From: Corallococcus terminator
GTDB taxonomy: Bacteria > Myxococcota > Myxococcia > Myxococcales > Myxococcaceae
Direction of reading: 5' to 3'
Assembly: GCF_003611635.1 (NCBI RefSeq)
Contig: NZ_RAVZ01000003.1
Coordinates: 1-64,000, forward strand
Length of the DNA stretch: 64,000 nt
A program made the translations under genes and the position numbers. Below are positions 1 through 64,000 of the stretch, in pieces; positions within the stretch are counted from its first letter, which is position 1, and every line of letters starts with the position of its first letter. The notes beneath the pieces were generated by a model. It made no database searches and was not told where the DNA came from. It was given only the letters and a program-made list of their open reading frames with translations.

Positions 1-201
1 CCCGTGCACAGCCTCCACCACACCCGCGATACCGCCACCGGCAAGGGGCCCCCCCGGTCCCCCTGCCTCGAACACATCCGACGCGCGCCCGATGGCGGGC
101 TGCTGCGCCGGACGGTTCGCGGGTCCCTGCGTCGGCGGCTCGGGCGGCCGACGCGGAGCGACCGGAACAATCGAGGGCTGCATGCGCGAGAGGAAGGTCA
201 T
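1..201 (-). CDS. N-terminal part of an unidentified protein (cut by window edge)
   Basis: The reading frame stays open from an ATG at 201 to the window edge and gives 67 residues, beginning MTFLSRMQPSIVP. The segment is rich in Pro, Ala and Gly and contains SDVFEAGG, a motif I associate only loosely with myxobacterial secreted proteins. A good ribosome binding site (CAGGAG, about 7 bases before the ATG) supports the start over the in-frame ATG at 183. No domain can be recognised in what is visible, so no function is proposed. The rest of the gene lies to the left of the window. Confidence 0.5.
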   Translation of the reverse strand, partial: MTFLSRMQPSIVPVAPRRPPEPPTQGPANRPAQQPAIGRASDVFEAGGPGGPLAGGGIAGVVEAVHG

Positions 202-324
202 GGCCAGGCTCCTGGGCAGGGTGGAAGCTGCCTCACCCTTCCAGGACATCCGGGCCGGAATTCTTTTGCATTCCTGGCCGCATCTTCCGAAGCCCCGGGA
301 CGTTTCCGGCCCGGGGCCCGGGTG

Positions 325-831
325 CTACTTGCCCAGGAGTCCGCCGAGCATTCCGCCCAGCCCGCCGCCGCCTTGGGAGCCGCCACCGCCCGCGAGCATG
401 GGGGCCACGGCGAGGATCTTCCCCACGAGGCCCGGGTCCAGCCGGGACTTGAGGAAGTCGAGGAGGAGCGGGGCGACGAGGGTGGCCTTGCCCGCGTCCA
501 GGTTGAAGCGCTGGAGGATGGCGACCACACCGGCCACTTCGCCCGCGTGGGCCGCCGCGCCGCCCAGGGCGCCCATCAGGCCGCCGCCTCCGCCACCACC
601 CATGAGGCCGCCCAGGGCGCCCATCAGGCCACCGCCGTCGGCCGCGGGGGCTTCCGCCTTCTGCTGCCAGCCCTGCATCTCCGGGATGGCCTGGTCCATC
701 TGCTTCGCCGCGTCCGGGCCGACCTTCTCCTGCACCGTGCCCTGCACCATCTTCAGGAGGGAGCCCGCGAGCCCCTGTGCCTGCGTGCCATCCACTCCAA
801 GCTGCTGTGAGAGCTGTCCGATGAGGTCCAT
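325..831 (-). CDS. DUF2780-family (VcgC/VcgE-like) protein
   Basis: A 168-residue protein. The N-terminal helix (DLIGQLSQQLGVD) and the C-terminal stretch ending in repeated GLGGMLGGLLGK match the DUF2780 family, small bacterial proteins of unknown role. Residues about 70-95 are a Gly-rich linker with repeated GLMGALGG units. These may have arisen by short tandem duplication, because the DNA repeats too (590-635). There is no signal peptide or transmembrane span. AAGGAG lies 7 bases upstream of the ATG. It stands alone between the truncated gene at the window edge and the Nudix gene. Confidence 0.8.
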   Translation of the reverse strand: MDLIGQLSQQLGVDGTQAQGLAGSLLKMVQGTVQEKVGPDAAKQMDQAIPEMQGWQQKAEAPAADGGGLMGALGGLMGGGGGGGLMGALGGAAAHAGEVAGVVAILQRFNLDAGKATLVAPLLLDFLKSRLDPGLVGKILAVAPMLAGGGGSQGGGGLGGMLGGLLGK

Positions 832-963
832 GCCGCGCTCCTTCGTGTCCGCGTGAGAGGCGGACGTTGTAGCGGGCCGGAAGGCAAAGCTCGCGGGAAT
901 CCGTGGGGGGCGGCCGCGCGAGCGTTGGTCCGCGGACGGGCCCCGGGCCCTGCGTCCGGACCG

Positions 964-1452
964 CTACAGTCGGGTGAAGGACCAGCTCACCGCGTGGCCG
1001 TTGGCGTAGGGCATGACGCCATGGAAGGGGCGGGGGTCCGCGTCGAACACGAGCGGCAGGAAGTGCCGGTCCCCGTCCCACAGCGACAGGGACAGGATGG
1101 ACGACACCGGGACCCAGGACAGGGAGCCCTCGGGGTTCTTCTCCAGGGGCGTGCCCTCGAAGGCGTCGATGCGGAAGATGAAGCCCAGCCAGTCCTCGCC
1201 GTGCTTGCCGAAGCCGGGCCAGGACAGGGTGCCCCGGAGCACCATGCGCGTGCACTCGATGCCGGCCTCCTCACGGATCTCCCGGCGCATGCACGCGGCC
1301 ACGTCCTCGTCCCGGTCCAGCTTGCCGCCCAGCCCGTTGTACTTGCCGTAGTGGGCGTCCTCCGGCCGTGCGTTCCGGTGGATGAGCAGGACCTGCTGCC
1401 CGTCCGGCGACAGCACGTAGCCCAGCGTGGCGACGATGGGGGTGTAGGGCAT
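964..1452 (-). CDS. Nudix hydrolase (MutT-like, probable 8-oxo-dGTP diphosphatase)
   Basis: A 162-residue Nudix protein. A complete Nudix box is visible at about residues 37-59: G-x5-E-x7-R-E-I-R-E-E-A-G-I. It holds the Glu residues that bind Mg2+ and hydrolyse nucleoside-diphosphate-linked substrates. The overall layout, with a short N-terminal strand and a WVP segment after the box, resembles MTH1/MutT-type pyrophosphatases that clean oxidised nucleotides; exact substrate is inferred. I chose the ATG at 1452 because AGGAG lies 9 bases upstream and the product then starts at the domain boundary. An open frame continues 50 codons further upstream but shows no family similarity. Confidence 0.85.
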   Translation of the reverse strand: MPYTPIVATLGYVLSPDGQQVLLIHRNARPEDAHYGKYNGLGGKLDRDEDVAACMRREIREEAGIECTRMVLRGTLSWPGFGKHGEDWLGFIFRIDAFEGTPLEKNPEGSLSWVPVSSILSLSLWDGDRHFLPLVFDADPRPFHGVMPYANGHAVSWSFTRL

Positions 1453-1768
1453 GCGCGCGTTCTCCTGAAGGAGGGGAAGGGACGCGCGGACATACCGCGA
1501 CCGTGCCTGCCCGCAAGGTGGGAAAGCGGTCGTACGCACCGTCGGAGTGGGAAACACAATCGGTAACGCGAGGGACATTTTCGCGGCACATGGGGGGCGC
1601 ACCTTCTCGTCCTGTCAGCCCGGAAGCCCCGGGCCTCGGCGACACGGGCCTTCGTGGGGGGCAAACCCCTCCCAGTCGGTCCCCCACGGTGTCCACGTGT
1701 CGCCAGGCCCCGGCTTCCGGGTGCGGTCATTCCGCGCACCCCGCGCGAAACCCTGGAGGAGCGTCACC
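1453..1768. other. Divergent intergenic region, no gene seen
   Basis: This 316-base gap separates the Nudix gene (minus) from the LTXXQ gene (plus). Open frames exist on both strands, but none has a plausible start site or family signature. It should hold the promoters of both neighbours; I do not see convincing -35/-10 pairs. Confidence 0.5.
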
Positions 1769-2275
1769 ATGAAGCCCCACCTGTTCATGTTGGGCCTGCT
1801 GCTGTCCGTTCCCGCCTTCGCCGAAGCCACCAGCTCCACCACGCAGGCCGCGCCCCGGCCGCCCCACGAGCGCAAGTCCCAGGTCCAGATGCTGCTCGAG
1901 CACCGTCAGGACCTGGCCCTCACCGACACCCAGGCCGCGAGCCTGGAGCGGATCCAGGCGGCACTGGACACGAAGAACGCGCCCCTGAAGCAGTCCCTCG
2001 AAGCCCTGAGGCCGCCCCGGCCGCCGGGTGACGGAACGCGCCCCCAGGGCCCGCCGCCGGGCAGCGGCACGGACGACGCCACGCGCCGTACGAACCGGGA
2101 GCAGGCCCAGGGCCTCTTCGGCCAACTGCGCACGAACGACACCCAGGCCTACCAGGAGGCCGAACAGCTCCTGAGTGACGCCCAGAAGACCCAGGCCCGG
2201 ACGCTCATCCAGGCGGAGATGGCGGCCCACCGGCCAGGGCATGGAGGCCGGGGCGGTCCTCCCCCTGGGGAGTAG
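1769..2275 (+). CDS. Periplasmic LTXXQ-motif protein (Spy/CpxP-like)
   Basis: A 168-residue exported protein. The first ~20 residues form a signal peptide (MKPHLFMLGLLLSVPAFA). The mature part contains LTDTQAASLERIQ, the LTXXQ signature of the Spy/CpxP family, helical periplasmic chaperones or metal/stress sensors. A Pro/Gly-rich stretch lies in the middle, and the tail is HRPGHGGRGGPPPGE. The ATG at 1769 has GGAGGA 8 bases upstream. The frame is open far upstream, but only this start gives a signal peptide. No CpxRA-type partner is seen nearby, so the stress signal is unknown. Confidence 0.7.
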   Translation: MKPHLFMLGLLLSVPAFAEATSSTTQAAPRPPHERKSQVQMLLEHRQDLALTDTQAASLERIQAALDTKNAPLKQSLEALRPPRPPGDGTRPQGPPPGSGTDDATRRTNREQAQGLFGQLRTNDTQAYQEAEQLLSDAQKTQARTLIQAEMAAHRPGHGGRGGPPPGE

Positions 2276-2404
2276 CCCTGGAAGCGCGGGGCCCGGCCCT
2301 CCGTCCGCCCGGGGGGCCGGAAACCCGCCGGTTGGAATGTCGTTTCCTGAAAGTCACGAACTCCCCGTCAGGATGTCGGAGGGTCCCCGTATGTTTCCGG
2401 GAAC

Positions 2405-2524
2405 ATGGGGGCGCAGATGCAGGCGATGTTGGTGTTCGTACCGGTGGTCCTGTTGGTGGGGGCCGTGTTGATGATTCCCCGCTCCCGTCGTCGCGTGCGG
2501 CGGTGGAAGGTGCGGGCCGGGTAG
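2405..2524 (+). CDS. Possible 39-residue single-pass membrane microprotein
   Basis: An ATG at 2405 opens a 39-codon frame. A hydrophobic span (MLVFVPVVLLVGAVLMI) is followed by a strongly basic tail (RSRRRVRRWKVRAG), the arrangement of a small inner-membrane protein with a cytoplasmic positive tail. No convincing ribosome binding site precedes it, and I know no family. It lies between the LTXXQ gene and the tRNA promoter. The hydrophobic-then-basic pattern could be chance in GC-rich DNA. Confidence 0.3.
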   Translation: MGAQMQAMLVFVPVVLLVGAVLMIPRSRRRVRRWKVRAG

Positions 2525-2598
2525 GGCGGATCCGGGGTCCGGATCCGACCCCCGAAAAGGGGGCGGAACGGAATGATCAGGGGGCCGAAAACGTATGC

Positions 2599-2627
2599 TT
2601 GACTGAGGCGTGCGGGCTCGGTACAAG
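2599..2627 (+). promoter_or_regulatory. Sigma70-type promoter for the tRNA pair
   Basis: TTGACT at 2599-2604, a 17-base spacer and TACAAG at 2622-2627 form a near-consensus promoter. It ends 31 bases before tRNA-Val and is the clearest vegetative promoter in the window. Confidence 0.65.
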
Positions 2628-2658
2628 CGGCCTCACTGAAGCAACGGCGGGCCGCCAA

Positions 2659-2730
2659 GGGCGGATAGCTCAGCGGTAGAGCGGCGCCCTTACAAGGCGA
2701 TGGTCACAGGTTCAATCCCTGTTCCGCCCA
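2659..2730 (+). tRNA. tRNA-Val (anticodon TAC)
   Basis: A cloverleaf can be drawn by eye. The acceptor arm is GGGCGGA/TCCGCCC with discriminator A. The D arm is GCTC-AGCGGTA-GAGC. The anticodon loop CTTACAA gives TAC. The T arm is ACAGG-TTCAATC-CCTGT. The outermost anticodon-stem pair looks mismatched. CCA is not encoded. It is transcribed with tRNA-Asp 11 bases downstream. Confidence 0.9.
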
Positions 2731-2741
2731 AGAGATTTTGT

Positions 2742-2796
<55 letters not shown>

Positions 2797-2818
<22 letters not shown>

Positions 2819-3196
2819 CTGAAGGGCCCGGAACCGAAAGGTTCCGGGCCTTTCGTTTTTTCGCGCCCAGGCTCCTCCTCCGGCGCGTTGCCCGTCTCCA
2901 GCATGTCTCCAGAAGTTCGGGGGACCGCCGCATCCAGCAGGCCGATGGCGGCGCCCTTGGCCGCTGGAGACAAGTGCATGTGCCGCTGAGTGGTGGAGAG
3001 GTTTTCGTGCCCGGCCAGTTCCTGGATGGCCTTGGCGGGAGCCCCTCACATCGCCGGCCGCGAGCAGAGCGTGTGCCGGAGGACGTGGAACGCTCGTGTC
3101 ACCGGCAGTCCGGCGCGCTGCTGCGCCTTCTCCATCCAGCGGTAGACCGCCACCCGGGTTGCGGTTGGCCGTCGTCCCGGTAGAGCACGCGCGGCC
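2797..3196 (-). pseudogene. Decayed C-terminal half of a tyrosine-recombinase integrase
   Basis: Read on the minus strand in three successive frames, this stretch gives the C-terminal catalytic part of a phage-type integrase. First comes RVAVYRWMEKAQQRAGL, then FHVLRHTLCS (the HxLRHT box with catalytic His and Arg), then after a frameshift and stop near 3046 APAKAIQELAGHENLSTTQR, and finally HMHLSPAAKGAAI. In the last piece the tyrosine position of the usual RYMHLSP motif reads His. At least two frameshifts, the lost Tyr and the missing N-terminal domain make it inactive. It lies directly against tRNA-Asp, the usual position of an island integrase. Confidence 0.75.
2821..2862 (+). terminator. 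Strong intrinsic terminator of the tRNA operon
   Basis: A 15-bp stem (arms 2821-2835 and 2840-2854, one G-T pair) closed by a GAAA tetraloop is followed by a run of T at 2856-2861. Confidence 0.92.
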
Positions 3197-3364
3197 CCTT
3201 CAGATCCTTGGCCACCTGCGCCCGGGACTTGCCCTCCTCCAGCACTTGCTTCACCGCCCGGGCTTTGAACTCCGGCGTGTACTTCCTTCGTTCTCGTCTC
3301 GGCATCGTCGGGGACATCCTTCGGTCACCTCATCTCAGGTCTCCACAAAACCCGGGAAGGCTCA
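3197..3364 (-). mobile_element. 5' end of an IS3-family element (truncated orfA plus terminal sequence)
   Basis: The minus strand from 3305 encodes MPRRERRKYTPEFKARAV and about 18 more residues, the start of an IS3-family OrfA with its HTH_Tnp_1 domain. It then runs without a break into the integrase remnant at about 3197. Upstream, 3333-3364 reads (minus) TGAGCCTTCCCGGGTTTTG followed by TGGAGACC, which resembles IS3-family terminal repeats. Everything after the first ~36 codons is gone, including orfB with the DDE domain. The join marks either an insertion followed by deletion or an IS end captured during rearrangement. Confidence 0.65.
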
Positions 3365-3468
3365 GTCCCGCTTGGCGGCTGGGGATGGAGCACTGCTGGG
3401 TTTGACGCTACACTCCCAGTGCGACCGTGAGCACCCGCGGTCTTTCTCGCGGAGGAACGCGCGCAATC

Positions 3469-4572
3469 ATGGTTCCCTGGATTCAGGCGCTTGGGATGTC
3501 GAGCCCGCTCGGCACGCTGGTTCAAGGTTGCGCCGCGATTCGCGCGGGCCTTTCAAGCGCACGCCCCTCTCCCTACCTGTCACATGTGGGGGAAGGGGAG
3601 AGCCTCGCCCAGCCTGTCATGACCAGCGAGGCGTCCCTGGTCACCCTGGGCTTCTCGAACGTGGGCCGACTGGTGGCCCTGCTCGTGGAGGCCCTGGAGG
3701 ATTTATCCAGACGCGTGAGCCTCTCCACGATGCCCGCCGATACCCTCCTCTTCGTGGCGATGCCAGACCCGGTGGAGCGTGGCATCCCCCTCTCGCCCGA
3801 GCTCGAAGCGGACCCGTTTCGGAGATGTGAGGCCCTCGGCCGCCGGGTGATGGAACGCGCATTGGACGGAGTGGGTGTGACGTGGCGGGGAGGCGCCTGG
3901 CACTTCTTCAGCGCGGGACATGCGGGCTTTGCCCAGGCCTTGAAAGCCGCCACGAACGCACTGGCCGAGCGGCGCTGCGGCAACTGCCTCGTCGTCGCGG
4001 TCGACAGTCTCTGTGGCCCCGACGTGCTGCCTGAATTCAGCGTGCAGCGCCGGCTCAAGACGTCGGACACTCCGACGGGCTTCATCCCTGGGGAGGGTGG
4101 GGTCGCGCTCTGGCTGACCGGGCGGAGCGCCTCGGTATCTCCATCCGGGCCGGAGCCTCGCATCACGCTTCGCGCGGTGATGCTGGGAGAGGATGACGCC
4201 CGGTTCCGGGGCGCGACGCTCCCGCCGGACGGACGCACCCTGGCGGCCTGCGTGACGTCCGCGCTCCGCATGGCCGGCGGTGATGGCAGTCGCCTCGTGC
4301 TGGTCGGAGACCACAATGGTGAGGAGTACCGTGCCCGCGAGTGGGGAATGATGCTGATGCATCTGCACTCCGAGCGCCTGGGCCAGGAGACGCAAGTCTC
4401 CTGGTTTCCGGCGGAGGGCTTCGGGGACACCGGGGCCGCTTCCGGAGCGCTCGGGCTCTGTGTGGCGGTGCGGAGCCTGCAACGCCGTTACAGCCCGTCA
4501 CCGATGCCCGTCGTCCTCTCCATTTCTGACGAGGGTCCGCGCGCCGCCATGGTCGTCTCGGTGGCCACCTGA
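3469..4572 (+). CDS. Ketosynthase-like (thiolase-fold) protein lacking the catalytic Cys, toxin-operon first gene
   Basis: A 367-residue protein with the layout of a beta-ketoacyl synthase. An N-terminal MSSPLG segment is followed by a central ALAERRCGNCLVVAVDSL, and then GFIPGEGGVALWLTG, which matches the second half-motif of the KS fold. Where a true KS has TACSSS, this protein has FFSAGHAGFAQAL, so the nucleophilic Cys is absent; the later GTGT-type His motif is also missing. It is probably not an enzyme. It precedes the AHH nuclease gene by 18 bases, so an adaptor, chaperone or delivery role is my inference. The ATG at 3469 (GGAGGA 12 bases upstream) is preferred to a GTG at 3427 without a binding site. 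Confidence 0.65.
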   Translation: MVPWIQALGMSSPLGTLVQGCAAIRAGLSSARPSPYLSHVGEGESLAQPVMTSEASLVTLGFSNVGRLVALLVEALEDLSRRVSLSTMPADTLLFVAMPDPVERGIPLSPELEADPFRRCEALGRRVMERALDGVGVTWRGGAWHFFSAGHAGFAQALKAATNALAERRCGNCLVVAVDSLCGPDVLPEFSVQRRLKTSDTPTGFIPGEGGVALWLTGRSASVSPSGPEPRITLRAVMLGEDDARFRGATLPPDGRTLAACVTSALRMAGGDGSRLVLVGDHNGEEYRAREWGMMLMHLHSERLGQETQVSWFPAEGFGDTGAASGALGLCVAVRSLQRRYSPSPMPVVLSISDEGPRAAMVVSVAT

Positions 4573-4590
4573 ACCACCTGGAGGTTTCAC

Positions 4591-5547
4591 ATGGCGATCA
4601 GTGGCAAGAGCGCGAAAAAGCTGGAGCGGAAGTCCAAGGTCCGCAGTGCCTCTCCGCCCGATGACAGCAAGTTCCCTGAGCTGAAGGCAGGCTATCCCGA
4701 CTCGTACATTCAGGAGAAGGCTGCCTCCAACTCCTTCCACATGGACGAGGGCCAGCCAGAGACCTCGATACTCACGAGCGGCAACTACTACGCGTATCGC
4801 GGCCCCAGGTTCATCTTCCAGGATGCGCCGCGGAAGAAGATCTACAACGACTTCAATCGCTCCATCTTCAGCAAGACGAGCGTCCTCTACTACTTCGGGG
4901 GACGCGTTCGCAAAGGTGGGGAGCCACCGCTCTACGTCACGGCCAGCCGGGAGAAGTGGTCGCAGGTGGCCATGTTCCCCGAGGCAGGAGGCAAGTTCCC
5001 GGGGGAGCTGGGCAATTTCTACTACCTGTCTCCCCAGGGACAGCGCCTTCCCTATCCATGGCAGGCGCACCATCTGCTGCCGCAGTCCGTGTTCTTCGAC
5101 AAGAACACCCCGTTCAACTACGAGCAGATGATGGTGCTGAGGCGCTCGTTCTACGACATCAACAACGGGCACAACATCGTCATGCTGCCCGCGGACGCGA
5201 AGTACAGCCCCGTCCACACGCTCGTGGTCCACTTCTCGGACCACCCCGCCTATACGAGCCACGTCCAGACGCGCATGGACGAAGTCTCTGCGGAGCTCGA
5301 CAAGGTCTTCAAGAAGGCGAAGAAGGAGAAGGAGCACCTTGCTCCCTTCGAGGCCATCCTGAAGGCGCTCCATGTCCTCGAGGATGAGTTCTGGTCGCTC
5401 ATCATCATCATGAGCAACGCCGCCGCCGCCGCCGCCTTCAACGACATGGAAGAGGAGGCGACGCAGGCCTATGGCGATATGCTCAAGTTCTGGACCACCA
5501 ACAAGCAGGGCGAACGGATCCGCCACCTCTTCGGTATCCTCAAGTGA
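4591..5547 (+). CDS. AHH-type nuclease toxin (polymorphic toxin, kin-discrimination type)
   Basis: A 318-residue protein. The C-terminal half contains QAHHLLPQ (about residues 157-164), followed by NNGHNIVMLP and HFSDHPAYTSHV. Together these are the Ala-His-His signature and the conserved Asn/His elements of AHH nucleases (HNH/EndoVII fold), which cut nucleic acid in competitors. The N-terminal half (YYAYRGPRFIFQD and so on) has no motif I recognise and no signal peptide, which suits delivery by a contractile system or another cytoplasmic route. GGAGG lies 7 bases before the ATG. The next two genes look like immunity proteins, and the arrangement resembles the nuclease/Imm11 pair MXAN_0050/MXAN_0049 of Myxococcus xanthus (remembered, not searched). 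Confidence 0.8.
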   Translation: MAISGKSAKKLERKSKVRSASPPDDSKFPELKAGYPDSYIQEKAASNSFHMDEGQPETSILTSGNYYAYRGPRFIFQDAPRKKIYNDFNRSIFSKTSVLYYFGGRVRKGGEPPLYVTASREKWSQVAMFPEAGGKFPGELGNFYYLSPQGQRLPYPWQAHHLLPQSVFFDKNTPFNYEQMMVLRRSFYDINNGHNIVMLPADAKYSPVHTLVVHFSDHPAYTSHVQTRMDEVSAELDKVFKKAKKEKEHLAPFEAILKALHVLEDEFWSLIIIMSNAAAAAAFNDMEEEATQAYGDMLKFWTTNKQGERIRHLFGILK

Positions 5548-6146
5548 AAGACGTCATCATGAGCTATTGGGTCATGACTCCCTCCGGAGTGAACGGAGGG
5601 GCGGTGCTCGAGAAGCTGCCGGCAGGCAGCCCTGGCAAGTCCGACTTCTTCGAAGCCGTTCCCCTGGGTGAGAGCTTCCCCCGGGGCGGCACCATGAGCT
5701 TTTCGAATAACTACCCCGACTTCATCCAGGTCTTCGACGTCGTCGCCAACACGCTGGGGCTGCCCATCGTCTCGAACCGGGTGTTGGACGTGCTCATCCG
5801 GCTGGGAGCGAAGCGGTTCGAGTCGCTGCCCGTCGTGCTCCAGGACCACAAGGGCCGGGTTGCATCCAAGGACCACTGCATCGTCAACATCCTGGACGTC
5901 CAGGACATCATCGACATGGAGCGCTCCGAGTACGACCTCAGCCCGTTCGACTCGAGCCAGATATTCCGTATCAAGCAACTGGCGGTGAAGCCGGACGGCG
6001 TGGCGCCGGAGGCGTTGCTGTTTCGCGCCCGGACCCGCATGCGGGAGGTGTTCCTCCACGCGTCGCTCCATGAGGCCCTGCTCCAGGCGGGAGTCACCGG
6101 GCTCAAGGCCTTTCCCGCCGAGGGCTGGAATGGCTTCGCGCTATGA
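5544..6146 (+). CDS. Imm11-family immunity protein (DUF1629-like)
   Basis: A 200-residue cytoplasmic protein. The opening SYWVMTPSGVNGGAVLEKLP and the later SNRVLDVLIRLG and DMERSEYDLSP match the myxobacterial Imm11 family, whose members neutralise neighbouring nuclease toxins. The GTG at 5544 overlaps the toxin's stop codon by four bases, which suits coupled production of toxin and antidote. The ATG at 5559 is an equally possible start, and the family signature begins there. It overlaps the next gene in an ATGA arrangement. Confidence 0.75.
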   Translation: MKDVIMSYWVMTPSGVNGGAVLEKLPAGSPGKSDFFEAVPLGESFPRGGTMSFSNNYPDFIQVFDVVANTLGLPIVSNRVLDVLIRLGAKRFESLPVVLQDHKGRVASKDHCIVNILDVQDIIDMERSEYDLSPFDSSQIFRIKQLAVKPDGVAPEALLFRARTRMREVFLHASLHEALLQAGVTGLKAFPAEGWNGFAL

Positions 6147-6898
6147 TGCGCATCGACTTGGTCTCGCTGGGGCAGCGCGCGGCGGAGACCGTTCCCTCGC
6201 TGCTCCGCCGCATCGACCTGAAGGGGGACCGCGAGCCGGAGCTGCGGAAGTTCGAGGAGCTGTGCCTGGGCCTGCACACCCTGGCCGCCGCGTCCCTCCT
6301 GGTCGAGGGTGAGCCACGGGCCTTCAGTGAAGAGCTCCACAACGCCGCCAGTCAGTGGCTGAGATTCCTCCAGCACCAACGTGCCCGGCAGTGGGCGCCA
6401 CCGCCCGCGAGCCGGAACACGCCTTTCCTGGGTGCTGTCCTCGCCAATCACTGGGAACTGGCGCGGTGGCTCGCCGAGCTCTCGACGGACTGCTGGCGGC
6501 AAGGCGAGGAGTACGAGGACGATGCCTGCTGGGCCATCATCCTCCAGGAACTCGTGCTCACCGACGGGCGCGGCAACCCTAAAATCGAGACGTTGCTCGC
6601 GAGGCTGGAGGAACTGGAGGGGGAGTTGAACGGGCACCGCGTGGCCTGGACCCGTGCGTTGCTCGCGGCGGAGGTCGGCGCGCTCTCAGACGCCTTCTCC
6701 GCGTTGCTGCACCTTCACCAGGAGGACATTGAGGCGCGGGTCCTGGCCGTGACGGCCTCGGAGGTGAAGCTGGCGCCGTACCGATTCCTCTGGTTCGAGG
6801 GACTCGCCCTGCTCCGCTTGGCAGCGAGCGCGGGCGTCGCCCTGCCCGACGGGTACTACCCCTACTGCCCTCCCATGGCCCGGCTTCCGCGCCCATGA
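6143..6898 (+). CDS. Imm49-like immunity protein
   Basis: A 251-residue, mainly helical, soluble protein. The pattern of ANHWELARWLAELS, an acidic EEYEDDACWAIILQEL segment and a repeated LxxLEExEGEL helix resembles the Imm49 family of immunity proteins, often found in the second or third position of toxin operons. Assignment is by overall look, not a strict motif. ATGA overlap with the Imm11 gene shows co-translation. A second immunity protein behind one nuclease suggests either a two-component antidote or an orphan antidote to a toxin this strain lacks. Confidence 0.55.
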   Translation: MMRIDLVSLGQRAAETVPSLLRRIDLKGDREPELRKFEELCLGLHTLAAASLLVEGEPRAFSEELHNAASQWLRFLQHQRARQWAPPPASRNTPFLGAVLANHWELARWLAELSTDCWRQGEEYEDDACWAIILQELVLTDGRGNPKIETLLARLEELEGELNGHRVAWTRALLAAEVGALSDAFSALLHLHQEDIEARVLAVTASEVKLAPYRFLWFEGLALLRLAASAGVALPDGYYPYCPPMARLPRP

Positions 6899-6967
6899 GG
6901 AACCAGGGTCCCCGAGACTCCGGGCCGGCCGGCAGGCACTGACGGCGGGCCGTGTTACGGAAAGCAC

Positions 6968-7046
6968 GTGCAGAAGGTTGGCTACCTGATTTCCGAGTTC
7001 CCGGGCAGACACACCTTTTCTTCTGGCGCGAGCTGCAGGCCGACAG
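6968..7046 (+). pseudogene. 5' scrap of a glycosyltransferase gene with frameshift
   Basis: GTG at 6968 begins VQKVGYLISEFPGRHTF. After a shift of frame the DNA continues FFWRELQADRRAQ. Together this is the N-terminus of a GT4-type exopolysaccharide glycosyltransferase (family opening: KVGYLISEFPGQTH-FFWREL). The fragment is about 26 codons long and runs into the end of the response-regulator gene on the other strand. It probably marks the right edge of the toxin island or an old deletion. Confidence 0.55.
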
Positions 7047-7052
7047 GCGGGC

Positions 7053-8498
7053 TCAGCGTGTGGGCTCGCCCTCGGATGTTCCTTTGAAGTCAGCGGCGGA
7101 CAGGCCGTGCCGCTTGAGCAGGTCGTAGAAGTCGCTCCGGTTGCGCCCGGCCATTCGAGCCGCGGCACTGACACTGCCACTGCTGCGGCGCATGGACTCC
7201 GCGAGGTAGGCGCGCTCGAAGGCATCGCGTGCTTCGCGCAGCGAGGGCAAGGCCTCTGCCCCACCTGGAATTCCTGGCAGTTGAGCGCTCTCGGCTGGGG
7301 GGCGCTCCAGCGCCTGACCGAGGCGAGGCACATGTCGCGGTTGAAGCTCGTCCGCGCCGGCCAGGAGCACCGCGGCCTCCATCTCGTGGATGAGCTCTCG
7401 GACGTTGCCCGGCCAGCCATAGCGCTGCAGGAGTTCCACCGTCGCAGGCGCAAGGCGCGGCGGACGCAGGCCATAGCGGTTCGCCGTGCGCTCTAGAAAG
7501 AGCTGCGCGAGCAAGGGGATGTCCTCGAGCCGCTCGCGCAAGGGGGGCAGCTCGATGGGTACCACGTGCAGCCGGAAGTAGAGGTCCTGTCGAAAGCGCT
7601 TCGCGGCCACCTCTTCCGCGAGGTCTCGGTTGGTGGCGGCCACCACCCGCACGTCCACGGGCTCTTCCTCGTCCGCGCCCACGCGCGTGAGCCGCTGCTC
7701 CTGCAGCACGCGCAAGAGCTTCACCTGCACGGACGGGGACGCCTCGCCAATTTCATCCAGGAACAGCGTGCCGCCGTTGGCCGCGCCAAACAGGCCTTCG
7801 CGCTCGCGCACGGCCCCGGAGAACGCGCCCTTCACGTGTCCAAACAGCTCGCTCTCCAGCAGCTCTGGCGGAAGGGCGCCGCAGTTGACGGCGACAAAGC
7901 GCTCCTTGGTGCGGCGCGAGAGCACGTGGAGCATCCGCGCCGCCAGCTCCTTGCCGGTGCCACTCTCGCCGGTGAGCAGGACGGTGGCGTCCGTGGGGGC
8001 AATGCGGGCAATCACCTCGCGCACGCGCGAAATGGCCTCGCTGGTGCCCAGGAGCAGGGGCTCGCCGTCTTCACCCATGCGCCGCCGCAGCTCGGCCACC
8101 TCCCGGCGCAGACGCGAGCGCTCGAGCGCGTGCGTGAGCTTCTGCATGAGCTCGTGGTCGTGAAACGGCTTGGTGAGAAAGCCGTAGGCCCCCTCCTGCA
8201 TCGCCTGCACCGCGGTTTCGATGGAGCCGTGTGCGGTGAGCATGATGACGGACAGCTCGGGAGCACGCTGTCGCGCGGCCCGGAGCACATCCATGCCATC
8301 CATGTCCTCCAGGCGCAGGTCGAGCACCATCGCGTCCACGCGCTCCTGCGCGAGCCTGCGCAGGGCGCCTTTGCCCTCGCTCTCCACGGTCACGTGGTAG
8401 CCGCGTGAAGTCATCCGCATGGACATGAGCTCCGCGAGCTGGAGGTCATCGTCCACCAGGAGCACATGGGGCTGCTGGATGGGGGGCTCATGTGTCAA
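7053..8498 (-). CDS. Sigma54-dependent response regulator (NtrC/GlrR type)
   Basis: A 481-residue transcription activator. The receiver domain (residues 10-125) has acidic pocket D16-D18, phospho-acceptor Asp60 and Lys110. The AAA+ domain follows with Walker A GESGTGKE (177-184), the sigma54-contact loop GAFSGA (224-229; the usual form is GAFTGA) and Walker B FLDE. A C-terminal Fis-type helix-turn-helix contains AARMAGRNRSDFYDLLKR. I chose the TTG at 8498 because GGAGG lies 5 bases upstream; an ATG further up (8588) would put 30 unrelated residues before the receiver domain and overlap the kinase deeply. It overlaps the 3' end of the kinase gene, so the two are co-translated. Confidence 0.85.
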   Translation of the reverse strand: MTHEPPIQQPHVLLVDDDLQLAELMSMRMTSRGYHVTVESEGKGALRRLAQERVDAMVLDLRLEDMDGMDVLRAARQRAPELSVIMLTAHGSIETAVQAMQEGAYGFLTKPFHDHELMQKLTHALERSRLRREVAELRRRMGEDGEPLLLGTSEAISRVREVIARIAPTDATVLLTGESGTGKELAARMLHVLSRRTKERFVAVNCGALPPELLESELFGHVKGAFSGAVREREGLFGAANGGTLFLDEIGEASPSVQVKLLRVLQEQRLTRVGADEEEPVDVRVVAATNRDLAEEVAAKRFRQDLYFRLHVVPIELPPLRERLEDIPLLAQLFLERTANRYGLRPPRLAPATVELLQRYGWPGNVRELIHEMEAAVLLAGADELQPRHVPRLGQALERPPAESAQLPGIPGGAEALPSLREARDAFERAYLAESMRRSSGSVSAAARMAGRNRSDFYDLLKRHGLSAADFKGTSEGEPTR

Positions 8499-9984
8499 GG
8501 CGGCCTCCAGGGGACGTAGGGTCTTCAAGGGGAATCCAGAAGATGAAGGTGGCTCCAGGCCCAGGCGTGTCCGCGAGCGACAGCTCACCCCCGTGCGCGG
8601 TGATCATCTCGCGCGCGATGGCAAGGCCCAGGCCCGTGCTGCGGCGCCCGCCCACCTCGAGGCTCGCGAAGGACCGGAAGATCCACTCGCGCGCGTGCGC
8701 GGGCACGCCTGGGCCCTGGTCCGCGACGGACAACTGGACCGCGGGCAGGGAACTGGCGGCGCCAGGGCGCTTGCGGCTCACCAGCTCACACGAGATGCGC
8801 ACCGTCTTGCCCGCGCTGGAGACCGCGATGGCGTTGCTCACCAGGTTGGACAGGGCGCGCTCGACAAGAGGGTCATCCATGGGCGCACGCACGGGCTTCG
8901 CGGCTGCTTCGTACACCAACAGGACCTTGCGCTCATCCGCTTCAAAGGCGAGGTCCTGAAGGACGTTCTGGACAATCTGGTCCACCGAGGCCCCGGCATT
9001 GCGCTGCAGCGGCTGGCCGGACTGCACGCGCGACAAATCCAACACGGAGGTCACCATGCGGATCTCACGCTCGCACGCTGCCTGCGCGAGCTTCACCACG
9101 CGGGCCTGCTGCGGCGTCAGGGGGCCGATGCTGCCCTCGCCCAGGAGCGAGAGGGCCTCGCGCACCCGGGCCAGCGGCGTGCGAAGGTCGTGGGACACCG
9201 AGGCCACGAACGCGCTCTTGAGCTGGTCCAGCTCCGCCAGGCGCCCACGCATGCGGTCCAGATCCAGCGAGAGCGCGCGCAGCTCCTCGGGCCCGCGCAG
9301 TGGGGGCAGGGGGCTGAAGTCACCCTGGCCAATGCGGCGCGCATGCGTGGAGAGCAGCGCCACCGAGTTCGACACCGCGCGCGCCTGCGCGAAGGCGAGC
9401 GCTCCCGCGGCGAGGATGCCCAGGAGGCCGAAGAGTCCGCCTGAGCGCAGCGCCGACGAGCCGATGGCACGCGCGTGGTCCTCCTTCGCCTGGATGGCCA
9501 GGCGCATGTCCCGCGTGCGCTCGGACCACACCGTGGTGAGGACCTCATCCAACTGCAGCCGCCGCTCACGCAGGGGAAACGACAGCATCGACTCACAGGT
9601 GCCGGCCTGCTCCAATTGCAGGGCGTACTGCACATAGTCCTGGGCGCTCGCGCGGATGCCCGCATCGAGCTGCACCGTGCCGGTGCCGAGCGCGGTCTGG
9701 AGCACCTGGCGTGCGCTGGCGACGGCGCGGTGCACGGTGGGCGCGCTGCTGTCGCGCTGCTCGCAGGCCACCACTCCGCGCCGCACCGCCAGTTCGAGCG
9801 CCCACGCCGCGACGTACACGCGCTGCTCTCGCTCGAAGGATGCGAGCTCCTGCTGGCCCACGCTTGCCACCACCTCGTGGGTGCGCATGAGGCCCACGGC
9901 CATCTGTGAGAACGCCGCCACCAGCAGCGCGGTGACCACCGCGTAGGACAACAGGAGCCGGGAGCGCAGTCGAAGCACCAACAT
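8488..9984 (-). CDS. Membrane sensor histidine kinase (GlrK/QseE-like) paired with the sigma54 regulator
   Basis: A 498-residue HisKA/HATPase kinase. TM1 (about 10-32) and TM2 (about 182-200) enclose a ~150-residue periplasmic helical sensor domain. HAMP follows, then the H box SVSHDLRTPLARV with phospho-acceptor His265. The catalytic domain shows the N box LSNLVSNAI, G1 VADQGPGVP and G2 STGLGLAIAREM. The ATG at 9984 places the first membrane helix at the N-terminus; no strong binding site precedes it, and an in-frame ATG at 10032 would add 16 basic residues. It is divergent from the SulP gene, which makes that transporter a plausible target. Confidence 0.85.
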   Translation of the reverse strand: MLVLRLRSRLLLSYAVVTALLVAAFSQMAVGLMRTHEVVASVGQQELASFEREQRVYVAAWALELAVRRGVVACEQRDSSAPTVHRAVASARQVLQTALGTGTVQLDAGIRASAQDYVQYALQLEQAGTCESMLSFPLRERRLQLDEVLTTVWSERTRDMRLAIQAKEDHARAIGSSALRSGGLFGLLGILAAGALAFAQARAVSNSVALLSTHARRIGQGDFSPLPPLRGPEELRALSLDLDRMRGRLAELDQLKSAFVASVSHDLRTPLARVREALSLLGEGSIGPLTPQQARVVKLAQAACEREIRMVTSVLDLSRVQSGQPLQRNAGASVDQIVQNVLQDLAFEADERKVLLVYEAAAKPVRAPMDDPLVERALSNLVSNAIAVSSAGKTVRISCELVSRKRPGAASSLPAVQLSVADQGPGVPAHAREWIFRSFASLEVGGRRSTGLGLAIAREMITAHGGELSLADTPGPGATFIFWIPLEDPTSPGGRLDT

Positions 9985-10038
9985 GGCGCGCAATCTAACG
10001 CGCTTCCGTGCGCGCGCCCCGTCACTTCGCATGGCCGT

Positions 10039-10098
10039 CTGTCGGCCCCGACAGTGTTGGTCTGAGCCGACAGGGGCCCTGCTGGGATGGACCGACAG
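10039..10098. promoter_or_regulatory. Cluster of CCGACAG half-sites in the kinase/SulP divergent region
   Basis: CTGTCGG-CC-CCGACAG (10039-10054) is a perfect inverted repeat. Further CCGACAG copies start at 10067 and 10092. Repeated half-sites in a 174-base divergent promoter region are typical of activator binding sites, and the TGTC/GACA ends recall the enterobacterial GlrR site. Binding by the neighbouring regulator is inferred. A TTGGCACG at 10128 looks like a sigma54 -24 element but lacks a proper -12 GC. Confidence 0.5.
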
Positions 10099-10158
10099 CG
10101 GGGGCACGCTGCCCTCGGACACGGCGCTTGGCACGACACCTGAAAGACGCCGTCGTCC

Positions 10159-11910
10159 ATGCGTTCGACGACCGTTTTCTCCAAGCGACCTTTCTGGACC
10201 CAGCGTGCGGGCGAGCTCATCCACGGCTGGCGCGAGATGGTGCACCCAAGCAGCCTGCCAGCCGATGCGGCCGCCGGCTTGAGCGTGGCGTGCGTGGCAC
10301 TTCCTCTGAATGTCGCGCTCGCGACCGCGGCGGGACTGCCCGCGAGCGTGGGGCTCGTCTCCGGCGTGGTGGCTGGCATCGTGGGCGGGCTGCTCAGTGG
10401 CAGTCGCTTCCAGGTCACGGGCCCGGAGGCGGCGCTGCTGCCCCTGGCCGCGGCCATCGTGGCGGCGCATGGGGCCGCGGGCCTCGCCATCGCCACGGTG
10501 CTCGCGGGCGCCATGCAGGTGGCGTTGGGGCTCGTGCGCGCCGGGCGGTTCGCGCGGCTCATCCCCCGGCCGGTGGTGATGGGCTTCACGGTGGGCATCG
10601 GGCTCTTGTTGCTCAACACGCAACTGCCGCGGCTGTTCGCGGTGGAGGACACGCACGCGGATGCCGTGGCGCTCGTGATGCAGCGCACCTGGGGCGGGCA
10701 CGTGGGCTGGCTCGGGGTTGCCGCCGGAGCCCTCACGGCGCTGGCCATGTTGACCCTGCCCCGGCTGCACAAGCGCATCCCCGCGGTGCTCGTGGGGCTG
10801 ACGCTCGGCACCGGTCTCATGGTCTGGCTCGGGGCGGGCTACGACGCGGTGGGCGCCTTGCCGCGCTCGCTGCCCATGCCGACGCTGCCGTCCTTCGAGG
10901 GCGTGCACCTCGCGGAACTCTTGCCGGCGGCCTTTGGCCTCGCGCTGCTTGCGTCGCTCGGCTCGCTGCTCGCGACGAGCTCGCTCGATACGCTCACGGG
11001 TGCGCGCACCCACAGTGACCTGGACCAGGACCTGGTCGCGCAAGGATTGGCCAACATCGCGGCCGGACTGTGCGGCGGCTTCCCGGTGATGGGCGCCATC
11101 GTGCGCGCCAGCGCTTCGATTCAAGCGGGCGCGCGCACCCGCGCTGCCTCCGTCATGCATGCACTGTGGCTCTTCGTGGCCATGGCGCTTCTCGCGCCGC
11201 TGGTGGCGCGCATCCCAATTGCCGCACTCACCGCCATCCTGCTGGTCGTGGGGGTGCGGCTGCTCAACCTGGAGGGTCTTGTTGCCATGTGGAATCAGTC
11301 CAAGTCGACGTTGAGCGTGGTGCTCGTCACCGCGCTGGGCATTGCTGTGTTCAATGTGTTTGCCGGCATCGGGGCCGGGCTCGCGCTGGCGACCCTCCTC
11401 TACGTGCGGCGCCATGGCGCCCTGCGGCTGGAGGTGCAGCGGGTGACGGATGTGTCGCAGTTGCAGCGCAACCTGCATGTGCAATCCCTGGAAGCGCCCA
11501 ACGCCCCCCAGGCGCTGGACCTCCTGGTCGCGCGCGTGGGCGGGCCCATCCTGTTCATCAACCACATCAAGCTCTACGATCTCCTCGACGGCCCGCCCTG
11601 GGCGAAGCTCGTGGTCATCGACCTGTCGCGTGTGTCGCTCGTGGACGCCGCCGGTGTGGCGACGCTCAAGTACCTGGCGGAGTTCCTCTCCGTGCGCAGT
11701 GCGCACCTGGCCCTGGTGAATGTGCCGCCCCAGTTGGAGGCCGCGCTGGAGCCGCTCGCGCAACACCTGCTCGAAGCGCGGGTGCACGGCTCGCTCGAGG
11801 AGGCACTCCTGGGGGCAGGCTTCGTGCAGCCTCCCGCGCCCATGGAGCCTGTCGCCCTCCCTGCGTCCATGGCGCCTGTCGCCCGCCCCGCGCCCGCCGC
11901 GCACTTGTAA
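10159..11910 (+). CDS. SulP-family anion permease with C-terminal STAS domain
   Basis: A 583-residue inner-membrane transporter. About 11-12 hydrophobic spans occupy residues 40-420. They include family landmarks near TM1 (AGLSVACVALPLNVALA, TAAGLPASVGL) and QVTGPEAALLPLAAAI. A cytoplasmic STAS domain (about 440-540) contains VVIDLSRVSLVDAAGVATLK, with the Ser/Asp turn typical of the fold. SulP proteins move sulfate, bicarbonate or dicarboxylates; no carbonic anhydrase is fused or adjacent, so the substrate is open. The tail contains near-repeated PMEPVALPASMAPVARP units. Confidence 0.85.
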   Translation: MRSTTVFSKRPFWTQRAGELIHGWREMVHPSSLPADAAAGLSVACVALPLNVALATAAGLPASVGLVSGVVAGIVGGLLSGSRFQVTGPEAALLPLAAAIVAAHGAAGLAIATVLAGAMQVALGLVRAGRFARLIPRPVVMGFTVGIGLLLLNTQLPRLFAVEDTHADAVALVMQRTWGGHVGWLGVAAGALTALAMLTLPRLHKRIPAVLVGLTLGTGLMVWLGAGYDAVGALPRSLPMPTLPSFEGVHLAELLPAAFGLALLASLGSLLATSSLDTLTGARTHSDLDQDLVAQGLANIAAGLCGGFPVMGAIVRASASIQAGARTRAASVMHALWLFVAMALLAPLVARIPIAALTAILLVVGVRLLNLEGLVAMWNQSKSTLSVVLVTALGIAVFNVFAGIGAGLALATLLYVRRHGALRLEVQRVTDVSQLQRNLHVQSLEAPNAPQALDLLVARVGGPILFINHIKLYDLLDGPPWAKLVVIDLSRVSLVDAAGVATLKYLAEFLSVRSAHLALVNVPPQLEAALEPLAQHLLEARVHGSLEEALLGAGFVQPPAPMEPVALPASMAPVARPAPAAHL

Positions 11911-11964
11911 AGCGCTGCGCACGGCCACTGGCTCGCGCTTGAGCGCAGAGGCGGGATTACACAT

Positions 11965-12043
11965 CGGCCCTGGCCACGCTCCCATGAGGTGCGCGGCAGG
12001 GGCCTGGTGCTCTTGGCTGTGACGGCTTGCGCCCCGACACCCC
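11965..12043. repeat. Dispersed repeat, copy 1
   Basis: These 79 bases match 13912-13990 with about six mismatches (both start CGGCCCTGGCCACGCTCCC). The similarity reaches further left with small gaps to a shared CGCTTGAGC at 11936 (copy 1) and 13887 (copy 2). The copies are direct repeats about 1.95 kb apart, enclosing the lipoprotein, the gene remnants and the BP74-like gene. Confidence 0.8.
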
Positions 12044-12068
12044 GGGGCTCGCGGGGGCTCTCTGGAGG

Positions 12069-12842
12069 CTACGGGACCGGATAGACGCAGACGGCGAGCG
12101 CGCCGCAGCCGAACTCGACCGCGAGCTTGTTGCAGCCCGGCTTGAAGTCCGACCGGTACAGGGAGTGGGTCTGGGTCCGGCTGTAGGGCCCATTGACGCC
12201 CACGCCGCTGTAGCTGATGGACACGGTGAGGTCGCCGTTGCTCCCGGTGCCAGGAGGGATGAGCGTCGTGACGCTGCACGCGGTCTCCGCGCTCGCCTTC
12301 ACCGGGATTCCCTCACCGCCAATCTTCACGCTGTTGATCTTCATCTCCCCGCTGTTGTCGAAGACCACGTAGGCGGTGGCCGAGTTGTCGATGAGCTCGC
12401 CGTCCTTCAGCGTGAAGTCGCAGGCCTCGGGTGTCCAGGTGCCCTGCCGGTACTGGCCCAGGAAGGTGTCGGTGCCGTTCTGGGGCTTGAAGCGCATGGT
12501 GGTGCCCTCGAACACGACCTCGTAGTCGGGCAGGTTGTGGTTCGCGTCCCAGCGGATCATCCGCGGGCTGATGAGCCGGCCCTTGTAGAGGCCCGCGGAG
12601 GGGGAGCCGGGCAGTTCGCACATGTACACCCGGTCCGACGACTGGCCCGCGATGCCGCCATACGCGATGTCGGTCTGATAGCCGTACTCGCTGCCGTAAC
12701 GGTTCCAGATGCCGGTCACGACCATGTTGTCGCCGCCTGTGTCCGTGTCGTCATCGTCATCGTCGGCGACGCTGGTGTCACAGGCGCTCAGGGAGGTGGA
12801 CAGGACGCAGCCGAGGATGAGACGCGCGAGGGAGAGATTCAC
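12069..12842 (-). CDS. Exported lipoprotein of unknown function
   Basis: A 257-residue lipoprotein. The signal peptide ends in lipobox STSLSAC. It is followed by an Asp run (VADDDDDDTDTGGDN), a flexible acidic tether common in myxobacterial lipoproteins. The rest is beta-rich (GIWNRYGSEYGYQTDIAYGG and so on) with scattered Cys. The start is a GTG at 12842 with AAGGA upstream; a longer frame to 12953 would bury the signal peptide. I recognise no domain. It lies just inside copy 1 of the dispersed repeat. Confidence 0.75.
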   Translation of the reverse strand: MNLSLARLILGCVLSTSLSACDTSVADDDDDDTDTGGDNMVVTGIWNRYGSEYGYQTDIAYGGIAGQSSDRVYMCELPGSPSAGLYKGRLISPRMIRWDANHNLPDYEVVFEGTTMRFKPQNGTDTFLGQYRQGTWTPEACDFTLKDGELIDNSATAYVVFDNSGEMKINSVKIGGEGIPVKASAETACSVTTLIPPGTGSNGDLTVSISYSGVGVNGPYSRTQTHSLYRSDFKPGCNKLAVEFGCGALAVCVYPVP

Positions 12843-12889
12843 CGGAGTTCCTTCCGTGGGGGGAGGGTTCGCAGCACACCCCATGCCGC

Positions 12890-12990
12890 TCAGAGCGACA
12901 AGGTCCTGGCGAACTCCCGCAGGTCCTGCGCCAACGCGTCCGGCACCTCCCATGCGGGGAAGTGGCCGCCGTGCGTGAAGGCCCCCAGTG
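12890..12990 (-). pseudogene. C-terminal scrap of an epoxide-hydrolase-like alpha/beta hydrolase
   Basis: The minus strand ends with FTHGGHFPAWEVPDALAQDL and REFARTL, matching the final helix region of epoxide hydrolases, with the catalytic His in GGHFPAWE. Upstream the frame is Arg/Pro-rich noise, so only about 30 codons survive. Confidence 0.5.
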
Positions 12991-13065
12991 GGTCACTTCG
13001 AGCGCATCGGCGGGAGTGAAGCCCTGTTGAGGGTGCAGGCTGGAGCGGAGGATCCGAGGGGGCCG

Positions 13066-13221
13066 CAGACGGGGGCCGACAACGCCGTCCACGCCGAGGA
13101 GGCGGCCCGAGCGGTCGCCAGCGCAATGAAGTCGCTGGCGGCCTTCGTGGGGGCGCGTGAGCTCCGCTTCCAGGACCCGGTCCCGAAGGCCTGGCGACGC
13201 GCACTCGTCACGGGGGCGTGA
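13066..13221 (+). pseudogene. Possible C-terminal remnant of an unidentified gene
   Basis: The plus strand reads AVASAMKSLAAFVGARELRF and ends VPKAWRRALVTGA-stop. It has the composition of a real protein tail but no start or domain, and sits in a region of other gene scraps. I cannot name the family. Confidence 0.22.
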
Positions 13222-13295
13222 GGGTGGGGCGGCTTGTCGTCAGACGGAAGCCGTGCTCGGCGAGCACCGCGACATGAAGTCGCGGCGCGCGCCGC

Positions 13296-13649
13296 TTACC
13301 CCTTCAGTTCGCGCGTCAGCTTCGAGTCCCACGGGCACCAGTGGCTGCCAGGGAGGAACGCACCGCCGGCTTCGTCCAGGTGATCCTCGACGTACATCAT
13401 GTTGGCGTCGCACACCTCGATGGCCATCGCGAAGAACCGGATGGTCGAAGGGTCGATGTGGAACGAGAACTTCGGATTGTAGGGTGCGGTCCTCTTGATG
13501 ATGCGCCCGTGGACATGAACCTCGTTCTTCTCCTCTCCGGCGAGAATGCGGCGCGCATGGGAAATCGTCGACTCGTCAGTCAGCTCAATGACGAATTCGG
13601 CCCCAGGCGAGCTGGGCTGGGTGAAGACGAAGCGGGTGGCGGTTGCCAT
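13296..13649 (-). CDS. Small BP74 N-terminal-domain-like protein
   Basis: A 117-residue soluble protein starting MATATRFVFTQPSSPGAEFV. It continues with ISHARRILAGEEKNEVHVHG, FSFHIDPSTIRFFAMAIEVC and a closing GAFLPGSHWCPWDSKL. I remember this pattern as the BP74 N-terminal domain, named from a Dictyostelium protein and found in myxobacteria; its function is not known to me. The ATG at 13649 has AGGAG 8 bases upstream. The frame stays open for over 370 further codons, but these are Arg/Pro-rich shadow sequence. Confidence 0.65.
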   Translation of the reverse strand: MATATRFVFTQPSSPGAEFVIELTDESTISHARRILAGEEKNEVHVHGRIIKRTAPYNPKFSFHIDPSTIRFFAMAIEVCDANMMYVEDHLDEAGGAFLPGSHWCPWDSKLTRELKG

Positions 13650-14150
13650 TGTGAGGCTCCTTTTGCGGTGGCCGCCGGGTGTAGATGATTGGGTTTTCTC
13701 TGGGAACTGGCTTTGGGGTGGATGGGTGTGTTCGGAACCTGCCAGTGCGATGCGTGGGGGCGCCCTTGCCGCGCCGTGAGCGACTCGACGCGGGGCTCGA
13801 CCCTGCGTTGGCACACAGGTGGGCGTGTGCCGATGAGCACGTATCAGAGGACCGCCCGAGCAGTGAGCCCGGCCGGTGGAGAGGCCGCTTGAGCCCCCTT
13901 GGGGGACACGCCGGCCCTGGCCACGCTCCCATGAGGTGCGCGGCAGGGGCGTGGCGCTCTTGGCTGTGGCGGCTTGAGCCTCGACACCCCTCGGCCCCCC
14001 GTCTGATCGGCCGTGCCCCCGGCGGATGTCGGTCGGACTGCTGGCGGGCTGTGGCGGCGCGGAAGACGGAGCGCTCGGCCGGGATGGGGCCGAGCGCAGG
14101 GGGCAGATACTTCTCTGGGCAAGGGGCATCAAAGGGTATGAGGAATGCCC
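13650..14150. other. 500-base gap holding repeat copy 2, no gene recognised
   Basis: Between the BP74-like gene and the 160-residue hypothetical gene I see only the second dispersed repeat (13912-13990). Open frames here lack ribosome sites and look like degenerate coding noise. The frames over the two repeat copies agree in sequence, so the repeats may be fragments of an old coding sequence. Confidence 0.4.
13912..13990. repeat. Dispersed repeat, copy 2
   Basis: Direct-repeat partner of 11965-12043. Differences are single bases (for example GGCGTGGCG against GGCCTGGTG). No terminal inverted repeats or target duplications are visible. Confidence 0.8.
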
Positions 14151-14633
14151 ATGAGCAATGAGCACACGCCCGCCGAGCCCGAAGTCATGGAGCCTACGTT
14201 CTGGCGGAAGAACGGCTGGACGGCCAAGGTCATCAAGAACGAGGAAGACGACGGCTGGGCCGTGGAGATTCGCAAGCAGGGGATCTCCGAGCCCGTCCTC
14301 ATCAGTCCGTGGGTGATGGGCCGCGATAAGAAGAATCCCAAGCCCTTCGATGCCACGGCCTTCGCGACCTTCGTGAAAACGGCCTCGGAGGTCCTGGACC
14401 GTTCCGAGCGACAGCGCGACCAGGCCATGACCAAGAAGCTCTCCATCGCCTGGGAGGGCCGCTGGTACGAGGTTCGGCTCGAGATCGTGGCTGACGAGTA
14501 TGAGCCCCACGCGCTGCTCTCGGCCATCGACGACGCTGGCGCGACCGTCGCGAAGCATCGCGTGCCGGTGAACTTCAAGTTCACCCGAGACGTCGCCAAC
14601 GAGTGGGTGCGCGGCGGCTTCCGCGAGCCCTGA
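14151..14633 (+). CDS. Conserved-looking hypothetical protein, 160 residues
   Basis: A soluble protein starting MSNEHTPAEPEVMEPTFW. It has a central two-part layout: KNGWTAKVIKNEEDDGWAV at the front and KKLSIAWEGRWYEVRLEIV at the back, so it may contain two related strands-and-helix modules. No family is recognised. The ATG at 14151 is favoured over 14145 because GAGGA sits at the right distance only for the second. Codon use is that of a real gene. It follows repeat copy 2 and has no operon partner. Confidence 0.6.
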   Translation: MSNEHTPAEPEVMEPTFWRKNGWTAKVIKNEEDDGWAVEIRKQGISEPVLISPWVMGRDKKNPKPFDATAFATFVKTASEVLDRSERQRDQAMTKKLSIAWEGRWYEVRLEIVADEYEPHALLSAIDDAGATVAKHRVPVNFKFTRDVANEWVRGGFREP

Positions 14634-14918
14634 GCGGGTTCTCCTACGTTCGCGCCGCGGTGGACGCGGCGCTGCACGTTCAAGTCGAGGGTGATGGGAC
14701 GGGTGGCGCGCGTGTTCCGAGGCCCTCCAGATCCGCGAAAACGTCGAGGCAGGCGGCCTGATTGCGACCAACCTGGTGTCTCATCAATCCGGTGCGGTCC
14801 ACAGGGCCGTGACCTCTCCGCGCTCATCGCCCGCGGGAGCGGACCCGAGCCCCGTGTCATCGATGCCACCACCACAGCCAGTCATCAGCCCTGCGCGCTT
14901 CCGGATGCCGGTGCACGA
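14634..14918. other. Convergent gap, no gene seen
   Basis: Short coding-like scraps occur on the plus strand (for example ENVEAGGLIATNLVSHQSG near 14740), but no start, stop-bounded gene or hairpin terminator can be supported. Confidence 0.35.
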
Positions 14919-15314
14919 TTAGCGGTTGAAGAATGACGCCTGCTGGAAGCGCATCCCGGCCAGGATCTGCTGTACCCGCTCGTCGGACAGCGTCCCGATG
15001 TATTCACCCAGCCGGGTCTTCTCGACCGACGACACCTGCGACACGACCAGGACGCTCTGCCGGGGCAGGTTGCCTTCGCCCACCTCGAGCAGCACGTTGC
15101 CGGGTTCGTTCGCCCGCTTCAGGTTCGAGGTCAATGCACAGACAATCACGGTGTGGATGCGGGAGCGGTTGAAGACATCCTCCTGGATCACCACGTGCGG
15201 GTGGGGGATGGCCGGGATCGACCCCTGGGATTCGTCCGACTCCATCCAGAAGAGGTCCCCTTGATGGATGTCGCCCGGGCCCCGGTCCGTGCGTGTGTCT
15301 GTCTTCATCCCCAT
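14919..15314 (-). CDS. mazF: MazF/PemK-type endoribonuclease toxin, no adjacent antitoxin
   Basis: A 131-residue MazF/PemK-fold protein. GDIHQGDLFWMESDE, HPHVVIQEDVFNRSR, VIVCALTSNLKRANEPGN and SVLVVSQVSSVEKTRLGEY are the conserved strands and active-site regions of mRNA interferases. The chosen ATG at 15314 has AGGTG 5 bases upstream; a second ATG at 15308 is possible. No antitoxin-sized frame lies upstream or downstream, so the gene is solitary, as is the developmental mazF of Myxococcus xanthus, reported to be controlled by the regulator MrpC. Orthology is inferred from the solitary state and length. Confidence 0.8.
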   Translation of the reverse strand: MGMKTDTRTDRGPGDIHQGDLFWMESDESQGSIPAIPHPHVVIQEDVFNRSRIHTVIVCALTSNLKRANEPGNVLLEVGEGNLPRQSVLVVSQVSSVEKTRLGEYIGTLSDERVQQILAGMRFQQASFFNR

Positions 15315-15419
15315 GCGAGCACCTGGCGGAAAGCGACCCCTGCGCAAGGACTCCTACCCCAGGGCGGATGACGGGCAAAGCCCCTGCTGAAATGACGAGG
15401 GGCTCCGGGCCGCCGCGGC

Positions 15420-15962
15420 TCAGGGCTCCCAGCGCACGCGGTAGGAACAGGCGTGGCCGTCGAAGTCGAAGGGTTCGACCCGCAGGTTCCGGGCCCCGGC
15501 CTTCGTCAGGCCCGCCTCGATGATGCCCTGCAGGTAGCCCGGGTTCCCGTTGCACTCACTCACCCGGATGACGTGGTGCGCGGGGCCCTGGGTGTCGAGC
15601 TCGGTCTGCTGGTAGTTGTTCACGGTGGCGAAGCTCTCCCGGATCCGCACGACGACCCGCTCCGGACCGAAGATGGGCCACATCGACACGAGCGCCTTGC
15701 CCAGCATCGTCTGCTCCATGCCCTGGATGATGCCGACGCCGAGCTGCCGGTAGCCCTCGGACAACTCCTCGTTCGGATGCAGATGCTCCGCGGTGATCCG
15801 CAGGGCCTCGGCGAAGACAGTCCGGGGCGTGTTCCGGGGAATCTGGGCGTCGAGGTCCAGCCCTGCGTCTCGCAGCTTGTTCTTGAGGTCTGGCGTGAGA
15901 CGTCTGCCAATGGAACGGAAGAGTCCTTCAATCGTATGTCGATAGACGATCTCATCACTCAT
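15420..15962 (-). CDS. DUF2378/TIGR02265-family protein
   Basis: A 180-residue member of a family known almost only from Myxococcales, present in many paralogues. The layout fits well: RRLTPDLKNKLRDAGLDLD, then a helical domain with EELSEGYRQLGVGIIQGMEQ, then the beta-rich GNPGYLQGIIEAGL and a terminal SYRVRW. The function is unknown; the last domain looks like a heme-NO-binding-type fold, which is a guess. A G-rich site (GGGGGGA) lies 7 bases before the ATG at 15962. Confidence 0.85.
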   Translation of the reverse strand: MSDEIVYRHTIEGLFRSIGRRLTPDLKNKLRDAGLDLDAQIPRNTPRTVFAEALRITAEHLHPNEELSEGYRQLGVGIIQGMEQTMLGKALVSMWPIFGPERVVVRIRESFATVNNYQQTELDTQGPAHHVIRVSECNGNPGYLQGIIEAGLTKAGARNLRVEPFDFDGHACSYRVRWEP

Positions 15963-16303
15963 GTGACATCCCCCCCGGCCACGGCGTCCCATCCCGCCGT
16001 GTGCACACAAGCGTAGCGCATCCGTTCCGAGGACACGCAAGGCCGCGCCTCGCGAACCGTTCACTCCTTCGTGAATACCCGCGATACCTTGGAAGTCTTG
16101 AGCCATCCCGTCCTGCTGCGATGCACGGAAGGGCGCTCACTGCATCGCGCGCTTCGCACCGCATCCCGTGTTTCGCGTCTCCCGCCCGATGAATCCAGTG
16201 ACGCGGTCTCTTTCCTGGGGCTCTCCCTCTACATCGCGGTGCGTCCAGACGATGGGCGGAAGCGGGCACACCCATTGCTGTGTTCGTTTCCCAGGAGGCG
16301 TTC

Positions 16304-17071
16304 ATGCACCCGCTTCGCGTCAGCGTCGTCGCAGGGGTCGTCGCACTCGTGTCCACCGGCTGCACCACCACGCTGTACAAGTCGAACCAGGTCAGTGCCC
16401 CGCTGCTGCGTGAGCAGGGTGAGTTCAAGGGCAGCATCAGCCCCAGCAACGTGCAACTGGCGTGGTCGCCACGCGAGGGCGTGGGGCTGCTGGCCAATGG
16501 CTATTACGAGTCCTACGAAGAGGGGCGGCGGGACGCGAACGGGCTGCTCGCGGAGGTCGGCGGAGGCGTCTACGGGCGCTTCCTGGAGAACGCGGTGTGG
16601 GAAGCCTACGGCGGCGTGGGCTACGGGCGCTCCACGGCCAGTGATCAACTCGATGCAGGGGGCGGCGCCTTCCGGGACGTCGGCTTCACGGCGCGGGGCG
16701 TGCGGGCGTTCGTGCAGCCGAACCTGGGCTACGTCACGCCCTACTTCGAGGTGGGGGGAAGCCTTCGCATGTCCGCCGTGAAGTACCTCTCACTGGACGT
16801 GGCGGGCTACACGGAATCAGAGCGGGCGCGGGAGTTCCTCGGGGAGGATCAGGTGACGGACCCCGTGTGGCTCTTCGCGGAGCCCGCGCTGACGGCGAAG
16901 GTGGGCTACAAATGGGTGAAGGCCTTCGTGCAACACACGTGGACGCTCAAGCTGGGCGGCGACGCGCTTCCCCATGAGGAAGACACCACCGTGGTCGGGC
17001 TCAGCGTGGACGTGGCGAGCTGGTACCACGACTTCCGGTGGAGCCCCCGGGCGTCTTCCGCCAGCGATTGA
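16304..17071 (+). CDS. Outer-membrane-type lipoprotein, predicted beta-barrel-like
   Basis: A 255-residue lipoprotein with signal peptide and lipobox LVSTGC. After the Cys the protein is built of alternating strands rich in Gly and aromatics (GVGLLANGYYESYEE, YGGVGYGRSTAS, YVTPYFEVGGSLRMS) and ends in strand-like YHDFRWSPR, like small outer-membrane barrels or porin-like adhesins. AGGAGG lies 6 bases before the ATG at 16304. No partner gene is on the same strand. Confidence 0.65.
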   Translation: MHPLRVSVVAGVVALVSTGCTTTLYKSNQVSAPLLREQGEFKGSISPSNVQLAWSPREGVGLLANGYYESYEEGRRDANGLLAEVGGGVYGRFLENAVWEAYGGVGYGRSTASDQLDAGGGAFRDVGFTARGVRAFVQPNLGYVTPYFEVGGSLRMSAVKYLSLDVAGYTESERAREFLGEDQVTDPVWLFAEPALTAKVGYKWVKAFVQHTWTLKLGGDALPHEEDTTVVGLSVDVASWYHDFRWSPRASSASD

Positions 17072-17092
17072 GGAGTGGGCGCCGGGCGTGTC

Positions 17093-17566
17093 TCATCCCC
17101 CCAGCGGTCGAGGATGGGCCCAGAGCACATCCCAGGTCCAGGCAGGGGGCGTGTGACCGGGTATGACGAATTGAACAACGACCTGGGTGGCCGCGACCTG
17201 GGCCCCCTGTCGTCGCGCTTCCGCGAACAACTGCGCAAGCAGCGAATCACCATCCACGTAGCTCGCGAACAGCATGCCTGACTCCCCCACGGGGACGGCC
17301 GGCGCGAGGTCCGGGGTGTGTGAATCGAGCCCCCAGGCTACGAGGACGTCCTCGTAGAGTTCGTCCAGGTCGTACAGCGGGGCGTGGAGGCCCCGTGCCC
17401 CACAGGGACAATCCCAGCCAAAGCCTCCGGCCAGCATGCCCTGGTGGAGCAGCTTGCCGCGCGACGGTGTTCCGCAGAAGCCACACTTCACCGGGGTCAG
17501 GTCGCCCACCAGCTTCTGCTGGGCGTCGAATTCGATGCGGATCTCGTCGGTGGGTCCAGGTGCCAT
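17093..17566 (-). CDS. Hypothetical protein with a zinc-ribbon-like segment
   Basis: A 157-residue soluble protein. CGFCG (about residues 30-34) and CPCG (about 54-57) form a possible four-Cys zinc knuckle. The rest is acidic, with DLDELYEDVLVAWGLDSHTP. No family is recognised. Starts at 17575 (TTG) or 17566 (ATG) are both possible without a clear binding site. It is convergent with the lipoprotein gene. Confidence 0.5.
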   Translation of the reverse strand: MAPGPTDEIRIEFDAQQKLVGDLTPVKCGFCGTPSRGKLLHQGMLAGGFGWDCPCGARGLHAPLYDLDELYEDVLVAWGLDSHTPDLAPAVPVGESGMLFASYVDGDSLLAQLFAEARRQGAQVAATQVVVQFVIPGHTPPAWTWDVLWAHPRPLGG

Positions 17567-17612
17567 GAGAGGCAATCACATCACCCGCACCCCCCGCCTG
17601 TCTCTCCCCGCA

Positions 17613-19082
17613 TCAGTCCTCGTCCCGGACCTGCCTCGCGGCCAGCCCCACCGCCTCCAGGAGCGCGTGGAGGGTCTGTTCGTCGGTGGCGGGGGCCATG
17701 ACGGTCGCGCGCAGCCAGCGCGTCCCCCCGACCATGGAGGACGCCAGGTGGAAGCGGCCGTCGGCGATGAGCCGGTCCCGGAGCGCGACCTGCTTCGGGT
17801 CGCCCTGCGCATCGCGGTGGCGGAAGCAGACCACGTTGCTCTGCGGTTCGAAGGGCGTCTCGAAGTCGGGTCGCGACCGCACCAGCTCCCACAGCCGGTG
17901 CGCGGTGGCGTACCGGCCCGCGACATACCGGCCCAGCCCCGCTTCGCCCCTCCAGGCCAGGTTGAGGAAGAGCTTGAGCCCAAGCTGGGCCTTGGCACCT
18001 TCGACGGTCCGCATCATCAGGTCGGGGCCGCCGCGGTCGTCGTCGAAGAACAGGTAGTCCGCCTCCTGGCGGAACGCCCGGTCCAGGTCGGTCTTGTCCT
18101 TCAGCAGCACGGCCGCCGCCAGCGTGGAGGTCCGCAGCATCTTGTGCGCATCCCAGATGACCGAGTCCGCCAGCTCGATTCCGGTCAACAGCCGCTTGAG
18201 CGTCGGGGCCAGCAGGGCCGAACCCCCGTGCGCGGCGTCGACGTGGAACCAGAGACCGCGCGGGTTGCAGATCCTCCCGATGCTGACGAGGTCATCGTAG
18301 AGGCCGGTGGCGGGCGCGCACGCATTCGCCACGACCGCCATCACCGTGTGTCCCTGGCGCTCCTGGGCCACGACGACCTCGGGGATGGCGCTGGGGATGA
18401 CCCGCCCGATGGGATCACACGGCAATGCCACCACCGCGTCACTGCCGAGCCCGAGGATGGCAGCGGCCCGCGTGATGGAGAGATGACACGACGCCGGTGC
18501 GAGGAGGACCGTCCGCCGTGGCACCCCCGTGTTCCAGGCTTCGGGGAAGGCACGGGCCCGGGCCGCGAGCAGCGCCGTGACGTTGGCCAGCGAGCCCCCG
18601 TTGACGAGCACCCCTCCGGCGGTCCGCCCGGCCCAGCCGACCTTGTCCAACATCCAGTCGATGACCGCCATCTCGACGGTGGCCGCCGCGGCGCCCATCT
18701 CATACAGGGACATGGCGTTGTTCGTGACGCCGTGGATGAGGTCACCCAGCGCGGCCGGAAGGTCGGGGCTCGCGCACTGGTGGGCGAGGTATCCCGGGTG
18801 GTGCAGTCGGGTTCCTTCGCTCAGATAGGTCTCCAGGAAGTCATCGAGCGCCCCTGCATCCATGCCGCCCTCCCGGATCCACGACTGCAATGACAGGCTT
18901 TGCGCCAGCTCCGCCGGTGGCCGCCGCGAGGTCACCCGCGAGCCTCCGAGCTGGCTGTCCTCCACGTAGGCCCGGAGCCGGCGCACCGTCACGTCGACGG
19001 CCGCGTCCCATTCCGACAGCTCCCAGACGCCCTCTGTCGAGGCGGGGCCTGTCGGGAGCGGGTCCTCGGGTCGGTGTGCCAT
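17613..19082 (-). CDS. PLP-dependent group II amino-acid decarboxylase
   Basis: A 489-residue fold-type-I decarboxylase of the glutamate/aromatic/diaminobutyrate family. Landmarks: HPGYLAHQCASPDLP at the substrate entry, VLVNGGSLANVTALLAAR binding phosphate, the PLP-stacking region HVDAAHGGSAL and the Schiff-base Lys314 in WDAHKML. The exact amino acid cannot be told; diaminobutyrate or an aromatic residue are the best guesses. It is followed by no other intact pathway gene, but a broken SDR gene lies just upstream on the same strand, so a small biosynthetic locus may have decayed here. Confidence 0.8.
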   Translation of the reverse strand: MAHRPEDPLPTGPASTEGVWELSEWDAAVDVTVRRLRAYVEDSQLGGSRVTSRRPPAELAQSLSLQSWIREGGMDAGALDDFLETYLSEGTRLHHPGYLAHQCASPDLPAALGDLIHGVTNNAMSLYEMGAAAATVEMAVIDWMLDKVGWAGRTAGGVLVNGGSLANVTALLAARARAFPEAWNTGVPRRTVLLAPASCHLSITRAAAILGLGSDAVVALPCDPIGRVIPSAIPEVVVAQERQGHTVMAVVANACAPATGLYDDLVSIGRICNPRGLWFHVDAAHGGSALLAPTLKRLLTGIELADSVIWDAHKMLRTSTLAAAVLLKDKTDLDRAFRQEADYLFFDDDRGGPDLMMRTVEGAKAQLGLKLFLNLAWRGEAGLGRYVAGRYATAHRLWELVRSRPDFETPFEPQSNVVCFRHRDAQGDPKQVALRDRLIADGRFHLASSMVGGTRWLRATVMAPATDEQTLHALLEAVGLAARQVRDED

Positions 19083-19154
19083 GACGCTGTGTCCTTTCTG
19101 GAAGGCCGTGCGGAAGCCGCCGTCTTCCGGGGGCGTGTCAGCCCTGGTGACCGG

Positions 19155-19601
19155 TCAGCAATCCCGGATGGACTCCGAGCCCCAGGGACGCGTCCAGGAC
19201 CGCGCCATGCAGGACCCGGGCTTCTGGCTGACAGAGCCACCGCACCGGATGTCCACCGGACCCGGTAGTTTGCTGACCAGCTCCTGCACCTGCGCCCAGT
19301 TCCCCTGATCCAGCGGGAGGGCCAGATGCCCCCGGTCACCGTCTCCACCCACCTCCTGAAGCAAGGCCAAGGCCCGCTCCTCCCCCCGGTGATACGTCAG
19401 CCACACCCGGTCACCCTGGGCCGCCATCGCCCGGACGATCTGCGCACCAATCCCACTTGAACCTCCGGTGACCAGCACCGTGCGGCCCGTCCATCCCGCC
19501 TCGTCCGGGAAACTCACGGGGAACCGCTGGATGCAATGGGATTGATGAACGGGCTCACGCGGGCATGATTCATGACAAATCCTTGCCAGTCCGGAATCCA
19601 A
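19155..19601 (-). pseudogene. Truncated short-chain dehydrogenase/reductase (FabG/KR-like)
   Basis: The frame contains a full Rossmann start, TVLVTGGSSGIGAQIVRAMA, and continues as an SDR through ALPLDQGNWAQVQELVSKLP to VDI. There the expected NNAG motif is replaced by unrelated sequence and a stop, so the catalytic Tyr-Lys half is missing. The clean break suggests a frameshift followed by deletion. It lies 72 bases upstream of the decarboxylase on the same strand. Confidence 0.65.
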
Positions 19602-19696
19602 CCCGACTCCGCTGAAGTGATACAGCCATCCTGGATGAAGGGTCGGACCTGGACGCCGAACAGCGCGCCTGTTTCATCTGCTTTTGATATCGCCAA
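19514..19696 (-). CDS. Possible 60-residue peptide gene
   Basis: A TTG at 19696 with GAGG 7 bases upstream opens a frame of 60 codons containing GALFGVQVRPFIQDGCITSA and GWIPDWQGF. The composition is protein-like, unlike most shadow frames here, but the start codon is weak and the frame overlaps the 5' end of the broken SDR gene. It could be a small peptide linked to the decarboxylase or nothing at all. Confidence 0.2.
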   Translation of the reverse strand: MAISKADETGALFGVQVRPFIQDGCITSAESGWIPDWQGFVMNHARVSPFINPIASSGSP

Positions 19697-19894
19697 TCTA
19701 CAGCCTCAATCCTTGCCAATCCATCCGGTGCATGACTGTCGCAGGGACGAGGATCTTGTCCGTTGGGGAACGGTTGACTGCGTTTCAAGGGCGTGTCGGA
19801 GTGCGCACACGTCACTGGCTTCGCGTCGCGGAACTTCTAGCGAGCGGCGTTCTTGCCCAGCGACTGGATGATGCGGCCATCGTAGAATTCCGCG

Positions 19895-20518
19895 ATGGGC
19901 TTCGAAACGTACTATCAGGCCATTCCCGCGTCCTCGGAGTTGCTGGACGTGGCCCGGCAGGACCTTGAAGCGGGCGAATACTTCTGGAGCGTCCTCTTCA
20001 TGTTCAGGGCCCCACGTATCGAACACCTCTTGTCCGGGGGCCCCCCCATCCCGGGGCAGGTCAAGCTCTGGCACCTCGTGGTCGAGCATCTGCGAACACG
20101 CCCCGACCTCGGGGGGCTCAACACGACCCTGGATCGACACTGGGATCGGCTCCACTTCGTCCTGTCGGCCGAGCGCAGGGACGAATCTGGGACTGACGAG
20201 GACCCCCTGATCAAGCTCGCGATCCGGGGCGAGGATGAAATCGCCGAGCACGTGCGGGGAGGGCAGGGCGTTCCCCTCCGGTACACGCGACCGGAGACGG
20301 TGGGCCGCATCGCCCACATGCTGGACGGAGTCCGGTTTGAAAGCCTCCGGCGCCACTTCACCGCTGTCGCCATGGACGAAGGCTCTGTCTACAAGCATCC
20401 TCATCCGGCGCAGCTCGATGATGACTGGCACGCCCTCCAGGAGTACTTCGAGAGGTTTCGCGTCTTCTATGGCTCGGCTGCGAAGCACGCGGATGGCGTC
20501 CTGGTCCACCGCGATTGA
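19895..20518 (+). CDS. DUF1877 (YfbM-like) family protein
   Basis: A 207-residue soluble protein. GLNTTLDRHWDRLHFVLS (the family's Leu-Asp-x-x-Trp-x-x-Leu-His box), VPLRYTRPETVGRIAHML and SVYKHP fit DUF1877/YfbM proteins. These are common in polymorphic-toxin surroundings and stand-alone; their biochemical role is unknown. Start ATG at 19895. The next gene follows 57 bases downstream on the same strand. Confidence 0.7.
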   Translation: MGFETYYQAIPASSELLDVARQDLEAGEYFWSVLFMFRAPRIEHLLSGGPPIPGQVKLWHLVVEHLRTRPDLGGLNTTLDRHWDRLHFVLSAERRDESGTDEDPLIKLAIRGEDEIAEHVRGGQGVPLRYTRPETVGRIAHMLDGVRFESLRRHFTAVAMDEGSVYKHPHPAQLDDDWHALQEYFERFRVFYGSAAKHADGVLVHRD

Positions 20519-20575
20519 ACCTGCCCGCTCTCGGGTGGAGGATGCCGTCCCCTCTCGTCCCGATGGAGCCACGAC

Positions 20576-20929
20576 ATGTTGAAGGTGCTCGCCTTTCTCA
20601 CGAAGAAGCAGGGACTCGAGACGCAGGCTTTCATCGAGTACTACGAGAAGAACCACGTGCGGCTGGTCTGCGGCCTGGCGCCCCCGCCCATCGTCTACAA
20701 GCGCAACTTCCTGGTGCGGGGCGATGCGCTCAACATGGAGGACAGCTCGATCGACTTCGACGTCGTCACCGAGCTGGTGTTCCCCGACCGGGAGGCCTTC
20801 CATGCCTGGGGGGCCCTGCTCTTTGCTCCCTCCAATGGTGACGCGATCGCCAGGGACGAAGAGAAGTTCCTCGAACGCTCACGGACCCGTGCCTACGTCG
20901 TCGAGGAGCACGTGACGACCTCCGGGTGA
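20576..20929 (+). CDS. EthD-domain (dimeric alpha/beta barrel) protein
   Basis: A 117-residue protein starting MLKVLAFLTKKQGLETQAFI followed by EYYEKNHVRLV, the EthD opening with its conserved Glu-x-x-His-x-x-Leu. The late segment VVTELVFPDREAFHAWGALL is the second strand-helix of the ferredoxin-like fold. EthD-type proteins bind small organic ligands or help degrade ethers and polyketides. No pathway genes are next to it. Confidence 0.65.
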   Translation: MLKVLAFLTKKQGLETQAFIEYYEKNHVRLVCGLAPPPIVYKRNFLVRGDALNMEDSSIDFDVVTELVFPDREAFHAWGALLFAPSNGDAIARDEEKFLERSRTRAYVVEEHVTTSG

Positions 20930-20963
20930 CCGGTGGCCCCCTCCGCCCCATGAACAGGCATCA

Positions 20964-21668
20964 TCAGGCGGTTTGTTTCGCTGCCGCGCCGGGGTCCAGG
21001 ACACTGGAGTTCGAAGTGCCCGGCCCTCTCGCGGAGAGGGCGATGCAGAGCTGCGCGGCCCAGTACAGCGACATGATGGCGTAGCCCGCGCCGGGCAGGG
21101 GACGCACGAACAGCTTGATGGACAGCAGGCCGTCACTGGCCGCGAACAGCAGCGCGCCCGCGAACGCCAGCCACTGCTCGCGCCGCGCCAGCCCCGGAGC
21201 CCCCATCAAGGCCCAGGCCCGCCAGCCCATGGTGCAGATGACGGCGACATAGGCCATCACGGGCAGCGCCATGCCTCCCAGCCCGGGCCCCAGGGCCACG
21301 CTGGCGCCCACGGCCAGGACCCCGAAGGGAAGCGCCCTGGCCAGATGCAGCCTTCGCGTCACGGTGAGGTACGCGGCCGCATAGCTGACATGCGCCAGCA
21401 GGAACGCGCCCAGTCCCGGCAGGAACAACTCCGGCCCCACGTCCAACAGCACGTCTCCGAGCAGCGAGAGCGCCAGCCCGGCGAAGATCCACCGCGAGTA
21501 GCGCTCCCGGGGCTGCCACAGCCACAGGAGCAGGCAGATCATCGGCAGGGCCTTGGTGACCACGCGGATGTCCCGGCGCTCCAGGTCCAGCACCAGCAGG
21601 AAGCCCACCGCACCCGCGAGGCCCACGCCCGCGAGGATCCTCGTTCCACCTGTCAGCTCCCGGCCCAT
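20964..21668 (-). CDS. YhhN-family membrane protein (lysoplasmalogenase-like)
   Basis: A 234-residue protein with about eight hydrophobic spans. FAGLALSLLGDVLLD and LLAHVSYAAAYLTV carry the two Asp/His-containing signatures of the YhhN/TMEM86 family, membrane hydrolases that remove the vinyl-ether chain of lysoplasmalogen. Myxobacteria make ether lipids, which gives a plausible substrate. AAGGTG lies 7 bases before the ATG at 21668. It is divergent from the HExxH genes; no functional link is evident. Confidence 0.75.
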   Translation of the reverse strand: MGRELTGGTRILAGVGLAGAVGFLLVLDLERRDIRVVTKALPMICLLLWLWQPRERYSRWIFAGLALSLLGDVLLDVGPELFLPGLGAFLLAHVSYAAAYLTVTRRLHLARALPFGVLAVGASVALGPGLGGMALPVMAYVAVICTMGWRAWALMGAPGLARREQWLAFAGALLFAASDGLLSIKLFVRPLPGAGYAIMSLYWAAQLCIALSARGPGTSNSSVLDPGAAAKQTA

Positions 21669-22020
21669 GGCGGGCACCTTACCCCGCCGGTGTGCTCCAA
21701 CCCCAGACAGATGCGTTCCCATCTCCCAGGATTTTCCCGCGAGAGAGGGCCGCCTCCGGTGAGCAGTTCAATGACAGCATTATTTATTCGCCAGAGCCCG
21801 GTGCGTCATGCGGGCTTCATCCTGAAGAATAGGCCCCTCCGTGGCCCTGTTCAGAGGGAGGAAATGGGTTCGCCCTGCCTCGTCTGTCTCAAACGTTCGG
21901 GATCCGACCCTGGAAAAAAGCTCGACCCCGGGCCTTGTGGCCTTCGGGGCGGGCTGGCACCATTTGAAGCGAAATGCTGGATATGCCGGGATGGCGGATG
22001 TCGGTATGGATGCCATTCGA
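21669..22020. other. Divergent upstream region of the HExxH gene cluster
   Basis: This 352-base region is less GC-rich around 21770-21830 (GCATTATTTATTCGCC) and probably holds the promoter of the peptide cluster. In-frame ATGs of the first HExxH gene at 21991 and 22006 lie here. A Cys-rich open frame also crosses it but is probably an artefact. Confidence 0.4.
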
Positions 22021-23523
22021 ATGGAGCTCAGCGTGCAACGAACGGATGTGATCCGGCTCACCGACGGCCGCCTTCAGCATCACGAGCACTTCGGAGATTC
22101 GTCGCGGGTCGTGTTGCGCGTCAGCGAGCGCTACCGGTTCGCCCTGGAGGTGCTGGCGCGGCGGGACGCGCGTCTTCGTGACGTCGCGGGCCGTGTCGAG
22201 GCGTTGGACGCCGCGACGGCGGAGACCGTGTTCGGCGACCTGCTCGTGCGCGCGGCACTGGAGGCCGCGATCAGCCGACTGGAGACCTCAGGCGCGGACG
22301 GTGCCGCGGGTGAGGAGCTGCCCGGGTTGCTGGGTGAGGCCCTGGCCTGCGTCGCGCGAACGCCGGGCCGGTGCCTCTCCCGATCGGCGATGGGACGCGA
22401 CCTGTCCGTGGGCCCCGGGGGCAAGGTCTGGGTCTGGGACCTTCCGGAGGAGTCGACGCCCCTTCGCGACAGGCTGCGCGAGAGCATCCGCACGGGCTTC
22501 ATGCCGGGCGCCGAAAGCAGCGTCGAAATCATCCGTCCCACCCCGGCCATGGTCGCGGGACTGGAGCGCGCTTGCGCGCTGATCCAGCGGCTGGTGCCGG
22601 AGATGACGGCCAGCGTCTTCCGGCACCTCCACTCCATCGCCATCGCGAACATCCGTGGCCCCCGGGGCCGGATGTTGACGGGCTCCGGAGGGGACGGCAC
22701 CCCGTGCATGATCTTCATCGACCCGCTCGAGCTGGAGAACCCCTGGGATACGGCGGGCCACATCCTGCATGAGGCGGTGCACCTCAAGCTCTCCGACCTG
22801 ATCCGCACGGGCGCCATCGTGACGGATGACGGCCCCGTCGAGCTGGCCTGGGGCCGGAAGACCTCGCTGTCGAACAGCATCTTCGCCTACCACGCGTACG
22901 TGCACATGCAGGTGTTTCGCGCCGCCGTGGAGCACCTCGGGCCCGACTGTCATGCCGAGTTCGGCGCGCCCCGGGACTACGACGCGCCGGCCCACGCGAT
23001 GTCGGTGGTGAACAACGACACCCGCAAGCCCTTCTCCCGCGCGGAGGAGCGGCTGGACTTCCTGCACACCCAACTGGAGGGCCCCCTGGCGTCCCGGGTG
23101 ACGCCGTATGGACGCGAGATGAACGCCTGGCTCTGGGAAGCGATTCGTCCCCTGGAGGCCCTGGGGGCGGTGCCGTCTGGCGGACCGCCTGGACGGGCCG
23201 TGAAGCCTCCGGTGCTCACGCTCGGGCGGGCCCCGTCTCCGGCGCGCTATCGCCAGGGCCGGGACCTCTCCCTGCGCCGCTCGCCGTCCTCCGAGGTGCT
23301 GTTCGCCCTGGACCCGGGCTCACGGAAGATCGTCACGCTGAACCTCGCGGCCTGGCTGGCCTTCGAGCTGTGCGACGGCAAGACCGAAGAAGAGATGCTG
23401 TCTTCCTATACCGCCTCGCTGGGACTCGGTGCCGAGCGCGCCTGGGCCCAGCTCGCGCCGACCCTCGAGGGACTCGTGTCGAGTGGAATGATTGAACCGG
23501 TCTCCGAAGGGCGGGTGTCGTGA
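22021..23523 (+). CDS. HExxH-type peptide-modifying enzyme (putative alpha-KG-HExxH beta-hydroxylase) with C-terminal PqqD-like domain
   Basis: A 500-residue protein. The central domain carries AGHILHEAVHLKLSD with HEAVH at 250-254. Downstream come FAYHAYVHMQVF, whose His residues may complete the metal site, and HAMSVVNND. This matches the TIGR04267 group (HExxH putative peptide modification), recently described as 2-oxoglutarate-dependent peptide beta-hydroxylases. Residues about 420-495 form a PqqD/RRE-like domain (VLFALDPGSRKIVTLNLAAW, then CDGKTEEEML), the leader-peptide-binding module. The ATG at 22021 was chosen because it aligns with the paralogue's start. It overlaps the next gene at the stop codon. 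Confidence 0.75.
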   Translation: MELSVQRTDVIRLTDGRLQHHEHFGDSSRVVLRVSERYRFALEVLARRDARLRDVAGRVEALDAATAETVFGDLLVRAALEAAISRLETSGADGAAGEELPGLLGEALACVARTPGRCLSRSAMGRDLSVGPGGKVWVWDLPEESTPLRDRLRESIRTGFMPGAESSVEIIRPTPAMVAGLERACALIQRLVPEMTASVFRHLHSIAIANIRGPRGRMLTGSGGDGTPCMIFIDPLELENPWDTAGHILHEAVHLKLSDLIRTGAIVTDDGPVELAWGRKTSLSNSIFAYHAYVHMQVFRAAVEHLGPDCHAEFGAPRDYDAPAHAMSVVNNDTRKPFSRAEERLDFLHTQLEGPLASRVTPYGREMNAWLWEAIRPLEALGAVPSGGPPGRAVKPPVLTLGRAPSPARYRQGRDLSLRRSPSSEVLFALDPGSRKIVTLNLAAWLAFELCDGKTEEEMLSSYTASLGLGAERAWAQLAPTLEGLVSSGMIEPVSEGRVS

Positions 23524-24977
23524 TGGGTGCTTCGGACGTCATCCACGCGGCGGACCGGGCCCTCATCGCGCAGCCCTCCTTCGGAGACTCGCCGAGGATC
23601 CTCGCGAAGGTCCTGACCCGCTATCGCTTTGGCCTGGAGTTGTTCGCCGAACGGCTGCCCTCCCTGGCGCGCGCGGTGACCACCGTGGAGGCGCTCGACG
23701 ATATCGACGCACGCCGGATCTTCTTCGACCCGCTGGTCCGGCTGACGCTCGAACAGGCCTTCTCCGACCTGGAGGCCGGCCGGCTGACATCGCCCCATCC
23801 GCTGGAGGAGATGCTGCCCGGAGCGCTGGAGGCGCTTCCCCTGGGGCTGTGCGAGTCGCGCATGCCGTCGCGCTTCCGCGTGGGCACGGAGGCCCCGAAG
23901 TGGCTGTGGGACGTGGCCCAACGCGGTGATGCCTACTCCAAGGCGCTGCACTCGGCGTTCGACGGCATCTTCCTGACGAACCCCAAGAGCGGCGGGAAGC
24001 TGCTGAGCCCGGATGCGTCCGCCCAGGGGAAGATCAACGACTCCATCGCGCTGCTCTCCCAGTTGCTGCCGCATTCAGGGGCGAGCGCGCTGACGCACAT
24101 CGAGGCCATCGCGCTGCTCAGCGCCCGGCTCGAAGGTGGCACCGTCCTGTCCGCCGCCGGTGGGGACCTGACGCCCTCCACCATCTTCCTGTCGCTGACG
24201 GACCTGGGGAATCCCTGGGATGTCGCCGGGTGTCTGCTGCACGAGGGGCTTCACATGAAGCTCTTCGACGCCACCCGTTCGGTGTCCATCGCGGCGAAGC
24301 CGGAGGAGACCATCCAGGTGCCCTGGCGCGACGTCCGCTGGTCCATCGTCCGCACGGTGTTCGCCTACCATGTGTATGTCCACCTCGCGCTCTTCAAGGC
24401 CGCCGCGCTTTCGGCGGACCGGTCGCTGATTGAACGCTTCGGGGACCCGTCCGCCTACGCCACGCGCCCGCATGCGATGTCGGTGGTGAACAACGACGGT
24501 GGCTCTCGCTTCGGGCGCTCGGTGGACCGGGCGCGCTATCTGGGTGAACAGCTCCAGACGGAGTGGTCGCACCTGCTCACGCCGCAGGGGCGGGACTTCG
24601 TCCGGTGGCTGAGTGAGTCCCTGGCACCCGTCGACCGCGAGGTGTTCGGCAAGGCCTCCGCAGGGCGCGCGGGCGCCCCCGACAAGGCGGCCTACCAGAA
24701 GGTTCGCGGTCTGCGGGCCCGCCCCTCCACCCGGGGTGAGTGCCTGATGGTTTTCTCGCCGGACGCGCCAAGGCTGCATTGGCTCGATCTGAATGCGTGG
24801 TTGATCTTCGAACTCAGCGATGGCCGCACGTTCGCTGAGATGGAGCGGGCGTACCTGGAGGCGATCGGGGGGCGTGTTGCTCCCGATGAAGCACGCCGCC
24901 AGTTGCGCACGGGGCTGGAGACGCTTGTACGCAGTACCCTCGTAGAGCCAACCCGGCAGCAAGGAGACATCTCATGA
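23523..24977 (+). CDS. Second HExxH-type peptide-modifying enzyme, paralogue of the preceding gene
   Basis: A 484-residue paralogue with the same order: helical N-terminal region, AGCLLHEGLHMKLFD with HEGLH at 240-244, FAYHVYVHLALF, HAMSVVNND, and a C-terminal PqqD-like domain (LHWLDLNAWLIFELSDGRTF). Sequence outside the motifs differs widely, so the two enzymes probably act on different residues or in sequence. The ATG at 23523 overlaps the previous stop by one base, and a GTG at 23520 is an alternative. Its own stop overlaps the start of the precursor gene, so all three are co-translated. Confidence 0.75.
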   Translation: MGASDVIHAADRALIAQPSFGDSPRILAKVLTRYRFGLELFAERLPSLARAVTTVEALDDIDARRIFFDPLVRLTLEQAFSDLEAGRLTSPHPLEEMLPGALEALPLGLCESRMPSRFRVGTEAPKWLWDVAQRGDAYSKALHSAFDGIFLTNPKSGGKLLSPDASAQGKINDSIALLSQLLPHSGASALTHIEAIALLSARLEGGTVLSAAGGDLTPSTIFLSLTDLGNPWDVAGCLLHEGLHMKLFDATRSVSIAAKPEETIQVPWRDVRWSIVRTVFAYHVYVHLALFKAAALSADRSLIERFGDPSAYATRPHAMSVVNNDGGSRFGRSVDRARYLGEQLQTEWSHLLTPQGRDFVRWLSESLAPVDREVFGKASAGRAGAPDKAAYQKVRGLRARPSTRGECLMVFSPDAPRLHWLDLNAWLIFELSDGRTFAEMERAYLEAIGGRVAPDEARRQLRTGLETLVRSTLVEPTRQQGDIS

Positions 24978-25126
24978 ACAACGGATCGCAGTGGCTTGAG
25001 ACCGTGAAGGACCTCCTGGCCAAGAAGGAGCAACTGCAGGAGCCGACCGTGACGTGCGGGTCGAGTGCGGAGCGCCAGTGGTGGCCGCCGTACATCGTCT
25101 CCGACACGGCGAAGAAGGAAGACTGA
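24974..25126 (+). CDS. Putative RiPP precursor peptide, 50 residues
   Basis: An ATG overlapping the TGA of the enzyme gene (ATGA) with AAGGAG 7 bases upstream gives a 50-codon gene. Residues 1-24 form a charged amphipathic leader-like helix (NNGSQWLETVKDLLAKKEQL). After Pro24 the segment TVTCGSSAERQ leads to WWPPYIVSD (36-44) and a Lys/Glu/Asp tail. Leader plus short aromatic, Pro-rich core directly behind two RRE-bearing modifying enzymes is the signature of a ribosomally made, modified peptide. Which residues are modified is unknown; V26, T27, C28, W36, W37, Y40, I41 and V42 are candidates. I recognise no known precursor family. Confidence 0.75.
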   Translation: MNNGSQWLETVKDLLAKKEQLQEPTVTCGSSAERQWWPPYIVSDTAKKED

Positions 25127-25153
25127 TTCAGCACCGGTCGGTCCGATGATCCG

Positions 25154-25190
25154 CCCGCCGTGTCCGCGCCCCCCTGGCGGGCGCGGCGGG
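25154..25190 (+). terminator. Hairpin between precursor and oxidoreductase genes
   Basis: CCCGCCG (25154-25160) pairs with CGGCGGG (25184-25190), with additional inner GC pairing, and no T-run follows. This fits an attenuator or 3' stabiliser that makes the precursor more abundant than the downstream enzyme. Confidence 0.45.
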
Positions 25191-25251
25191 CCCCGGACCG
25201 GATGTCGTTGCAGTGTGGACCTCCCAGACCCGCCGAGAGGGCATCCAGCGA

Positions 25252-26703
25252 ATGAGCACCTATGACGTCGTGGTGGCGGGAAATGGCGCGCTGGGTCTTG
25301 CGACCGCGCGTGCCCTGTCGCTCCAGGATCCGAACCTGCGCATCGCCGTGGTGGGCCCTGCGGGCAGGCCCGGTGGAGCCTCCGGCGCGGCCGGGGCGAT
25401 GCTGGGCTGCTACGGCGAGGTGACGGCCCCGCTGCTGCGCACCGCGCCGGGCCGTGCGCGCCATGCCCAGGGCGTGCTCGCCTCTCGCCTCTGGCCCGAG
25501 TGGCTGGAGGGCTTGAACAGCGAGCTGCCCGTGGAGGACCACGTGCGGCTCGATGCCGGCACCATCGTGTTCAGCAACGCGAAGTCCGGCACCATCGAGG
25601 ATGAGAACTACGCCGCCATCCAGCAGGCGGCGACGGCGGAGGGGGAGCCCTTCGAGGAGCTGGATCCAAACCATGTTCCCGGCCTGTACCCCGCGGAGGA
25701 CTGCCGGCCGAAGCGGGCCCTGTTCCTGCCGCGCGAAGGGTCGGTGGACGCAAGCCGCCTGCTGCGGGGACTCACGCGGGTGCTTGAGCAGTCCGCGAAG
25801 GTTTCGCTCATCGACGGGGCGGTCAAGGCGCTCGACGTGAACGCGGGGCGAGTCACCGGCGTCCGGCTGGAGGATGGTCGGACGCTCGCGGCCGCCCAGG
25901 TCGTGCTCGCCATGGGCGTCGGGACGCAGGCCGTCCTCGACGAGCTTCCGGACCTGGCCCGCCGCATCCCGCGCATCTTCAGCGGAGGCGGGACGTCGCT
26001 GCTGCTCCAGGTGCCCAGGACCCAGCTCAAGCACGTGGTGCGGACGCCGAACCGCGCGTTCGCCTGCGGCCTCCACGGCATGCCCCGCGCGGGCAACCAG
26101 CTCTACTTCGGCGCGACGAACATCCTGATGGCGCGGCCCATGCTGCGCACCACGCCGGCCGACATGTTCTTCCTGCTCGAATGCGTCCTGGAGCAGATCG
26201 ACCAGGACCTCTGCGCGGCGCAGCTCGTCGGCTGGCAGGCCGGCAACAGGCCCGTCACGGTGGACACGTGTCCCCTCATTGGCCCCACGTCCGTGGAAGG
26301 CCTGTGGTTGCTCACCGGCACGTACCGGGATGGCCTGTTCCAGTCGCCCCTGCTCGGCCAGCACCTGGCGCGGCGGATGCGAGGCGAGCCCGGGCTCGTC
26401 AACGAGGACTTCCTTCCGGAGCGCAAACCCATCTCACTCTACACGCTGCCGGAGGCGCGGGCGGAGGCGCTCAAACACTATCTGGCCATGGGCTGGGAGC
26501 ATGGCATCCGCCTGCCCAAGGTCGGCTGGCACCGCTCCTTCCCCCGGTTCTACCAGCAGATGCTGGACTCGCTGTACGACGAGCTGGGGGAGGAGGAGTT
26601 CGTCCTGCCACCGGAGCTGCTGGCGATCGTCGACGGCAACCGCGCGGCGATGGTGCCGTTCTTCCGCAACTACTACGCGGAGGTCCGCAAGGCCTGGGCG
26701 TGA
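25252..26703 (+). CDS. FAD-dependent oxidoreductase (DAO/ThiO-type) of the peptide cluster
   Basis: A 483-residue flavoprotein. The dinucleotide-binding motif DVVVAGNGALGLATARAL is at the N-terminus (G-x-G-x-x-G), with a DAO-family C-terminal region including DTCPLIGPTSVEGLWLLTGT for the flavin. Members oxidise amines or alcohols to imines or carbonyls. The residues after about 400 (GWEHGIRLPKVGWHRSFPRF and beyond) exceed a standard DAO fold and may form a substrate lid. The same strand and 125-base distance behind the precursor suggest a role in peptide maturation, inferred only. The ATG at 25252 sits 11 bases after GAGAGG. Confidence 0.75.
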   Translation: MSTYDVVVAGNGALGLATARALSLQDPNLRIAVVGPAGRPGGASGAAGAMLGCYGEVTAPLLRTAPGRARHAQGVLASRLWPEWLEGLNSELPVEDHVRLDAGTIVFSNAKSGTIEDENYAAIQQAATAEGEPFEELDPNHVPGLYPAEDCRPKRALFLPREGSVDASRLLRGLTRVLEQSAKVSLIDGAVKALDVNAGRVTGVRLEDGRTLAAAQVVLAMGVGTQAVLDELPDLARRIPRIFSGGGTSLLLQVPRTQLKHVVRTPNRAFACGLHGMPRAGNQLYFGATNILMARPMLRTTPADMFFLLECVLEQIDQDLCAAQLVGWQAGNRPVTVDTCPLIGPTSVEGLWLLTGTYRDGLFQSPLLGQHLARRMRGEPGLVNEDFLPERKPISLYTLPEARAEALKHYLAMGWEHGIRLPKVGWHRSFPRFYQQMLDSLYDELGEEEFVLPPELLAIVDGNRAAMVPFFRNYYAEVRKAWA

Positions 26704-26838
26704 CCCGCCTGCCTGCCTGCCCGTCTCCGGGCGCCATGACAGAACCATGACAATCACGTGGCGGCCCCATGGCCACCCGGAGACACCCCACCCGCTAGGT
26801 TGAGCACCGTCGCTGACCCCAGCCCCGGTGCCTCCACC

Positions 26839-27261
26839 ATGCGTGTGCTGACCTCCGATCTCCTCGTGGCCGCAGTCACGGAACTCTCGAAGGGCTCAAG
26901 GCTTGTCCGGGCCAGGGACGTAGTCGCCTGGTGTGAGTACAACGGCGTGGACGCCCAGGGCGACGGGTTCAAGAACCAGGCGCTCTGGGAGGCGGACCAC
27001 GACGAGGCCCGGGGCCGGCACCGGCTCCTGAAGTTCCGGAGCGGGGAGAGCCGTCAGTCCCGGATGGGATGGGCGCTCGTCGCTCACGGGGACCGGGCGC
27101 GTGAAGCCGCGGCGCACCTGGGGTGGGGCGAGCAGTGCTGGAACGGAGAGGCCTGGGACTGGCTCCGCGGAGGCCCGCCCGTTCCTACGCGACGCTACGG
27201 GGCGGCGGCCCATGAAGAGCAGGGCGGGTGCCCCACGACGGAGGGCACCTCGCCGGGTTGA
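26839..27261 (+). CDS. Hypothetical protein, 140 residues
   Basis: A soluble protein starting MRVLTSDLLVAAVTELSKGS. It continues with VRARDVVAWCEYNGVDAQGD and WALVAHGDRAREAAAHLGWG. It has the look of a small alpha/beta DNA- or ligand-binding domain, but I recognise no family. The ATG at 26839 is preceded only by a weak site. It may extend upstream to 26758, though that segment is Pro-rich and not protein-like. Confidence 0.4.
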   Translation: MRVLTSDLLVAAVTELSKGSRLVRARDVVAWCEYNGVDAQGDGFKNQALWEADHDEARGRHRLLKFRSGESRQSRMGWALVAHGDRAREAAAHLGWGEQCWNGEAWDWLRGGPPVPTRRYGAAAHEEQGGCPTTEGTSPG

Positions 27262-27285
27262 GCCGCCTTCCCCGGGCGGTGGGCA

Positions 27286-27948
27286 CTACACGATGGGCCG
27301 GAAGATCTTCAGCCCGGAGCGGCCACCGGCCCCGAGGGTGTTGCGCTCGATGAAGTCGCTCACGGAGGAGCGGCCGTCGCCGGTGGTGATGGCCGTGTGG
27401 CCGTAGATGCTGCCCAGGCGCGACGACGTCTTCTCCCAGGTGAGGACGAGGCCCGGGGTCTTCAGCGCCTCCGCGAGCGACATGTTGACCTGCTTGAACT
27501 TGTCGCGCGGCAGGTTGTTGTCAATCTGGTTGCCATTGCCCCAGACCTTGACGCCAAAGGCGTTCTGGATGGCCCGGCTCACGCCCGTGGCGCACAGGCC
27601 CTGGCTGTTGTAGCCGCCCATGCCCATCGCGGCCGCACGGCCCGCCGCCGCCAGCTTGCGCATCGCGGGCGTCGCGCCGCCCGAGTTTCCGGCGCCAGCG
27701 CTCGAATCCACCTTGCCGCCGCCGTTCGAACCGCTGGGCCGCCCCGCGCCGCTGGGGCGCTTCGTGCCGCCCTTGGCCGGCTGGAAGCTGTCGCTCCCGC
27801 TGTGGCCGGGAACGCGCAGGGACGCGCCCGCGTAGATGAGGTTCGGGTTGGCGATCTTGTTGGTGCGCGCCAGCGCGGAAACGCTGGTCTTGAAGCGAGC
27901 GGCGAGGGCCGAGAGGGTGTCGCCTTGACGAATGCGGTAGTTGGACAT
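27286..27948 (-). CDS. LysM-domain protein with C-terminal amidase-like domain
   Basis: A 220-residue protein. N-terminal LysM (YRIRQGDTLSALAARFKTS to SLRVPG, residues 4-48) binds peptidoglycan. A Gly/Ser/Pro-rich linker (50-95) follows. The C-terminal domain has GLCATGVSRAIQNAFG with a possible nucleophile Cys and YGHTAITTGDGRS with a possible His, the order of NlpC/P60 or CHAP cell-wall hydrolases. There is no signal peptide, so export would be by lysis or a specialised secretion machine. AGGAG lies 7 bases before the ATG. Confidence 0.65.
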   Translation of the reverse strand: MSNYRIRQGDTLSALAARFKTSVSALARTNKIANPNLIYAGASLRVPGHSGSDSFQPAKGGTKRPSGAGRPSGSNGGGKVDSSAGAGNSGGATPAMRKLAAAGRAAAMGMGGYNSQGLCATGVSRAIQNAFGVKVWGNGNQIDNNLPRDKFKQVNMSLAEALKTPGLVLTWEKTSSRLGSIYGHTAITTGDGRSSVSDFIERNTLGAGGRSGLKIFRPIV

Positions 27949-28072
27949 GCGGATCTCCTGGACCGATTGTCGAAACGACCTTTACGGAGTTGCGCGAGTT
28001 TCCCATGTTCTAGGAATCCGCTTGTCTTCCGTTGAGAGCGTTCTGGAGTGGATCCGCTGTGGCTGAAGAATG

Positions 28073-28909
28073 TCAGTCGCGGCGATAGCCGAAGTTCTTG
28101 CGCATCAGTGCGAGGTACTCGGCCTCGGAGGTTTCGCGGCGGGCCTTCACCAGCGCCTGGATTTGCGGCGTGGCGACGTAGCGGAGCTGATCCGTGCCGT
28201 CGGTCGCGGCGCCGAAGATGACCTCGGCCACATCGTCGGAGGTCGCGCCAGCGCGGGTGTTGCGCAGGCCCGCGAAGAGTTCCTCGGAGCGCGCGATGAA
28301 CGGTGCGTAGTCCTCGATGCGCCCGGTCCGCGCCGCCTCGTTGCCGGTGCGCGAGACGAACTGGCTGTCGAGCACGCCGCCCGGTTCAATCAGCTTGACG
28401 GTGATGCCCAGCCCGACGAGCTCATAGCTCAGCGCTTCGGAGAAGCCCTCGACCGCGAACTTCGACGCGCAGTACAGCGAGCTCATGGGCAGGCCGAACA
28501 CGCCCGCGCCCGACGTGATGTTGAGGATGACCCCCGACTTCTGGCGACGCATCTGGGGGAGCACGGCGCGCGTGACGTCCATCAGGCCGAAGAGGTTGAC
28601 GTCGAACTGCTCCGCCACCTTCTCTCGCGGCGTGGCTTCGAACACGCCATACAGGCCGAAGCCCGCGTTGTTGATGAGCGCGTCGATGGCGCCGAACCGG
28701 GCGAGGCCCGCCTCGACGGCGGAGGTGATGCTCGCGCCCTCCTGGACATCGAGCCGGGTGACGAGCACGTTGTCGAGCGCCTGGAACTCTCGCTCCGCTT
28801 CGGGCGTGCGCAGGGTGGCGATGACGTTCCAGCCCGCGCGCGCGAAGCGGCGGACGGTGGCCCGGCCGAAGCCGGTGGAGCTGCCAGTGACAAGGACGGT
28901 CTGGGGCAT
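28073..28909 (-). CDS. Short-chain dehydrogenase/reductase
   Basis: A 278-residue classical SDR. TVLVTGSSTGFGRATVR binds NAD(P), NNAGFG follows the expected position, and the catalytic Ser and Y-C-A-S-K (CASKFAVEGF) are in place. Such genes are often annotated as oxidoreductases acting on alcohols or ketones; no substrate can be given. It is divergent from a LysR gene with a 74-base shared promoter region, a standard pairing in which the LysR protein controls the SDR. Confidence 0.8.
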   Translation of the reverse strand: MPQTVLVTGSSTGFGRATVRRFARAGWNVIATLRTPEAEREFQALDNVLVTRLDVQEGASITSAVEAGLARFGAIDALINNAGFGLYGVFEATPREKVAEQFDVNLFGLMDVTRAVLPQMRRQKSGVILNITSGAGVFGLPMSSLYCASKFAVEGFSEALSYELVGLGITVKLIEPGGVLDSQFVSRTGNEAARTGRIEDYAPFIARSEELFAGLRNTRAGATSDDVAEVIFGAATDGTDQLRYVATPQIQALVKARRETSEAEYLALMRKNFGYRRD

Positions 28910-28983
28910 GGTCTGTCTCTAGCAGCCGTGCTGTGGTGCGAGAACTGCACGAAGAGACATGCACTGATGCAAGGAATCGCACA

Positions 28984-29877
28984 ATGAGTCAGCTCTCGGA
29001 GCTTCGCGCCTTCGTCTGCGTCGCGCGGCACCGCAACTTCCGGGCGGCGGCGGCCGAGCTGCGGATGTCCCCCTCGGCGCTGAGCCATGCCATCGCCACG
29101 CTCGAAGCGGAACTGGGCGTGCGCTTGTTCCATCGCACCACGCGCTCGGTCGCGCTCTCGGATGCGGGGGAGCACCTGCTCGCGCGCGTCACACCGGCGC
29201 TCGAACAACTGACCCAGGCGGTGGAGACCCTGGATGGCTTTCGTGCCACGCCTCGCGGCACGCTCCGGATCAACACGTCGCAGGTGGCGGCGCGCTGGGT
29301 GCTCATGCCGTACGTGCGCGAATACGTGAAGCGCTTCCCCGACGTCCAACTGGAGCTCGTCACCGAGGACCGGCTCGTGGACATCGTCGCGGACGGCTTC
29401 GACGCCGGGGTGCGCACCACCGACCTCGTGCCGCGCGACATGGTCGCGGTCGAGTGCAGCCCTCGCATCCGCTACGTCATCGCTGGCGCGCCGTCGTACT
29501 TCGCCCGTCGGCAGACGCCGAAGCGGCCGGACGACCTGCTCAAACACGAATGCATCCGCTTCCGCATGTCGAACGGCCGCGTGTACCGCTGGGACCTGGA
29601 GCGCCGGGGGAAGGTCCTGTCGCTGGAGGTCAACGGCCCGCTCACGGTCAGCAGTGACCAACTGGTGCACCAGGCCGCGCTCGACGGAATCGGCCTGGGC
29701 TACTTCAGTGAGTTCATGGTGGCGGAGGACCTGGCGGCGGGGCGCCTGGTGCGCGTGCTGGAAAGCTGGGTCCCCGAAGACGACGCGCTCAGCCTGTACT
29801 ACCCGGGCCACCGACATGTGCCCGCGAGCCTGCGTGCGTTCGTCGACGTCATCAAGGAACTGCGCGGCCGTCGCTGA
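28984..29877 (+). CDS. LysR-family transcriptional regulator
   Basis: A 297-residue LTTR. The N-terminal winged helix-turn-helix is MSQLSELRAFVCVARHRNF, then SPSALSHAIATLEAELGVRL with FHRTTRSV. The effector-binding domain covers residues 90-290 and starts GTLRINTSQVAARWVL. AAGGA lies 8 bases before the ATG at 28984. In the divergent gap, TGCA-CTGA-TGCA (28970-28981) could be part of its binding site. Probable target: the divergent SDR gene and itself. Confidence 0.85.
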   Translation: MSQLSELRAFVCVARHRNFRAAAAELRMSPSALSHAIATLEAELGVRLFHRTTRSVALSDAGEHLLARVTPALEQLTQAVETLDGFRATPRGTLRINTSQVAARWVLMPYVREYVKRFPDVQLELVTEDRLVDIVADGFDAGVRTTDLVPRDMVAVECSPRIRYVIAGAPSYFARRQTPKRPDDLLKHECIRFRMSNGRVYRWDLERRGKVLSLEVNGPLTVSSDQLVHQAALDGIGLGYFSEFMVAEDLAAGRLVRVLESWVPEDDALSLYYPGHRHVPASLRAFVDVIKELRGRR

Positions 29878-29906
29878 GCGTCGCGACGGCGCGCGCGAGG
29901 CGGCCC

Positions 29907-30995
29907 TCAGTTGATGGGGCAGCTTCCTCCCGAGCAGTAGAAGCAGGCGCTGGTGCAGTTGGAGCCGCTGCAAAGCGAGATGTCGGGGCCATGGCAGGAC
30001 GGCGACGAGATGTCCGTCATCGTGTAGTCGGTGTAGATGTCGCCGCAGGCAATCACCCGATCATCGGTGCCGCCATGGGTCTCCACCGACAGGCTGTTGC
30101 CCACGTACGTCGCGCCGCTCGCGGGCTTGCCCGTCTTCCACTGGCCATAGCTCACGAAGTTGGCGGCGTTCCCGGGAACGATCTCCGACCCCAGCTTGAC
30201 GTAGAGCATGCCGTTGAGCGGCACCTGGACGGTAGAGGTGCTGGCCGTGCCCCGCCTGTAGTTGAAGTCCACGGGCCCATTGCCGGTGCAGTTGGCGACA
30301 CCGAAGTGGGCGAAGTGTCCCGGGTGATTGAAGTTGAGGTCACCCCAGTTCGTGGCGCGCAGGCGCACGACGGTCGCCTTTCCCTGGACGATGTCGCAGG
30401 AGCGAAGCTTGGGCTGGCACGTCCCCTTGTCATAGGCGCCGAGCGTGTAGTCGCAGCCGCTGGTGCAGTACGTATCAGTCGGACGGACGGTCCCGATGAC
30501 CTCCTGGCTGGGGTCTCCGCAGGTGGCATCGTCATAGACGTTGCCGACCCAGTCGCGGAAGGATGCCGAACAGCTTGCCGCGAGGGACTGACCTCCGGAA
30601 TCGCTGGTCATGGGCAGACTGGCGAGCGCGTCCGCGTTCTCCCGCTGGAGCTGCTCGCGCGTGTCGCGGTCCACCGCGAGGCGCGCGTTTCGCGTGAACG
30701 CCGCGGGCAGCTCCTGGTGGGCAGGGGCCACTGCCAGGAACACCTCCGCCGCCGTGTGTGATTTGAGGAAGCGGGGGGCGATGAGGGGGCGCGACGGATA
30801 GGTCGCCGCGACCGCCACATCCACCTCTCCCTCGTCATTCTCCAGGAACAGGACGTGATTGCCGGGTGCCCCACTGACCCGCGCGATTTCACGCGGGCCG
30901 GAGGAGGCGGTCGGTGCCGCGTGGACGGGGGACGCGCCAATGAGCCAGCCAGCGCCGACGAGTGCCAGGGCAAGGGAAGTCGAGGACGGTTTCAC
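29907..30995 (-). CDS. Secreted Cys-rich protein of unknown function
   Basis: A 362-residue exported protein. The GTG start gives a clear signal peptide (LALALVGAGWLIGASPVHA). The mature part has 20 or so Cys in pairs (CTSGCDY, CGDPSQ, ACFYCSGGSCPIN), suggesting many disulfides, and a region with HPGHFAHFGVANC and FNYRRGTAS. No catalytic signature is visible. It is one of several large secreted proteins encoded side by side here. Confidence 0.65.
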   Translation of the reverse strand: MKPSSTSLALALVGAGWLIGASPVHAAPTASSGPREIARVSGAPGNHVLFLENDEGEVDVAVAATYPSRPLIAPRFLKSHTAAEVFLAVAPAHQELPAAFTRNARLAVDRDTREQLQRENADALASLPMTSDSGGQSLAASCSASFRDWVGNVYDDATCGDPSQEVIGTVRPTDTYCTSGCDYTLGAYDKGTCQPKLRSCDIVQGKATVVRLRATNWGDLNFNHPGHFAHFGVANCTGNGPVDFNYRRGTASTSTVQVPLNGMLYVKLGSEIVPGNAANFVSYGQWKTGKPASGATYVGNSLSVETHGGTDDRVIACGDIYTDYTMTDISSPSCHGPDISLCSGSNCTSACFYCSGGSCPIN

Positions 30996-31010
30996 GGGGG
31001 GATGCTCCAG

Positions 31011-31038
31011 GGGGGACGGCGTTCATTCGCCGTTCCCC
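31011..31038. terminator. Hairpin between two secreted-protein genes
   Basis: GGGGGACGGCG and CGCCGTTCCCC pair across a 6-base loop (one G-T pair) downstream of the beta-helix gene. No T-run is present, so it may act as attenuator or RNA-stability element. Confidence 0.35.
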
Positions 31039-31099
31039 CCCGGAACGTGGGTGCCCGGTTTTTCTCCTCACCCCCGGATGCGATTTCCGGGGTGGGGCC

Positions 31100-33085
31100 C
31101 TACGGCGTGGTGGCGCGCGCGTCGTCGTAGGTCGCGACGCCAGTCGCGTAGAAGCCTACCTTGCCCGCACCCAGGCCCGTGTCCGTTCCCTGCACGCGCA
31201 GGACGCCATCCACGTAGCCCTGGAGGGATGTGCCCTGCACGACGAGCGTCAGCGTGTGGAACGCCGACGTGCTCGCGGTGAAGGGCACCGACTGCACGGT
31301 CTGGGTGGTGCCCACGACCTTCTTGTTCAGCACCAGGTTCCCGTTGTGCAGGATGAAGAAGTAGAAATTGTTCCCATCCACATACCGCGCGACGAGCCCG
31401 GTGCGCAGGCCCGTCGCGCCCGTCTTCACCCGGGCCGACCAGGTGTAGTTCGTCCACGTGGGCTGGCCCGCCGTGACGATGTACGTCGCGGACGAGGAGG
31501 ACTGCTGCTTCGCCGCCTTCGTCCCGTCCGTGACGAGCGCCCAGCTCCCGTTGCCGCTGGCGTTCGTCCAACCCCCCGACGGGAAGCTGGTGGACGCTTC
31601 GAAGGTGTCCGACAGCAGCACGGTCCCGGAGGACGCCTGAGTCGTCACGCTCACCGTGTTGCTCGCGGAGGAGGTATTGCCGGCCGCGTCGTAGGCCCGG
31701 ACGGTGTAGCTGTACGTCGTTGAAGGGCTCAGGCCCGTGTCACTGCAAGCGCGCGCCGACACCGTGCACACGACCGTGCTTCCACGGGACACCTTGTAGG
31801 ACGTCACCCCGACGTTGTCCGTGCTCGCGCCCCAGGCCAGGTCCACGGTGCTGCTGGAGGACGCGGTCGCGGTCAGCCCTGCCGGCGCCGTGGGCGGGGT
31901 CGTGTCCTGGCCGCCGGTGCAGGGGGCGGTCGGCGTGCCCACCGAGCTGCTGCCCGTCACCGGCGTCGCCGTCGAATCGAACGTATTGCCGCAGAAGGTG
32001 TCCTGCGGCGCGCTGTTGTCGTTGCGGATGAAGGCGCCCGTCGCCTGCCGGAAGGTGTTGTTCCGGGCGGAGTTGCCACCCTTGTCGTAGGCGCCGGAGT
32101 CGGACTTCAGCTTGAGCGCGTAGCTGCGGCTGCCGGTGATGACGTTGGAGTCCAGCACGTTGTCGTGGCCCCGCAGCTCGATGAGGCTGCCGAGGAACTC
32201 CAGCGGCTCGTCGTTGTTGCGGCAGTCGTTCCTCGCGAACGTGTTGTCGTGCGCGTTCTCCTTCACGTTGAGGCACTCCGACCCGAACGTGTGGACGGTG
32301 TTGTCGTGGATGTCATTGAACGAGCTGGGATCGTTGGCATACATCGGCTGGTCGGTCGACTTGGGGCTGGTGCCAATGTAGACGCCCTCGCCGTTGTGGT
32401 ACTTGTAGCTGTCCACGTCGTCGCCCTTGCCGTACATCCCGCACCACTGGATGACCGAGTTGGCGACTTCATTGTGGTGGGCGTTGCTGCGCATGCGGAT
32501 GCACTCGCCGCCCGCCCCGTTGAGGAACATGTCGCGAATCACCACGCCCGTGATGTCGCGCGAGGTCTCCGACGAACCGATGTAGATGAGCCGCCCGTCG
32601 GCGATGAGCCCCTGGTTTGCGTCCTTGAAGCTCCGCACACTCGACAGCGCCGTGGGCCAGGTCGCGTTGACGAGCTTCTCCTGCCCATCAATCGTGAAGC
32701 CCTCCAGCACGTAGTGGCTGTGGTCGATGTTGAAGATGCGCCCCGTGCCGAACAGCACCGCCTTGTAGCGCCCCGAGCGCGCCTTGCCCGTCTCAGGCCC
32801 CTTGAGGGTGATGGGCGCGGACGCCGTGCCCGCCCGCTTCGTCACCGGCCGCTCGCGGTAGATGCCCGCGGCGAGCTGGATGGTCGTGCCCGCGGTCGCC
32901 TTGTCCAGGGCCGCCTGGAGCGTCTTCAGCGGGGCCGTGGCGCTGGTGCCGGCGTTCGAATCGGAGCCGCTGGGGCTGACGTAGAGCGGCGCGGCGCTGG
33001 CGGTGAGCGGCAGGGCCGTCAGCAGGGCCAGGAGCCGGGCAATGAGGTGGCGCGGAGGGAAACGGAGGGGAGGGGAGGGGCTCAA
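31100..33085 (-). CDS. Secreted beta-helix/FN3/LamG-like protein, pectate-lyase-like fold
   Basis: A 661-residue exported protein. After the signal peptide come a pectate-lyase-like N-terminal cap (APLYVSPSGSDSNAGTSA) and parallel beta-helix coils (residues about 90-370; NTVHTFGSECLNVKENAHDN and similar). An FN3 domain follows (about 395-480; TPPTAPAGLTATASSSSTVD). The C-terminal ~170 residues look like a concanavalin-type carbohydrate domain (ARVKTGATGLRTGLVARY). This is the plan of secreted polysaccharide lyases or glycan-binding enzymes. The start is a TTG with AGGAA 5 bases upstream, the least certain point. Confidence 0.75.
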   Translation of the reverse strand: MSPSPPLRFPPRHLIARLLALLTALPLTASAAPLYVSPSGSDSNAGTSATAPLKTLQAALDKATAGTTIQLAAGIYRERPVTKRAGTASAPITLKGPETGKARSGRYKAVLFGTGRIFNIDHSHYVLEGFTIDGQEKLVNATWPTALSSVRSFKDANQGLIADGRLIYIGSSETSRDITGVVIRDMFLNGAGGECIRMRSNAHHNEVANSVIQWCGMYGKGDDVDSYKYHNGEGVYIGTSPKSTDQPMYANDPSSFNDIHDNTVHTFGSECLNVKENAHDNTFARNDCRNNDEPLEFLGSLIELRGHDNVLDSNVITGSRSYALKLKSDSGAYDKGGNSARNNTFRQATGAFIRNDNSAPQDTFCGNTFDSTATPVTGSSSVGTPTAPCTGGQDTTPPTAPAGLTATASSSSTVDLAWGASTDNVGVTSYKVSRGSTVVCTVSARACSDTGLSPSTTYSYTVRAYDAAGNTSSASNTVSVTTQASSGTVLLSDTFEASTSFPSGGWTNASGNGSWALVTDGTKAAKQQSSSSATYIVTAGQPTWTNYTWSARVKTGATGLRTGLVARYVDGNNFYFFILHNGNLVLNKKVVGTTQTVQSVPFTASTSAFHTLTLVVQGTSLQGYVDGVLRVQGTDTGLGAGKVGFYATGVATYDDARATTP

Positions 33086-33227
33086 GAAAGTTCCTGGAGA
33101 TGGGGGATGTCCTGCTTTCCTATTTTAGGCCCACGTTTCGGACAATTGAACGCGGGAAGTCCATGGCCAACGGATGTGTCACGGGACGCACGCGAGGTAT
33201 CGCGAGGCGTGGTCTACCGGGGGCGAC

Positions 33228-34553
33228 ATGCCCTCTTCCCACGCGTCGCGGTACGCCCTGCTCGGTCTTCTTCTCGTGTTCATGTCCGCCTGTGGTGACG
33301 ACCCGGAGCCGGGGACGGGCGGTCCTTCCGACGCGGGCACTTCCCGGCCGGACGCGGGCCTGCCTCCGCCCGAAGTCGTCGCGATTCCCCGGACGCAGGT
33401 GATGCTCGGAGGGCGCGAGTACCGCGCCTACCAGCGGCCGGGCGACACCTTCCGCATCGTCTGCGAGGAGCCCTGTCCCATCGAGGAGACGTACATCTTC
33501 GCGCGCTACGCGGGGTTCCTGGCGGTGAAGGAGGACCTGATCTCGGTGGCGGGGGTGGACGTTGCGCCGCGGATGGTGCCGGTGGACCTCCATCTGGCGG
33601 GCGACAGCCTCTGTGGTCCGAAGGGGGCCGCGTCCGGCAGTTCGTTCATGAACCAGACCGGGCTCGAACCGGGACCGGGTTCGAATGTCTGCCTCTGGGA
33701 ACTGGAGGCTTCACGGGCGAAGCCGCCTGAAATCGCGCGGCCCCTGACGGTCGAGAACGCGGTGGCGCGCGAGAACCAGGTGCTGGTGGCGCACGAGTAC
33801 GCGCACATCGTGCTCTTCCTGAGACAAGAGCTGTCTCATGAGTGGCTCGTGCGGGCCATCTCGTACCGGGTGGGCGGACAGGCGAGCAGTCTCTGTGATG
33901 ACATCAACCAGCAGTTCGCCCCCACCGCCTGGGAGCTCTGCCAGCGCAACGGGCTGGATTACGCGCAACTGGCGGAGGGCCTGCGGAAGGTGGAGACGCT
34001 GTGGTCGACGGACGGGGGCACCGTGGAGCTTCACGCAGGCGTGCCGCGCGCCACGTCGGTGTACCAGTACCGGCGCACCCTGGATGGACTGGCGGGCGGT
34101 GACACGCTGGCCGCGTGCATCGCGGGCGGTGAGCTGAGACCGAACCAGTGCGGAGACGCGTCGCTGTTCACGCCCGCGGGGGGGACCGTGTCCATGTACG
34201 AGGGGAGGGTGCGGTGGGAACTGCCCGTCGGCGCGCTGCCGGCGGAGGTGCGGGTCGAACCGGGATCCTGGCGCCTCGGAATGGTTGTCCCGACGCAGTG
34301 GACCGCCTTCATGTTCGCGCACAACTACAGCTTCGAGCCCGCGTCCGGAGTGTTCAAGCAGCCGGCGCGGCTGACCCTGGCGTATGACCCGAAGCTCATT
34401 CCGGAGGGAGGCTCGGAGTCCTCGCTCACGCTGTACTGGAAGGCCGACGACGCACCGGCCCAGGCGGTCGCCGGGGCCGGGGTCGACATGGAGGCGAACA
34501 CCGTCAGCGGGGTCGTCTCCAAGCTGGGGCGCTACATGGTCGCGCCCCGCTGA
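33228..34553 (+). CDS. Putative zinc metallopeptidase lipoprotein with C-terminal ZU5-like domain
   Basis: A 441-residue lipoprotein. Signal peptide and lipobox FMSAC are followed by a low-complexity Gly/Pro tether. VLVAHEYAHIVLFLRQ places HEYAH at 189-193, the zinc-binding HExxH of metallopeptidases, with a further possible Glu or His ligand not identified. Residues 300-441 (VPTQWTAFMFAHNYSFEPAS, LGRYMVAPR) look like the ZU5-type domain often fused to myxobacterial lipoproteins. GGGGGCG before the ATG at 33228 supports the start. Confidence 0.6.
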   Translation: MPSSHASRYALLGLLLVFMSACGDDPEPGTGGPSDAGTSRPDAGLPPPEVVAIPRTQVMLGGREYRAYQRPGDTFRIVCEEPCPIEETYIFARYAGFLAVKEDLISVAGVDVAPRMVPVDLHLAGDSLCGPKGAASGSSFMNQTGLEPGPGSNVCLWELEASRAKPPEIARPLTVENAVARENQVLVAHEYAHIVLFLRQELSHEWLVRAISYRVGGQASSLCDDINQQFAPTAWELCQRNGLDYAQLAEGLRKVETLWSTDGGTVELHAGVPRATSVYQYRRTLDGLAGGDTLAACIAGGELRPNQCGDASLFTPAGGTVSMYEGRVRWELPVGALPAEVRVEPGSWRLGMVVPTQWTAFMFAHNYSFEPASGVFKQPARLTLAYDPKLIPEGGSESSLTLYWKADDAPAQAVAGAGVDMEANTVSGVVSKLGRYMVAPR

Positions 34554-34573
34554 AACCGCCAGGCCCCCCTCAC

Positions 34574-34602
34574 GGGCCGCGGGAGGCTGTCCCCCGCGGC
34601 CC
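34574..34602. terminator. GC-rich hairpin between convergent genes
   Basis: GGGCCGCGGG (34574-34583) pairs with CCCGCGGCCC (34593-34602). It stands between the stops of the metallopeptidase lipoprotein and the 1335-residue lipoprotein genes and may serve both; there is no T-run. Confidence 0.5.
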
Positions 34603-34614
34603 AGGGGCCGTCAC

Positions 34615-37600
34615 TCAGTGCGGGACGCTGAGCCGCAGGCGCAGCAGGGTGGGCTCCACCCAGGTGCTCGCCTCGGGACCACCGGCGGCGGCCTGACCAT
34701 CCAGGGACGCGTCGATGGTGGCCTTCAACCGGTCGGCTCGCGACGTCACCGCCGGGTGCAGGTCCACCAGGAGGTTGTGGGTCGGCGGCGTGGTGGCGAC
34801 GCTGAACAGCGCGTACATGTCCATCACGTCGTTCATCACCGTTGTCACCTCCACATCCTGGAGGGTGTCGTAGCCGGACATCACCCCGTCCTCTCCGTAC
34901 AGCAACCCGCGCAGGTTCTCGTCGTGGTCCAGCGACAGGGGCAGCGCCAGCGCGACATAGGCCTGCCACAAGAGCCGCGTTCCCGTCATGCGCTTGGCCT
35001 GGAACTGCAACGCATCACCGCTCTGGTTCATCCGCGTGGCGATGGAGCCGTAGAACTGACGCTGCTGGTCTTTCAGCGCCTCCACCACCCGGGTGCGCAC
35101 GGTGGCGCGGAACGGGTTGGCCGCGGGGACGAGGTAGTCGGACGACGCGATGTTGCCCTGGACGTAGCCCCAGCGCTCCACCATCGTTTCGTTGGAGTCC
35201 TCCGCCGAGTTCGGGTTGTACGTGGGCCGGTCCACCCCTCGCACCAGGACGACGAGATCGTAGCCGCCGGTGAAGATGTGGGCGAACACCCGTTCGGACT
35301 TCACCGTGTTCGTGGCGGTGTCCCAGTAGGTGTAGCGGACGTAGATGTTGGACTGCAGCCGGTACTTGCGTTCGTAGTAGCCGCCGAAGCCCGTGGGGAC
35401 TTCCGAGAAGAGCTGCCAACTGCCCTCGCCGCACAAATCGACGGCGGCGCTGTCCACGTTCATGTTGTCCGCGATGAGCAGCGGGCGCAGCACGTCATGG
35501 TTCCAGCGGGCGGGGTTCACATACATCTCGTCCGGCGCCCCGTCCGCATTGTAGTCGCCCCAAACGCCACCCGCGCACGGCACGATGGGCTTGTCCCCCT
35601 GCTTGAGCACATGGGTCGCCGGCTCCTGCTCCGGAACGCCCCACAGGTCGATGCCGTGCAACCCCCGGTTGGGGTCGTTGCGCCAGGTGGTCTCCGCGTT
35701 CTCGATGAGCGTCTTCAGCAGGCTCCAGTCCGCCTGGTAGCGCGTGTGGAGTTCGGCGAACAGCGGCTTGCCAATGTTGCGCAGCGCCGTGTCCAACTGG
35801 GTGCCGGCGGTGATGAGGTTGCTGTGCCGGGTGGTGAGCATGGCGCCGCCGTGGCCCGGTTGCTCCTCGAAGAGCTGCGCGTAGGCCTCCGAGCCCGCCA
35901 TCCAGTCCTTCGGGCTGGAGATGCGCTCGGCGTGCAGCATGCCCAGGCCCAGTTGGACGGGGAACTCGCGCAGGTAGTTGATGTTGTAGGTGAGCGGGTG
36001 CGAGGACAGCTCATCCGCGGGGCTGACGTCCGGGTTGGCGCCGCGCCCGTCGATGCCCGCGAGGATGGTGGAGAATCTCGCGTCCACCGCGCCCCACTTG
36101 GAGAACTGGTTCTCCGCGGGCACGAACTCCTCCTCATAGCGCATGGGGGTGGGGTGGCGTGAGTTCCAGCCCAGGTAGGACCACGCCGACAGTTCGAACG
36201 CGTCGTTCTTCGAATCGTTGAAGTATTCGTACATGCTCTGGTCCACGCGGCTCAGTCCCGCCTGCAGCGAGTGCAGCGACTGCTGGACCTCCTGCACGTT
36301 CTGGTTCACCAGGCCCAGGTTCCAGTCCACCAGCGCGAAGCGGTCTTGCATGTCCCGGTGGATGTCATTGAGCTTGTGGTCCACCCGGTCGAAGCGACTG
36401 ACCATCCGTCCCTGCAGTTGTTCCACCAGTTGATGCAGCTTGCGGACCTCCAGGAGGATGGTCTGCTCGATGGGCGGCTCCGCCGGCTTGCCCAGCATCG
36501 AGAAGAGCTGGAAGGCGGCGCTGATAAGCTGTCCGGTGAACACCGCGCTGCTGATGATCTCGAAGCCCTTGGCGCCCAGGTCCAGGAGGCCGCTGACCTT
36601 CTCCGCGATCTTGACGGAGCTCTCCGCGTACTTCGACACCGCCTCCAGGGTGGTGTTCAACGCCGCGCTGAACCTCACCAGGTCATTGGCGAACTCCACC
36701 TCGCCGTCCCTCCGGAAGAGGTCCGCGACCAGCCCGAGTCCGCCGGTGACACCTTCACGCACGCCGTTGAGTTGACCCTTCAATTCCGTGCCCCGCACTC
36801 GCGCCGCGTCGATGGCCGTCCTCAGGGCGGTCTCCTCCGGCGTGGCGGTGGTCGTCGTCATCACGGCCTGCTCCCCGGTGCCGCCCGTCAGGGTCAGCGG
36901 GGTGGTGGGCTTCTTCAGCGCGATGGCGGCCCGGTACGCCTGCTCCGCCGTGTTCAGGGCATGGAGCATGTTGGAGTACTGCTGCACGGCATCCAGGCCC
37001 TGGGTGCTCGCGGTGGCCATGAAGGAGCGCGCATCGTTCTGCGTGGCGGCAAGGCTCCCGTCCGACGCGAGGCGGGGCAGGATGAAGCCCGCGAGGGGCC
37101 CCAAAGGATGCACCGCGAGCATCTGCGCGGCGTGGTGGGTGGTGTGGACGCCCATCGCGCTCCCGATGCCACCGCCATTCACGGCCGCCCCCAGCGCGGC
37201 GTTGCCCTGCGCCAGGTCGAACAGCTTGCCCCAGGTCTCCTCGGTGAAGGCCTCGGCCTCCGCGTAGCGCTCCACCTGGGAGTGGGCGGTGGCCAGCCCG
37301 CGCTCCAGGTCCAGGCCGTTGTGCATGCTGGCCAGCAGGGCGCGCGCGTGGGCACGCAGCGCCCGGCCGGGCGCCGTCGTGGTGGACATGGCCGGTTCGG
37401 CGCGGGCGAGCATGCGGAGCATCACCCGCATCAATGGACCGCTGCCGTCCTTCGCGGGGTCGAAGGGGTAGGCGTCCAGCGCGGTGGAGAGGGTGTTGAT
37501 GCCCGCCGTCAGCTCGGCCTGCGTCAGCGACGGGTTGTCGCGGGCGAGGACGTACGCCGCGCCCGCCAGCAGGTGCAGCTTGGGCGCCTTCTTGTACATG

Positions 37601-38622
37601 GCCACCGTCGCGTACACGCGCCGGTCTACCTCCTGCCGGCTCAGCGAGAAGCCGTCGCGGCACTCCGAGCAGGTGATGGGCGCGTCATAGACGGGCGAGC
37701 CCAGGCTTCCGGATGCGGCCCATTGCGCCGTGGCCTGGGCCTGCACCTGCGCGACCGTGGAGCCGCCGGCGGCCTGCCCGTCCACGAAGCCCGCGCCACA
37801 GTCGGCGTCCGGCGCGGTGCCGTGGCTGGCGTCACGGCAGGCGTTGTAGAGGGGCGAGACACTGCCGGAGCCGCACGTGCCCACCATCGTTCCGCACAAC
37901 TGGGCGTCGGTGACCCAGGCGCCATTCACCTGGCACGTCTGGGGATTCACGCACGCCGCCGTACACGCCGACGCCACGGTGCCGCACTGGGGCCCGGTGC
38001 CCGTCCCGACGACCGGGAAGTTGGCGAAGGTGATGTAGCAGGCTTCCGGGCCCACGCTCGCGGCGGCCTTCCGGGACGCACCGCCCCCGCGCACGGACTC
38101 CTCGCCGCCCGGCACCGGCAGGTTGCCGATGTACCAGAGCCAGGTGATGCCCTGTTGCTGCGCGGTGGGCACGTGCTGCCTCATGTAGCTGCGCGCCAGC
38201 GTGTCGCACGTGACGCCCGACAGGCTGTCGAAGGGCAGCACCGCGTCGTGGATCTGTCGCTGGTAGCCGAAGTCCTCGTGCTGGCACGAGGCGTAGGACG
38301 TACACGTCTTGGGGGCGGTGTCCTGGCCACACGCCGCGGAGGTCGTTCGCGCGTAGCACTCCAGGCTGTAGGTGAACTGGCTGGTGCAGATCCACTCACC
38401 GGACGCGATGTCGTCGGCGGTGCAGGACACGCCCTGCTCCACGTCGCGAAGGGCCACGGGCGCTTCGGTGGGCTCCGCGACGGGCACGGCTTCGCCGCAT
38501 CCCCAGAGCCCCAACGCGGCCACCACGCCCTGGAGCCAGCGCGGACGCCAGCCTTCCGTGAGCACAGGCGCCCCCGGTGGGCGCACTCCTCCCAACAATG
38601 ACGGTTCTCGAGACATCTGCAT
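34615..38622 (-). CDS. Very large exported lipoprotein with helical-bundle core
   Basis: A 1335-residue protein. The N-terminus has a hydrophobic span ending in the possible lipobox LWGC. About 16 Cys lie in the first 340 residues. A long helical region follows, with a coiled coil at about 720-800 (heptads in LHQLVEQLQGRMVSRFDRVD and onward). The C-terminal part includes an EF-hand-like DYNADGAPDE (about residue 1030). The helical-bundle middle resembles pore-forming helical toxins by eye; this is inference. GGGGAAGG lies 6 bases before the ATG. It is divergent from roxA. Confidence 0.6.
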   Translation of the reverse strand: MQMSREPSLLGGVRPPGAPVLTEGWRPRWLQGVVAALGLWGCGEAVPVAEPTEAPVALRDVEQGVSCTADDIASGEWICTSQFTYSLECYARTTSAACGQDTAPKTCTSYASCQHEDFGYQRQIHDAVLPFDSLSGVTCDTLARSYMRQHVPTAQQQGITWLWYIGNLPVPGGEESVRGGGASRKAAASVGPEACYITFANFPVVGTGTGPQCGTVASACTAACVNPQTCQVNGAWVTDAQLCGTMVGTCGSGSVSPLYNACRDASHGTAPDADCGAGFVDGQAAGGSTVAQVQAQATAQWAASGSLGSPVYDAPITCSECRDGFSLSRQEVDRRVYATVAMYKKAPKLHLLAGAAYVLARDNPSLTQAELTAGINTLSTALDAYPFDPAKDGSGPLMRVMLRMLARAEPAMSTTTAPGRALRAHARALLASMHNGLDLERGLATAHSQVERYAEAEAFTEETWGKLFDLAQGNAALGAAVNGGGIGSAMGVHTTHHAAQMLAVHPLGPLAGFILPRLASDGSLAATQNDARSFMATASTQGLDAVQQYSNMLHALNTAEQAYRAAIALKKPTTPLTLTGGTGEQAVMTTTTATPEETALRTAIDAARVRGTELKGQLNGVREGVTGGLGLVADLFRRDGEVEFANDLVRFSAALNTTLEAVSKYAESSVKIAEKVSGLLDLGAKGFEIISSAVFTGQLISAAFQLFSMLGKPAEPPIEQTILLEVRKLHQLVEQLQGRMVSRFDRVDHKLNDIHRDMQDRFALVDWNLGLVNQNVQEVQQSLHSLQAGLSRVDQSMYEYFNDSKNDAFELSAWSYLGWNSRHPTPMRYEEEFVPAENQFSKWGAVDARFSTILAGIDGRGANPDVSPADELSSHPLTYNINYLREFPVQLGLGMLHAERISSPKDWMAGSEAYAQLFEEQPGHGGAMLTTRHSNLITAGTQLDTALRNIGKPLFAELHTRYQADWSLLKTLIENAETTWRNDPNRGLHGIDLWGVPEQEPATHVLKQGDKPIVPCAGGVWGDYNADGAPDEMYVNPARWNHDVLRPLLIADNMNVDSAAVDLCGEGSWQLFSEVPTGFGGYYERKYRLQSNIYVRYTYWDTATNTVKSERVFAHIFTGGYDLVVLVRGVDRPTYNPNSAEDSNETMVERWGYVQGNIASSDYLVPAANPFRATVRTRVVEALKDQQRQFYGSIATRMNQSGDALQFQAKRMTGTRLLWQAYVALALPLSLDHDENLRGLLYGEDGVMSGYDTLQDVEVTTVMNDVMDMYALFSVATTPPTHNLLVDLHPAVTSRADRLKATIDASLDGQAAAGGPEASTWVEPTLLRLRLSVPH

Positions 38623-38844
38623 GGTGGGCCTTCCCCTCGTAAGGACGCGCGACGCGGTCCGGGTCGACGGTGGTCGCCCGGGATCGATACGGGGGGAATG
38701 CGCGGTCCTGGTTCAGTCTCCGACAAATAAAGACGCGACCGGGCGCCGAGGCCGTGCTGACGCACTGCGTATTGTGGCCCCCCTGCCCGAGGCCTAAACA
38801 AGACGCTGTTGTCAAAGTGCCAATAAGCGATGGAGGCCGCGCCA

Positions 38845-40866
38845 ATGAGATTGAGATGGAGCCGTGAGTGGGCGTTATCGAGTTCCCTGATGCTCACCCT
38901 GGTGGTGTCCAGGGCGAGCGCGGACCCCCTGCCGTTGCTGGAGACGACAAGCCTTCGCTCGCCGTTTTCGGCGGCCTGTGCGGGCAAGCCGGATGCGACA
39001 CCGCTGCCGGTGGACCCGCGCACCCTGGTCGTGCCGGGCGTCAACAAGCCGGGGGCGGCGGTGCAGTTCAATGCCTTCTGGGTGGACCTGCACACGCCGC
39101 CCGCGCCGTTCGTGTCGAACCTGGCCCCGAACCCGCAGACCTGCGGCGAGTTCCGCGCGAGCGTCAACCGGGGGCGTTCGAACATCTCGACGAAGGGCTA
39201 CTTCCAGCCGTTCAGCAACTCGCTGGCCTATTACAACATGTACATGCTCTGGGGGTACCTCATCCGCCCCAGCGACTTCGACGAGCAGATCATCAATCGC
39301 TACGGGCTCACGAAGGCCCCCTTTCGCAATCCCTACCCGCTGCCGTGGGAGAACCCCAACCTCACGCAGGGCGGCAGCGGCCAACTGCCCCTGGGGCTCG
39401 TGCAGGAGAAGGACGCGAACGGGCGCTACACGGGCAACATCGGCTCCAGTTGCTCGGGGTGCCATGACTCGCGGCTGGGGACGGAACAGGAAGCCGGCTT
39501 CACGTGGGGCCGCTCCAGCGACGCCTCCGACTCCGGGTTGATCCAATCCGACCTCTTCCGCTCCACGGGCGTGGGCAACGTGCTCCAGCTCGCGCCCGTG
39601 CCCTGGAGCGTGGGCCGGGGTTCCAGCGATGCCATTGGCATCGTGGACCTGCTGCCCGCGCTCTTCGACATGGACTCGCTGGCGCTCGCGCCCAGCCTGC
39701 TTGAATACTTCCCCACCCATGCGGGTGGCATGTCCCGCGCGCCCAACTGGTGGCAGCGCGCCTTCAAGACGCGGCAGTTCTGGGACGGGGCGCTCACGTC
39801 GGACAACGTCCGTTCGGAGATGGCCTTCGGTGTCGCGAACCTGGGGCTGTCGCCCGCGCAGCGGCGGGGGCTGACCGCCGAGTTCGAGGACAATGACAAC
39901 TTCTTCATCTCGCTCTCCCCGCCGCCCTATCCCACGACCATCAACACCGCGCTCGCGGAGCAGGGCGCGGTGCTCTTCCACGAGCGCGACCTCTGGGCGA
40001 ATGGTGCCAACGCCAACATCCCCAAGGCCGCGGGCAACGGCTCCTGTGCCAGTTGCCACGGCGTCTATTCGCCACGGTACGCGGCGAATCCGGCCTACCT
40101 GCCGGACCCGCGTCTCAAGGGCGTCGCGGGCGTCGTCACGCCCATTGAAACCATCCGGACGGACCCGGCGCGCAAGGAGTTGATGGCGGACGAGCGCAAG
40201 CGCAGGGCCTGGAACACGTCCATCCTGGCCTACAACGACCAGGCGCCCAACCACGGCCCCTTCTACGACGACCTCATCATGAGCGCGCTGCGCCGCGTGC
40301 CGCGCAGCGCCTACGACAACAGCAAAGGGCCGGTGTACTCCCCCGAGGGGCCGAACATCTGGCTCAAGCCGTTTGGCTACATCGCGCCGCCGCTCTACGG
40401 CGCCTGGGCCTCCGCTCCCTTCTTCCACAACGGCAGCGTGCCCACCCTCTGGGACGTGCTGAAGCCGTCGGACCGCCCCAAGGTGTGGAAGCGCAAGCAG
40501 ACCGCCGCCAACGTGCTGGGCAGCAACGCGGGCTACGACATGAGCTATTCGGCCTATGACTTCGCGAAGCTGGGCTGGAAGGTGACGGCGCTGGCCTGCG
40601 GCGATGTGCCGTCCCGCGACCCGTTCATCCCGTGCAGCCAGGAGATGGCGACGCCGGACATCGTCTTCGCGAACATCGCCAACCTGGTTGCCAACTACAA
40701 CTCGCTGGCCTACCAGTCTCCGCCTCCCATCACCCAGAAGCAGATCCGTTCGCGAATGATCTTCAATTCGCACCTCTACGGACTGGGCAACGAGGGCCAT
40801 GACTTCACCCAGTCGCTCACCGACAGCGAGCGCTGGGCCGTCATCGAATACATGAAGACGCTGTAG
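38845..40866 (+). CDS. roxA: RoxA-type rubber oxygenase (di-heme polyisoprene dioxygenase)
   Basis: A 673-residue exported di-heme cytochrome c protein. Heme motifs are CSGCH (203-207) and CASCH (401-405), with a signal peptide at the N-terminus (LTLVVSRASA). Size and two widely spaced c-type hemes match RoxA, which cleaves polyisoprene to the C15 keto-aldehyde ODTD outside the cell. RoxA homologues with rubber-cleaving activity are known from myxobacteria including Corallococcus. A MauG-type peroxidase is less likely because of length and spacing. GGAGG (38832-38836) lies 8 bases before the ATG at 38845, so I prefer it to 38830. It stands next to a beta-oxidation cluster that could use its product. 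Confidence 0.8.
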   Translation: MRLRWSREWALSSSLMLTLVVSRASADPLPLLETTSLRSPFSAACAGKPDATPLPVDPRTLVVPGVNKPGAAVQFNAFWVDLHTPPAPFVSNLAPNPQTCGEFRASVNRGRSNISTKGYFQPFSNSLAYYNMYMLWGYLIRPSDFDEQIINRYGLTKAPFRNPYPLPWENPNLTQGGSGQLPLGLVQEKDANGRYTGNIGSSCSGCHDSRLGTEQEAGFTWGRSSDASDSGLIQSDLFRSTGVGNVLQLAPVPWSVGRGSSDAIGIVDLLPALFDMDSLALAPSLLEYFPTHAGGMSRAPNWWQRAFKTRQFWDGALTSDNVRSEMAFGVANLGLSPAQRRGLTAEFEDNDNFFISLSPPPYPTTINTALAEQGAVLFHERDLWANGANANIPKAAGNGSCASCHGVYSPRYAANPAYLPDPRLKGVAGVVTPIETIRTDPARKELMADERKRRAWNTSILAYNDQAPNHGPFYDDLIMSALRRVPRSAYDNSKGPVYSPEGPNIWLKPFGYIAPPLYGAWASAPFFHNGSVPTLWDVLKPSDRPKVWKRKQTAANVLGSNAGYDMSYSAYDFAKLGWKVTALACGDVPSRDPFIPCSQEMATPDIVFANIANLVANYNSLAYQSPPPITQKQIRSRMIFNSHLYGLGNEGHDFTQSLTDSERWAVIEYMKTL

Positions 40867-40882
40867 CCCCCCAGCAACGCGC

Positions 40883-40930
40883 AAAAAAAGGCAGGTGGCG
40901 CCGGGGACGGAACCCGGCGCCACCTGCCTT
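40883..40930 (-). terminator. Intrinsic terminator, convergent genes
   Basis: An 18-bp perfect stem (40888-40905 with 40913-40930) has a 7-base loop. On the minus strand it is followed by a run of seven T (A-run at 40883-40889), so it ends the beta-oxidation operon; it may also stop roxA transcription. Confidence 0.9.
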
Positions 40931-40939
40931 CAAGCCGTT

Positions 40940-42358
40940 CTACAGGAAGCGCTTGAACAGCCCGAGCTTCCCGGCATAGGGCGGGTAGCGCAGCTTCATG
41001 TCGAGCGCGAAGGGCCGCTTCACCACGCTCTTCTTGTGGCTGAAGGCGTCGAAGCTGGACCGGCCGTGGTAGCCGCCGCTTCCGGACTCGCCCACGCCGC
41101 CAAACGGCAGCCCTTCCGCGGCGAAGTGGACGCAGACGTCGTTGGTGACCGCGCCGCCGCTGGAGGTCTCCGCGAGGACGCGCTCGTTCACCGCCGCGTC
41201 CTTCGCGAAGCTGTAGAGGGCGAGCGGCTTCGGACGGGAGCGCACGAAGCGGATGGCCTCGTCGATGTTCGGGCAGTCGACGAGCGGGAGCAGGGGCCCG
41301 AAGATCTCCTCCTGCATCAGCGCACTGGACAGGGGCGCATCCGTGATGACGGTGGGCGCGAAGTAGCGGCTGGGCGCGTCGCGCTCGCCGCCGAAGGCGA
41401 CCTGTCCGTCGGCCGCGAGCGCGCTGATGCGCTCGAAGTGACGGGCGTTGATGATGCGGCCGTAGTCGCTGCTCTCGCGGGCATCCGCGCCGTAGAAGCT
41501 CTTGACGGCCTGCTGCACCAGGTCGGCGAAGCGGCTCTTCAGGTCCGGGGGGATGAGCACGTAGTCCGGCGCGATGCAGGTCTGCCCGGCGTTGACGTAC
41601 TTGCCCCAGGCGATGCGGCGCGCGGTGACTTCCAGGTCCGCGCTCCGGTCGATGATGCAGGGGCTCTTGCCCCCCAGCTCCAGCACGGTGGGCGTGAGGT
41701 GCCGGGCCGCGGCCTGGGCCACGATGCGTCCCACGCCGGGGCCCCCGGTGAAGAAGATGAGGTCCCAGCGCTCTTCCAGGAGCAGGCGGCTCTCCTCCGC
41801 CGCACCCTCCACCACGGCGACGACCTCCGGCGCAAAGGCCTGGGTCAGCATCCGCGCGAGGACACGCGAGGTCGCGGGGGCGTGCTCACTGGGCTTCAAC
41901 ACGGCGGTGCAGCCCGCGGCGAGCGCCCCGATGAGCGGTGCGATGGACAACTGGTAGGGGTAGTTCCAGGGCGCGATGATGAGTGTGACGCCCAGCGGAT
42001 CCGCGTACTGGTAGGCCCGCGCCGGCTGGATGACGAGCGGGGCGGAACCCCGCCGGGGCTCCATCCACGCCTTCACCTGCTTGAGCGCGTTTTTTATCTC
42101 CCCATAGATGCTGCCGACCTCGGTGAGGTAGGCCTCCTCCGGGCTCTTCGACAGGTCGGAGCGGAGGGCGTCGAGGATGTCCGCCTCGTGCTGGCGCGCC
42201 GCCCGGTCCAGCGCCCGCAACTGCTCCCGCCGCCATTCCAGCGGGAGCGTGGCGCGGGTCTCGAAGTACGCACGCTGGCGCGCGACGAGCGCCTGCGCAT
42301 CGAGCGAAGGCCCTGCCTGGGGCCCCTGCCTGTCGAGGGCGGCGGCTACGGTAGGCAT
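40940..42358 (-). CDS. Aldehyde dehydrogenase (ALDH3-like)
   Basis: A 472-residue NAD(P)-dependent aldehyde dehydrogenase of the ALDH3/coniferyl-aldehyde type. Landmarks: IIAPWNYPYQL and LKPSEHAPA for cofactor, general-base Glu in VLELGGKSP, catalytic Cys261 in NAGQTCIAPD, and NDVCVHF with FGGVGESGSG near the C-terminus. It oxidises fatty-type aldehydes to acids. It overlaps the FadJ-type gene by 13 bases and is the last gene of the nine-gene operon. It may oxidise the aldehyde end of oligo-isoprenoid cleavage products; GAGAAGGG precedes the ATG at 42358. Confidence 0.85.
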   Translation of the reverse strand: MPTVAAALDRQGPQAGPSLDAQALVARQRAYFETRATLPLEWRREQLRALDRAARQHEADILDALRSDLSKSPEEAYLTEVGSIYGEIKNALKQVKAWMEPRRGSAPLVIQPARAYQYADPLGVTLIIAPWNYPYQLSIAPLIGALAAGCTAVLKPSEHAPATSRVLARMLTQAFAPEVVAVVEGAAEESRLLLEERWDLIFFTGGPGVGRIVAQAAARHLTPTVLELGGKSPCIIDRSADLEVTARRIAWGKYVNAGQTCIAPDYVLIPPDLKSRFADLVQQAVKSFYGADARESSDYGRIINARHFERISALAADGQVAFGGERDAPSRYFAPTVITDAPLSSALMQEEIFGPLLPLVDCPNIDEAIRFVRSRPKPLALYSFAKDAAVNERVLAETSSGGAVTNDVCVHFAAEGLPFGGVGESGSGGYHGRSSFDAFSHKKSVVKRPFALDMKLRYPPYAGKLGLFKRFL

Positions 42359-44523
42359 TGGCCCTTCTCCGCCTTCTCGACGAGGGACGCGGGCGGCAGG
42401 AAGTGCTTGCCGTAGCGCTCCGCGAGCTGGCGCGCGCGGCTGACGAAGCCGCGCGTCCCCGTGCCGGTGGGCCCTTCGTAGCCATTGATGTACTGCACCA
42501 CGCCGCCCGTCCAGGCCGGGAAGCCGATGCCGAGGATGGAGCCCACGTTCGCGTCGGCGGCGGAGCGCAGGACGCCCTCGTCGAAGCAGCGCACCGTGTC
42601 GATGGCCTCCGCGAACAGCATCCGCTCCTTCATGTCCTCGAAGGGGATGGTGTGTCCGGCCTTCGTGTAGTGCTGGGTGAGCCCCGGCCAGAGGTTCGTG
42701 CGCTTGCCGTCCACGTAGTCGTAGAAGCCGCCCCCGGTGGAGCGGCCCTTGCGCTGGTGCTGGTCGATCATCGCGTCCATCACCGCGTAGCTGCCGTGGA
42801 CGTCCCACGTCTTGCCCTCGGCCTCGACGGCGGCCTGGGTCTCCTTGCGGATCTTCCGGGGCAGGGTGAGCGTCAATTCGTCCACCAACTGGAGCGGGGC
42901 GGCGGGGTAGCCCGCCTGGAGTCCCGCCTGTTCGATGGACGCGGGGGAGATGCCCTCGCCCACCATGGCGATGGCCTCGTTGAGGAACGTGCCAATCACG
43001 CGGCTGGTGAAGAAGCCCCGGCTGTCGTTGACGACGATGGGCGTCTTGCCAATCTGCACCGCGATGTCGATGGCCTTCGCGAGCGCGGCGTCACTCGTCT
43101 GCTTGCCTGCGATGAGCTCCAGGAGCGGCATCTTGTCCACGGGGGAGAAGAAGTGCATGCCCACGAAGTCGGGCGGCCGCGTCACGCCTTCGGCGAGCAG
43201 GGTGATGGGCAGGGTGGAGGTGTTGGACGCGAGCAGCGCGTCCGGGGCCACCACGCCCTGAATCTCCTGGAACACCTTGTGCTTGAGCTTCACATCCTCG
43301 AACACGGCTTCGATGACCAGGTCACAGCCCGCGAGCGCGGCGGGGTCCGCGGCGGGGGTGATGCGCGCGAGCAGCGCTTCGCCCTTCTCCTTCGTGGAGG
43401 AGCCCTTCTGGATGGCCTTCTCCACCAGCTTCGCGGAGTACTGCTTGCCCTTCTCCGCGGACTCGAGGCTCACGTCCTTGAGCACCACGTCGATGCCGGC
43501 CTTGGCGCAGACGTACGCGATGCCCGCGCCCATCATCCCGGCGCCCAGCACGCCGACCTTCTTCGCGGTGTGCTGCGGGAAGCCCTTGGGACGGCCGCCG
43601 CCGGAGTTGATGTGCTGCATGTCGAAGAAGAACGCCTGCATCATGTTCTTCGCGACCTGGCCCACGGCCAGCTCGGTGAAGTAGCGCGACTCGATGGTGA
43701 ACGCGGTGTCGATGTCCACCTGCGTGCTTTCGACGGCCACCGCCATGATGGCGCGCGGCGCCGGCATGTTCGCGCCCTTGAGCTGCTTGCGCAGGTTGGC
43801 GGGGAACGCGGGCAGGTTCGCCGCGAGCGCCGGGGTGGACGGGGTGCCGCCCGGAATCTTGTAGCCCTTCTGGTCCCACGGCTGCTGCGCCTTCGGGTTC
43901 GCCTTCACCCAGGCCTTGGCCGCGGGCAGCAGCGCGTCCACGGACTCCACCACGTCGTGCACGAGGCCCAGCTCCTTCGCCTCCTGCGGGCGGTAGCGCT
44001 GGCCCTGGAGCAGCACCTTCATCAGCGCGTCCACGATGCCCAGCATGCGCACCGTGCGCACCACGCCGCCGCCGCCGGGCAGGAGCCCGAGCGTGACCTC
44101 CGGCAGGCCGACCTGCGCGCCTTTTACGTCCGCGATGATGCGCCGGTGACAGGCCAGCGCGATCTCCAGCCCGCCTCCCAGCGCCGCGCCGTTGAGCGCC
44201 GCGACCACGGGCCTGCCGAAGGTCTCCAGCGTGCGCAACTGCGACTTGATCTCCTCGCCCAGCTCGAAGACCTGCTTCGCCTCGTCCTTCTTCACGCGGC
44301 GCAGGTCGTTGAGGTCCCCGCCCGCGAAGAAGGTCTTCTTCGCGGAGGTGAGGACGACGCCGGTGATGCTGTCCTTCTCCTGGACCAGCCGGTCCACCGC
44401 CGCGCGCATGGACTTCACATACGCGGCGTTCATGGTGTTGGCGGACTGGCTCGGGTCATCCAACGTCAAGACCACGATGCCGTCGGCGTCCTTGTCCCAG
44501 TGCAGGGTGTTCTGTTCGCTCAT
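42346..44523 (-). CDS. Multifunctional enoyl-CoA hydratase/3-hydroxyacyl-CoA dehydrogenase (FadJ/FadB type)
   Basis: A 725-residue fusion. The N-terminal crotonase domain (1-~300) has oxyanion-hole motifs FFAGGDLNDLRR and ALNGAALGGGLEIALAC. The central NAD-binding domain has KKVGVLGAGMMGAGIAYVCA. The 3HCDH C-terminal domains include GMHFFSPVDKMPLLELI and HGSYAVMDAMIDQHQRKG. It hydrates enoyl-CoA and oxidises 3-hydroxyacyl-CoA. It is followed on the same strand by ALDH and preceded 38 bases upstream by the thiolase. The ATG at 44523 starts MSEQNT; a longer frame to 44610 is unneeded. Confidence 0.9.
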   Translation of the reverse strand: MSEQNTLHWDKDADGIVVLTLDDPSQSANTMNAAYVKSMRAAVDRLVQEKDSITGVVLTSAKKTFFAGGDLNDLRRVKKDEAKQVFELGEEIKSQLRTLETFGRPVVAALNGAALGGGLEIALACHRRIIADVKGAQVGLPEVTLGLLPGGGGVVRTVRMLGIVDALMKVLLQGQRYRPQEAKELGLVHDVVESVDALLPAAKAWVKANPKAQQPWDQKGYKIPGGTPSTPALAANLPAFPANLRKQLKGANMPAPRAIMAVAVESTQVDIDTAFTIESRYFTELAVGQVAKNMMQAFFFDMQHINSGGGRPKGFPQHTAKKVGVLGAGMMGAGIAYVCAKAGIDVVLKDVSLESAEKGKQYSAKLVEKAIQKGSSTKEKGEALLARITPAADPAALAGCDLVIEAVFEDVKLKHKVFQEIQGVVAPDALLASNTSTLPITLLAEGVTRPPDFVGMHFFSPVDKMPLLELIAGKQTSDAALAKAIDIAVQIGKTPIVVNDSRGFFTSRVIGTFLNEAIAMVGEGISPASIEQAGLQAGYPAAPLQLVDELTLTLPRKIRKETQAAVEAEGKTWDVHGSYAVMDAMIDQHQRKGRSTGGGFYDYVDGKRTNLWPGLTQHYTKAGHTIPFEDMKERMLFAEAIDTVRCFDEGVLRSAADANVGSILGIGFPAWTGGVVQYINGYEGPTGTGTRGFVSRARQLAERYGKHFLPPASLVEKAEKGQCLP

Positions 44524-44561
44524 GGGTTCGCTCGAATGTTGTCGAAAGGAAGGGGAGGGGT

Positions 44562-45773
44562 TCAGACGCGTTCGACGAGGGTGGCCACACCCATTCCGCC
44601 GCCCACGCACAGGGTGACGACCGCGCGGCGAGCCTTGCGCCGCTCCAGTTCGTCCACCACGATTCCGAGGATCATCGCGCCGGTGGCACCCAGCGGGTGG
44701 CCCATGGCGATGGAGCCGCCGTTGACGTTGAGCTTCTCGTCCGGGATGCCCAGGTCCTTCTGGTACTTGAGGACCACGGAGGCGAAGGCTTCGTTGAGCT
44801 CGAAGAGGTCGATGTCCTTCACCGTGAGGCCGGCGATGTCGAGCAGCTTCTTGGTGGCCGGGATGGGGCCGGTGAGCATGATGGTGGGGTCCGAACCGGA
44901 CGTGGCCACAGCGGCGATGCGGGCGCGGGGCGTGAGGCCCAGCGCCTTGCCGACCCGCTCCGAACCCACCAGCACGAGCGCCGCGCCGTCCACGATGCCG
45001 GAGGAGTTGCCCGGCGTGTGCACGTGGTTGATTCTCTCCACGGAGTGGTACTTCTGCAGCGCCACCGCGTCGAAGCCGCCGGCCTCGCCCATCACGCTGA
45101 AGGACGGGTTGAGCTGCCCCAGCGAGGCCACGGTGGAGTCCGGGCGCATGTGTTCGTCACGGTCCAGCACGGTGAGGCCGTTCTGGTCCAGCACCGGGAC
45201 GACGGACTTCTTGAAATAGCCACCCGCCCAGGCCTTGGCCGCCAGCACCTGGGAGCGCGCGGCGTAGGCGTCCACGTGCTCGCGGGTGAAGCCCTCCATC
45301 GTCGCGATGAGGTCCGCGGAGATGCCCTGGGGCACGAAGTAGGTGTCGTAGTTGGTGGCGGGGTCCAGGGCCCAGGCGCCGCCGTCGGAGCCCATGGGCA
45401 CGCGCGACATGCTCTCCACGCCGCCCGCGATGACCAGGTGCTCCCAGCCGGAGCGCACCTGCTGGGCGGCCAGGTTCACGGCGGTGAGGCCGGAGGCACA
45501 GAAGCGGTTGAGCTGCACGCCGCCGGTGGTCTCCGGCAGGCCCGCCGCCAGCACCAGGGTCCGCGCGATGTCCGCGCCCTGGTCGCCCACGGGGGAGACG
45601 ACGCCGAGCACCACGTCGTCGATGTGCTGGGGATCCAGGTTCGGGTTGCGCTGCTTGAGCGCGTCCACCAGCCCGATGAGCAGCGACACCGGCTTGGTGC
45701 CGTGCAGCGCGCCCTTCTTGCCCTTGCCGCGAGGGGTACGGACGGCGTCGAAGATGAATGCTTCCTGGCTCAC
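44562..45773 (-). CDS. Acetyl-CoA C-acyltransferase (thiolase, FadI-like)
   Basis: A 403-residue thiolase. The nucleophile lies in [32 protein letters not shown] holds the catalytic His, and the C-terminal CVGGGMG carries the second Cys. It catalyses thiolytic cleavage of 3-ketoacyl-CoA in beta-oxidation. It is placed between the second acyl-CoA dehydrogenase gene (31 bases) and the FadJ-type gene, so the three enzymes are produced together. Confidence 0.92.
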
Positions 45774-45804
45774 TCGGAGCCTCCTTGGGAGACGGGGGAT
45801 GGGG

Positions 45805-46953
45805 CTACAGGGAACGTGCGACGAGTTCTTTCATGACCTCGTTCGCGCCCGCGAGGATCCGCAACACGCGGGTGTCCGCGAACAGGTGGGCGATGGGGTA
45901 CTCCTTCATGTAACCGTACCCTCCAAACAGTTGAAGACAACGGTCCGCGACGATGCAGGACTGGTCCGTCACCCAGTATTTCGCCATGGCGGCCGTCGTC
46001 ACGTCGAGCCTGCCCTCAAGATGGGAGGTGATGCAGTCGTCGATGAAGGTGCGACAGACGCGCCCCAGGGTCGCGCACTCCGCCAGCTCGAAGCGCGTGT
46101 TCTGAAGGGCGAAGAGCGGCTTGCCGAAGGCATGGCGCTGCTTGGTGTACTCGACCGTCACCTCCACGGCACGCTCCAGGCTGGCCATGGCGATGAGCGC
46201 CGTGCTCAGCCGCTCCTGGGGGAGCTGGCTCATCAACTGCCCGAAGCCCTTGCCCTCCTCGCCGCCCAGCAGGTTGACCGCGGGGACCTTCAAGTCGTCG
46301 AAGAAGAGCTCGGTGGTGTCCTGTCCCTTGCCCCCCAGCTTGTCGAGGATGCGGCCCCGTTGGAAGCCGGGCGTCGAATCAGACACCTCCGCGCACACCA
46401 GGGAGATGCCCGCGTGGCCCTTCTCGTCGCCGGTCCTGACGACGATGATGATGAAGTCGCACACGTGGCCGTTGGAGATGAACGTCTTGGAGCCGCTCAC
46501 CCGGTAGAAGTCACCGTCACGCACCGCGCGGGTGGTGATGGCCTGGAGGTCGGAGCCCGTCCCCGGCTCGGTCATGGCGATGGCGCCCACCCATTCCCCG
46601 CTGGCCAGCCGGGGCAGCCACTTCTGCTTCTGGGCCTCCGACGCGTAGGCGAGCAGGTAGTGCGCGACGATGGTGCAGTGCACCGCGAAGCCCATGGACG
46701 GGTCCCCGGCGCGCACCTGCTCCTCGATGAGGACGGCCTCGTGCGCGAACGTGCCCCCGCCGCCGCCGTAGGCCTCCGGGATGGACATGCACAACAGGCC
46801 CAGCTCACCGGCCCTGCGGTAGAGCGCCTTGTCCGGATACCCCTGGGCCACGTGCTTGGGCACGTTGGGGATGACCTCCTTCGTGAAGTAGGTGGCCGCC
46901 AGTCCGCGCACCTGTTCGAGTTCGTCCGAGCTCCACCGGGGCCGTGTCGTCAT
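45805..46953 (-). CDS. Acyl-CoA dehydrogenase
   Basis: A 382-residue flavoprotein with ACDH signatures [15 protein letters not shown] and [10 protein letters not shown], the FAD/CoA region [14 protein letters not shown], and [20 protein letters not shown] leading to the catalytic Glu in [10 protein letters not shown]. It introduces the 2,3 double bond of acyl-CoA. It is the second of two adjacent ACDH genes. The ATG at 46953 has GGGAGAC just upstream; the open frame goes on to 47004 into the neighbour. Confidence 0.9.
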
Positions 46954-46981
46954 GTCTGTCTCCCTGCGCTCATGTTGCGCC

Positions 46982-48121
46982 CTAGAGTCCGAACGTCTTG
47001 CCAATGATGTCGCGCTGGATCTCGCTCGTGCCGCCGTAGACGGTGGAGATGACCGTGGCGCGCAGGTGCGACTCCATGTCGTATTCGGTCGCGTAGCCGT
47101 AGCCGCCCAGCATCTGCATGCCTTCGAGCGCCACGCGCTTGGCCGTCTCCGTCGTCTTCAGCTTCGCCATCGAGGCCTCGCGGGGGAGGGTCCGCTCCGG
47201 GGCCTCGTCCGCCATGGCGGCCACTCGGTAGATGAGCAGCTCGCAGCAATCCAGTTCGGTGGCGAGGTCCGCGATCCGGTGTTTGATCGCCTGGAACGAA
47301 CCGACGGGCTTGCCGAATTGCTTGCGCTCCTTCACGTAGGCGAGGGCGTCGTCGAACGCGCGACGACCGCGGCCGAGCATGGACGCGGCGAGGATGAGCC
47401 GCTCGCTGTTGAGGCCCGACATCAACTGCGGCCACGCCCGGTCCACGATGCCGACCACGGAGTTCTCCGGCACGAAGCAGTCGGTGAAGAAGACGTCGTT
47501 GACCTCCTTGCCGCCCAGGGTGGGGATGCCGCGAATCTCCATTCCCGGTGTGCCCGCGGGGACGCAGAACATGGTGAGCCCCTCGTGTCGGGAGCTCAGG
47601 GCGTTCGTGCGCGCCACGAGCAGCAGGTGGTCCGCGAAGTGCGCGTTGGAGCACCAGGTCTTCTGCCCGTTGATGACGAAGCCCCCGTGGACCCGGGTCG
47701 CGCGGCAGGTGATGGCGGCGGCGTCCGAACCGGCTCCGGGTTCGGAGATGGAGATGGCCTCCACGCGGCCCCGGGAGATGCCTCCGAGGACCGCCTCGCG
47801 CTGGGCCTCGGTGCCGAACTTGGCGTAGGGGCCTGCGGCGACCGCGGTGGTGATGTAGCCGCCCACGGGGGCGAGCCCGTAGGAGGTCCGCTCCGCGAAC
47901 AGGCAGATGTCGGACATGCCGCCGCCGGAGCCGCCGTGCTCGATGGGCAGCCCCACGCCGAGCCAGCCGAGCTCCGCCATCTGGGCGTAGAGGGTGGGGC
48001 TGTGCGCCTCCGTGCCGTTGTGGGTCAGGGCGTCCCGCTGCGCGCGCGTCCCGGTCCTGTCGCGGCAGAACGCATCGATGGCGTCAGCGAACGCTGCTTG
48101 CTCCGGTGTTCTCACATGCAT
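46982..48121 (-). CDS. Acyl-CoA dehydrogenase
   Basis: A 379-residue ACDH. ISISEPGAGSDAAAITC, VINGQKTWCSNAHFADHL, KERKQFGKPVGSFQAIKHR and GGYGYATEYDMESHLR with the catalytic Glu in YGGTSEIQRDIIGK are all intact. It lies between the ligase gene (25 bases) and the other ACDH (28 bases). Two ACDHs side by side often handle different chain lengths or branched substrates, as a methyl-branched isoprenoid acyl-CoA would require (inference). Confidence 0.9.
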   Translation of the reverse strand: MHVRTPEQAAFADAIDAFCRDRTGTRAQRDALTHNGTEAHSPTLYAQMAELGWLGVGLPIEHGGSGGGMSDICLFAERTSYGLAPVGGYITTAVAAGPYAKFGTEAQREAVLGGISRGRVEAISISEPGAGSDAAAITCRATRVHGGFVINGQKTWCSNAHFADHLLLVARTNALSSRHEGLTMFCVPAGTPGMEIRGIPTLGGKEVNDVFFTDCFVPENSVVGIVDRAWPQLMSGLNSERLILAASMLGRGRRAFDDALAYVKERKQFGKPVGSFQAIKHRIADLATELDCCELLIYRVAAMADEAPERTLPREASMAKLKTTETAKRVALEGMQMLGGYGYATEYDMESHLRATVISTVYGGTSEIQRDIIGKTFGL

Positions 48122-48146
48122 GGGGTTCTCTGGAGGAGGTGGGGTG

Positions 48147-49985
48147 TCAGGCGTCCGCGTAGAGCGCGGCGATGCGCTCGGCGTACTGCGCGAGGATGAC
48201 GCGGCGCTTGAGCTTGAGGGTGACGGTGAGCTCGCCCGTCGCGGGCGACCACATGTCGGGGACCACGTCGAAGCTCTTGATCTGCTCCGCGCGGGACAGC
48301 CGGGCGTTGGCCGCGCCGACGAGCGCTTCGAGTTCGGTCCGGACCGCCGGCTCGCGCGCGAGGTCGGCGAGCGACACGGAGGTCAGTCCCTGGGACTTCG
48401 CCCAGAGCGGCGCGGCCTCCGGCTCCAGCGCGATGAGCGCCGTGACGTAGGGCCGGGTGTCTCCAATGGCGATCGCCTGCCCCACGAGGGGGTGCGCGCG
48501 CAGCATGCCTTCAATCTTGGACGGCGCGATGTTCTTCCCGCTCGACGTGATGAGCAGTTCCTTCTTGCGGTCGGTGATGGTGAGGAACCCATCCGCGTCG
48601 AGCGTGCCGATGTCGCCGGTGGCGAGCCAGCCGTCCGCGTCCAGCGCGCTGACGACCTGGCCCTCCGCTGAGAGGTATCCGGAGAACAGGATGGGGCCCC
48701 GGACGAAGATCTCTCCGTCCCCGGCCAGCCGCAGTTGCAGCCCGGGGAGGGGCCGGCCCACGGCGCCCACCCGGAACTCGGTGGGGGTGTTGATGGTCGC
48801 GCAGCCGGTGGTCTCGCTCATGCCCCAGACCTCCAGCACCCGGATGCCGAAGCCGCCGAGGTACTCGAGGATCTCCACCGGGATGGGCGCAGAGCCGCTG
48901 CTGGCCCATTCGAGCGCGTCCAGGCCCAGCGTCTTGCGAAGCGGGGCGAGGATCTTGGCATCCGCCTCCGCGACCTGCTGCTGGAGTTCCGGGGGCACGT
49001 CGCGTCCGGAGCCCTGGAGTCGGAAGGCCTCCAGGGCCAGCGCATGGGCGGCGAGGATGGGGTCGCGCCGGGCCGGTTCGAGCGCGCCCAGCTTCACCTT
49101 CAGGCCCCCCGCGAGCTTCTCCCAGAGGCGCGGCACGCCGAAGAACGCTGGAGCGCGCGCCCTGGCCAGGAGCGGCACCACGCCCGTGGGGTCCGTGCAG
49201 ATGTGCACGTGCAGTGCTTTGTAGAGCGCGCGGTAGAGGCCGAGCTCGCGCTCCGCGACATGCGCCAGCGGGAGGTACGCGATGGACGGCACCCGCATCT
49301 GGACGGGGATGGCGGCGTCCACGGCGATCGCTTCATAGAAGGCGTTGCGGTGGCTCAGCACCACGCCCTTCGGGTCCCCGGTGGTGCCCGAGGTGTACAT
49401 CATCGCGATCGGATCCTCGGGGCGGATGCCGCTCCAGCGCTCCTCGAAGACGCGGGGCGCTGCCAGGTGTGCTTCGAGCCCCTGGGCCTCCACCTGCGCG
49501 AAGGAGACGAAGCGCGCGTCTCCGGTGGGAATGGCCGCCGGGTCGACGACGATGATGCGTTGGAGGGCCTCGAGCGATTCGAGCACCGGCCACCACCGGG
49601 CGACCTCGTCCTTGCCTTCCAGCACCACCACGGTGGCCGCGCTGTGTCTTGCGACGTAGCCCACCTGTTCGGTGCTCAGGGTCTGGTACGCGGTACAGGG
49701 AATGGCGGAGAGGTGGACGGCGGCAAAGTCGACGATCCAGTGCTCCGGCCGGGCGGACATCATGATCATCATCCGCTCGCCCCGCTTCAGCCCCAGCGCG
49801 TCCAGGCCCCGGGTGAGCGCGGCGGTCCGCTCACGCATTCGCGCCCAGGTGAGGGTCGTGTCTCCGGCGGTGAGGGCGGGGGCGCTCGCGTATTCCTCCG
49901 CGTTGCGTTTGAGCAGGAGCGGCAGCGTGAGTTTATCCGCCAGGGATTGGCACTGCGCTTCCATTTCCGCGCGCGACGGACCCAT
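48147..49985 (-). CDS. AMP-forming long-chain acyl-CoA ligase
   Basis: A 612-residue ANL enzyme. ATP motif MYTSGTTGDPKGVVLSHRN; adenylate region SETTGCATIN; GWLATGDIGTLDADGFLTIT hinge; and KELLITSSGKNIAPSKIE with the family-typical long-chain C-terminus. It activates fatty-type acids to CoA thioesters and is the only ligase in the operon, so it likely feeds the two dehydrogenases. GGAGG lies 9 bases before the ATG at 49985. The gap to the SDR gene upstream is 48 bases. Confidence 0.9.
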   Translation of the reverse strand: MGPSRAEMEAQCQSLADKLTLPLLLKRNAEEYASAPALTAGDTTLTWARMRERTAALTRGLDALGLKRGERMMIMMSARPEHWIVDFAAVHLSAIPCTAYQTLSTEQVGYVARHSAATVVVLEGKDEVARWWPVLESLEALQRIIVVDPAAIPTGDARFVSFAQVEAQGLEAHLAAPRVFEERWSGIRPEDPIAMMYTSGTTGDPKGVVLSHRNAFYEAIAVDAAIPVQMRVPSIAYLPLAHVAERELGLYRALYKALHVHICTDPTGVVPLLARARAPAFFGVPRLWEKLAGGLKVKLGALEPARRDPILAAHALALEAFRLQGSGRDVPPELQQQVAEADAKILAPLRKTLGLDALEWASSGSAPIPVEILEYLGGFGIRVLEVWGMSETTGCATINTPTEFRVGAVGRPLPGLQLRLAGDGEIFVRGPILFSGYLSAEGQVVSALDADGWLATGDIGTLDADGFLTITDRKKELLITSSGKNIAPSKIEGMLRAHPLVGQAIAIGDTRPYVTALIALEPEAAPLWAKSQGLTSVSLADLAREPAVRTELEALVGAANARLSRAEQIKSFDVVPDMWSPATGELTVTLKLKRRVILAQYAERIAALYADA

Positions 49986-50033
49986 GGGCAACCGCCTCCG
50001 GTTCAATAGACAAACGGGCTGCTACGTTCCTCT

Positions 50034-50876
50034 TCAGGGATCGACGTAGAGGTCGAGCACGACGTCGGGGCCGCCCCCGTAGCGACTGAAGTCGGTGACA
50101 CCTTCGGCGCGCAGGACGTCCTCGTCGATGAAGGTCTGCCCGGTGCATTCACGCGGCGGGCGCTGGAGGAGGGCCACGGCCGCGTCCGCCATGATCTCCG
50201 GCGCGCGGGCTCGCTGCATGGAGGTGTCACCCCCGAGCAGGTTCTGTACGGCGGCGGTGGCGATGAGCGTCCGGGGCCAGAGCGCGTTCGCGCCAATGCC
50301 AGCCTCGGCCAGCTCCGCCGCCCAGCCGAGCGTGAGCAGCGTCATCCCATACTTGGCGAGCGTGTACGCCGGGTGCAGGCCCATCCAGTGCGGCGCCAGG
50401 TTGATGGGCGGCGAAAGCGACAGGATGTGTGCGTGGGGAGAGCGCCGCAGGTGGGGGATGGCCGCGCGCGTCAGCAGGAACGTGCCCCGAAGCTGGATCT
50501 GCTGCATCAGGTCGAAGCGCTTGACGGACAGCTCTTCGGTCTTGAGCGGAGCCAGGGCGCTGGCGTTGTTGAGGCAGAAGTCGATGCCGCCAAAGCGCGC
50601 CACGGTTTCATCCACGGCCCGCTGCACGTCTGCTTCGTCGCGCACGTCACCCACCACGGCGAGCGCCTGGCCTCCCGCGGCGGTGATCTCCGCGGCGGCC
50701 GTGTGCACCGTTCCGGGCAGCCGTGGGTCCGGGGTGTCTGTCTTCGCGAGGAGCGCGACGTTCGCGCCCAGCCGCCCCGCGGCGACACCGATGGCCAGCC
50801 CGATGCCCCGGCTGCCTCCGGACATCAACAGCGTGCGCCCCGTGAGCGGACCCGGGGAGGTCGTTCGTCCCGTCAC
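50034..50876 (-). CDS. SDR oxidoreductase (HSDL2-like)
   Basis: A 280-residue SDR. LLMSGGSRGIGLAIGVAAGR binds the cofactor; CLNNASALAP, SLSPPINL and YTLAKYGMTLL (Tyr-x-x-x-Lys) follow. The wide spacing and the SPPINL segment fit the HSDL2 group rather than classical FabG. Its start GTG overlaps the TetR stop by four bases. Substrate unknown; in this setting a 3-hydroxyacyl-CoA or keto/hydroxy intermediate is plausible. Confidence 0.8.
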   Translation of the reverse strand: MTGRTTSPGPLTGRTLLMSGGSRGIGLAIGVAAGRLGANVALLAKTDTPDPRLPGTVHTAAAEITAAGGQALAVVGDVRDEADVQRAVDETVARFGGIDFCLNNASALAPLKTEELSVKRFDLMQQIQLRGTFLLTRAAIPHLRRSPHAHILSLSPPINLAPHWMGLHPAYTLAKYGMTLLTLGWAAELAEAGIGANALWPRTLIATAAVQNLLGGDTSMQRARAPEIMADAAVALLQRPPRECTGQTFIDEDVLRAEGVTDFSRYGGGPDVVLDLYVDP

Positions 50877-51544
50877 CGCTTGGGCCCCGTCTTCGGCGTC
50901 CGGGCCTCGCCGCGCGCGGGCGCGGGCTGCTGGGCCAATTGGGGGAAGACGTCGCGCACGATGACGATCAGCGCTTCGCTCAGCAGCAGGTGGGCGTCTT
51001 CACGGGAGAGGGTTTCGCCGCGAATCCACTCGCGGATGGTGGCCTTCACCAGACCGCCGTAGGAGCGGATCATCGCGCGGTGCCGAGCGTCGCTGCCGAC
51101 CTCGATCTTGAGGCCCAGGAACTCGAGCGTCCTCACCGCGGCGACGTCGTCCGCCTCGGAGATGATGCGCTCGACCTCCGGGTCCGCCCCGATGCCTCCC
51201 ATGCCGGTGACGGCCACGTACGTCTTGCCGTGGGTCGCCACCGTATCGAGGTACCACTCGACGCTCTTCTCCACCCGCTCCCGCAGGGTTCCGGTCATGG
51301 TCACGCTCGTTTCCAGGCCGGGCATGAGCAGCATCCTCTTCACGACCTTCAGATACAGGTCCCGCTTCTGCCCGAAGTAGTGGTTGAGCAATCCGCGAGC
51401 GACACCCGCCTCCTTGGCGATGTCGGTGGTGGAGACCTCCGCGTACGGACGCTCACCGAACAGCCGGGCGGCGCACTCGAGGATCTGCTCGCGGCGCTCG
51501 TCCGGTTCGAGCCGCTTCCAGCGGGGAGAGAGGGCGGGGCTCAT
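50873..51544 (-). CDS. TetR-family regulator of the beta-oxidation operon
   Basis: A 223-residue repressor-type protein. The helix-turn-helix is STTDIAKEAGVARGLLNHYF at about residues 37-57, followed by a helical ligand-binding domain. It overlaps the enoyl-CoA hydratase gene (ATGA) and the SDR gene (GTGA), so it is made with the enzymes it probably controls. Similar regulators in fatty-acid operons respond to acyl-CoA. A palindrome at 52405-52423 is the candidate operator. Confidence 0.85.
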   Translation of the reverse strand: MSPALSPRWKRLEPDERREQILECAARLFGERPYAEVSTTDIAKEAGVARGLLNHYFGQKRDLYLKVVKRMLLMPGLETSVTMTGTLRERVEKSVEWYLDTVATHGKTYVAVTGMGGIGADPEVERIISEADDVAAVRTLEFLGLKIEVGSDARHRAMIRSYGGLVKATIREWIRGETLSREDAHLLLSEALIVIVRDVFPQLAQQPAPARGEARTPKTGPKR

Positions 51545-52383
51545 GAGGTCTGCTCCCGCCACGGGAGGAAGGCCGGCAGGTCCTGCTCCACCGTCCGGGA
51601 GAACTTCGCGGGTCGCTTTTGCATGAAGGCCATTATGCCCTCCATGGCGTCAGCGCTGTCTCCCAGGCTCGCGATGAGCTGGCTGTCGAGTTCGAACGCG
51701 GGCTCGGGCGAGGCAAGGGCGCTCATCCGGTAGAGCGCCTGCCGGATGACGGCCACGGAGACGGGCGCGGTGGTCTCCACCAGCTCGCGGGCGAGCGACA
51801 GGGCGGCGTCGAGCAATGCTTCGGGCTCATGGAGGGAGCGGACCAGCCCCGCGCCCAGCGCCTCTTCGGCGAGGATCAACCGGCCGCTCACCATCCAGTC
51901 GAGCGCGCGTCCCATGCCGACGAGGCGCGGCAGGAACCAACTGGAGCCGGCTTCTGGATAGATGCCCCGCCGGCTGAAGACGAAGCCGAAGCGGCTGTTC
52001 TTCGCGGCGAGCCGGAAGTCCGCGGGGAGGATCATCGTCGAGCCGACACCCACCGCGGCGCCCTGGATGGCGGCGATGACAGGCTTGCGCAGCGCGAACA
52101 TCTGGCGGCTCACCCGCGTCGCCGGCTCCACCCAGGCGCCCTCGGGGACGCGCGTATTGGTGACTTCAAGCGAGCTGCCGCTCAGGTCCGCGCCCACGCA
52201 GAAGTCCTTGCCGGCGCCGGAGAGGATGACCACGCGCACGCCTTCGTCCGTATCCGCGGCGGACAGCGCGTGGGCAAGCTCGTCCGCCATCATCACGGTG
52301 AAGCCATTGCGAGCTTCGGGACGGTGCAGTTCCAGGGTGGCGACCCGGTCCTCGACCGAAAACCGGATGTGCTGATAGCTCAT
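51541..52383 (-). CDS. Enoyl-CoA hydratase/isomerase family protein
   Basis: A 280-residue crotonase. Oxyanion-hole elements are GKDFCVGADLSGSSLE and AIQGAAVGVGSTMILPADFR, then FVFSRRGIYPEAGSSWFLPR. The catalytic Glu positions of true hydratases seem partly replaced (RRGIYPEAG), so it may be an isomerase or act on an unusual enoyl-CoA. It is the first gene of the operon. The ATG at 52383 starts MSYQHIRF; no ribosome site is evident. Confidence 0.8.
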   Translation of the reverse strand: MSYQHIRFSVEDRVATLELHRPEARNGFTVMMADELAHALSAADTDEGVRVVILSGAGKDFCVGADLSGSSLEVTNTRVPEGAWVEPATRVSRQMFALRKPVIAAIQGAAVGVGSTMILPADFRLAAKNSRFGFVFSRRGIYPEAGSSWFLPRLVGMGRALDWMVSGRLILAEEALGAGLVRSLHEPEALLDAALSLARELVETTAPVSVAVIRQALYRMSALASPEPAFELDSQLIASLGDSADAMEGIMAFMQKRPAKFSRTVEQDLPAFLPWREQTS

Positions 52384-52404
52384 GGTGAAGTCATGATGGT
52401 AGCT

Positions 52405-52423
52405 TGTTGGCGGAGCGTCAACA
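52405..52423. promoter_or_regulatory. Candidate TetR operator in the divergent promoter
   Basis: TGTTGgCGgagCGtCAACA is a 19-bp palindrome: eight-base arms with one mismatched pair around a three-base centre. It lies 22 bases upstream of the enoyl-CoA hydratase start and 67 bases upstream of the divergent SDR gene, where a single repressor could control both transcription units. Confidence 0.55.
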
Positions 52424-52489
52424 GCAAGAAGCATTGCCGGTGCTGTTTGGCTTTTCGACCTTTTGCGTCATTCCGTGGGAGCCCCCTCC

Positions 52490-53263
52490 ATGCAGCCAAC
52501 CTCCTTTCGTCTGGAGGGCCGTCGGGCCCTGATCACAGGCGCCTCCAGTGGTCTGGGACTGCACTTCGCTGGGGTGTTGGCGCGAGCGGGAGCTGAAGTC
52601 GTGTTGGCCGCCCGCCGTGTGGACACGCTGGCCGCCGAAGTCGAGCGGCTGCGGGCCTCGGGCGCGCGGGCCCACTGTGTGGCATTGGATGTGACCCGCT
52701 CGGAATCCGTGCAGGCGGCCGTGGCGGAGGCGGAAGCGCTCGCTGGGGGAGCGATGGAGGTGTTGGTGAACAACGCCGGAGTGTCTGGCGAGCACTTCTT
52801 CCTGGAGGTGGAGGAGGCCGAGTGGGACTCCGTGGTCGACACCAACCTCAAGGGTGCCTACCTGGTGGCGCGTGCGGTGGCCCGCCGTCTGGTGGAGCGG
52901 GGCCTGCCTGGAAGCCTCATCAATATCGCCTCCATCCTGGGGTTGCGGGTGGGCGGCGCGGTGTCGCCCTACTGCGCTTCGAAGGCCGGGCTGATCCACC
53001 TCACCAAGGCGATGGCGTTCGAACTGGCGCGACACAAGATTCGCGTCAACGCCCTGGCGCCGGGTTACATCGAAACGGATTTCAATCGCGGGTTCTTCGC
53101 CAGGGAGGCCGGCCAGAAGATGGTGACGCGCATTCCCTTCCGGAGACTCGGCCTCATGCATGAGTTGGATGGCCCGCTGCTGCTTCTGGCCTCGGAGGCC
53201 GGCAGCTACATGAGTGGCAGCGTGCTGGAAGTGGACGGCGCCCATCTCTGCTCGACCCTGTAG
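52490..53263 (+). CDS. SDR dehydrogenase (LvaD-like position)
   Basis: A 257-residue classical SDR. ALITGASSGLGLHFAGVLA, NNAGVSGEHF, INIASILGL and Y-C-A-S-K (SPYCASKAGLIHLT) are intact. It is first in a four-gene unit with an ACDH, an APH-like kinase and a DUF6285 protein. In the levulinate pathway of Pseudomonas putida an SDR (LvaD) reduces levulinyl-CoA to 4-hydroxyvaleryl-CoA, which is my preferred guess here. It could equally be a general 3-hydroxyacyl reductase. Confidence 0.75.
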   Translation: MQPTSFRLEGRRALITGASSGLGLHFAGVLARAGAEVVLAARRVDTLAAEVERLRASGARAHCVALDVTRSESVQAAVAEAEALAGGAMEVLVNNAGVSGEHFFLEVEEAEWDSVVDTNLKGAYLVARAVARRLVERGLPGSLINIASILGLRVGGAVSPYCASKAGLIHLTKAMAFELARHKIRVNALAPGYIETDFNRGFFAREAGQKMVTRIPFRRLGLMHELDGPLLLLASEAGSYMSGSVLEVDGAHLCSTL

Positions 53264-53280
53264 TCCACCTGGAGTCCCTG

Positions 53281-54504
53281 ATGGATTTCTCCCTCTCCCC
53301 CGAAGTGGAAGCCTGGCGGCTGCGCGTGCGTGCCTTCGTGGAGCAGCACGTGCTGCCGCTGGAAACCCAGCCGGAGCTCTTCGACACGCACGAGAACCTC
53401 CGCGAGGAGGTGGTGGCCCGGGTCCGCGCCCAGGCCCGTGCCGAAGGGCTCTGGGCCTTCCAGATGCCGAAGTCGCGGGGTGGGCAGGGCCTGGGCGTGG
53501 TGGGCATGGCGGCCTGTTATGAGGAAGCCGCCCGGTCGCCCTTTGGTCCGGTGATGTTCAACGCCGCGCCGCCGGACGACGGCAACATGATCCTCCTGGA
53601 GAAGGTGCTGGAGACGGAGGCCCTGAAGCAGCGGTGGTTGCAGCCCATCATCGACGGGAAGGTGCGCTCCGCCTTCGCCATGACGGAGCCCCAGGGCTGC
53701 GGCTCCGACCCTTCGCTCACCTACACCCGGGCGGAGAAGCAGGGGGATGAGTGGATCATCACCGGTCGCAAGTGGTTCATCACCGGGGCGGAGGGCGCGC
53801 AGCACTTCATCCTGCTGGCGCGCACCTCCGACGATGAGCGCAAGGGGCTCACCGCCTTCCTGTTCGATGCCAGTCAGCCCGGGTGGCGCATTGAGCGCCG
53901 CATTCCCATCATGGGTCCGGAGGAGCATGGCGGTCATTGCGAGCTGGTCTTCGAGGGCCTGCGGATTCCGGATGCGCACCGTTTGCTGGGCGTGGGGGAC
54001 GGTCTGAAGGTCACGCAGATCCGCCTGGGCACCGCCCGCCTTACGCACTGCATGCGCTGGCTGGGATTGTCCAAACGGTGTCTGGAGGAAGCGGGGGGCT
54101 ACGTCACGCGGCGCATGAGCTTCGGGGAGACGCTGGCGAAGCATGAGGGCGTGCAGTGGATGCTGGGGGATGCGGCCAAGGACATCCATATCGGACGGCT
54201 GCTCACGATGAGCGCCGCGTGGAAGCTGGACCAGGGCGACTTCGCTCGCACGGACATCTCCATCGCGAAGATCCACGTGGCGGACGCCCTGCACAAGGCC
54301 GCCGACACGGCCATCCAGTTGATGGGGGCCCGCGGCTATTCGAAGGACACGATCGTCGAATGGATCTACCGCTACGCCCGACAGGCGCGGCTGGTGGACG
54401 GGGCGAGTGAAATCCACAAGATGGTGCTGTCTCGCGCCTACCTGGCCGAAGGCCCGGAGTTCTTCACGTGGGGCGTGCCCGCCGCTTCCACGAAGAAGGG
54501 GTGA
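53281..54504 (+). CDS. Acyl-CoA dehydrogenase (LvaC/ACAD10-11-like position)
   Basis: A 407-residue ACDH-fold protein. AFAMTEPQGCGSDPSLTYTR, FITGAEGAQHFILLARTS, RRMSFGETLAKHEGVQWML and GARGYSKDTIVEWIYRYARQ followed by VDGASEIHKMVLSR are visible. The longer, modified FAD region fits the group encoded with phosphotransferase genes. In P. putida LvaC uses this fold to turn 4-phosphoacyl-CoA into 3-hydroxyacyl-CoA. The kinase gene starts three bases after the stop codon. Confidence 0.8.
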   Translation: MDFSLSPEVEAWRLRVRAFVEQHVLPLETQPELFDTHENLREEVVARVRAQARAEGLWAFQMPKSRGGQGLGVVGMAACYEEAARSPFGPVMFNAAPPDDGNMILLEKVLETEALKQRWLQPIIDGKVRSAFAMTEPQGCGSDPSLTYTRAEKQGDEWIITGRKWFITGAEGAQHFILLARTSDDERKGLTAFLFDASQPGWRIERRIPIMGPEEHGGHCELVFEGLRIPDAHRLLGVGDGLKVTQIRLGTARLTHCMRWLGLSKRCLEEAGGYVTRRMSFGETLAKHEGVQWMLGDAAKDIHIGRLLTMSAAWKLDQGDFARTDISIAKIHVADALHKAADTAIQLMGARGYSKDTIVEWIYRYARQARLVDGASEIHKMVLSRAYLAEGPEFFTWGVPAASTKKG

Positions 54505-54507
54505 GCC

Positions 54508-55524
54508 ATGCGCGAAGAACAGAAGCGGGCGCTGGAGCACTTCCTGGCTGGCAGGGCGGGTGCCAGCGCGGTGCGGATTGACGACGTGCACCTGCTGTCT
54601 GGAGGCGCCATCCAGGAGAACTGGTCGCTGACCGCCACCATGAAGGGCGGCAGGTACGACGGCATCCTGGAATGCGTGCTGCGCTCCGACGCGCCCTCGG
54701 GTGTCGCCGTGTCGCACGGCCGTGCACAGGAGTTCGCCCTGCTTCAGGTGGCCTTCCGGGCCGGCGTGACGGTGCCGGAGCCTCTGTGGGTCGGTGACGC
54801 CTCCGTGTTCGGCCGGGAGTTCTTCGTGATGCGCAGGGCTCGGGGGACGGCCTCCGGTCATCGCCTCGTGAAGGAGCTGAACCTGGGCGGGGACCGGGAG
54901 CTGCTGGTGGAACGCCTGGGGGAGGAACTGGCGCGACTGCATGCCATCCGCCCTCCGGTGGAAGGACTCGACTTCCTCCGTGCACCGACGCTGTCGCCAG
55001 CGCTCCAGGGCGTGAAGGACTTCCGGAACTTCCTGGATGGGCACCGCACGGCGTTTCCGGCGCTGGAGTGGGGGCTTCGTTGGCTGGAAAGGCATGCACC
55101 GGCGACTCCGGAGCTGGTGCTGACGCATCGCGATTTCCGAACCGGGAACTACCTGGTGGACGAAACCGGGCTCACGGCCGTGCTGGACTGGGAGTTCGCG
55201 GCCTGGTCGGATCCGCTGGAGGACATCGGCTGGTTCTGCGCGCGCTGCTGGCGCTTTGGACGGTTTGAAAAGGAAGCGGGGGGCATGGGCTCCCGCGAAG
55301 CGCTGTTTCGTGGCTATGCGCGCGTGAGCGGCCGGCCACTGACGCGTGAGGCGGTGTTCTATTGGGAGGTCCATGCGCATGTGCGGTGGGCCGTGATTGC
55401 CCTTCAGCAGGGGGAGCGCCATGTCTCCGGTCAGGAGCCGTCGCTGGAGCTGGCGCTGACAGCGCATGTTGTTCCGGAGCTGGAGCTGGAGATCCTGAAC
55501 ATGACCGGAGGACGGCATGCGTGA
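54508..55524 (+). CDS. APH-family kinase (LvaA-like 4-hydroxyacyl-CoA kinase)
   Basis: A 338-residue phosphotransferase of the aminoglycoside-phosphotransferase fold. VLTHRDFRTGNYLVDETG has the catalytic Asp (HRD) and the metal-binding Asn; VLDWEFAAWSDPLEDIGWF has the DWE metal motif. Genes of this kind next to an acyl-CoA dehydrogenase phosphorylate 4-hydroxyacyl-CoA (bacterial LvaA, human ACAD10/11 systems), not antibiotics. A resistance role is improbable here. It overlaps the next gene by eight bases. Confidence 0.8.
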   Translation: MREEQKRALEHFLAGRAGASAVRIDDVHLLSGGAIQENWSLTATMKGGRYDGILECVLRSDAPSGVAVSHGRAQEFALLQVAFRAGVTVPEPLWVGDASVFGREFFVMRRARGTASGHRLVKELNLGGDRELLVERLGEELARLHAIRPPVEGLDFLRAPTLSPALQGVKDFRNFLDGHRTAFPALEWGLRWLERHAPATPELVLTHRDFRTGNYLVDETGLTAVLDWEFAAWSDPLEDIGWFCARCWRFGRFEKEAGGMGSREALFRGYARVSGRPLTREAVFYWEVHAHVRWAVIALQQGERHVSGQEPSLELALTAHVVPELELEILNMTGGRHA

Positions 55525-55924
55525 ACCGCCGGAAGGGGCCGCGCTGCTGGCGATTGCCCGCGAGGTGCTGCGCAAGGAATTGCTGCCCCTGCTGCCCGCG
55601 GACAAGGTCTATGCGGCGCTGATGGTGGCCAATGCCATGGGCATCGCAGAGCGCCAGTTGCAGCAGGGTGAAGGCCCCCAGCGGGAAGAACAGAAGGCGC
55701 TGGCGGCCCTCCTCCAGACCGAAGGGGCGCTGGAGTCATTGAACCGTGAGTTCGCCACGCGGATCCGCCGGGGCGACTTCGATGGGGATGACGAAGCCCG
55801 CAGGCTGCTCTGGGAGTCCACCGTGCAGCGGGTCCGGGAGAGCGCACCGAAGGCCCTGTCGGCCTACCGCGACCGTCACGGCTCGTCGAAGATGAGCAGT
55901 CCTCGTGAGGAATCCACGACGTAG
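55517..55924 (+). CDS. DUF6285 protein (LvaB-like kinase partner)
   Basis: A 135-residue helical protein starting MREPPEGAALLAIAREVLRK, with LPADKVYAALMVANAMGIAE and RRGDFDGDDEARRLL. It matches the DUF6285 group that accompanies APH kinases in these operons; LvaB, of about this size, is needed for LvaA activity. The overlap with the kinase gene supports a complex. The last ~16 codons overlap the end of the convergent LVIVD gene and may be a read-through extension. Confidence 0.75.
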   Translation: MREPPEGAALLAIAREVLRKELLPLLPADKVYAALMVANAMGIAERQLQQGEGPQREEQKALAALLQTEGALESLNREFATRIRRGDFDGDDEARRLLWESTVQRVRESAPKALSAYRDRHGSSKMSSPREESTT

Positions 55925-57501
55925 ACGTGGCCGTCGCCGGGCACACGGACGCCGTAGACACCCTCGAAGATGCTGTCGCCCCGGTGGGGGTCGCCTTCGC
56001 GGAAGGTGTTGTAGTGCGCCACCTGCGTGGGCTTCGTGGGGTTGGACACATCCAGCACGCGCAGGCCCTCGTGGTACCAGGCCACGTAGAGGCGGGTGCC
56101 GCGCAGGATGAGGTTGTGGATGGAGGTGATGGACCGCATGCGGAACTCGCCCAGCTTCACGATGCGGGCGGGGTCGGTGACGTCGAGCACCCGCAGGTGG
56201 GAGCTGTTGAACTCTCCTCCTTCGAACGCGAGGGTCCGGCCTGCGAAGGCCCCCACCGCGCTGTGGTGCGAATAGGCGAGGTCCGGCCTGAGGTACTGGC
56301 CGAGGGGCTTCACGTCGTCCAGGTCGGTGACGTCCACGACAGTGTAGGGACCGAACGCATTGCTGACATACAGGCGGTTCTCATACGCGAACGTGTCATG
56401 GGGCCCACCTGAATCCGGGTCCCCGGGGACGGTGATGCGAGCGCGCTGCACGGGATTCAGCGGCTGGGACACGTCGTAGACGAAGGTGCCGGTGTTGGGG
56501 ACCATGGCGTAGAGCCGCTCCCCGTCGACGAGCACCGTGTGGGCGCCGTAGGTCCCCGTCGGCAGGTTCCGCACGAAGGTGGGCTCCGCCGGATTGGAGA
56601 TGTCGTAGACGAGCGTCCCCATGATGCTGCTGGCCACGTAGAGGGCATCGCCGTGAGCCCAGACGCCGTTCCAGAAGTTGTCGCCCGGCAGGTTGATGGA
56701 GGTCTTGAAGAAGGGGTGCTTCGGGTCGCTCACGTCGAAGACGGTGAGGCCTCCGGCCCGGCCGAGGTAGGACAGGGAGACGACGTAGGCGTGGCCCTTC
56801 GTGACGTAGACATCCACGGGTTGCCCCAGCTCCACGTGTCGCTCGGAGAGCAGCGTCAAGCCGCCGGAGGACTCCGGCTCGCCCGCCCATTTCGCGACAC
56901 GGTGGGCCTCGAAGGTGCCCTGCTGGGTCAGCTTCCCCCGGCGGCAGGAGGCGAAGCAGCCCGTGATGATGTCCGGGGCCGGCGTCTGGCAGCCCACCAT
57001 GGCGACGGTGAGGCCCAGGCGCGTGTGCTTCCCGACGACGGAGAAGCGCCCGCCCTGTGTGTCCCGCTGGAGCAGCGGTTCGTTGTACATCGTGCTCGGG
57101 CCACCGTCGCTCCGGAGCTGGAAGCCTTCGGAGCCGTTGCTGACGAGGATGCCGCCATCCTCCAGGCGCTTTTCGTTCCGGGTGTCGGCCAGGTAGATGC
57201 CCTCCTGCTCAAGCGCGGCCAGGGCCTCTGGGTCGCACCGCGACACGTCGAAGCGCGGCAGCTCCTCGCAGGCCGTGGTGGACGCGTCCCGGGCGTCGAA
57301 GCCGCACGGCGCGAAGGGACCCTTGTCGACCCAGTCTCCGTGCTCTTCAAGCTCGGTGTAGGTGCCGTCCCAGACATAGGGGCCGGCGTCGGGGACTCCC
57401 GCGTCGCTGGAGGGTCGCGGGGGCGGGTCATCACAACCGGCAAGCAGTTGGAGGGACAGGACGGCCAACAGGGGCCGGAGGGCGCGGCGGACGGTTGCCA
57501 T
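55876..57501 (-). CDS. LVIVD-repeat beta-propeller lipoprotein
   Basis: A 541-residue lipoprotein. Signal peptide with lipobox LLAGC, then repeated blades such as GGLTVFDVSDPKHPFF, GTLVYDISNPAEPTFV, TVVDVTDLDDVKPLG and GLRVLDVSNPTKPTQV. These are the LVIVD-type propeller motif, usually a surface-exposed binding platform of unknown ligand. The ATG at 57501 has GAGG 6 bases upstream; the open frame continues to 57582 without a signal sequence. It overlaps the convergent DUF6285 gene by 49 bases. Confidence 0.8.
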   Translation of the reverse strand: MATVRRALRPLLAVLSLQLLAGCDDPPPRPSSDAGVPDAGPYVWDGTYTELEEHGDWVDKGPFAPCGFDARDASTTACEELPRFDVSRCDPEALAALEQEGIYLADTRNEKRLEDGGILVSNGSEGFQLRSDGGPSTMYNEPLLQRDTQGGRFSVVGKHTRLGLTVAMVGCQTPAPDIITGCFASCRRGKLTQQGTFEAHRVAKWAGEPESSGGLTLLSERHVELGQPVDVYVTKGHAYVVSLSYLGRAGGLTVFDVSDPKHPFFKTSINLPGDNFWNGVWAHGDALYVASSIMGTLVYDISNPAEPTFVRNLPTGTYGAHTVLVDGERLYAMVPNTGTFVYDVSQPLNPVQRARITVPGDPDSGGPHDTFAYENRLYVSNAFGPYTVVDVTDLDDVKPLGQYLRPDLAYSHHSAVGAFAGRTLAFEGGEFNSSHLRVLDVTDPARIVKLGEFRMRSITSIHNLILRGTRLYVAWYHEGLRVLDVSNPTKPTQVAHYNTFREGDPHRGDSIFEGVYGVRVPGDGHVYVVDSSRGLLIFDEP

Positions 57502-57671
57502 GGAGGACCTCGCGAGAAGCTCGCCCCACGACGATTCGTGGGGGGCCCCGGGTGAACGTGCCTGGCTCGCCCGGCTCCTCACCTTCCTGGCAAGACAGGT
57601 CTGGGTTCAACCCCGTTGGGGACGGGGCCCGGTGCGGCGTTCACTGAGGGTGCGTTAGGCTGGGGGCCCTC

Positions 57672-59936
57672 ATGGTCAAGATCACCCGGTCCCTCGCCCC
57701 GAAACCGTCACGCGTCTCGAAGGCGGAGGCGCCTGTCTCCCAGACGCCCCCCACGACGGTTTCCTCGCGCGCTCCCACCCGCGCCGCCTCTTCCATGGCG
57801 GCTCCCGTCGCGGCCGGCGCGAAGGCCCCGGCGCGGCAGAAGGTGGAGCAGCGGGTGTCCTCGCTCCCCGAAGGCATGACGCGTCAGGCGCTGCTCCAGG
57901 CGCTGTCTGGAGGGATGCCTGCGGCGGATGTCGATGCGGTGACCACGGCGCTCGCGGACTTGAGCCCCGCCCAGCAGAAGGAGCTGGCGAACCTGTTGTC
58001 AAAGGCAGGCGTCAGCGCCACCGCGTCTCCTCGCGCCGATGCGGGCGCCGAGCGCGCGTTCCTCTTCAAGGCCATTGCTGGCGGCGCGAAGGGCGCGACC
58101 CTCAAGCGTCTGGCCGACCAGATTCGCGGGCGGCCTCCCACCAACCAGGCCTTCGCGTTCAATCCGATGTCCGCGGGGGCCGCGAAGCGCACGGTGAGCG
58201 CCAGCCCCGTGGATGCGGCGGCGGCGAAGCTGAAGGCGGCGATGGATGACATCTGGGGCACCGACGAGGACGCCGTCTTCGAGGCCCTGGAGGGACTGGA
58301 CCCCGCCCTGCTGCCCAAGGTCGCGGAGAAGTACCAGAAGCTGACCGGCACCTCGCTGCAGGACGCGCTCGCCCTGGAGCTCGAAGCGGAGGACCTGAAG
58401 CGCGCGCTCGCGGCCTTCGAGCCCCAGGTGCCGGTGGCCACCACCGCTCCGGTGAAGACGCCCGCGAAGGTCTCCGCGGCGGCAAAGACCTCCGCCTCCG
58501 ACATCCAGAAGAACCTTGATGCCATCCAGGTCACGTCCCGGGACGAGGGGGTCATCCAGCGTGGAAACGCCGTCGAGCTCAACAACCTCATCCCTATCAA
58601 CGTCGCGAAATGGAAGCCTCCGAAGGCCGCCATCTACAAGCCGCTGAAGGAGGCCGTGAAGGCCCGAGGCGATGCGCAGGCGGCCGTGGACAAGGCGACC
58701 ACCGAACCGGCGAAGAAGGCCGCGCAGGCGAAGCTTGAAGCCGCCGACAAGCAGGTCGCCGCCGCGGGCGAGAAGATCAAGGGGTGGTTGAAGGAGCACA
58801 TCAACGCGAATCCGGAACTCGGTCGCGCCAACACCGCCGTGAAGCACGCCAAGGAGCAGGTCGCCGCGTTGGAGAAGAAACACGCCAAGGCGAAGGTGCC
58901 GAAAGAGCCCGAGGCCGCCGAAACGCTCAAGCGCGAGCAGAAGACCGCGCTCGATGCGGCGAAGGCGAAGCTCACCGCGGCCCAGACCCATGCGCAGTCG
59001 GTGAAGGACGGCCTGATGGCCCGCATTGACGGGTACACGCCGATGGTCGACGTGCACCAGACCCGTTCCGACGTCACGGTGGACGGGACCACCGTGCGCA
59101 TGCGCGATGGCCGGGAGACCGCCTACACGAACTCGTGGAAGGCCATCGATGGCGGCGCCACCCAGGGCGACTCGCACACCGACGTCGACACCCAGCTCGC
59201 GAAGAGTGGCATCAGCGAGGACCGGCAGAAGATCCTGGCGTCCATCTCCGGGCTGGAGGGCACCTTCAGCAAGGTCAACACCTGGGACACCGGGCGCGTG
59301 TCGTGGGGCTTCACCCAGTGGACGCTCGGCAAGAGCGGCAACGGCACGCTGGCCGACTTCATGCGGGACCTGAAGAAGACCGACCCGGCGCAATACGAGA
59401 AGAGCTTCGGCAGGTACGGGCTCGACGTCGATTCCAAGGGCGTGGTGCTCACCCGCGCGGATGGCACGGTGCTCAAGGGTGTCGAGGCGGCCGAGGCGAT
59501 CCGCACCGACGTGAAGCTGTCGGCCGTCTTCATGGCCGCGGGGGCCGACCCGGCGATGCAGCAGGCGCAGATCCGCTTCGCCAACGAGGGGAAGATTTCC
59601 GACGTCCGTGACCGCTCGGTGAAGGTGTCGGGCAAGAACGCCAGTGGCGAAGCCGTGAGCGCGAAGCTCCATCTGAAAGACGTCGTCACCAGTGAGTATG
59701 GCAACGCCATCATGACCGACCTGGCGGTCAACGCCGGTTCGGGCGGAGCCGTGGCCGCCGCCGCGCTCGAGAAGTATGTGAGGGACCACGGCGTGGATCC
59801 CGCGAAGGTGGCGGAGTGGGGCCCGGACGCGGAGAAGGCCATCATCGCCGCGCTCGAACATGCCTCGCGCGCGGAGCGGTTGAGGCACCACGCGAAGGCG
59901 GGTTTCAGCAAGGAACCCGGCTCGTTCGCAAGCTGA
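57672..59936 (+). CDS. Annexin-like/lysozyme-like multidomain protein, effector candidate
   Basis: A 754-residue protein. Residues 1-60 are Ala/Pro/Thr-rich. An annexin-repeat-like domain lies at about 181-250 (DDIWGTDEDAVFEALEGLD, then ALELEAEDLK). A long Lys/Ala/Glu coiled coil follows (about 330-445). A C-terminal domain from about 515 contains QKILASISGLEGTFSKVNTW and SWGFTQWTLG, which looks like a lysozyme/chitosanase-type glycan hydrolase with a catalytic Glu. There is no signal peptide. The arrangement suits a peptidoglycan-active effector delivered by a secretion machine; this is inference. GGGGGC lies before the ATG. Confidence 0.6.
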   Translation: MVKITRSLAPKPSRVSKAEAPVSQTPPTTVSSRAPTRAASSMAAPVAAGAKAPARQKVEQRVSSLPEGMTRQALLQALSGGMPAADVDAVTTALADLSPAQQKELANLLSKAGVSATASPRADAGAERAFLFKAIAGGAKGATLKRLADQIRGRPPTNQAFAFNPMSAGAAKRTVSASPVDAAAAKLKAAMDDIWGTDEDAVFEALEGLDPALLPKVAEKYQKLTGTSLQDALALELEAEDLKRALAAFEPQVPVATTAPVKTPAKVSAAAKTSASDIQKNLDAIQVTSRDEGVIQRGNAVELNNLIPINVAKWKPPKAAIYKPLKEAVKARGDAQAAVDKATTEPAKKAAQAKLEAADKQVAAAGEKIKGWLKEHINANPELGRANTAVKHAKEQVAALEKKHAKAKVPKEPEAAETLKREQKTALDAAKAKLTAAQTHAQSVKDGLMARIDGYTPMVDVHQTRSDVTVDGTTVRMRDGRETAYTNSWKAIDGGATQGDSHTDVDTQLAKSGISEDRQKILASISGLEGTFSKVNTWDTGRVSWGFTQWTLGKSGNGTLADFMRDLKKTDPAQYEKSFGRYGLDVDSKGVVLTRADGTVLKGVEAAEAIRTDVKLSAVFMAAGADPAMQQAQIRFANEGKISDVRDRSVKVSGKNASGEAVSAKLHLKDVVTSEYGNAIMTDLAVNAGSGGAVAAAALEKYVRDHGVDPAKVAEWGPDAEKAIIAALEHASRAERLRHHAKAGFSKEPGSFAS

Positions 59937-59969
59937 CCCGGGACGGGAAGTCCCATGGGCCCGTCCGGG
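59937..59969 (+). terminator. Hairpin after the annexin-like gene
   Basis: CCCGGGACGGG (59937-59947) pairs with CCCGTCCGGG (59960-59969) with one bulge, directly behind the stop codon. No T-run follows. Confidence 0.4.
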
Positions 59970-60128
59970 CCACAGGATGGGAAAGGGATTGCCCAGGGCG
60001 TGGACCGGAGGTCCCCGTCGCTGTCGGCCTCATGGCAGCGCGCTGCCACCTCTGGGAGGTGAACCGTGCAGGGGTCCGATGGTTAGCCTCCTCCCTCCGG
60101 AGGCGGGAGCTTCCGGCCGGGAGGCATC

Positions 60129-61262
60129 ATGTCGCAGGTGAGGGATTGGGTGGGCGTCGTGGCCCTGGCGTCCATGTTCATGGAGGGGGGCGCCGCGCAG
60201 GCCCAGGGCAACGCGGTCCGCTGCGGTGACACCCTCACCCAGCACACGCGGCTCACGCGCGACCTCTTGTGTCCCGGCACGGAGGCGCCCGCGCTCCGAG
60301 TCGTCGGGACGGGCATCGTCCTGGATCTGGGCGGTCATACCGTAGGCCGCACCGGCCCGGAGATGGGGGACTCGCAAGGCATCGTGGTCGAGTCCAACGG
60401 CACGGTCCGCAACGGGACGATCCGCGGGTTTCGTTGGGGCTATGTGCTCGACAGTGGAGCGGACAGCGTGCGGCTGCACGAATTGTCGCTCGTCGACAAC
60501 GGGACGGCCGTCTACCACCGGGGCGGCTATGCGCGCTTCCTCATCACGAACTCCCGCATGCAGGGGAACACCACCGGGATGAGCAGTGAGTTCGACGCGG
60601 CCACCGGTGAGTTCAACATCCGCTCTTCGTTCTTCACCGGCAACGGGCGCGTGATGTTCGTGGATGCCCACGACGTGGATGTGCTCGGGTCGACCTTCAA
60701 TGCGAATGCGAACGTCATCGAGTGCTTCAATGGCAACATCCGCATCCGCTCCAGCACCCTGGCGATGAACACCGCCGTAGGCTCGCTGGCGTTCGACCCG
60801 GCCGGCGGCTTCGATTTCTGTTCGGAGCTGCGGTTCGAAGACACGCTCATCGCGAACAACACCGCGCTGGCCCCTCCGGAAGCTCCGGTCTGGGGGCCGT
60901 TCCGGTTCGTGATGCGCAACTCGTGGGTCGTCAACAACGGCAGTGGGCTCCACGCTGGAAGCCGGACCGTCTACCTGGAGGGCAATACCTTCTGGGACAA
61001 CGCAGGTGGCCTGACGCTGGCCGACCTGCCGGAGACCGTTCCGTATCCCCTCAAGGGCATCGTTCGCGGCAATCACTTCCTGCGCAATGCCGGCGACGGC
61101 TTCCGCGTCCTGGAGCCCAGCAAGCCCACGGTGGAGGACAACACCGCGATGAACAACGTGGGCTGGGGCATCCACGCGCCGAACGCCTACGACGGGGGGG
61201 GGAACGTCGCGCGAGGCAATGGCGCGGGCAACTGCGAAGGCGTCTTCTGCTCCGACTCCTGA
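60129..61262 (+). CDS. Secreted right-handed parallel beta-helix protein
   Basis: A 377-residue exported protein. The signal peptide is unusual but ends GGAAQAQG. Repeated beta-helix coils follow (GIVLDLGGHTVGRTG, GTVRNGTIRGFRWGY, NGNIRIRSSTLAMNT, GIVRGNHFLRNAGDGFRV). Such proteins act as polysaccharide lyases or surface binding proteins; no catalytic set is visible. CDS start at ATG 60129; GGGAGG lies 5 bases upstream. Confidence 0.75.
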   Translation: MSQVRDWVGVVALASMFMEGGAAQAQGNAVRCGDTLTQHTRLTRDLLCPGTEAPALRVVGTGIVLDLGGHTVGRTGPEMGDSQGIVVESNGTVRNGTIRGFRWGYVLDSGADSVRLHELSLVDNGTAVYHRGGYARFLITNSRMQGNTTGMSSEFDAATGEFNIRSSFFTGNGRVMFVDAHDVDVLGSTFNANANVIECFNGNIRIRSSTLAMNTAVGSLAFDPAGGFDFCSELRFEDTLIANNTALAPPEAPVWGPFRFVMRNSWVVNNGSGLHAGSRTVYLEGNTFWDNAGGLTLADLPETVPYPLKGIVRGNHFLRNAGDGFRVLEPSKPTVEDNTAMNNVGWGIHAPNAYDGGGNVARGNGAGNCEGVFCSDS

Positions 61263-61306
61263 GCGCGCACCTGGAGGCGCGGACTTCGCGATAGAAGGCG
61301 GGGACC

Positions 61307-63151
61307 ATGAAGACTCCCCGACTCCCCGTGAGCCCACCCCGCACAGCGATGCGGCTCGAGGGCATGGAAGGCAAGGCCCGTGTTTTCTGGTCCTACGCGC
61401 AGCACGGCGAGCGCCTGGACCTGCACCACGGCAAGCAGGGCACGGATGGCAAGCGCGAATCGCGCACCTTCCCTTCCGCCGAGGCGGCCGCGGCCTTCGC
61501 GCGCAAGCAGGTCTGGGTCCGGGTGGACAAGGGGGCCTGGTCCAGCGACCTGGCCTTCGAGTCCACCACCTGGGAGCAGGTGAAGGACTCGGTGCAGGTG
61601 CCCGGCAACTCCGAACAGGACGACGACCGGGTCCTCGTGCTCACCGGGGATGTCGTCGTGCCCCATGACCTGTGGCTCGACTTCCATCGCGGCATCTTCG
61701 CCCAGGACGACCCGGACGCGGAGCCCTTCACCGGACTCCTGGTGCGGGGCAACCTCACCGTCGAAGGCTGTGTGTTCAACGGGGAGAACGACTTCGGACC
61801 GTTCCTCCAGGTGGACGGCAACCTCGTCGCGACGAGCATCGCCATCGGCGGTTCGCGGCTGCGCGTCACGGGCGACGTCACGACCGGGGACTTCGTGGCG
61901 GTCTACAACCACGGCAGCGTTTCCATCGGGGGCGGGCTCGTCGCACGCACCATCGCCTCGGACTACACCCTGAAGGTGGAGGGCCCCGTGGATGCCTACC
62001 GCTATCAGGGACAGGGCTCGAAGGTGTTCGCGGTAACGGACGGGGTGGAGGACACGCAGGATCCCTATGAGGTGAAGGGCGTCTTCCTTCCGGCGGCGGT
62101 GTCCGGCGAGCGCGTCCTGCTCGACAAGGCGCGCAAACTGCTGGCCGTCGGCAAGCCCATCTCCCGTCCTGGATTCACCAGCATCCGGGCCGCGTTCCGC
62201 CAGCTTGTCTCCAAGAAGATGGCGGAACCCGACAAGGTGAAGAGCCTGTCGCTGAACAGCAAGAGCCTCAAGTCCCTGCCGGACGAGCTCTTCCTGTTCC
62301 GCCGCCTGGAGAAGCTCAGCCTCCAGAGCAACGAGCTGAGGACGCTTCCCGAAACCCTGGGGCTGCTCACGGAGCTGCGCGAGCTGGATCTGCGCAGCAA
62401 TGGCCTGTTGGCGCTGCCCGAATCCATGGGGGCGCTGAAGAAGCTCCGGGTGTTGAACCTGGAGACCAACTGCCTCTGGCGGCTCCCGGACTCGCTGGCG
62501 GAATGCGTGGAGCTGCGCGCGGTGTACCTCGTGAACAACCCGTATGCCTACGTCCGGAGGGCCTTCGGGGCGTGGAGCAAGGTCCAGCTCATGTGGGAGC
62601 TTCCGGAGGTCCTCACGCGGCTGCCGAAGCTGGAGGTGTTGAAGTTCGAGGGCACGCCGCTGCGCACGCTGCCGAAGCGCCGCTTCGACAGCGCCGCCCT
62701 GACGAATGCCACCGTGTGCCGGTCGCTCATCACGCAGGTGGATCCGGACCTTCATTCCCAACTCGACGTGGTGGACGTGGCGTCCAGCCCCGGGAACGCG
62801 GCCGCGTACATCGGCTACTGGTTCAAGCGGGAGAACGTGCGCCTCGAACACATCCATGACGTGAAGTCGGGCCGCTATGACTTCACGGAGGTCATCGCGC
62901 TGCTGGGGCTGCTGCTGCGCCTCAACATCCCCACGGCTGCGCCCTATGATGAGGCGCTGAAGAAGTTCCGGGAACAGAGTGAGGACATCGCCCGGAGCAT
63001 GGACTGGGAGGGCGCCTATGCCCACCATGTCCGTGCGCTCTTCCTTGCCCTGGGGGACGCGCTGGGGCCATTGGGCGAGCCCCATCCCGGCAATGCGCTC
63101 ATCGCCGGGCTGAGGGACATCTTCTCCGTCCATGCGCGCAGGGGCCTCTGA
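61307..63151 (+). CDS. WGR-domain plus leucine-rich-repeat protein
   Basis: A 614-residue soluble protein. N-terminal WGR-like domain (about 15-70: RVFWSYAQHGERLDLHHGKQ, then RKQVWVRVDKG), associated in other proteins with nucleic-acid or poly-ADP-ribose contacts. A beta-rich middle (110-270) has GLLVRGNLTVEGCVF-type strands like a bactofilin. About four leucine-rich repeats follow at 311-418 (LSLNSKSLKSLPDELFLFR, LQSNELRTLPETLGLL and two more of 23 residues). The C-terminal domain is unknown. The combination is not one I know. Confidence 0.65.
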   Translation: MKTPRLPVSPPRTAMRLEGMEGKARVFWSYAQHGERLDLHHGKQGTDGKRESRTFPSAEAAAAFARKQVWVRVDKGAWSSDLAFESTTWEQVKDSVQVPGNSEQDDDRVLVLTGDVVVPHDLWLDFHRGIFAQDDPDAEPFTGLLVRGNLTVEGCVFNGENDFGPFLQVDGNLVATSIAIGGSRLRVTGDVTTGDFVAVYNHGSVSIGGGLVARTIASDYTLKVEGPVDAYRYQGQGSKVFAVTDGVEDTQDPYEVKGVFLPAAVSGERVLLDKARKLLAVGKPISRPGFTSIRAAFRQLVSKKMAEPDKVKSLSLNSKSLKSLPDELFLFRRLEKLSLQSNELRTLPETLGLLTELRELDLRSNGLLALPESMGALKKLRVLNLETNCLWRLPDSLAECVELRAVYLVNNPYAYVRRAFGAWSKVQLMWELPEVLTRLPKLEVLKFEGTPLRTLPKRRFDSAALTNATVCRSLITQVDPDLHSQLDVVDVASSPGNAAAYIGYWFKRENVRLEHIHDVKSGRYDFTEVIALLGLLLRLNIPTAAPYDEALKKFREQSEDIARSMDWEGAYAHHVRALFLALGDALGPLGEPHPGNALIAGLRDIFSVHARRGL

Positions 63152-63155
63152 GCGC

Positions 63156-63926
63156 TCAGGGCGCGGGCTTCGCCGCCTTGCTCAGGATGAGGTCCCGCAC
63201 CGCTTCGGCCGTGCCGGTGGCGGACTGCGGGTTCTGTCCGGTGACGAGCCGGTCATCCACCACCACCTTGGCCGTCCAGTTGGCGGCGGGCTGGTGCTTC
63301 GCGCCACGCTCCTTCAGCGTGGTGGCAAGGAGGAAGGGGACCACCTTCTCCAGCTTCACCGCGCGCTCCTCGTCGTCGGTGAAGGCGCTCACCTGCTTGC
63401 CGGCGACCAGGTACTTGCCGTCGCTCAGCTTGACGTTCACCAGCGCCGCGGGACCGTGGCAGACGGCGGCGACGACGCGGCCGGCTTCGTAGACTTCACG
63501 CGTCACCCGTTGCACCGCCGGGCTGCCGGGGAAGTCCCAGACGGCGCCGTGGCCGCCCGCGTAGAAGACGGCGGAGTAGCGGGCCACCTTCACGTCGTCC
63601 AGCTTGAGGGTGGTGCGCAGGGACTGCCGGAACGCGGGGTCGTTCCAGTAGCGCGCGTTGGTGGCGTCCTTCAAATCCAGGCCATCCACCGGAGGCTCAC
63701 CGCCCTGGATGGACGCGAACTCCACCGGGATGCCGGCGGCCTGGAACACGGCCAGGGGGTGGGTGACTTCTCCCAGGTAGAAGCCGGTGGGCTCGCCGGT
63801 GCTGCCCTTGGTGGCGTGGCTGGTCATCACGATGAGGACGGGGGTGGGGGAGGGCGCGGCCGGCCTGGCGGTCGGCGCGGCGGCGGTGGCCACCCCGAGC
63901 AGGGAGGCGGCAAGGAGGGAGGACAT
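63156..63926 (-). CDS. DJ-1/PfpI-family (class I glutamine amidotransferase-like) exported protein
   Basis: A 256-residue protein with a signal peptide (SSLLAASLLGVATAAA). The catalytic elbow VVAAVCHGPAALVNV has the nucleophilic Cys, with acidic and His partners in FYAGGHGAVWDFPG and GFYLGEVTHPLAVF. The order and length fit the Hsp31/glyoxalase-III group of DJ-1 proteins, which detoxify methylglyoxal or act as holdase chaperones. AGGAG lies 9 bases before the ATG at 63926; a longer open frame to 63974 lacks a signal peptide. Convergent with the WGR gene, four bases apart. Confidence 0.85.
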   Translation of the reverse strand: MSSLLAASLLGVATAAAPTARPAAPSPTPVLIVMTSHATKGSTGEPTGFYLGEVTHPLAVFQAAGIPVEFASIQGGEPPVDGLDLKDATNARYWNDPAFRQSLRTTLKLDDVKVARYSAVFYAGGHGAVWDFPGSPAVQRVTREVYEAGRVVAAVCHGPAALVNVKLSDGKYLVAGKQVSAFTDDEERAVKLEKVVPFLLATTLKERGAKHQPAANWTAKVVVDDRLVTGQNPQSATGTAEAVRDLILSKAAKPAP

Positions 63927-64000
63927 GGTTGGGACTCCTGAGGGAAGGGCCTCGCGCGGGGCCGGTCTCGTCACTCAAACTATTGTCGCCGCCGTCGGCG

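Follow-up and report, generated by a model that had tools for sequence, protein, structure and literature searches.

A compact group of four genes in Corallococcus terminator, a predatory myxobacterium of the soil, very probably forms a RiPP unit in which HExxH oxygenases are guided by RRE domains. It lies within the window, by which we mean the whole analysed stretch of 64,000 nucleotides (NZ_RAVZ01000003.1, positions 1 to 64,000). Read as a whole, the unit would be a minimal RiPP pathway, namely RRE-guided HExxH oxidation of the peptide core and then capping by an enzyme related to Orf1; we give this reading a probability of about 0.6. The genes, their families and folds, their conservation and co-occurrence and the retained catalytic residues are matters of observation. 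The enzyme families are already known, and NCBIfam offers no model for the precursor family.

All four genes are encoded on the plus strand. Two HExxH-type enzymes of the TIGR04267 family come first, E1 (22021-23523, 500 residues, alpha-ketoglutarate-dependent by prediction) and E2 (23523-24977, 484 residues), followed by the 50-residue precursor peptide (24974-25126), recognized from its translation and its orthologues, and by a FAD enzyme of 483 residues (25252-26703, with 25252 as the best start), which is Orf1-like in a phmmer comparison with 8gri and predicted to be an N-formimidoyl/iminoacetyl synthase. Start/stop overlaps (ATGA) join the genes of E1 and E2 and those of E2 and the precursor, in agreement with the translational coupling to a short gene that an earlier note on this DNA had described. 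Elsewhere in the window, a 491-residue protein whose C-terminal domain is BP74_N (E 1.6e-47) is encoded at 13296-14771 on the minus strand, near a PLP-dependent decarboxylase at 17613-19082.

A search of 193 relatives placed the E1 and E2 pair in 15 Myxococcota genomes of the genera Corallococcus, Myxococcus and Archangium, the window included, and in 15/15 the precursor and the flavoprotein accompany the pair in unchanged order. The neighbourhood check proposed in the earlier note thus recovered the same four-gene order in other myxobacteria. Because the flanking genes vary between groups and genera while this order holds, the conserved unit consists of four genes. No radical SAM enzyme, protease, transporter or exporter and no immunity gene belongs to it, so that the lack of the first three noticed earlier applies to the conserved unit as well. 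An empty-site comparison showed that the YhhN gene adjoining the cassette sits elsewhere in cassette-free congeners, so that the edge of an insertion could not be defined cleanly. One record, BNCN01000001.1, bears the title Comamonas sp. KCTC 72670; it is apparently identical to G055:C1, a contig that groups in the myxobacterial genus g24 and contains the complete cassette, and its title looks wrong.

The cassette is also present in 6/297 genomes of the Lysobacter family, where the flavoprotein gene is found on the opposite strand. In L. enzymogenes it is located between dnaB and alr. All six Lysobacter loci (L058-L060, L092-L097) carry a class I SAM methyltransferase gene, recognized by Pfam matches, between the precursor and flavoprotein genes (for example L059:7705-8598, plus strand), which has no counterpart in the myxobacterial cassettes. 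A further variant, g12, comprises three myxobacterial genomes with a single E2-like enzyme and a separate RRE gene.

Both enzymes score well above the curated NCBIfam cut-off of 40 bits for TIGR04267 (E1, 76.7 bits, E 2.2e-21; E2, 68.7 bits, E 5.9e-19), which bears out the family membership suggested beforehand, and they are the sole matches to this model in the genome. They share 35% identity over 500 columns. The motifs by which they had been recognized as paralogues are all present: HEAVH at residues 250-254 of E1, HEGLH at 240-244 of E2, and FAYHxYVH and HAMSVVNND in both. AlphaFold2 models built from alignments of the window proteins and their relatives (pLDDT 87 for E1 and 85 for E2) place a catalytic fold at residues 18-379 of E1 and 13-371 of E2. 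This fold matches ChlBHExxH (8s5f; Z 23.4 for E2, 22.9 for E1) and SjiH (22ob; Z 23.1 for E2, 22.4 for E1), and a profile match to ChlBHExxH (E 1.4e-8) aligns the HExxH motif and the downstream histidine H287. In the phylogenetic tree, E1 and E2 fall into two distinct clades (support 100/100), and since both clades contain proteins from myxobacteria and from Lysobacter the two-enzyme form is older than these groups or has moved between them as a whole. Every member of the family has E2, and the E1 paralogue is confined to two-enzyme loci; its branch is long, which would fit a shift in substrate site. Distant HExxH pairs in two other genomes (G086 and G015, about 25-30% identity) were not counted, as those genomes contain no precursor of this family. 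The pair in G086 (L050, reverse complement 7347-11400) follows a short ORF that encodes a double-glycine-like site (...DLDVVIGGLASRDAVGTCGGTYVSCGSTYTAPEQ...) and possibly represents another RiPP type.

The C-terminal domains of the two enzymes (residues 408-496 of E1 and 389-479 of E2) had been described as PqqD-like, a description that is right for the fold and falls short at the level of the Pfam model. E1 reaches 19.1 bits against a gathering threshold of 23.4 (E 0.0017), the Lysobacter E1 reaches 23.1 bits, and the Pfam search returned no PqqD match in E2. The modelled domains nevertheless resemble PqqD (Z 8.1 for E2, 8.6 for E1), and their best fold match is TbiB1, solved with a leader (Z 10.8 for E2, 10.6 for E1). 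An independent sign that the RRE is a separate functional unit comes from the Lysobacter E2 and the g12 variant, in both of which it is encoded by a gene of its own.

The precursor is composed of a leader (residues 1 to about 24), a core with VT (26-27), CGSSA, ER (33-34), QW (36), WP (38) and PY (40), and a short variable tail (41-50). Its orthologues were found at 21 two-enzyme loci and at three one-enzyme myxobacterial loci, with the core kept and the leader and tail differing. Between genera, dN is 0.07-0.09 and dS 0.34-0.61 (dN/dS about 0.1-0.3), and a profile of the precursor matches exactly the 18 enzyme-bearing genomes among 195 Myxococcota searched. Judged from these substitution rates, the gene is under purifying selection and is not a chance ORF; together with its recurrence only where the enzymes occur, this upholds the earlier identification of a real precursor. 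The motif ERxWxPx[YFH] is common to all precursors: in an alignment of 18 of them from three phyla, E33, R34, W36 and P38 never vary and position 40 holds Tyr, Phe or His. Ahead of this shared core, Gly29-Ser30 is conserved in the myxobacterial and Lysobacter precursors. Trp37 and Pro39 occur together, always in two-enzyme precursors and never in one-enzyme precursors. Neither NCBIfam nor Pfam contains a family model for the precursor of the window, nor NCBIfam one for its relatives. The recurrence of the motif beside the same enzymes in distant bacteria suggests that the ERxWxPx[YFH] peptides make up a family of modified peptides not described before.

A smaller version of the system was detected in Actinomycetes. 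Among 299 genomes around one hit, nine HExxH-RRE loci were found (the starting locus included), and in 9/9 a 41-43-residue ORF of the type MPTQ...VxTDxxxERAWxPx[FY] lies directly upstream of the enzyme gene. Two types of Streptomyces plasmid likewise encode HExxH-RRE proteins (28-32% identity), each preceded by a 45-residue ORF with ERAWVPAY. As far as gene content tells, the minimal form is thus one HExxH-RRE enzyme with its precursor; the description of the cassette as a minimal type holds for a four-gene unit, and a still smaller form exists. The only other gene common to the nine Actinomycete loci encodes a SARP-type (BTAD) regulator, a family assigned from the protein sequence and an annotated neighbour. 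A ferric-siderophore-type ABC transporter is encoded beside 3/9 of them. On the Streptomyces plasmids (L082, L083), the one-enzyme unit adjoins a class I lanthipeptide cluster of the FDLD type that includes a sulfotransferase.

The fourth protein had been taken for a DAO-type flavoprotein with a further oxidizing role. The family assignment is correct (Pfam DAO, E 2.1e-41), but the generic role gives way to a more specific one, as the top-scoring solved structures are without exception those of Orf1, an enzyme from BD-12 biosynthesis whose entries bear the name N-formimidoyl fortimicin A synthase. The phmmer match to 8gri is full length (E 5.9e-94, 39% identity over 475 aligned residues), and glycine oxidase follows as the next-best solved relative with E 1.6e-11. 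In Orf1, glycine is oxidized at the FAD, for which Arg342 is needed, and a second-site Cys281 forms an N-O-S adduct before transfer onto an amine; Cys281 and Glu426 are needed for the product and not for glycine oxidation (PMC10156733). The flavoprotein residues C272, R333, R359 and E416 match Orf1 C281, R342, R368 and E426, and Orf1 T298 and F316 are kept as well. Cys281, Arg342 and Glu426 are conserved in 21/21 cassettes and in five paralogues. A plain glycine or D-amino-acid oxidase is ruled out as the best match by this homology and these residues. The acceptor-site residue Glu312 of Orf1 is not conserved: Ala303 stands at its position, where the aligned chain 8gri itself has Ala, presumably as an E312A mutant, the wild-type residue being taken from the literature (PMC10156733). 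The E312A variant of Orf1 still makes two of its products, while the product bearing the long beta-lysine arm is lost (PMC10156733).

The five paralogues (L115-L119, from G057, G015, G012, G004 and G003) are 50-53% identical to the flavoprotein, retain the catalytic residues and belong to myxobacteria without the cassette; at least three lie inside or beside NRPS/PKS genes. The Orf1-like family thus probably decorates natural products generally. In the tree, the cassette flavoenzymes separate from the NRPS/PKS-linked paralogues with weak support (64/68). No Orf1-like gene is present at the one-enzyme loci, and because of this absence and of the opposite strand in Lysobacter the flavoenzyme could serve something else.

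From these observations we infer a series of reactions, with their sites, their order and a final product. The RRE fused to each HExxH enzyme would hold the N-terminal leader of the precursor. E2 would then oxidize the shared core with Fe(II), alpha-ketoglutarate and O2, and it is likely that the oxidation falls within ERxWxPx[YFH]. Beta-hydroxylation of residue 40 (Tyr, Phe or His) or of Pro38 would be the most likely reaction, since the reported hydroxylation targets of HExxH enzymes are His, Asp, Phe, Gln and Pro (PMC13060819). E1 would probably act on Trp37 or Pro39; this division of labour between the shared motif and the extra Trp/Pro is suggested by the fixation of W37 and P39 together only in two-enzyme loci. 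The leader would be removed by a protease encoded elsewhere before capping, and the free N-terminus is an assumption, as the unit contains no protease gene. Finally, the Orf1-like flavoenzyme would oxidize free glycine and move a formimidoyl or iminoacetyl group to a peptide amine, most likely the new N-terminus. Known Orf1 acceptors include a glycyl amine (PMC10156733), and cleavage before Gly29 could, speculatively, expose an amine of this type. We rate such a transfer of a glycine-derived group onto the peptide as about as likely as not. A wider proposal is offered more tentatively: the ERxWxPx[YFH] peptides with their RRE-fused HExxH oxygenases would constitute a new RiPP family of Actinomycetota, Myxococcota and Lysobacter, whose myxobacterial and Lysobacter branch would carry the first glycine-derived N-formimidoyl or iminoacetyl group known on a ribosomal peptide, installed by NOS-bridge chemistry. 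A limited literature search found no formimidoylated RiPP and no HExxH RiPP of Lysobacter.

Other readings concern mainly the last steps. The HExxH enzymes could hydroxylate the core while the flavoenzyme, similar to ThiO or DAO, only oxidizes the modified peptide or a released amino acid without any capping. The DAO fold, a match to the ThiO model (E 9.6e-28, though far below the curated cut-off) and the loss of Orf1 E312 are consistent with such a role, which we regard as unlikely given that the full-length homology to Orf1 is far stronger than that to glycine oxidase (6e-94 against 1.6e-11) and that Cys281 and Glu426, which Orf1 requires for transfer but can do without when it oxidizes glycine (PMC10156733), persist in 21/21 cassettes. 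On account of the Orf1 homology and these key residues, we favour a glycine-derived cap over a further round of peptide oxidation. Plain hydroxylation by the HExxH enzymes is likely and not certain, because members of this group are also able to cleave the backbone of a peptide (PMC12636437). One or both enzymes might cleave oxidatively as PflC/PosC do, which would free the variable tail and generate a C-terminal amide around residue 40. At this end of the peptide, such cleavage would stand in for the protease that the unit lacks. There is a precedent in this enzyme family, in a cluster that also lacks a protease (PMC12636437), and the short unconserved tail after the core and the protease-free unit would fit; no fixed ARMD-like motif follows the core, however, and other family members only hydroxylate (PMC13060819), which makes cleavage doubtful.

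The nature of the product can also be viewed differently. A peptide-derived cofactor, metal binder or signal, kept in or near the producer, would account for a core motif that is nearly invariant across phyla, unlike that of most bacteriocins, and for a unit with neither transporter nor immunity gene, and the siderophore-type transporter beside three of the nine Actinomycete loci points the same way. SARP-type regulators are typical of secondary-metabolite clusters and stand at all nine of these loci, however, and Orf1-like enzymes are known from antibiotic pathways, so that a retained product rather than a secreted antibiotic seems quite improbable. The HExxH motif and the zincin-like fold could further suggest plain zinc peptidases whose substrate is a small host peptide. 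This is very improbable indeed, as TIGR04267 is a family of peptide hydroxylases, the nearest fold is that of an alpha-ketoglutarate oxygenase and the fused RREs indicate peptide tailoring.

The pathway of RRE-guided core oxidation and subsequent capping would be one of the smallest by which a ribosomal peptide is modified, and its enzymes have a predicted substrate grip built in. The strictly conserved target motif and the natural one- and two-enzyme versions predict which residue is touched by each enzyme, and the conservation of the core across phyla raises the question of a common target for the peptide. Formimidoyl and iminoacetyl chemistry has its known examples in aminoglycoside-type antibiotics, which it protects from acetyltransferases. 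Should the flavoenzyme cap the peptide, antibiotic-type chemistry would enter ribosomal peptides in the form of a genetically portable N-terminal cap.

Each part of the cassette resembles a known system. The lasso-peptide B1 RRE (TbiB1, 5v1v) and PqqD (5sxy) have the same fold as the C-terminal domains of E1 and E2 (Z 8-11), which differ in being fused to HExxH enzymes and in a sequence below the Pfam PqqD cut-off. ChlBHExxH (8s5f), an alpha-ketoglutarate-dependent beta-hydroxylase of the HExxH type that is joined to a radical SAM enzyme, shares the catalytic fold; E1 and E2 have no radical SAM partner, possess their own RRE and are about 15-17% identical to it. Orf1 (8gri, 7xqa) acts on a streptothricin-type antibiotic (PMC10156733), whereas here its relative adjoins a ribosomal-peptide gene and has Ala in place of E312. 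PflC/PosC of Pseudomonas are, like E1 and E2, HExxH enzymes of a RiPP cluster without a protease gene, but their partners (MNIO-nitroreductase, GNAT and transporters) are absent from this cassette, and the NHLP leader, Gln run and ARMD of their precursor from this precursor (PMC12636437). The nitrilobacillin cluster contains an MNIO, a nitrile synthetase, M16 peptidases and a transporter, unlike the cassette described here; its HExxH enzyme PesO beta-hydroxylates a proline of the RiPP core, and this proline occurs only alongside PesO (PMC13060819), much as Trp37 and Pro39 go with E1.

Follow-up and report, generated by a model that had tools for sequence, protein, structure and literature searches.

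A conserved 50-residue peptide encoded behind tandem HExxH enzymes in Corallococcus terminator is very probably a new type of RiPP precursor and may be capped by an Orf1-type flavoenzyme

The short precursors of PQQ (PqqA, with PqqD as its partner) and of mycofactocin set a pattern that recurs at the locus described here: a small peptide, a PqqD-like recognition domain and a conserved core. Among the enzymes of the aKG-HExxH family, PesO beta-hydroxylates proline (PMC13060819), PflC beta-hydroxylates glutamine and also cleaves the backbone (PMC12636437), and BipH is assigned a late hydroxylation step of biphenomycin (PMC12707348), according to the available portions of these papers. Since members of the family hydroxylate differing residues and can cut the backbone, the site of action is not predictable from family membership. 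Then there is Orf1 of BD-12 biosynthesis, the protein in structure entries 8gri and 7xqa. As described in the accessible part of its paper (PMC10156733), this FAD enzyme oxidises glycine to an imine held as an N-O-S adduct on Cys281 and delivers a formimidoyl or iminoacetyl group onto an amine.

The window analysed is a stretch of 64,000 nucleotides of Corallococcus terminator (contig NZ_RAVZ01000003.1), and within it lies a tight block of four genes, in the order HExxH-1, HExxH-2, precursor and FAD enzyme. Its features are these:

22006..23523, + strand: HExxH-1, of the aKG-HExxH-type peptide beta-hydroxylases (TIGR04267; motif HEAVH), with a putative C-terminal PqqD-like domain
23523..24977, + strand: HExxH-2 (TIGR04267; HEGLH at 24240-24254; alternative GTG start at 23520)
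24687..24959, + strand: predicted RRE domain of HExxH-2 (residues 390-480 of its structure model)
24961..24966, + strand: Shine-Dalgarno AAGGAG of the precursor gene, 7 nt before its ATG and retained in the myxobacterial versions
24974..25126, + strand: candidate precursor peptide gene, 50 aa, recognised by its translation, recurrence, constraint and linkage to HExxH genes
25070..25093, + strand: core motif E33-R34-Q-W36-W-P38-P-Y40, an instance of the family signature ERxWxPx[Y/H/F] present in all 33 genuine distinct peptides of 41 loci
25252..26703, + strand: FAD enzyme, a relative of the Orf1 N-formimidoyl/N-iminoacetyl transferase of BD-12 (DAO PF01266; Orf1 structures)
26065..26067, + strand: codon of Cys285, counterpart of the NOS-bridge Cys281 of Orf1 (aligned within AFACGLH; role taken from the accessible part of PMC10156733)

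The longest frame of HExxH-1 opens at 21841; its likely start is the ATG at 22006 or the one at 22021, and alignment with its orthologues sets in only at about residue 69 of that longest frame. The two HExxH genes overlap (TGATG at 23521), and so do HExxH-2 and the peptide gene, the ATG of the latter (24974-24976) running into the TGA of the former (24975-24977) to give ATGA. The FAD enzyme has its ATG at 25252, with residues numbered here from 25213. The initial annotation had reported the ATGA overlap and the AAGGAG site, and both are there. The translation of 24974-25126, which gives the 50 residues MNNGSQWLETVKDLLAKKEQLQEPTVTCGSSAERQWWPPYIVSDTAKKED, likewise agrees with its numbering of P24, C28, W36, W37, P38, P39, Y40, I41 and V42.

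The 50-codon gene is real, beyond chance. The identical peptide occurs in 4 of the 59 genomes searched (its own included), the copies differing only by synonymous changes, and the ORF, its AAGGAG and its place behind a HExxH gene are found again in other myxobacterial genera. Across ten distinct 50-aa myxobacterial versions of the MNNGS type, pN/pS is 0.20. In the same ten, pN and pS are 0.055 and 0.226 for residues 1-24, 0.014 and 0.271 for residues 25-40, and 0.086 and 0.211 for residues 41-50; against the peptide of Lysobacter Root690, the identities of these three parts are 13/24, 11/16 and 2/10. The peptide is under purifying selection, strongest at residues 25-40, and the profile of constraint is like that of a precursor, with a fixed core, a freer leader and a loose tail. 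Conservation across phyla rules out a chance ORF, and the protein-level constraint (pN/pS) rules out a frame that goes unused. Stops or frameshifts in the orthologues, or a lack of constraint, had been named at the outset as what would speak against the gene; the orthologues show neither, with the sole exception of a Kitasatospora locus (L071). It had also been thought too small for standard gene calling, a view contradicted by 45-aa homologues annotated as hypothetical proteins in two Streptomyces plasmids. No precursor family in NCBIfam or Pfam matches the window's peptide, NCBIfam has no match to six of its homologues, and a short-fragment search of the PDB returned no match.

What selection has fixed is only in part the WWPPY core to which attention was first drawn. 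The first Trp (W36), P38 and the aromatic residue at 40 are conserved, W37 and P39 vary, and the unit is ERxWxPx[Y/H/F]. Family-wide, the conserved positions are E33, R34, W36, P38 and the aromatic at 40, and the variable ones C28, W37 and P39, so that WWPPY is merely one version of the family core. C28, which the initial annotation placed in the end part of the peptide, was considered as a key residue and rejected: Lysobacter has Thr in its place, the third myxobacterial genus (g12) has Gln, and actinobacteria lack it.

A small ORF with ERxWxPx[Y/H/F] is carried by 41 of 47 HExxH loci selected by their enzyme from Myxococcota, Lysobacter and Actinomycetota. That set takes one HExxH locus with enough flank per genome, ORF starts being picked by a simple pattern; it leaves out L104 (a 3-kb contig), L151 (same peptide as L069), L116 (same genome as L068), the duplicates L058-L063 and L067, the very weak G012 match and the plasmid matches H3-H8 and H10. 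A loose pattern gave 38 peptides, five of which were removed as chance, their last letter not being Y, H or F; among the 33 distinct peptides left, the last position is Y in 24, F in 5 and H in 4. The strict form, ER.W.P.[YH], falls exactly once in 33 of 39 HExxH loci, always on the strand of the HExxH gene and 0.8-1.2 kb from the HExxH codons, and it is absent elsewhere from all six frames of their 659,153 bases.

The six loci of the 47 that have no motif are L071, L114, L115 and the distant HExxH loci L018, L053 and L054. In the enzyme tree, which carries a warning that long branches meet, the HExxH enzymes with the motif form one clade together with L071 (44 rows, support 98/93), and L114, L115 and the distant enzymes fall outside it. 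The Kitasatospora locus has kept enzyme and leader and lost the core motif. In the two Streptomyces loci, L115 (8075-8550) and L114 (reverse strand), the place of ERxWxP is taken by a 38-aa peptide ending SRDQRLWPPWY[M/I]QKH, behind a separate PqqD-like protein, which looks like a sister type of precursor. L053 (G112:C3, 6602-9871 and upstream) and L054 (G015:C473) hold other myxobacterial tandem HExxH genes with different precursors of the double-glycine type (...DDLDAVIGGL...GTCGSTYISCGSTYT..., in three copies in L053). A peptidase-type ABC transporter lies close by, as read by eye, and the whole suggests another HExxH RiPP type.

Judged from its sequence and setting, 24974-25126 very probably encodes the precursor of a modified peptide of a new RiPP family. 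This was the main claim of the initial annotation, and it is well supported by conservation, by linkage over three phyla and by the RRE on the enzymes.

I propose that two aKG/Fe(II)-dependent HExxH enzymes, through the RRE domains fused to them, bind the N-terminal half of the peptide as its leader. These enzymes would oxidise the core E-R-x-W-x-P-x-[Y/H/F], most likely by beta-hydroxylation. Among the core residues I favour Pro38, which never varies and is of the kind that PesO, an enzyme of this family, hydroxylates (available portion of PMC13060819); the aromatic residue at 40 or Trp36 would come next. A protease encoded outside the operon would then cut off the leader and possibly the variable tail as well. 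In myxobacteria and Lysobacter, glycine would be oxidised by the Orf1-type flavoprotein and the product kept as an N-O-S adduct with Cys285; from there a formimidoyl or iminoacetyl group would pass to a peptide amine, the simplest choice being the N-terminal one exposed when the leader is removed. Residues 19-46 of the window's peptide contain no Lys, nor do the Lysobacter peptides past the leader, which makes the freed amine the simplest acceptor to suppose. The actinobacterial cassette is reduced to one HExxH-RRE protein and the precursor, so the product there may be no more than the oxidised ERxWxP core.

The chemistry in this scheme (the binding of leader by RRE, the site and kind of oxidation, the protease, the formimidoyl acceptor) and the biological role are what I infer. 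Taken as a model of leader bound by RRE, oxidation by HExxH enzymes, an unlinked protease and an Orf1-type cap, it is likely to be right. The statement that a RiPP family over three phyla has an oxidised ERxWxP core, with a formimidoyl or iminoacetyl cap in myxobacteria and Lysobacter, is put forward tentatively, at a little short of an even chance. The presence of an Orf1-related enzyme with the precursor in these two groups predicts a new kind of peptide product. A search of the literature found no described RiPP with an ERxWxP motif or an Orf1-type enzyme and no amidine-type cap described for any ribosomal peptide; most subscription papers lay outside that search, and it is not proof of novelty.

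The cap is predicted from the flavoenzyme, whose sole Pfam match is the DAO-type PF01266 (142.9 bits). A profile of its orthologues, compared with solved structures, matches "N-formimidoyl fortimicin A synthase" (8gri, 7xqa and others) over the whole length at E 8.7e-113, and the next relatives in the PDB are glycine oxidases at E 6.7e-15. The single sequence, by phmmer, aligns with 7xqa over residues 17-495, C-terminal region included, at E 1.9e-93 and 39% identity over 475 residues. The initial annotation had not recognised this kinship with Orf1. The Orf1 residues of the NOS bridge are kept (Cys281 as C285, Glu426 as E429), as are those of the glycine site (His284 as H288, Tyr294 as Y298, Arg342 as R346, Arg368 as R372), His419 of the tunnel (H422), and Thr298 and Phe316; Leu124 of the tunnel is Ile128, and Glu313 is Asp. 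Glu312, which contacts the acceptor in Orf1, is Ala316. As this is a residue of specificity and not of chemistry, the acceptor should differ from that of Orf1. A structure model of the FAD enzyme was poor (pLDDT 51.5) and was not used.

Judged by co-occurrence and neighbourhood, the four genes move together, and in these lineages the flavoenzyme belongs to the operon. The argument is threefold. Among 145 genomes of the order, the 15 with a FAD orthologue (P0004) of at least 83% identity are exactly the 15 with a P0003 orthologue of at least 74%, the HExxH genes being paired. Lysobacter has a FAD orthologue (67-71%) at the same locus, convergent and with a methyltransferase gene between. Finally, outside the window's genus the flanks of the block differ from those in the window. 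Seven further genomes of the order have a FAD relative at 50-53%, and one more has only a C-terminal remnant. In that one (L149, from G133), positions 6312-6521 encode 70 residues 93% identical to the C-terminus of the FAD enzyme; the piece holds no other gene of the operon, which has probably been lost. The relatives at 50-53% make up a second Orf1-like clade with the same AFACGLH cysteine, and in the five of seven inspected by eye (L144-L148) they lie beside NRPS-like or PKS-like genes, to the extent covered by the pieces of sequence. Since such relatives neighbour NRPS-like and not HExxH genes, the enzyme is not bound to the HExxH pathway.

Might the precursor be oxidised by the HExxH enzymes, as proposed, and the flavoenzyme oxidise the peptide in cis, with no formimidoyl transfer at all? 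It could, for example, act like a glycine oxidase on an N-terminal glycine (Gly29 after cleavage), leaving an imine or glyoxylyl end. Glycine oxidases are indeed its next relatives in the PDB, and Gly29 is invariant in the myxobacterial and Lysobacter precursors. Even so this is unlikely: the full length of the enzyme, with its C-terminal extension, fits Orf1 far better (8.7e-113 against 6.7e-15), the residues of the second site (Cys281, Thr298, His419 and Glu426 in Orf1) are conserved, and g12 also has VTQGS yet is not among the genomes with a FAD match. Transfer of a formimidoyl or iminoacetyl group is the reading I prefer.

HExxH-2 has matches in 21 of the 145 genomes of the order (15 at an identity of at least 74%, its own included, three at 46% and three weaker), and in the 18 genomes of the first two groups a related peptide lies directly downstream. 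A profile of the peptide matched 18 of 195 Myxococcota genomes strongly and one weakly (G115, E 0.003), the piece inspected from the last having no such motif. Scanning genome contigs with the enzyme alignment turned up 15 loci, including Corallococcus praedator, Archangium lansinium, Myxococcus xanthus AM003, three Lysobacter and five actinobacteria. The occurrence within the window's genus is 4 of 16 genomes. The enzyme is present in 10 of 392 Streptomyces, in 4 of 198 genomes of the Lysobacter family and in 9 of 249 of the order of Sphaerisporangium; an even sample of Actinomycetota yielded 1 in 396, the query genome itself.

One core conserved over three phyla, in small cassettes with a PqqD-like RRE and no recognised exporter, calls to mind a conserved intracellular signal or a redox cofactor on the logic of PQQ or mycofactocin, and not a secreted antibiotic. 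Such a role would explain why the core is the same across phyla and why no exporter or protease gene is at hand, and the Lysobacter copies do share one place in the chromosome, flanked by a DnaB-like gene and an Alr-like gene (read by eye). But a distribution as patchy as that in the window's genus (4/16) and in Streptomyces (10/392) is unlike a cofactor's, and some actinobacterial copies adjoin a lanthipeptide cluster. A cofactor or signal is quite improbable.

The precursor stands after the enzyme in Myxococcota and in Lysobacter, where it reads ...VTTGSADERRWWPPY..., and before the enzyme in actinobacteria, where it is an ORF of 41-45 aa with ERAWVPPY, ERSWYPPY, ERAWVPAY, ERAWLPSY, ERAWHPEF and similar. 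Two Streptomyces plasmids (L016, L017) have a class I lanthipeptide cluster, sulfotransferase included, immediately after the cassette of HExxH gene and peptide. A lanthipeptide precursor follows closely on the HExxH gene in S. globosus and S. goshikiensis. This arrangement, and the overlap of the window's ORF with the stop codon of the enzyme, would suit an ORF that encodes an accessory or activator subunit, or that acts as a leader in the control of translation, the true substrate of the HExxH enzymes lying elsewhere. That is very improbable. The ORF is conserved in codon sense and its C-terminal motif is invariant, whereas the N-terminal parts differ between phyla; its position relative to the enzyme differs between lineages, unlike that of a translational leader; and in most actinobacterial cassettes no lanthipeptide gene was noticed by eye. 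The ORF is better taken as the substrate itself.

Both HExxH proteins exceed the cutoff of 40 for NCBIfam TIGR04267 (aKG-HExxH-type peptide beta-hydroxylase), HExxH-1 with 76.3 bits and HExxH-2 with 68.7. An AlphaFold2 model of HExxH-2 (alignment of 19 sequences, pLDDT 80.5, pTM 0.73) resembles ChlB's HExxH domain as seen in its crystal structure, 8s5f (Foldseek E 4.7e-8; Z 23.1 over 295 residues, rmsd 3.7), and SjiH, 22ob (Z 22.7), for which a literature search turned up only unrelated text. There is scarcely any chance that the two act on the peptide as zinc proteases, by cutting and not by oxidation, for although PflC is hydrolytic without its leader (available portion of PMC12636437), TIGR04267 is matched above cutoff and the ChlB fold, at Z 23.1, stands far above any protease in the same list.

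As oxygenases, the two would find their substrate through the RRE. The last 90 or so residues of the HExxH-2 model match TbiB1 (5v1v, Z 10.9 over 87 residues) and PqqD (5sxy, Z 7.5). Against Pfam PqqD (PF05402, cutoff 23.4), HExxH-1 of Lysobacter scores above the cutoff at 27.5 bits, the window's HExxH-1 below it at 18.8, and HExxH-2 has no match. A separate PqqD-like protein is found in g12 and in L114 and L115, and two such proteins that were scanned gave 17.9 and 18.6 bits, below cutoff. In five Lysobacter pieces (L064, L065, L066, L157, L158) a frame change splits HExxH-2 from its RRE; as it is seen in the four genomes with a match, domain fission is likelier than sequencing error.

Several points count against the model. 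No protease or exporter, both common in RiPP clusters but not obligatory, was recognised among the genes of the operon, which leaves maturation and export unexplained; in other RiPPs an unlinked protease can serve, according to the available portion of PMC12636437. Ala316, the HExxH-1 PqqD score below cutoff, the FAD relatives near NRPS-like genes and the Kitasatospora locus weigh on the same side. The acceptors described for Orf1, moreover, are small streptothricin-type antibiotics and not peptides of this kind.

If the model is true, the HExxH oxygenases gain members that carry a fused RRE and act on an ERxWxP core, and formimidoylation by way of an NOS bridge passes beyond streptothricin-type antibiotics to reach ribosomal peptides. 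Other peptides may carry the same cap, to judge from the related flavoenzymes near NRPS-like genes in myxobacteria. The full operon is found in predatory or antagonistic soil bacteria (Myxococcus, Corallococcus, Lysobacter) and the core machinery in actinobacteria, which points to a useful product. The operon also offers a precise and cheap test: four small genes, a 50-residue substrate and defined mass shifts.

How, then, does the locus stand beside the systems already described? With the aKG-HExxH RiPP hydroxylases (ChlB/ChlH, BpmH/BipH, PflC/PosC, PesO) it has in common TIGR04267, the HExxH-x-K core, the 8s5f fold and an adjacent short precursor; it differs in the C-terminal RRE, the tandem pair and the ERxWxPx[Y/H/F] precursor, and no radical SAM or MNIO partner is seen in the operon. 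The nitrilobacillin pathway of PesO, as far as the available portion of PMC13060819 describes it, is alike in that a HExxH enzyme hydroxylates a conserved Pro of a short precursor, but the locus has no nitrile synthetase or MNIO, and the precursor motifs are unrelated. From PQQ and mycofactocin it is set apart by the lack of a radical SAM enzyme among the genes seen in the operon. With Orf1 of BD-12, a streptothricin, deposited as N-formimidoyl fortimicin A synthase, the flavoenzyme shares 39% identity over its full length and the residues of the FAD and glycine sites and of the NOS bridge. Orf1, however, acts on antibiotics of the glycinothricin type, whereas its relative here lies in an operon of RiPP type and has Ala in place of Glu312. 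The locus very probably brings known classes of enzyme together in a new combination.
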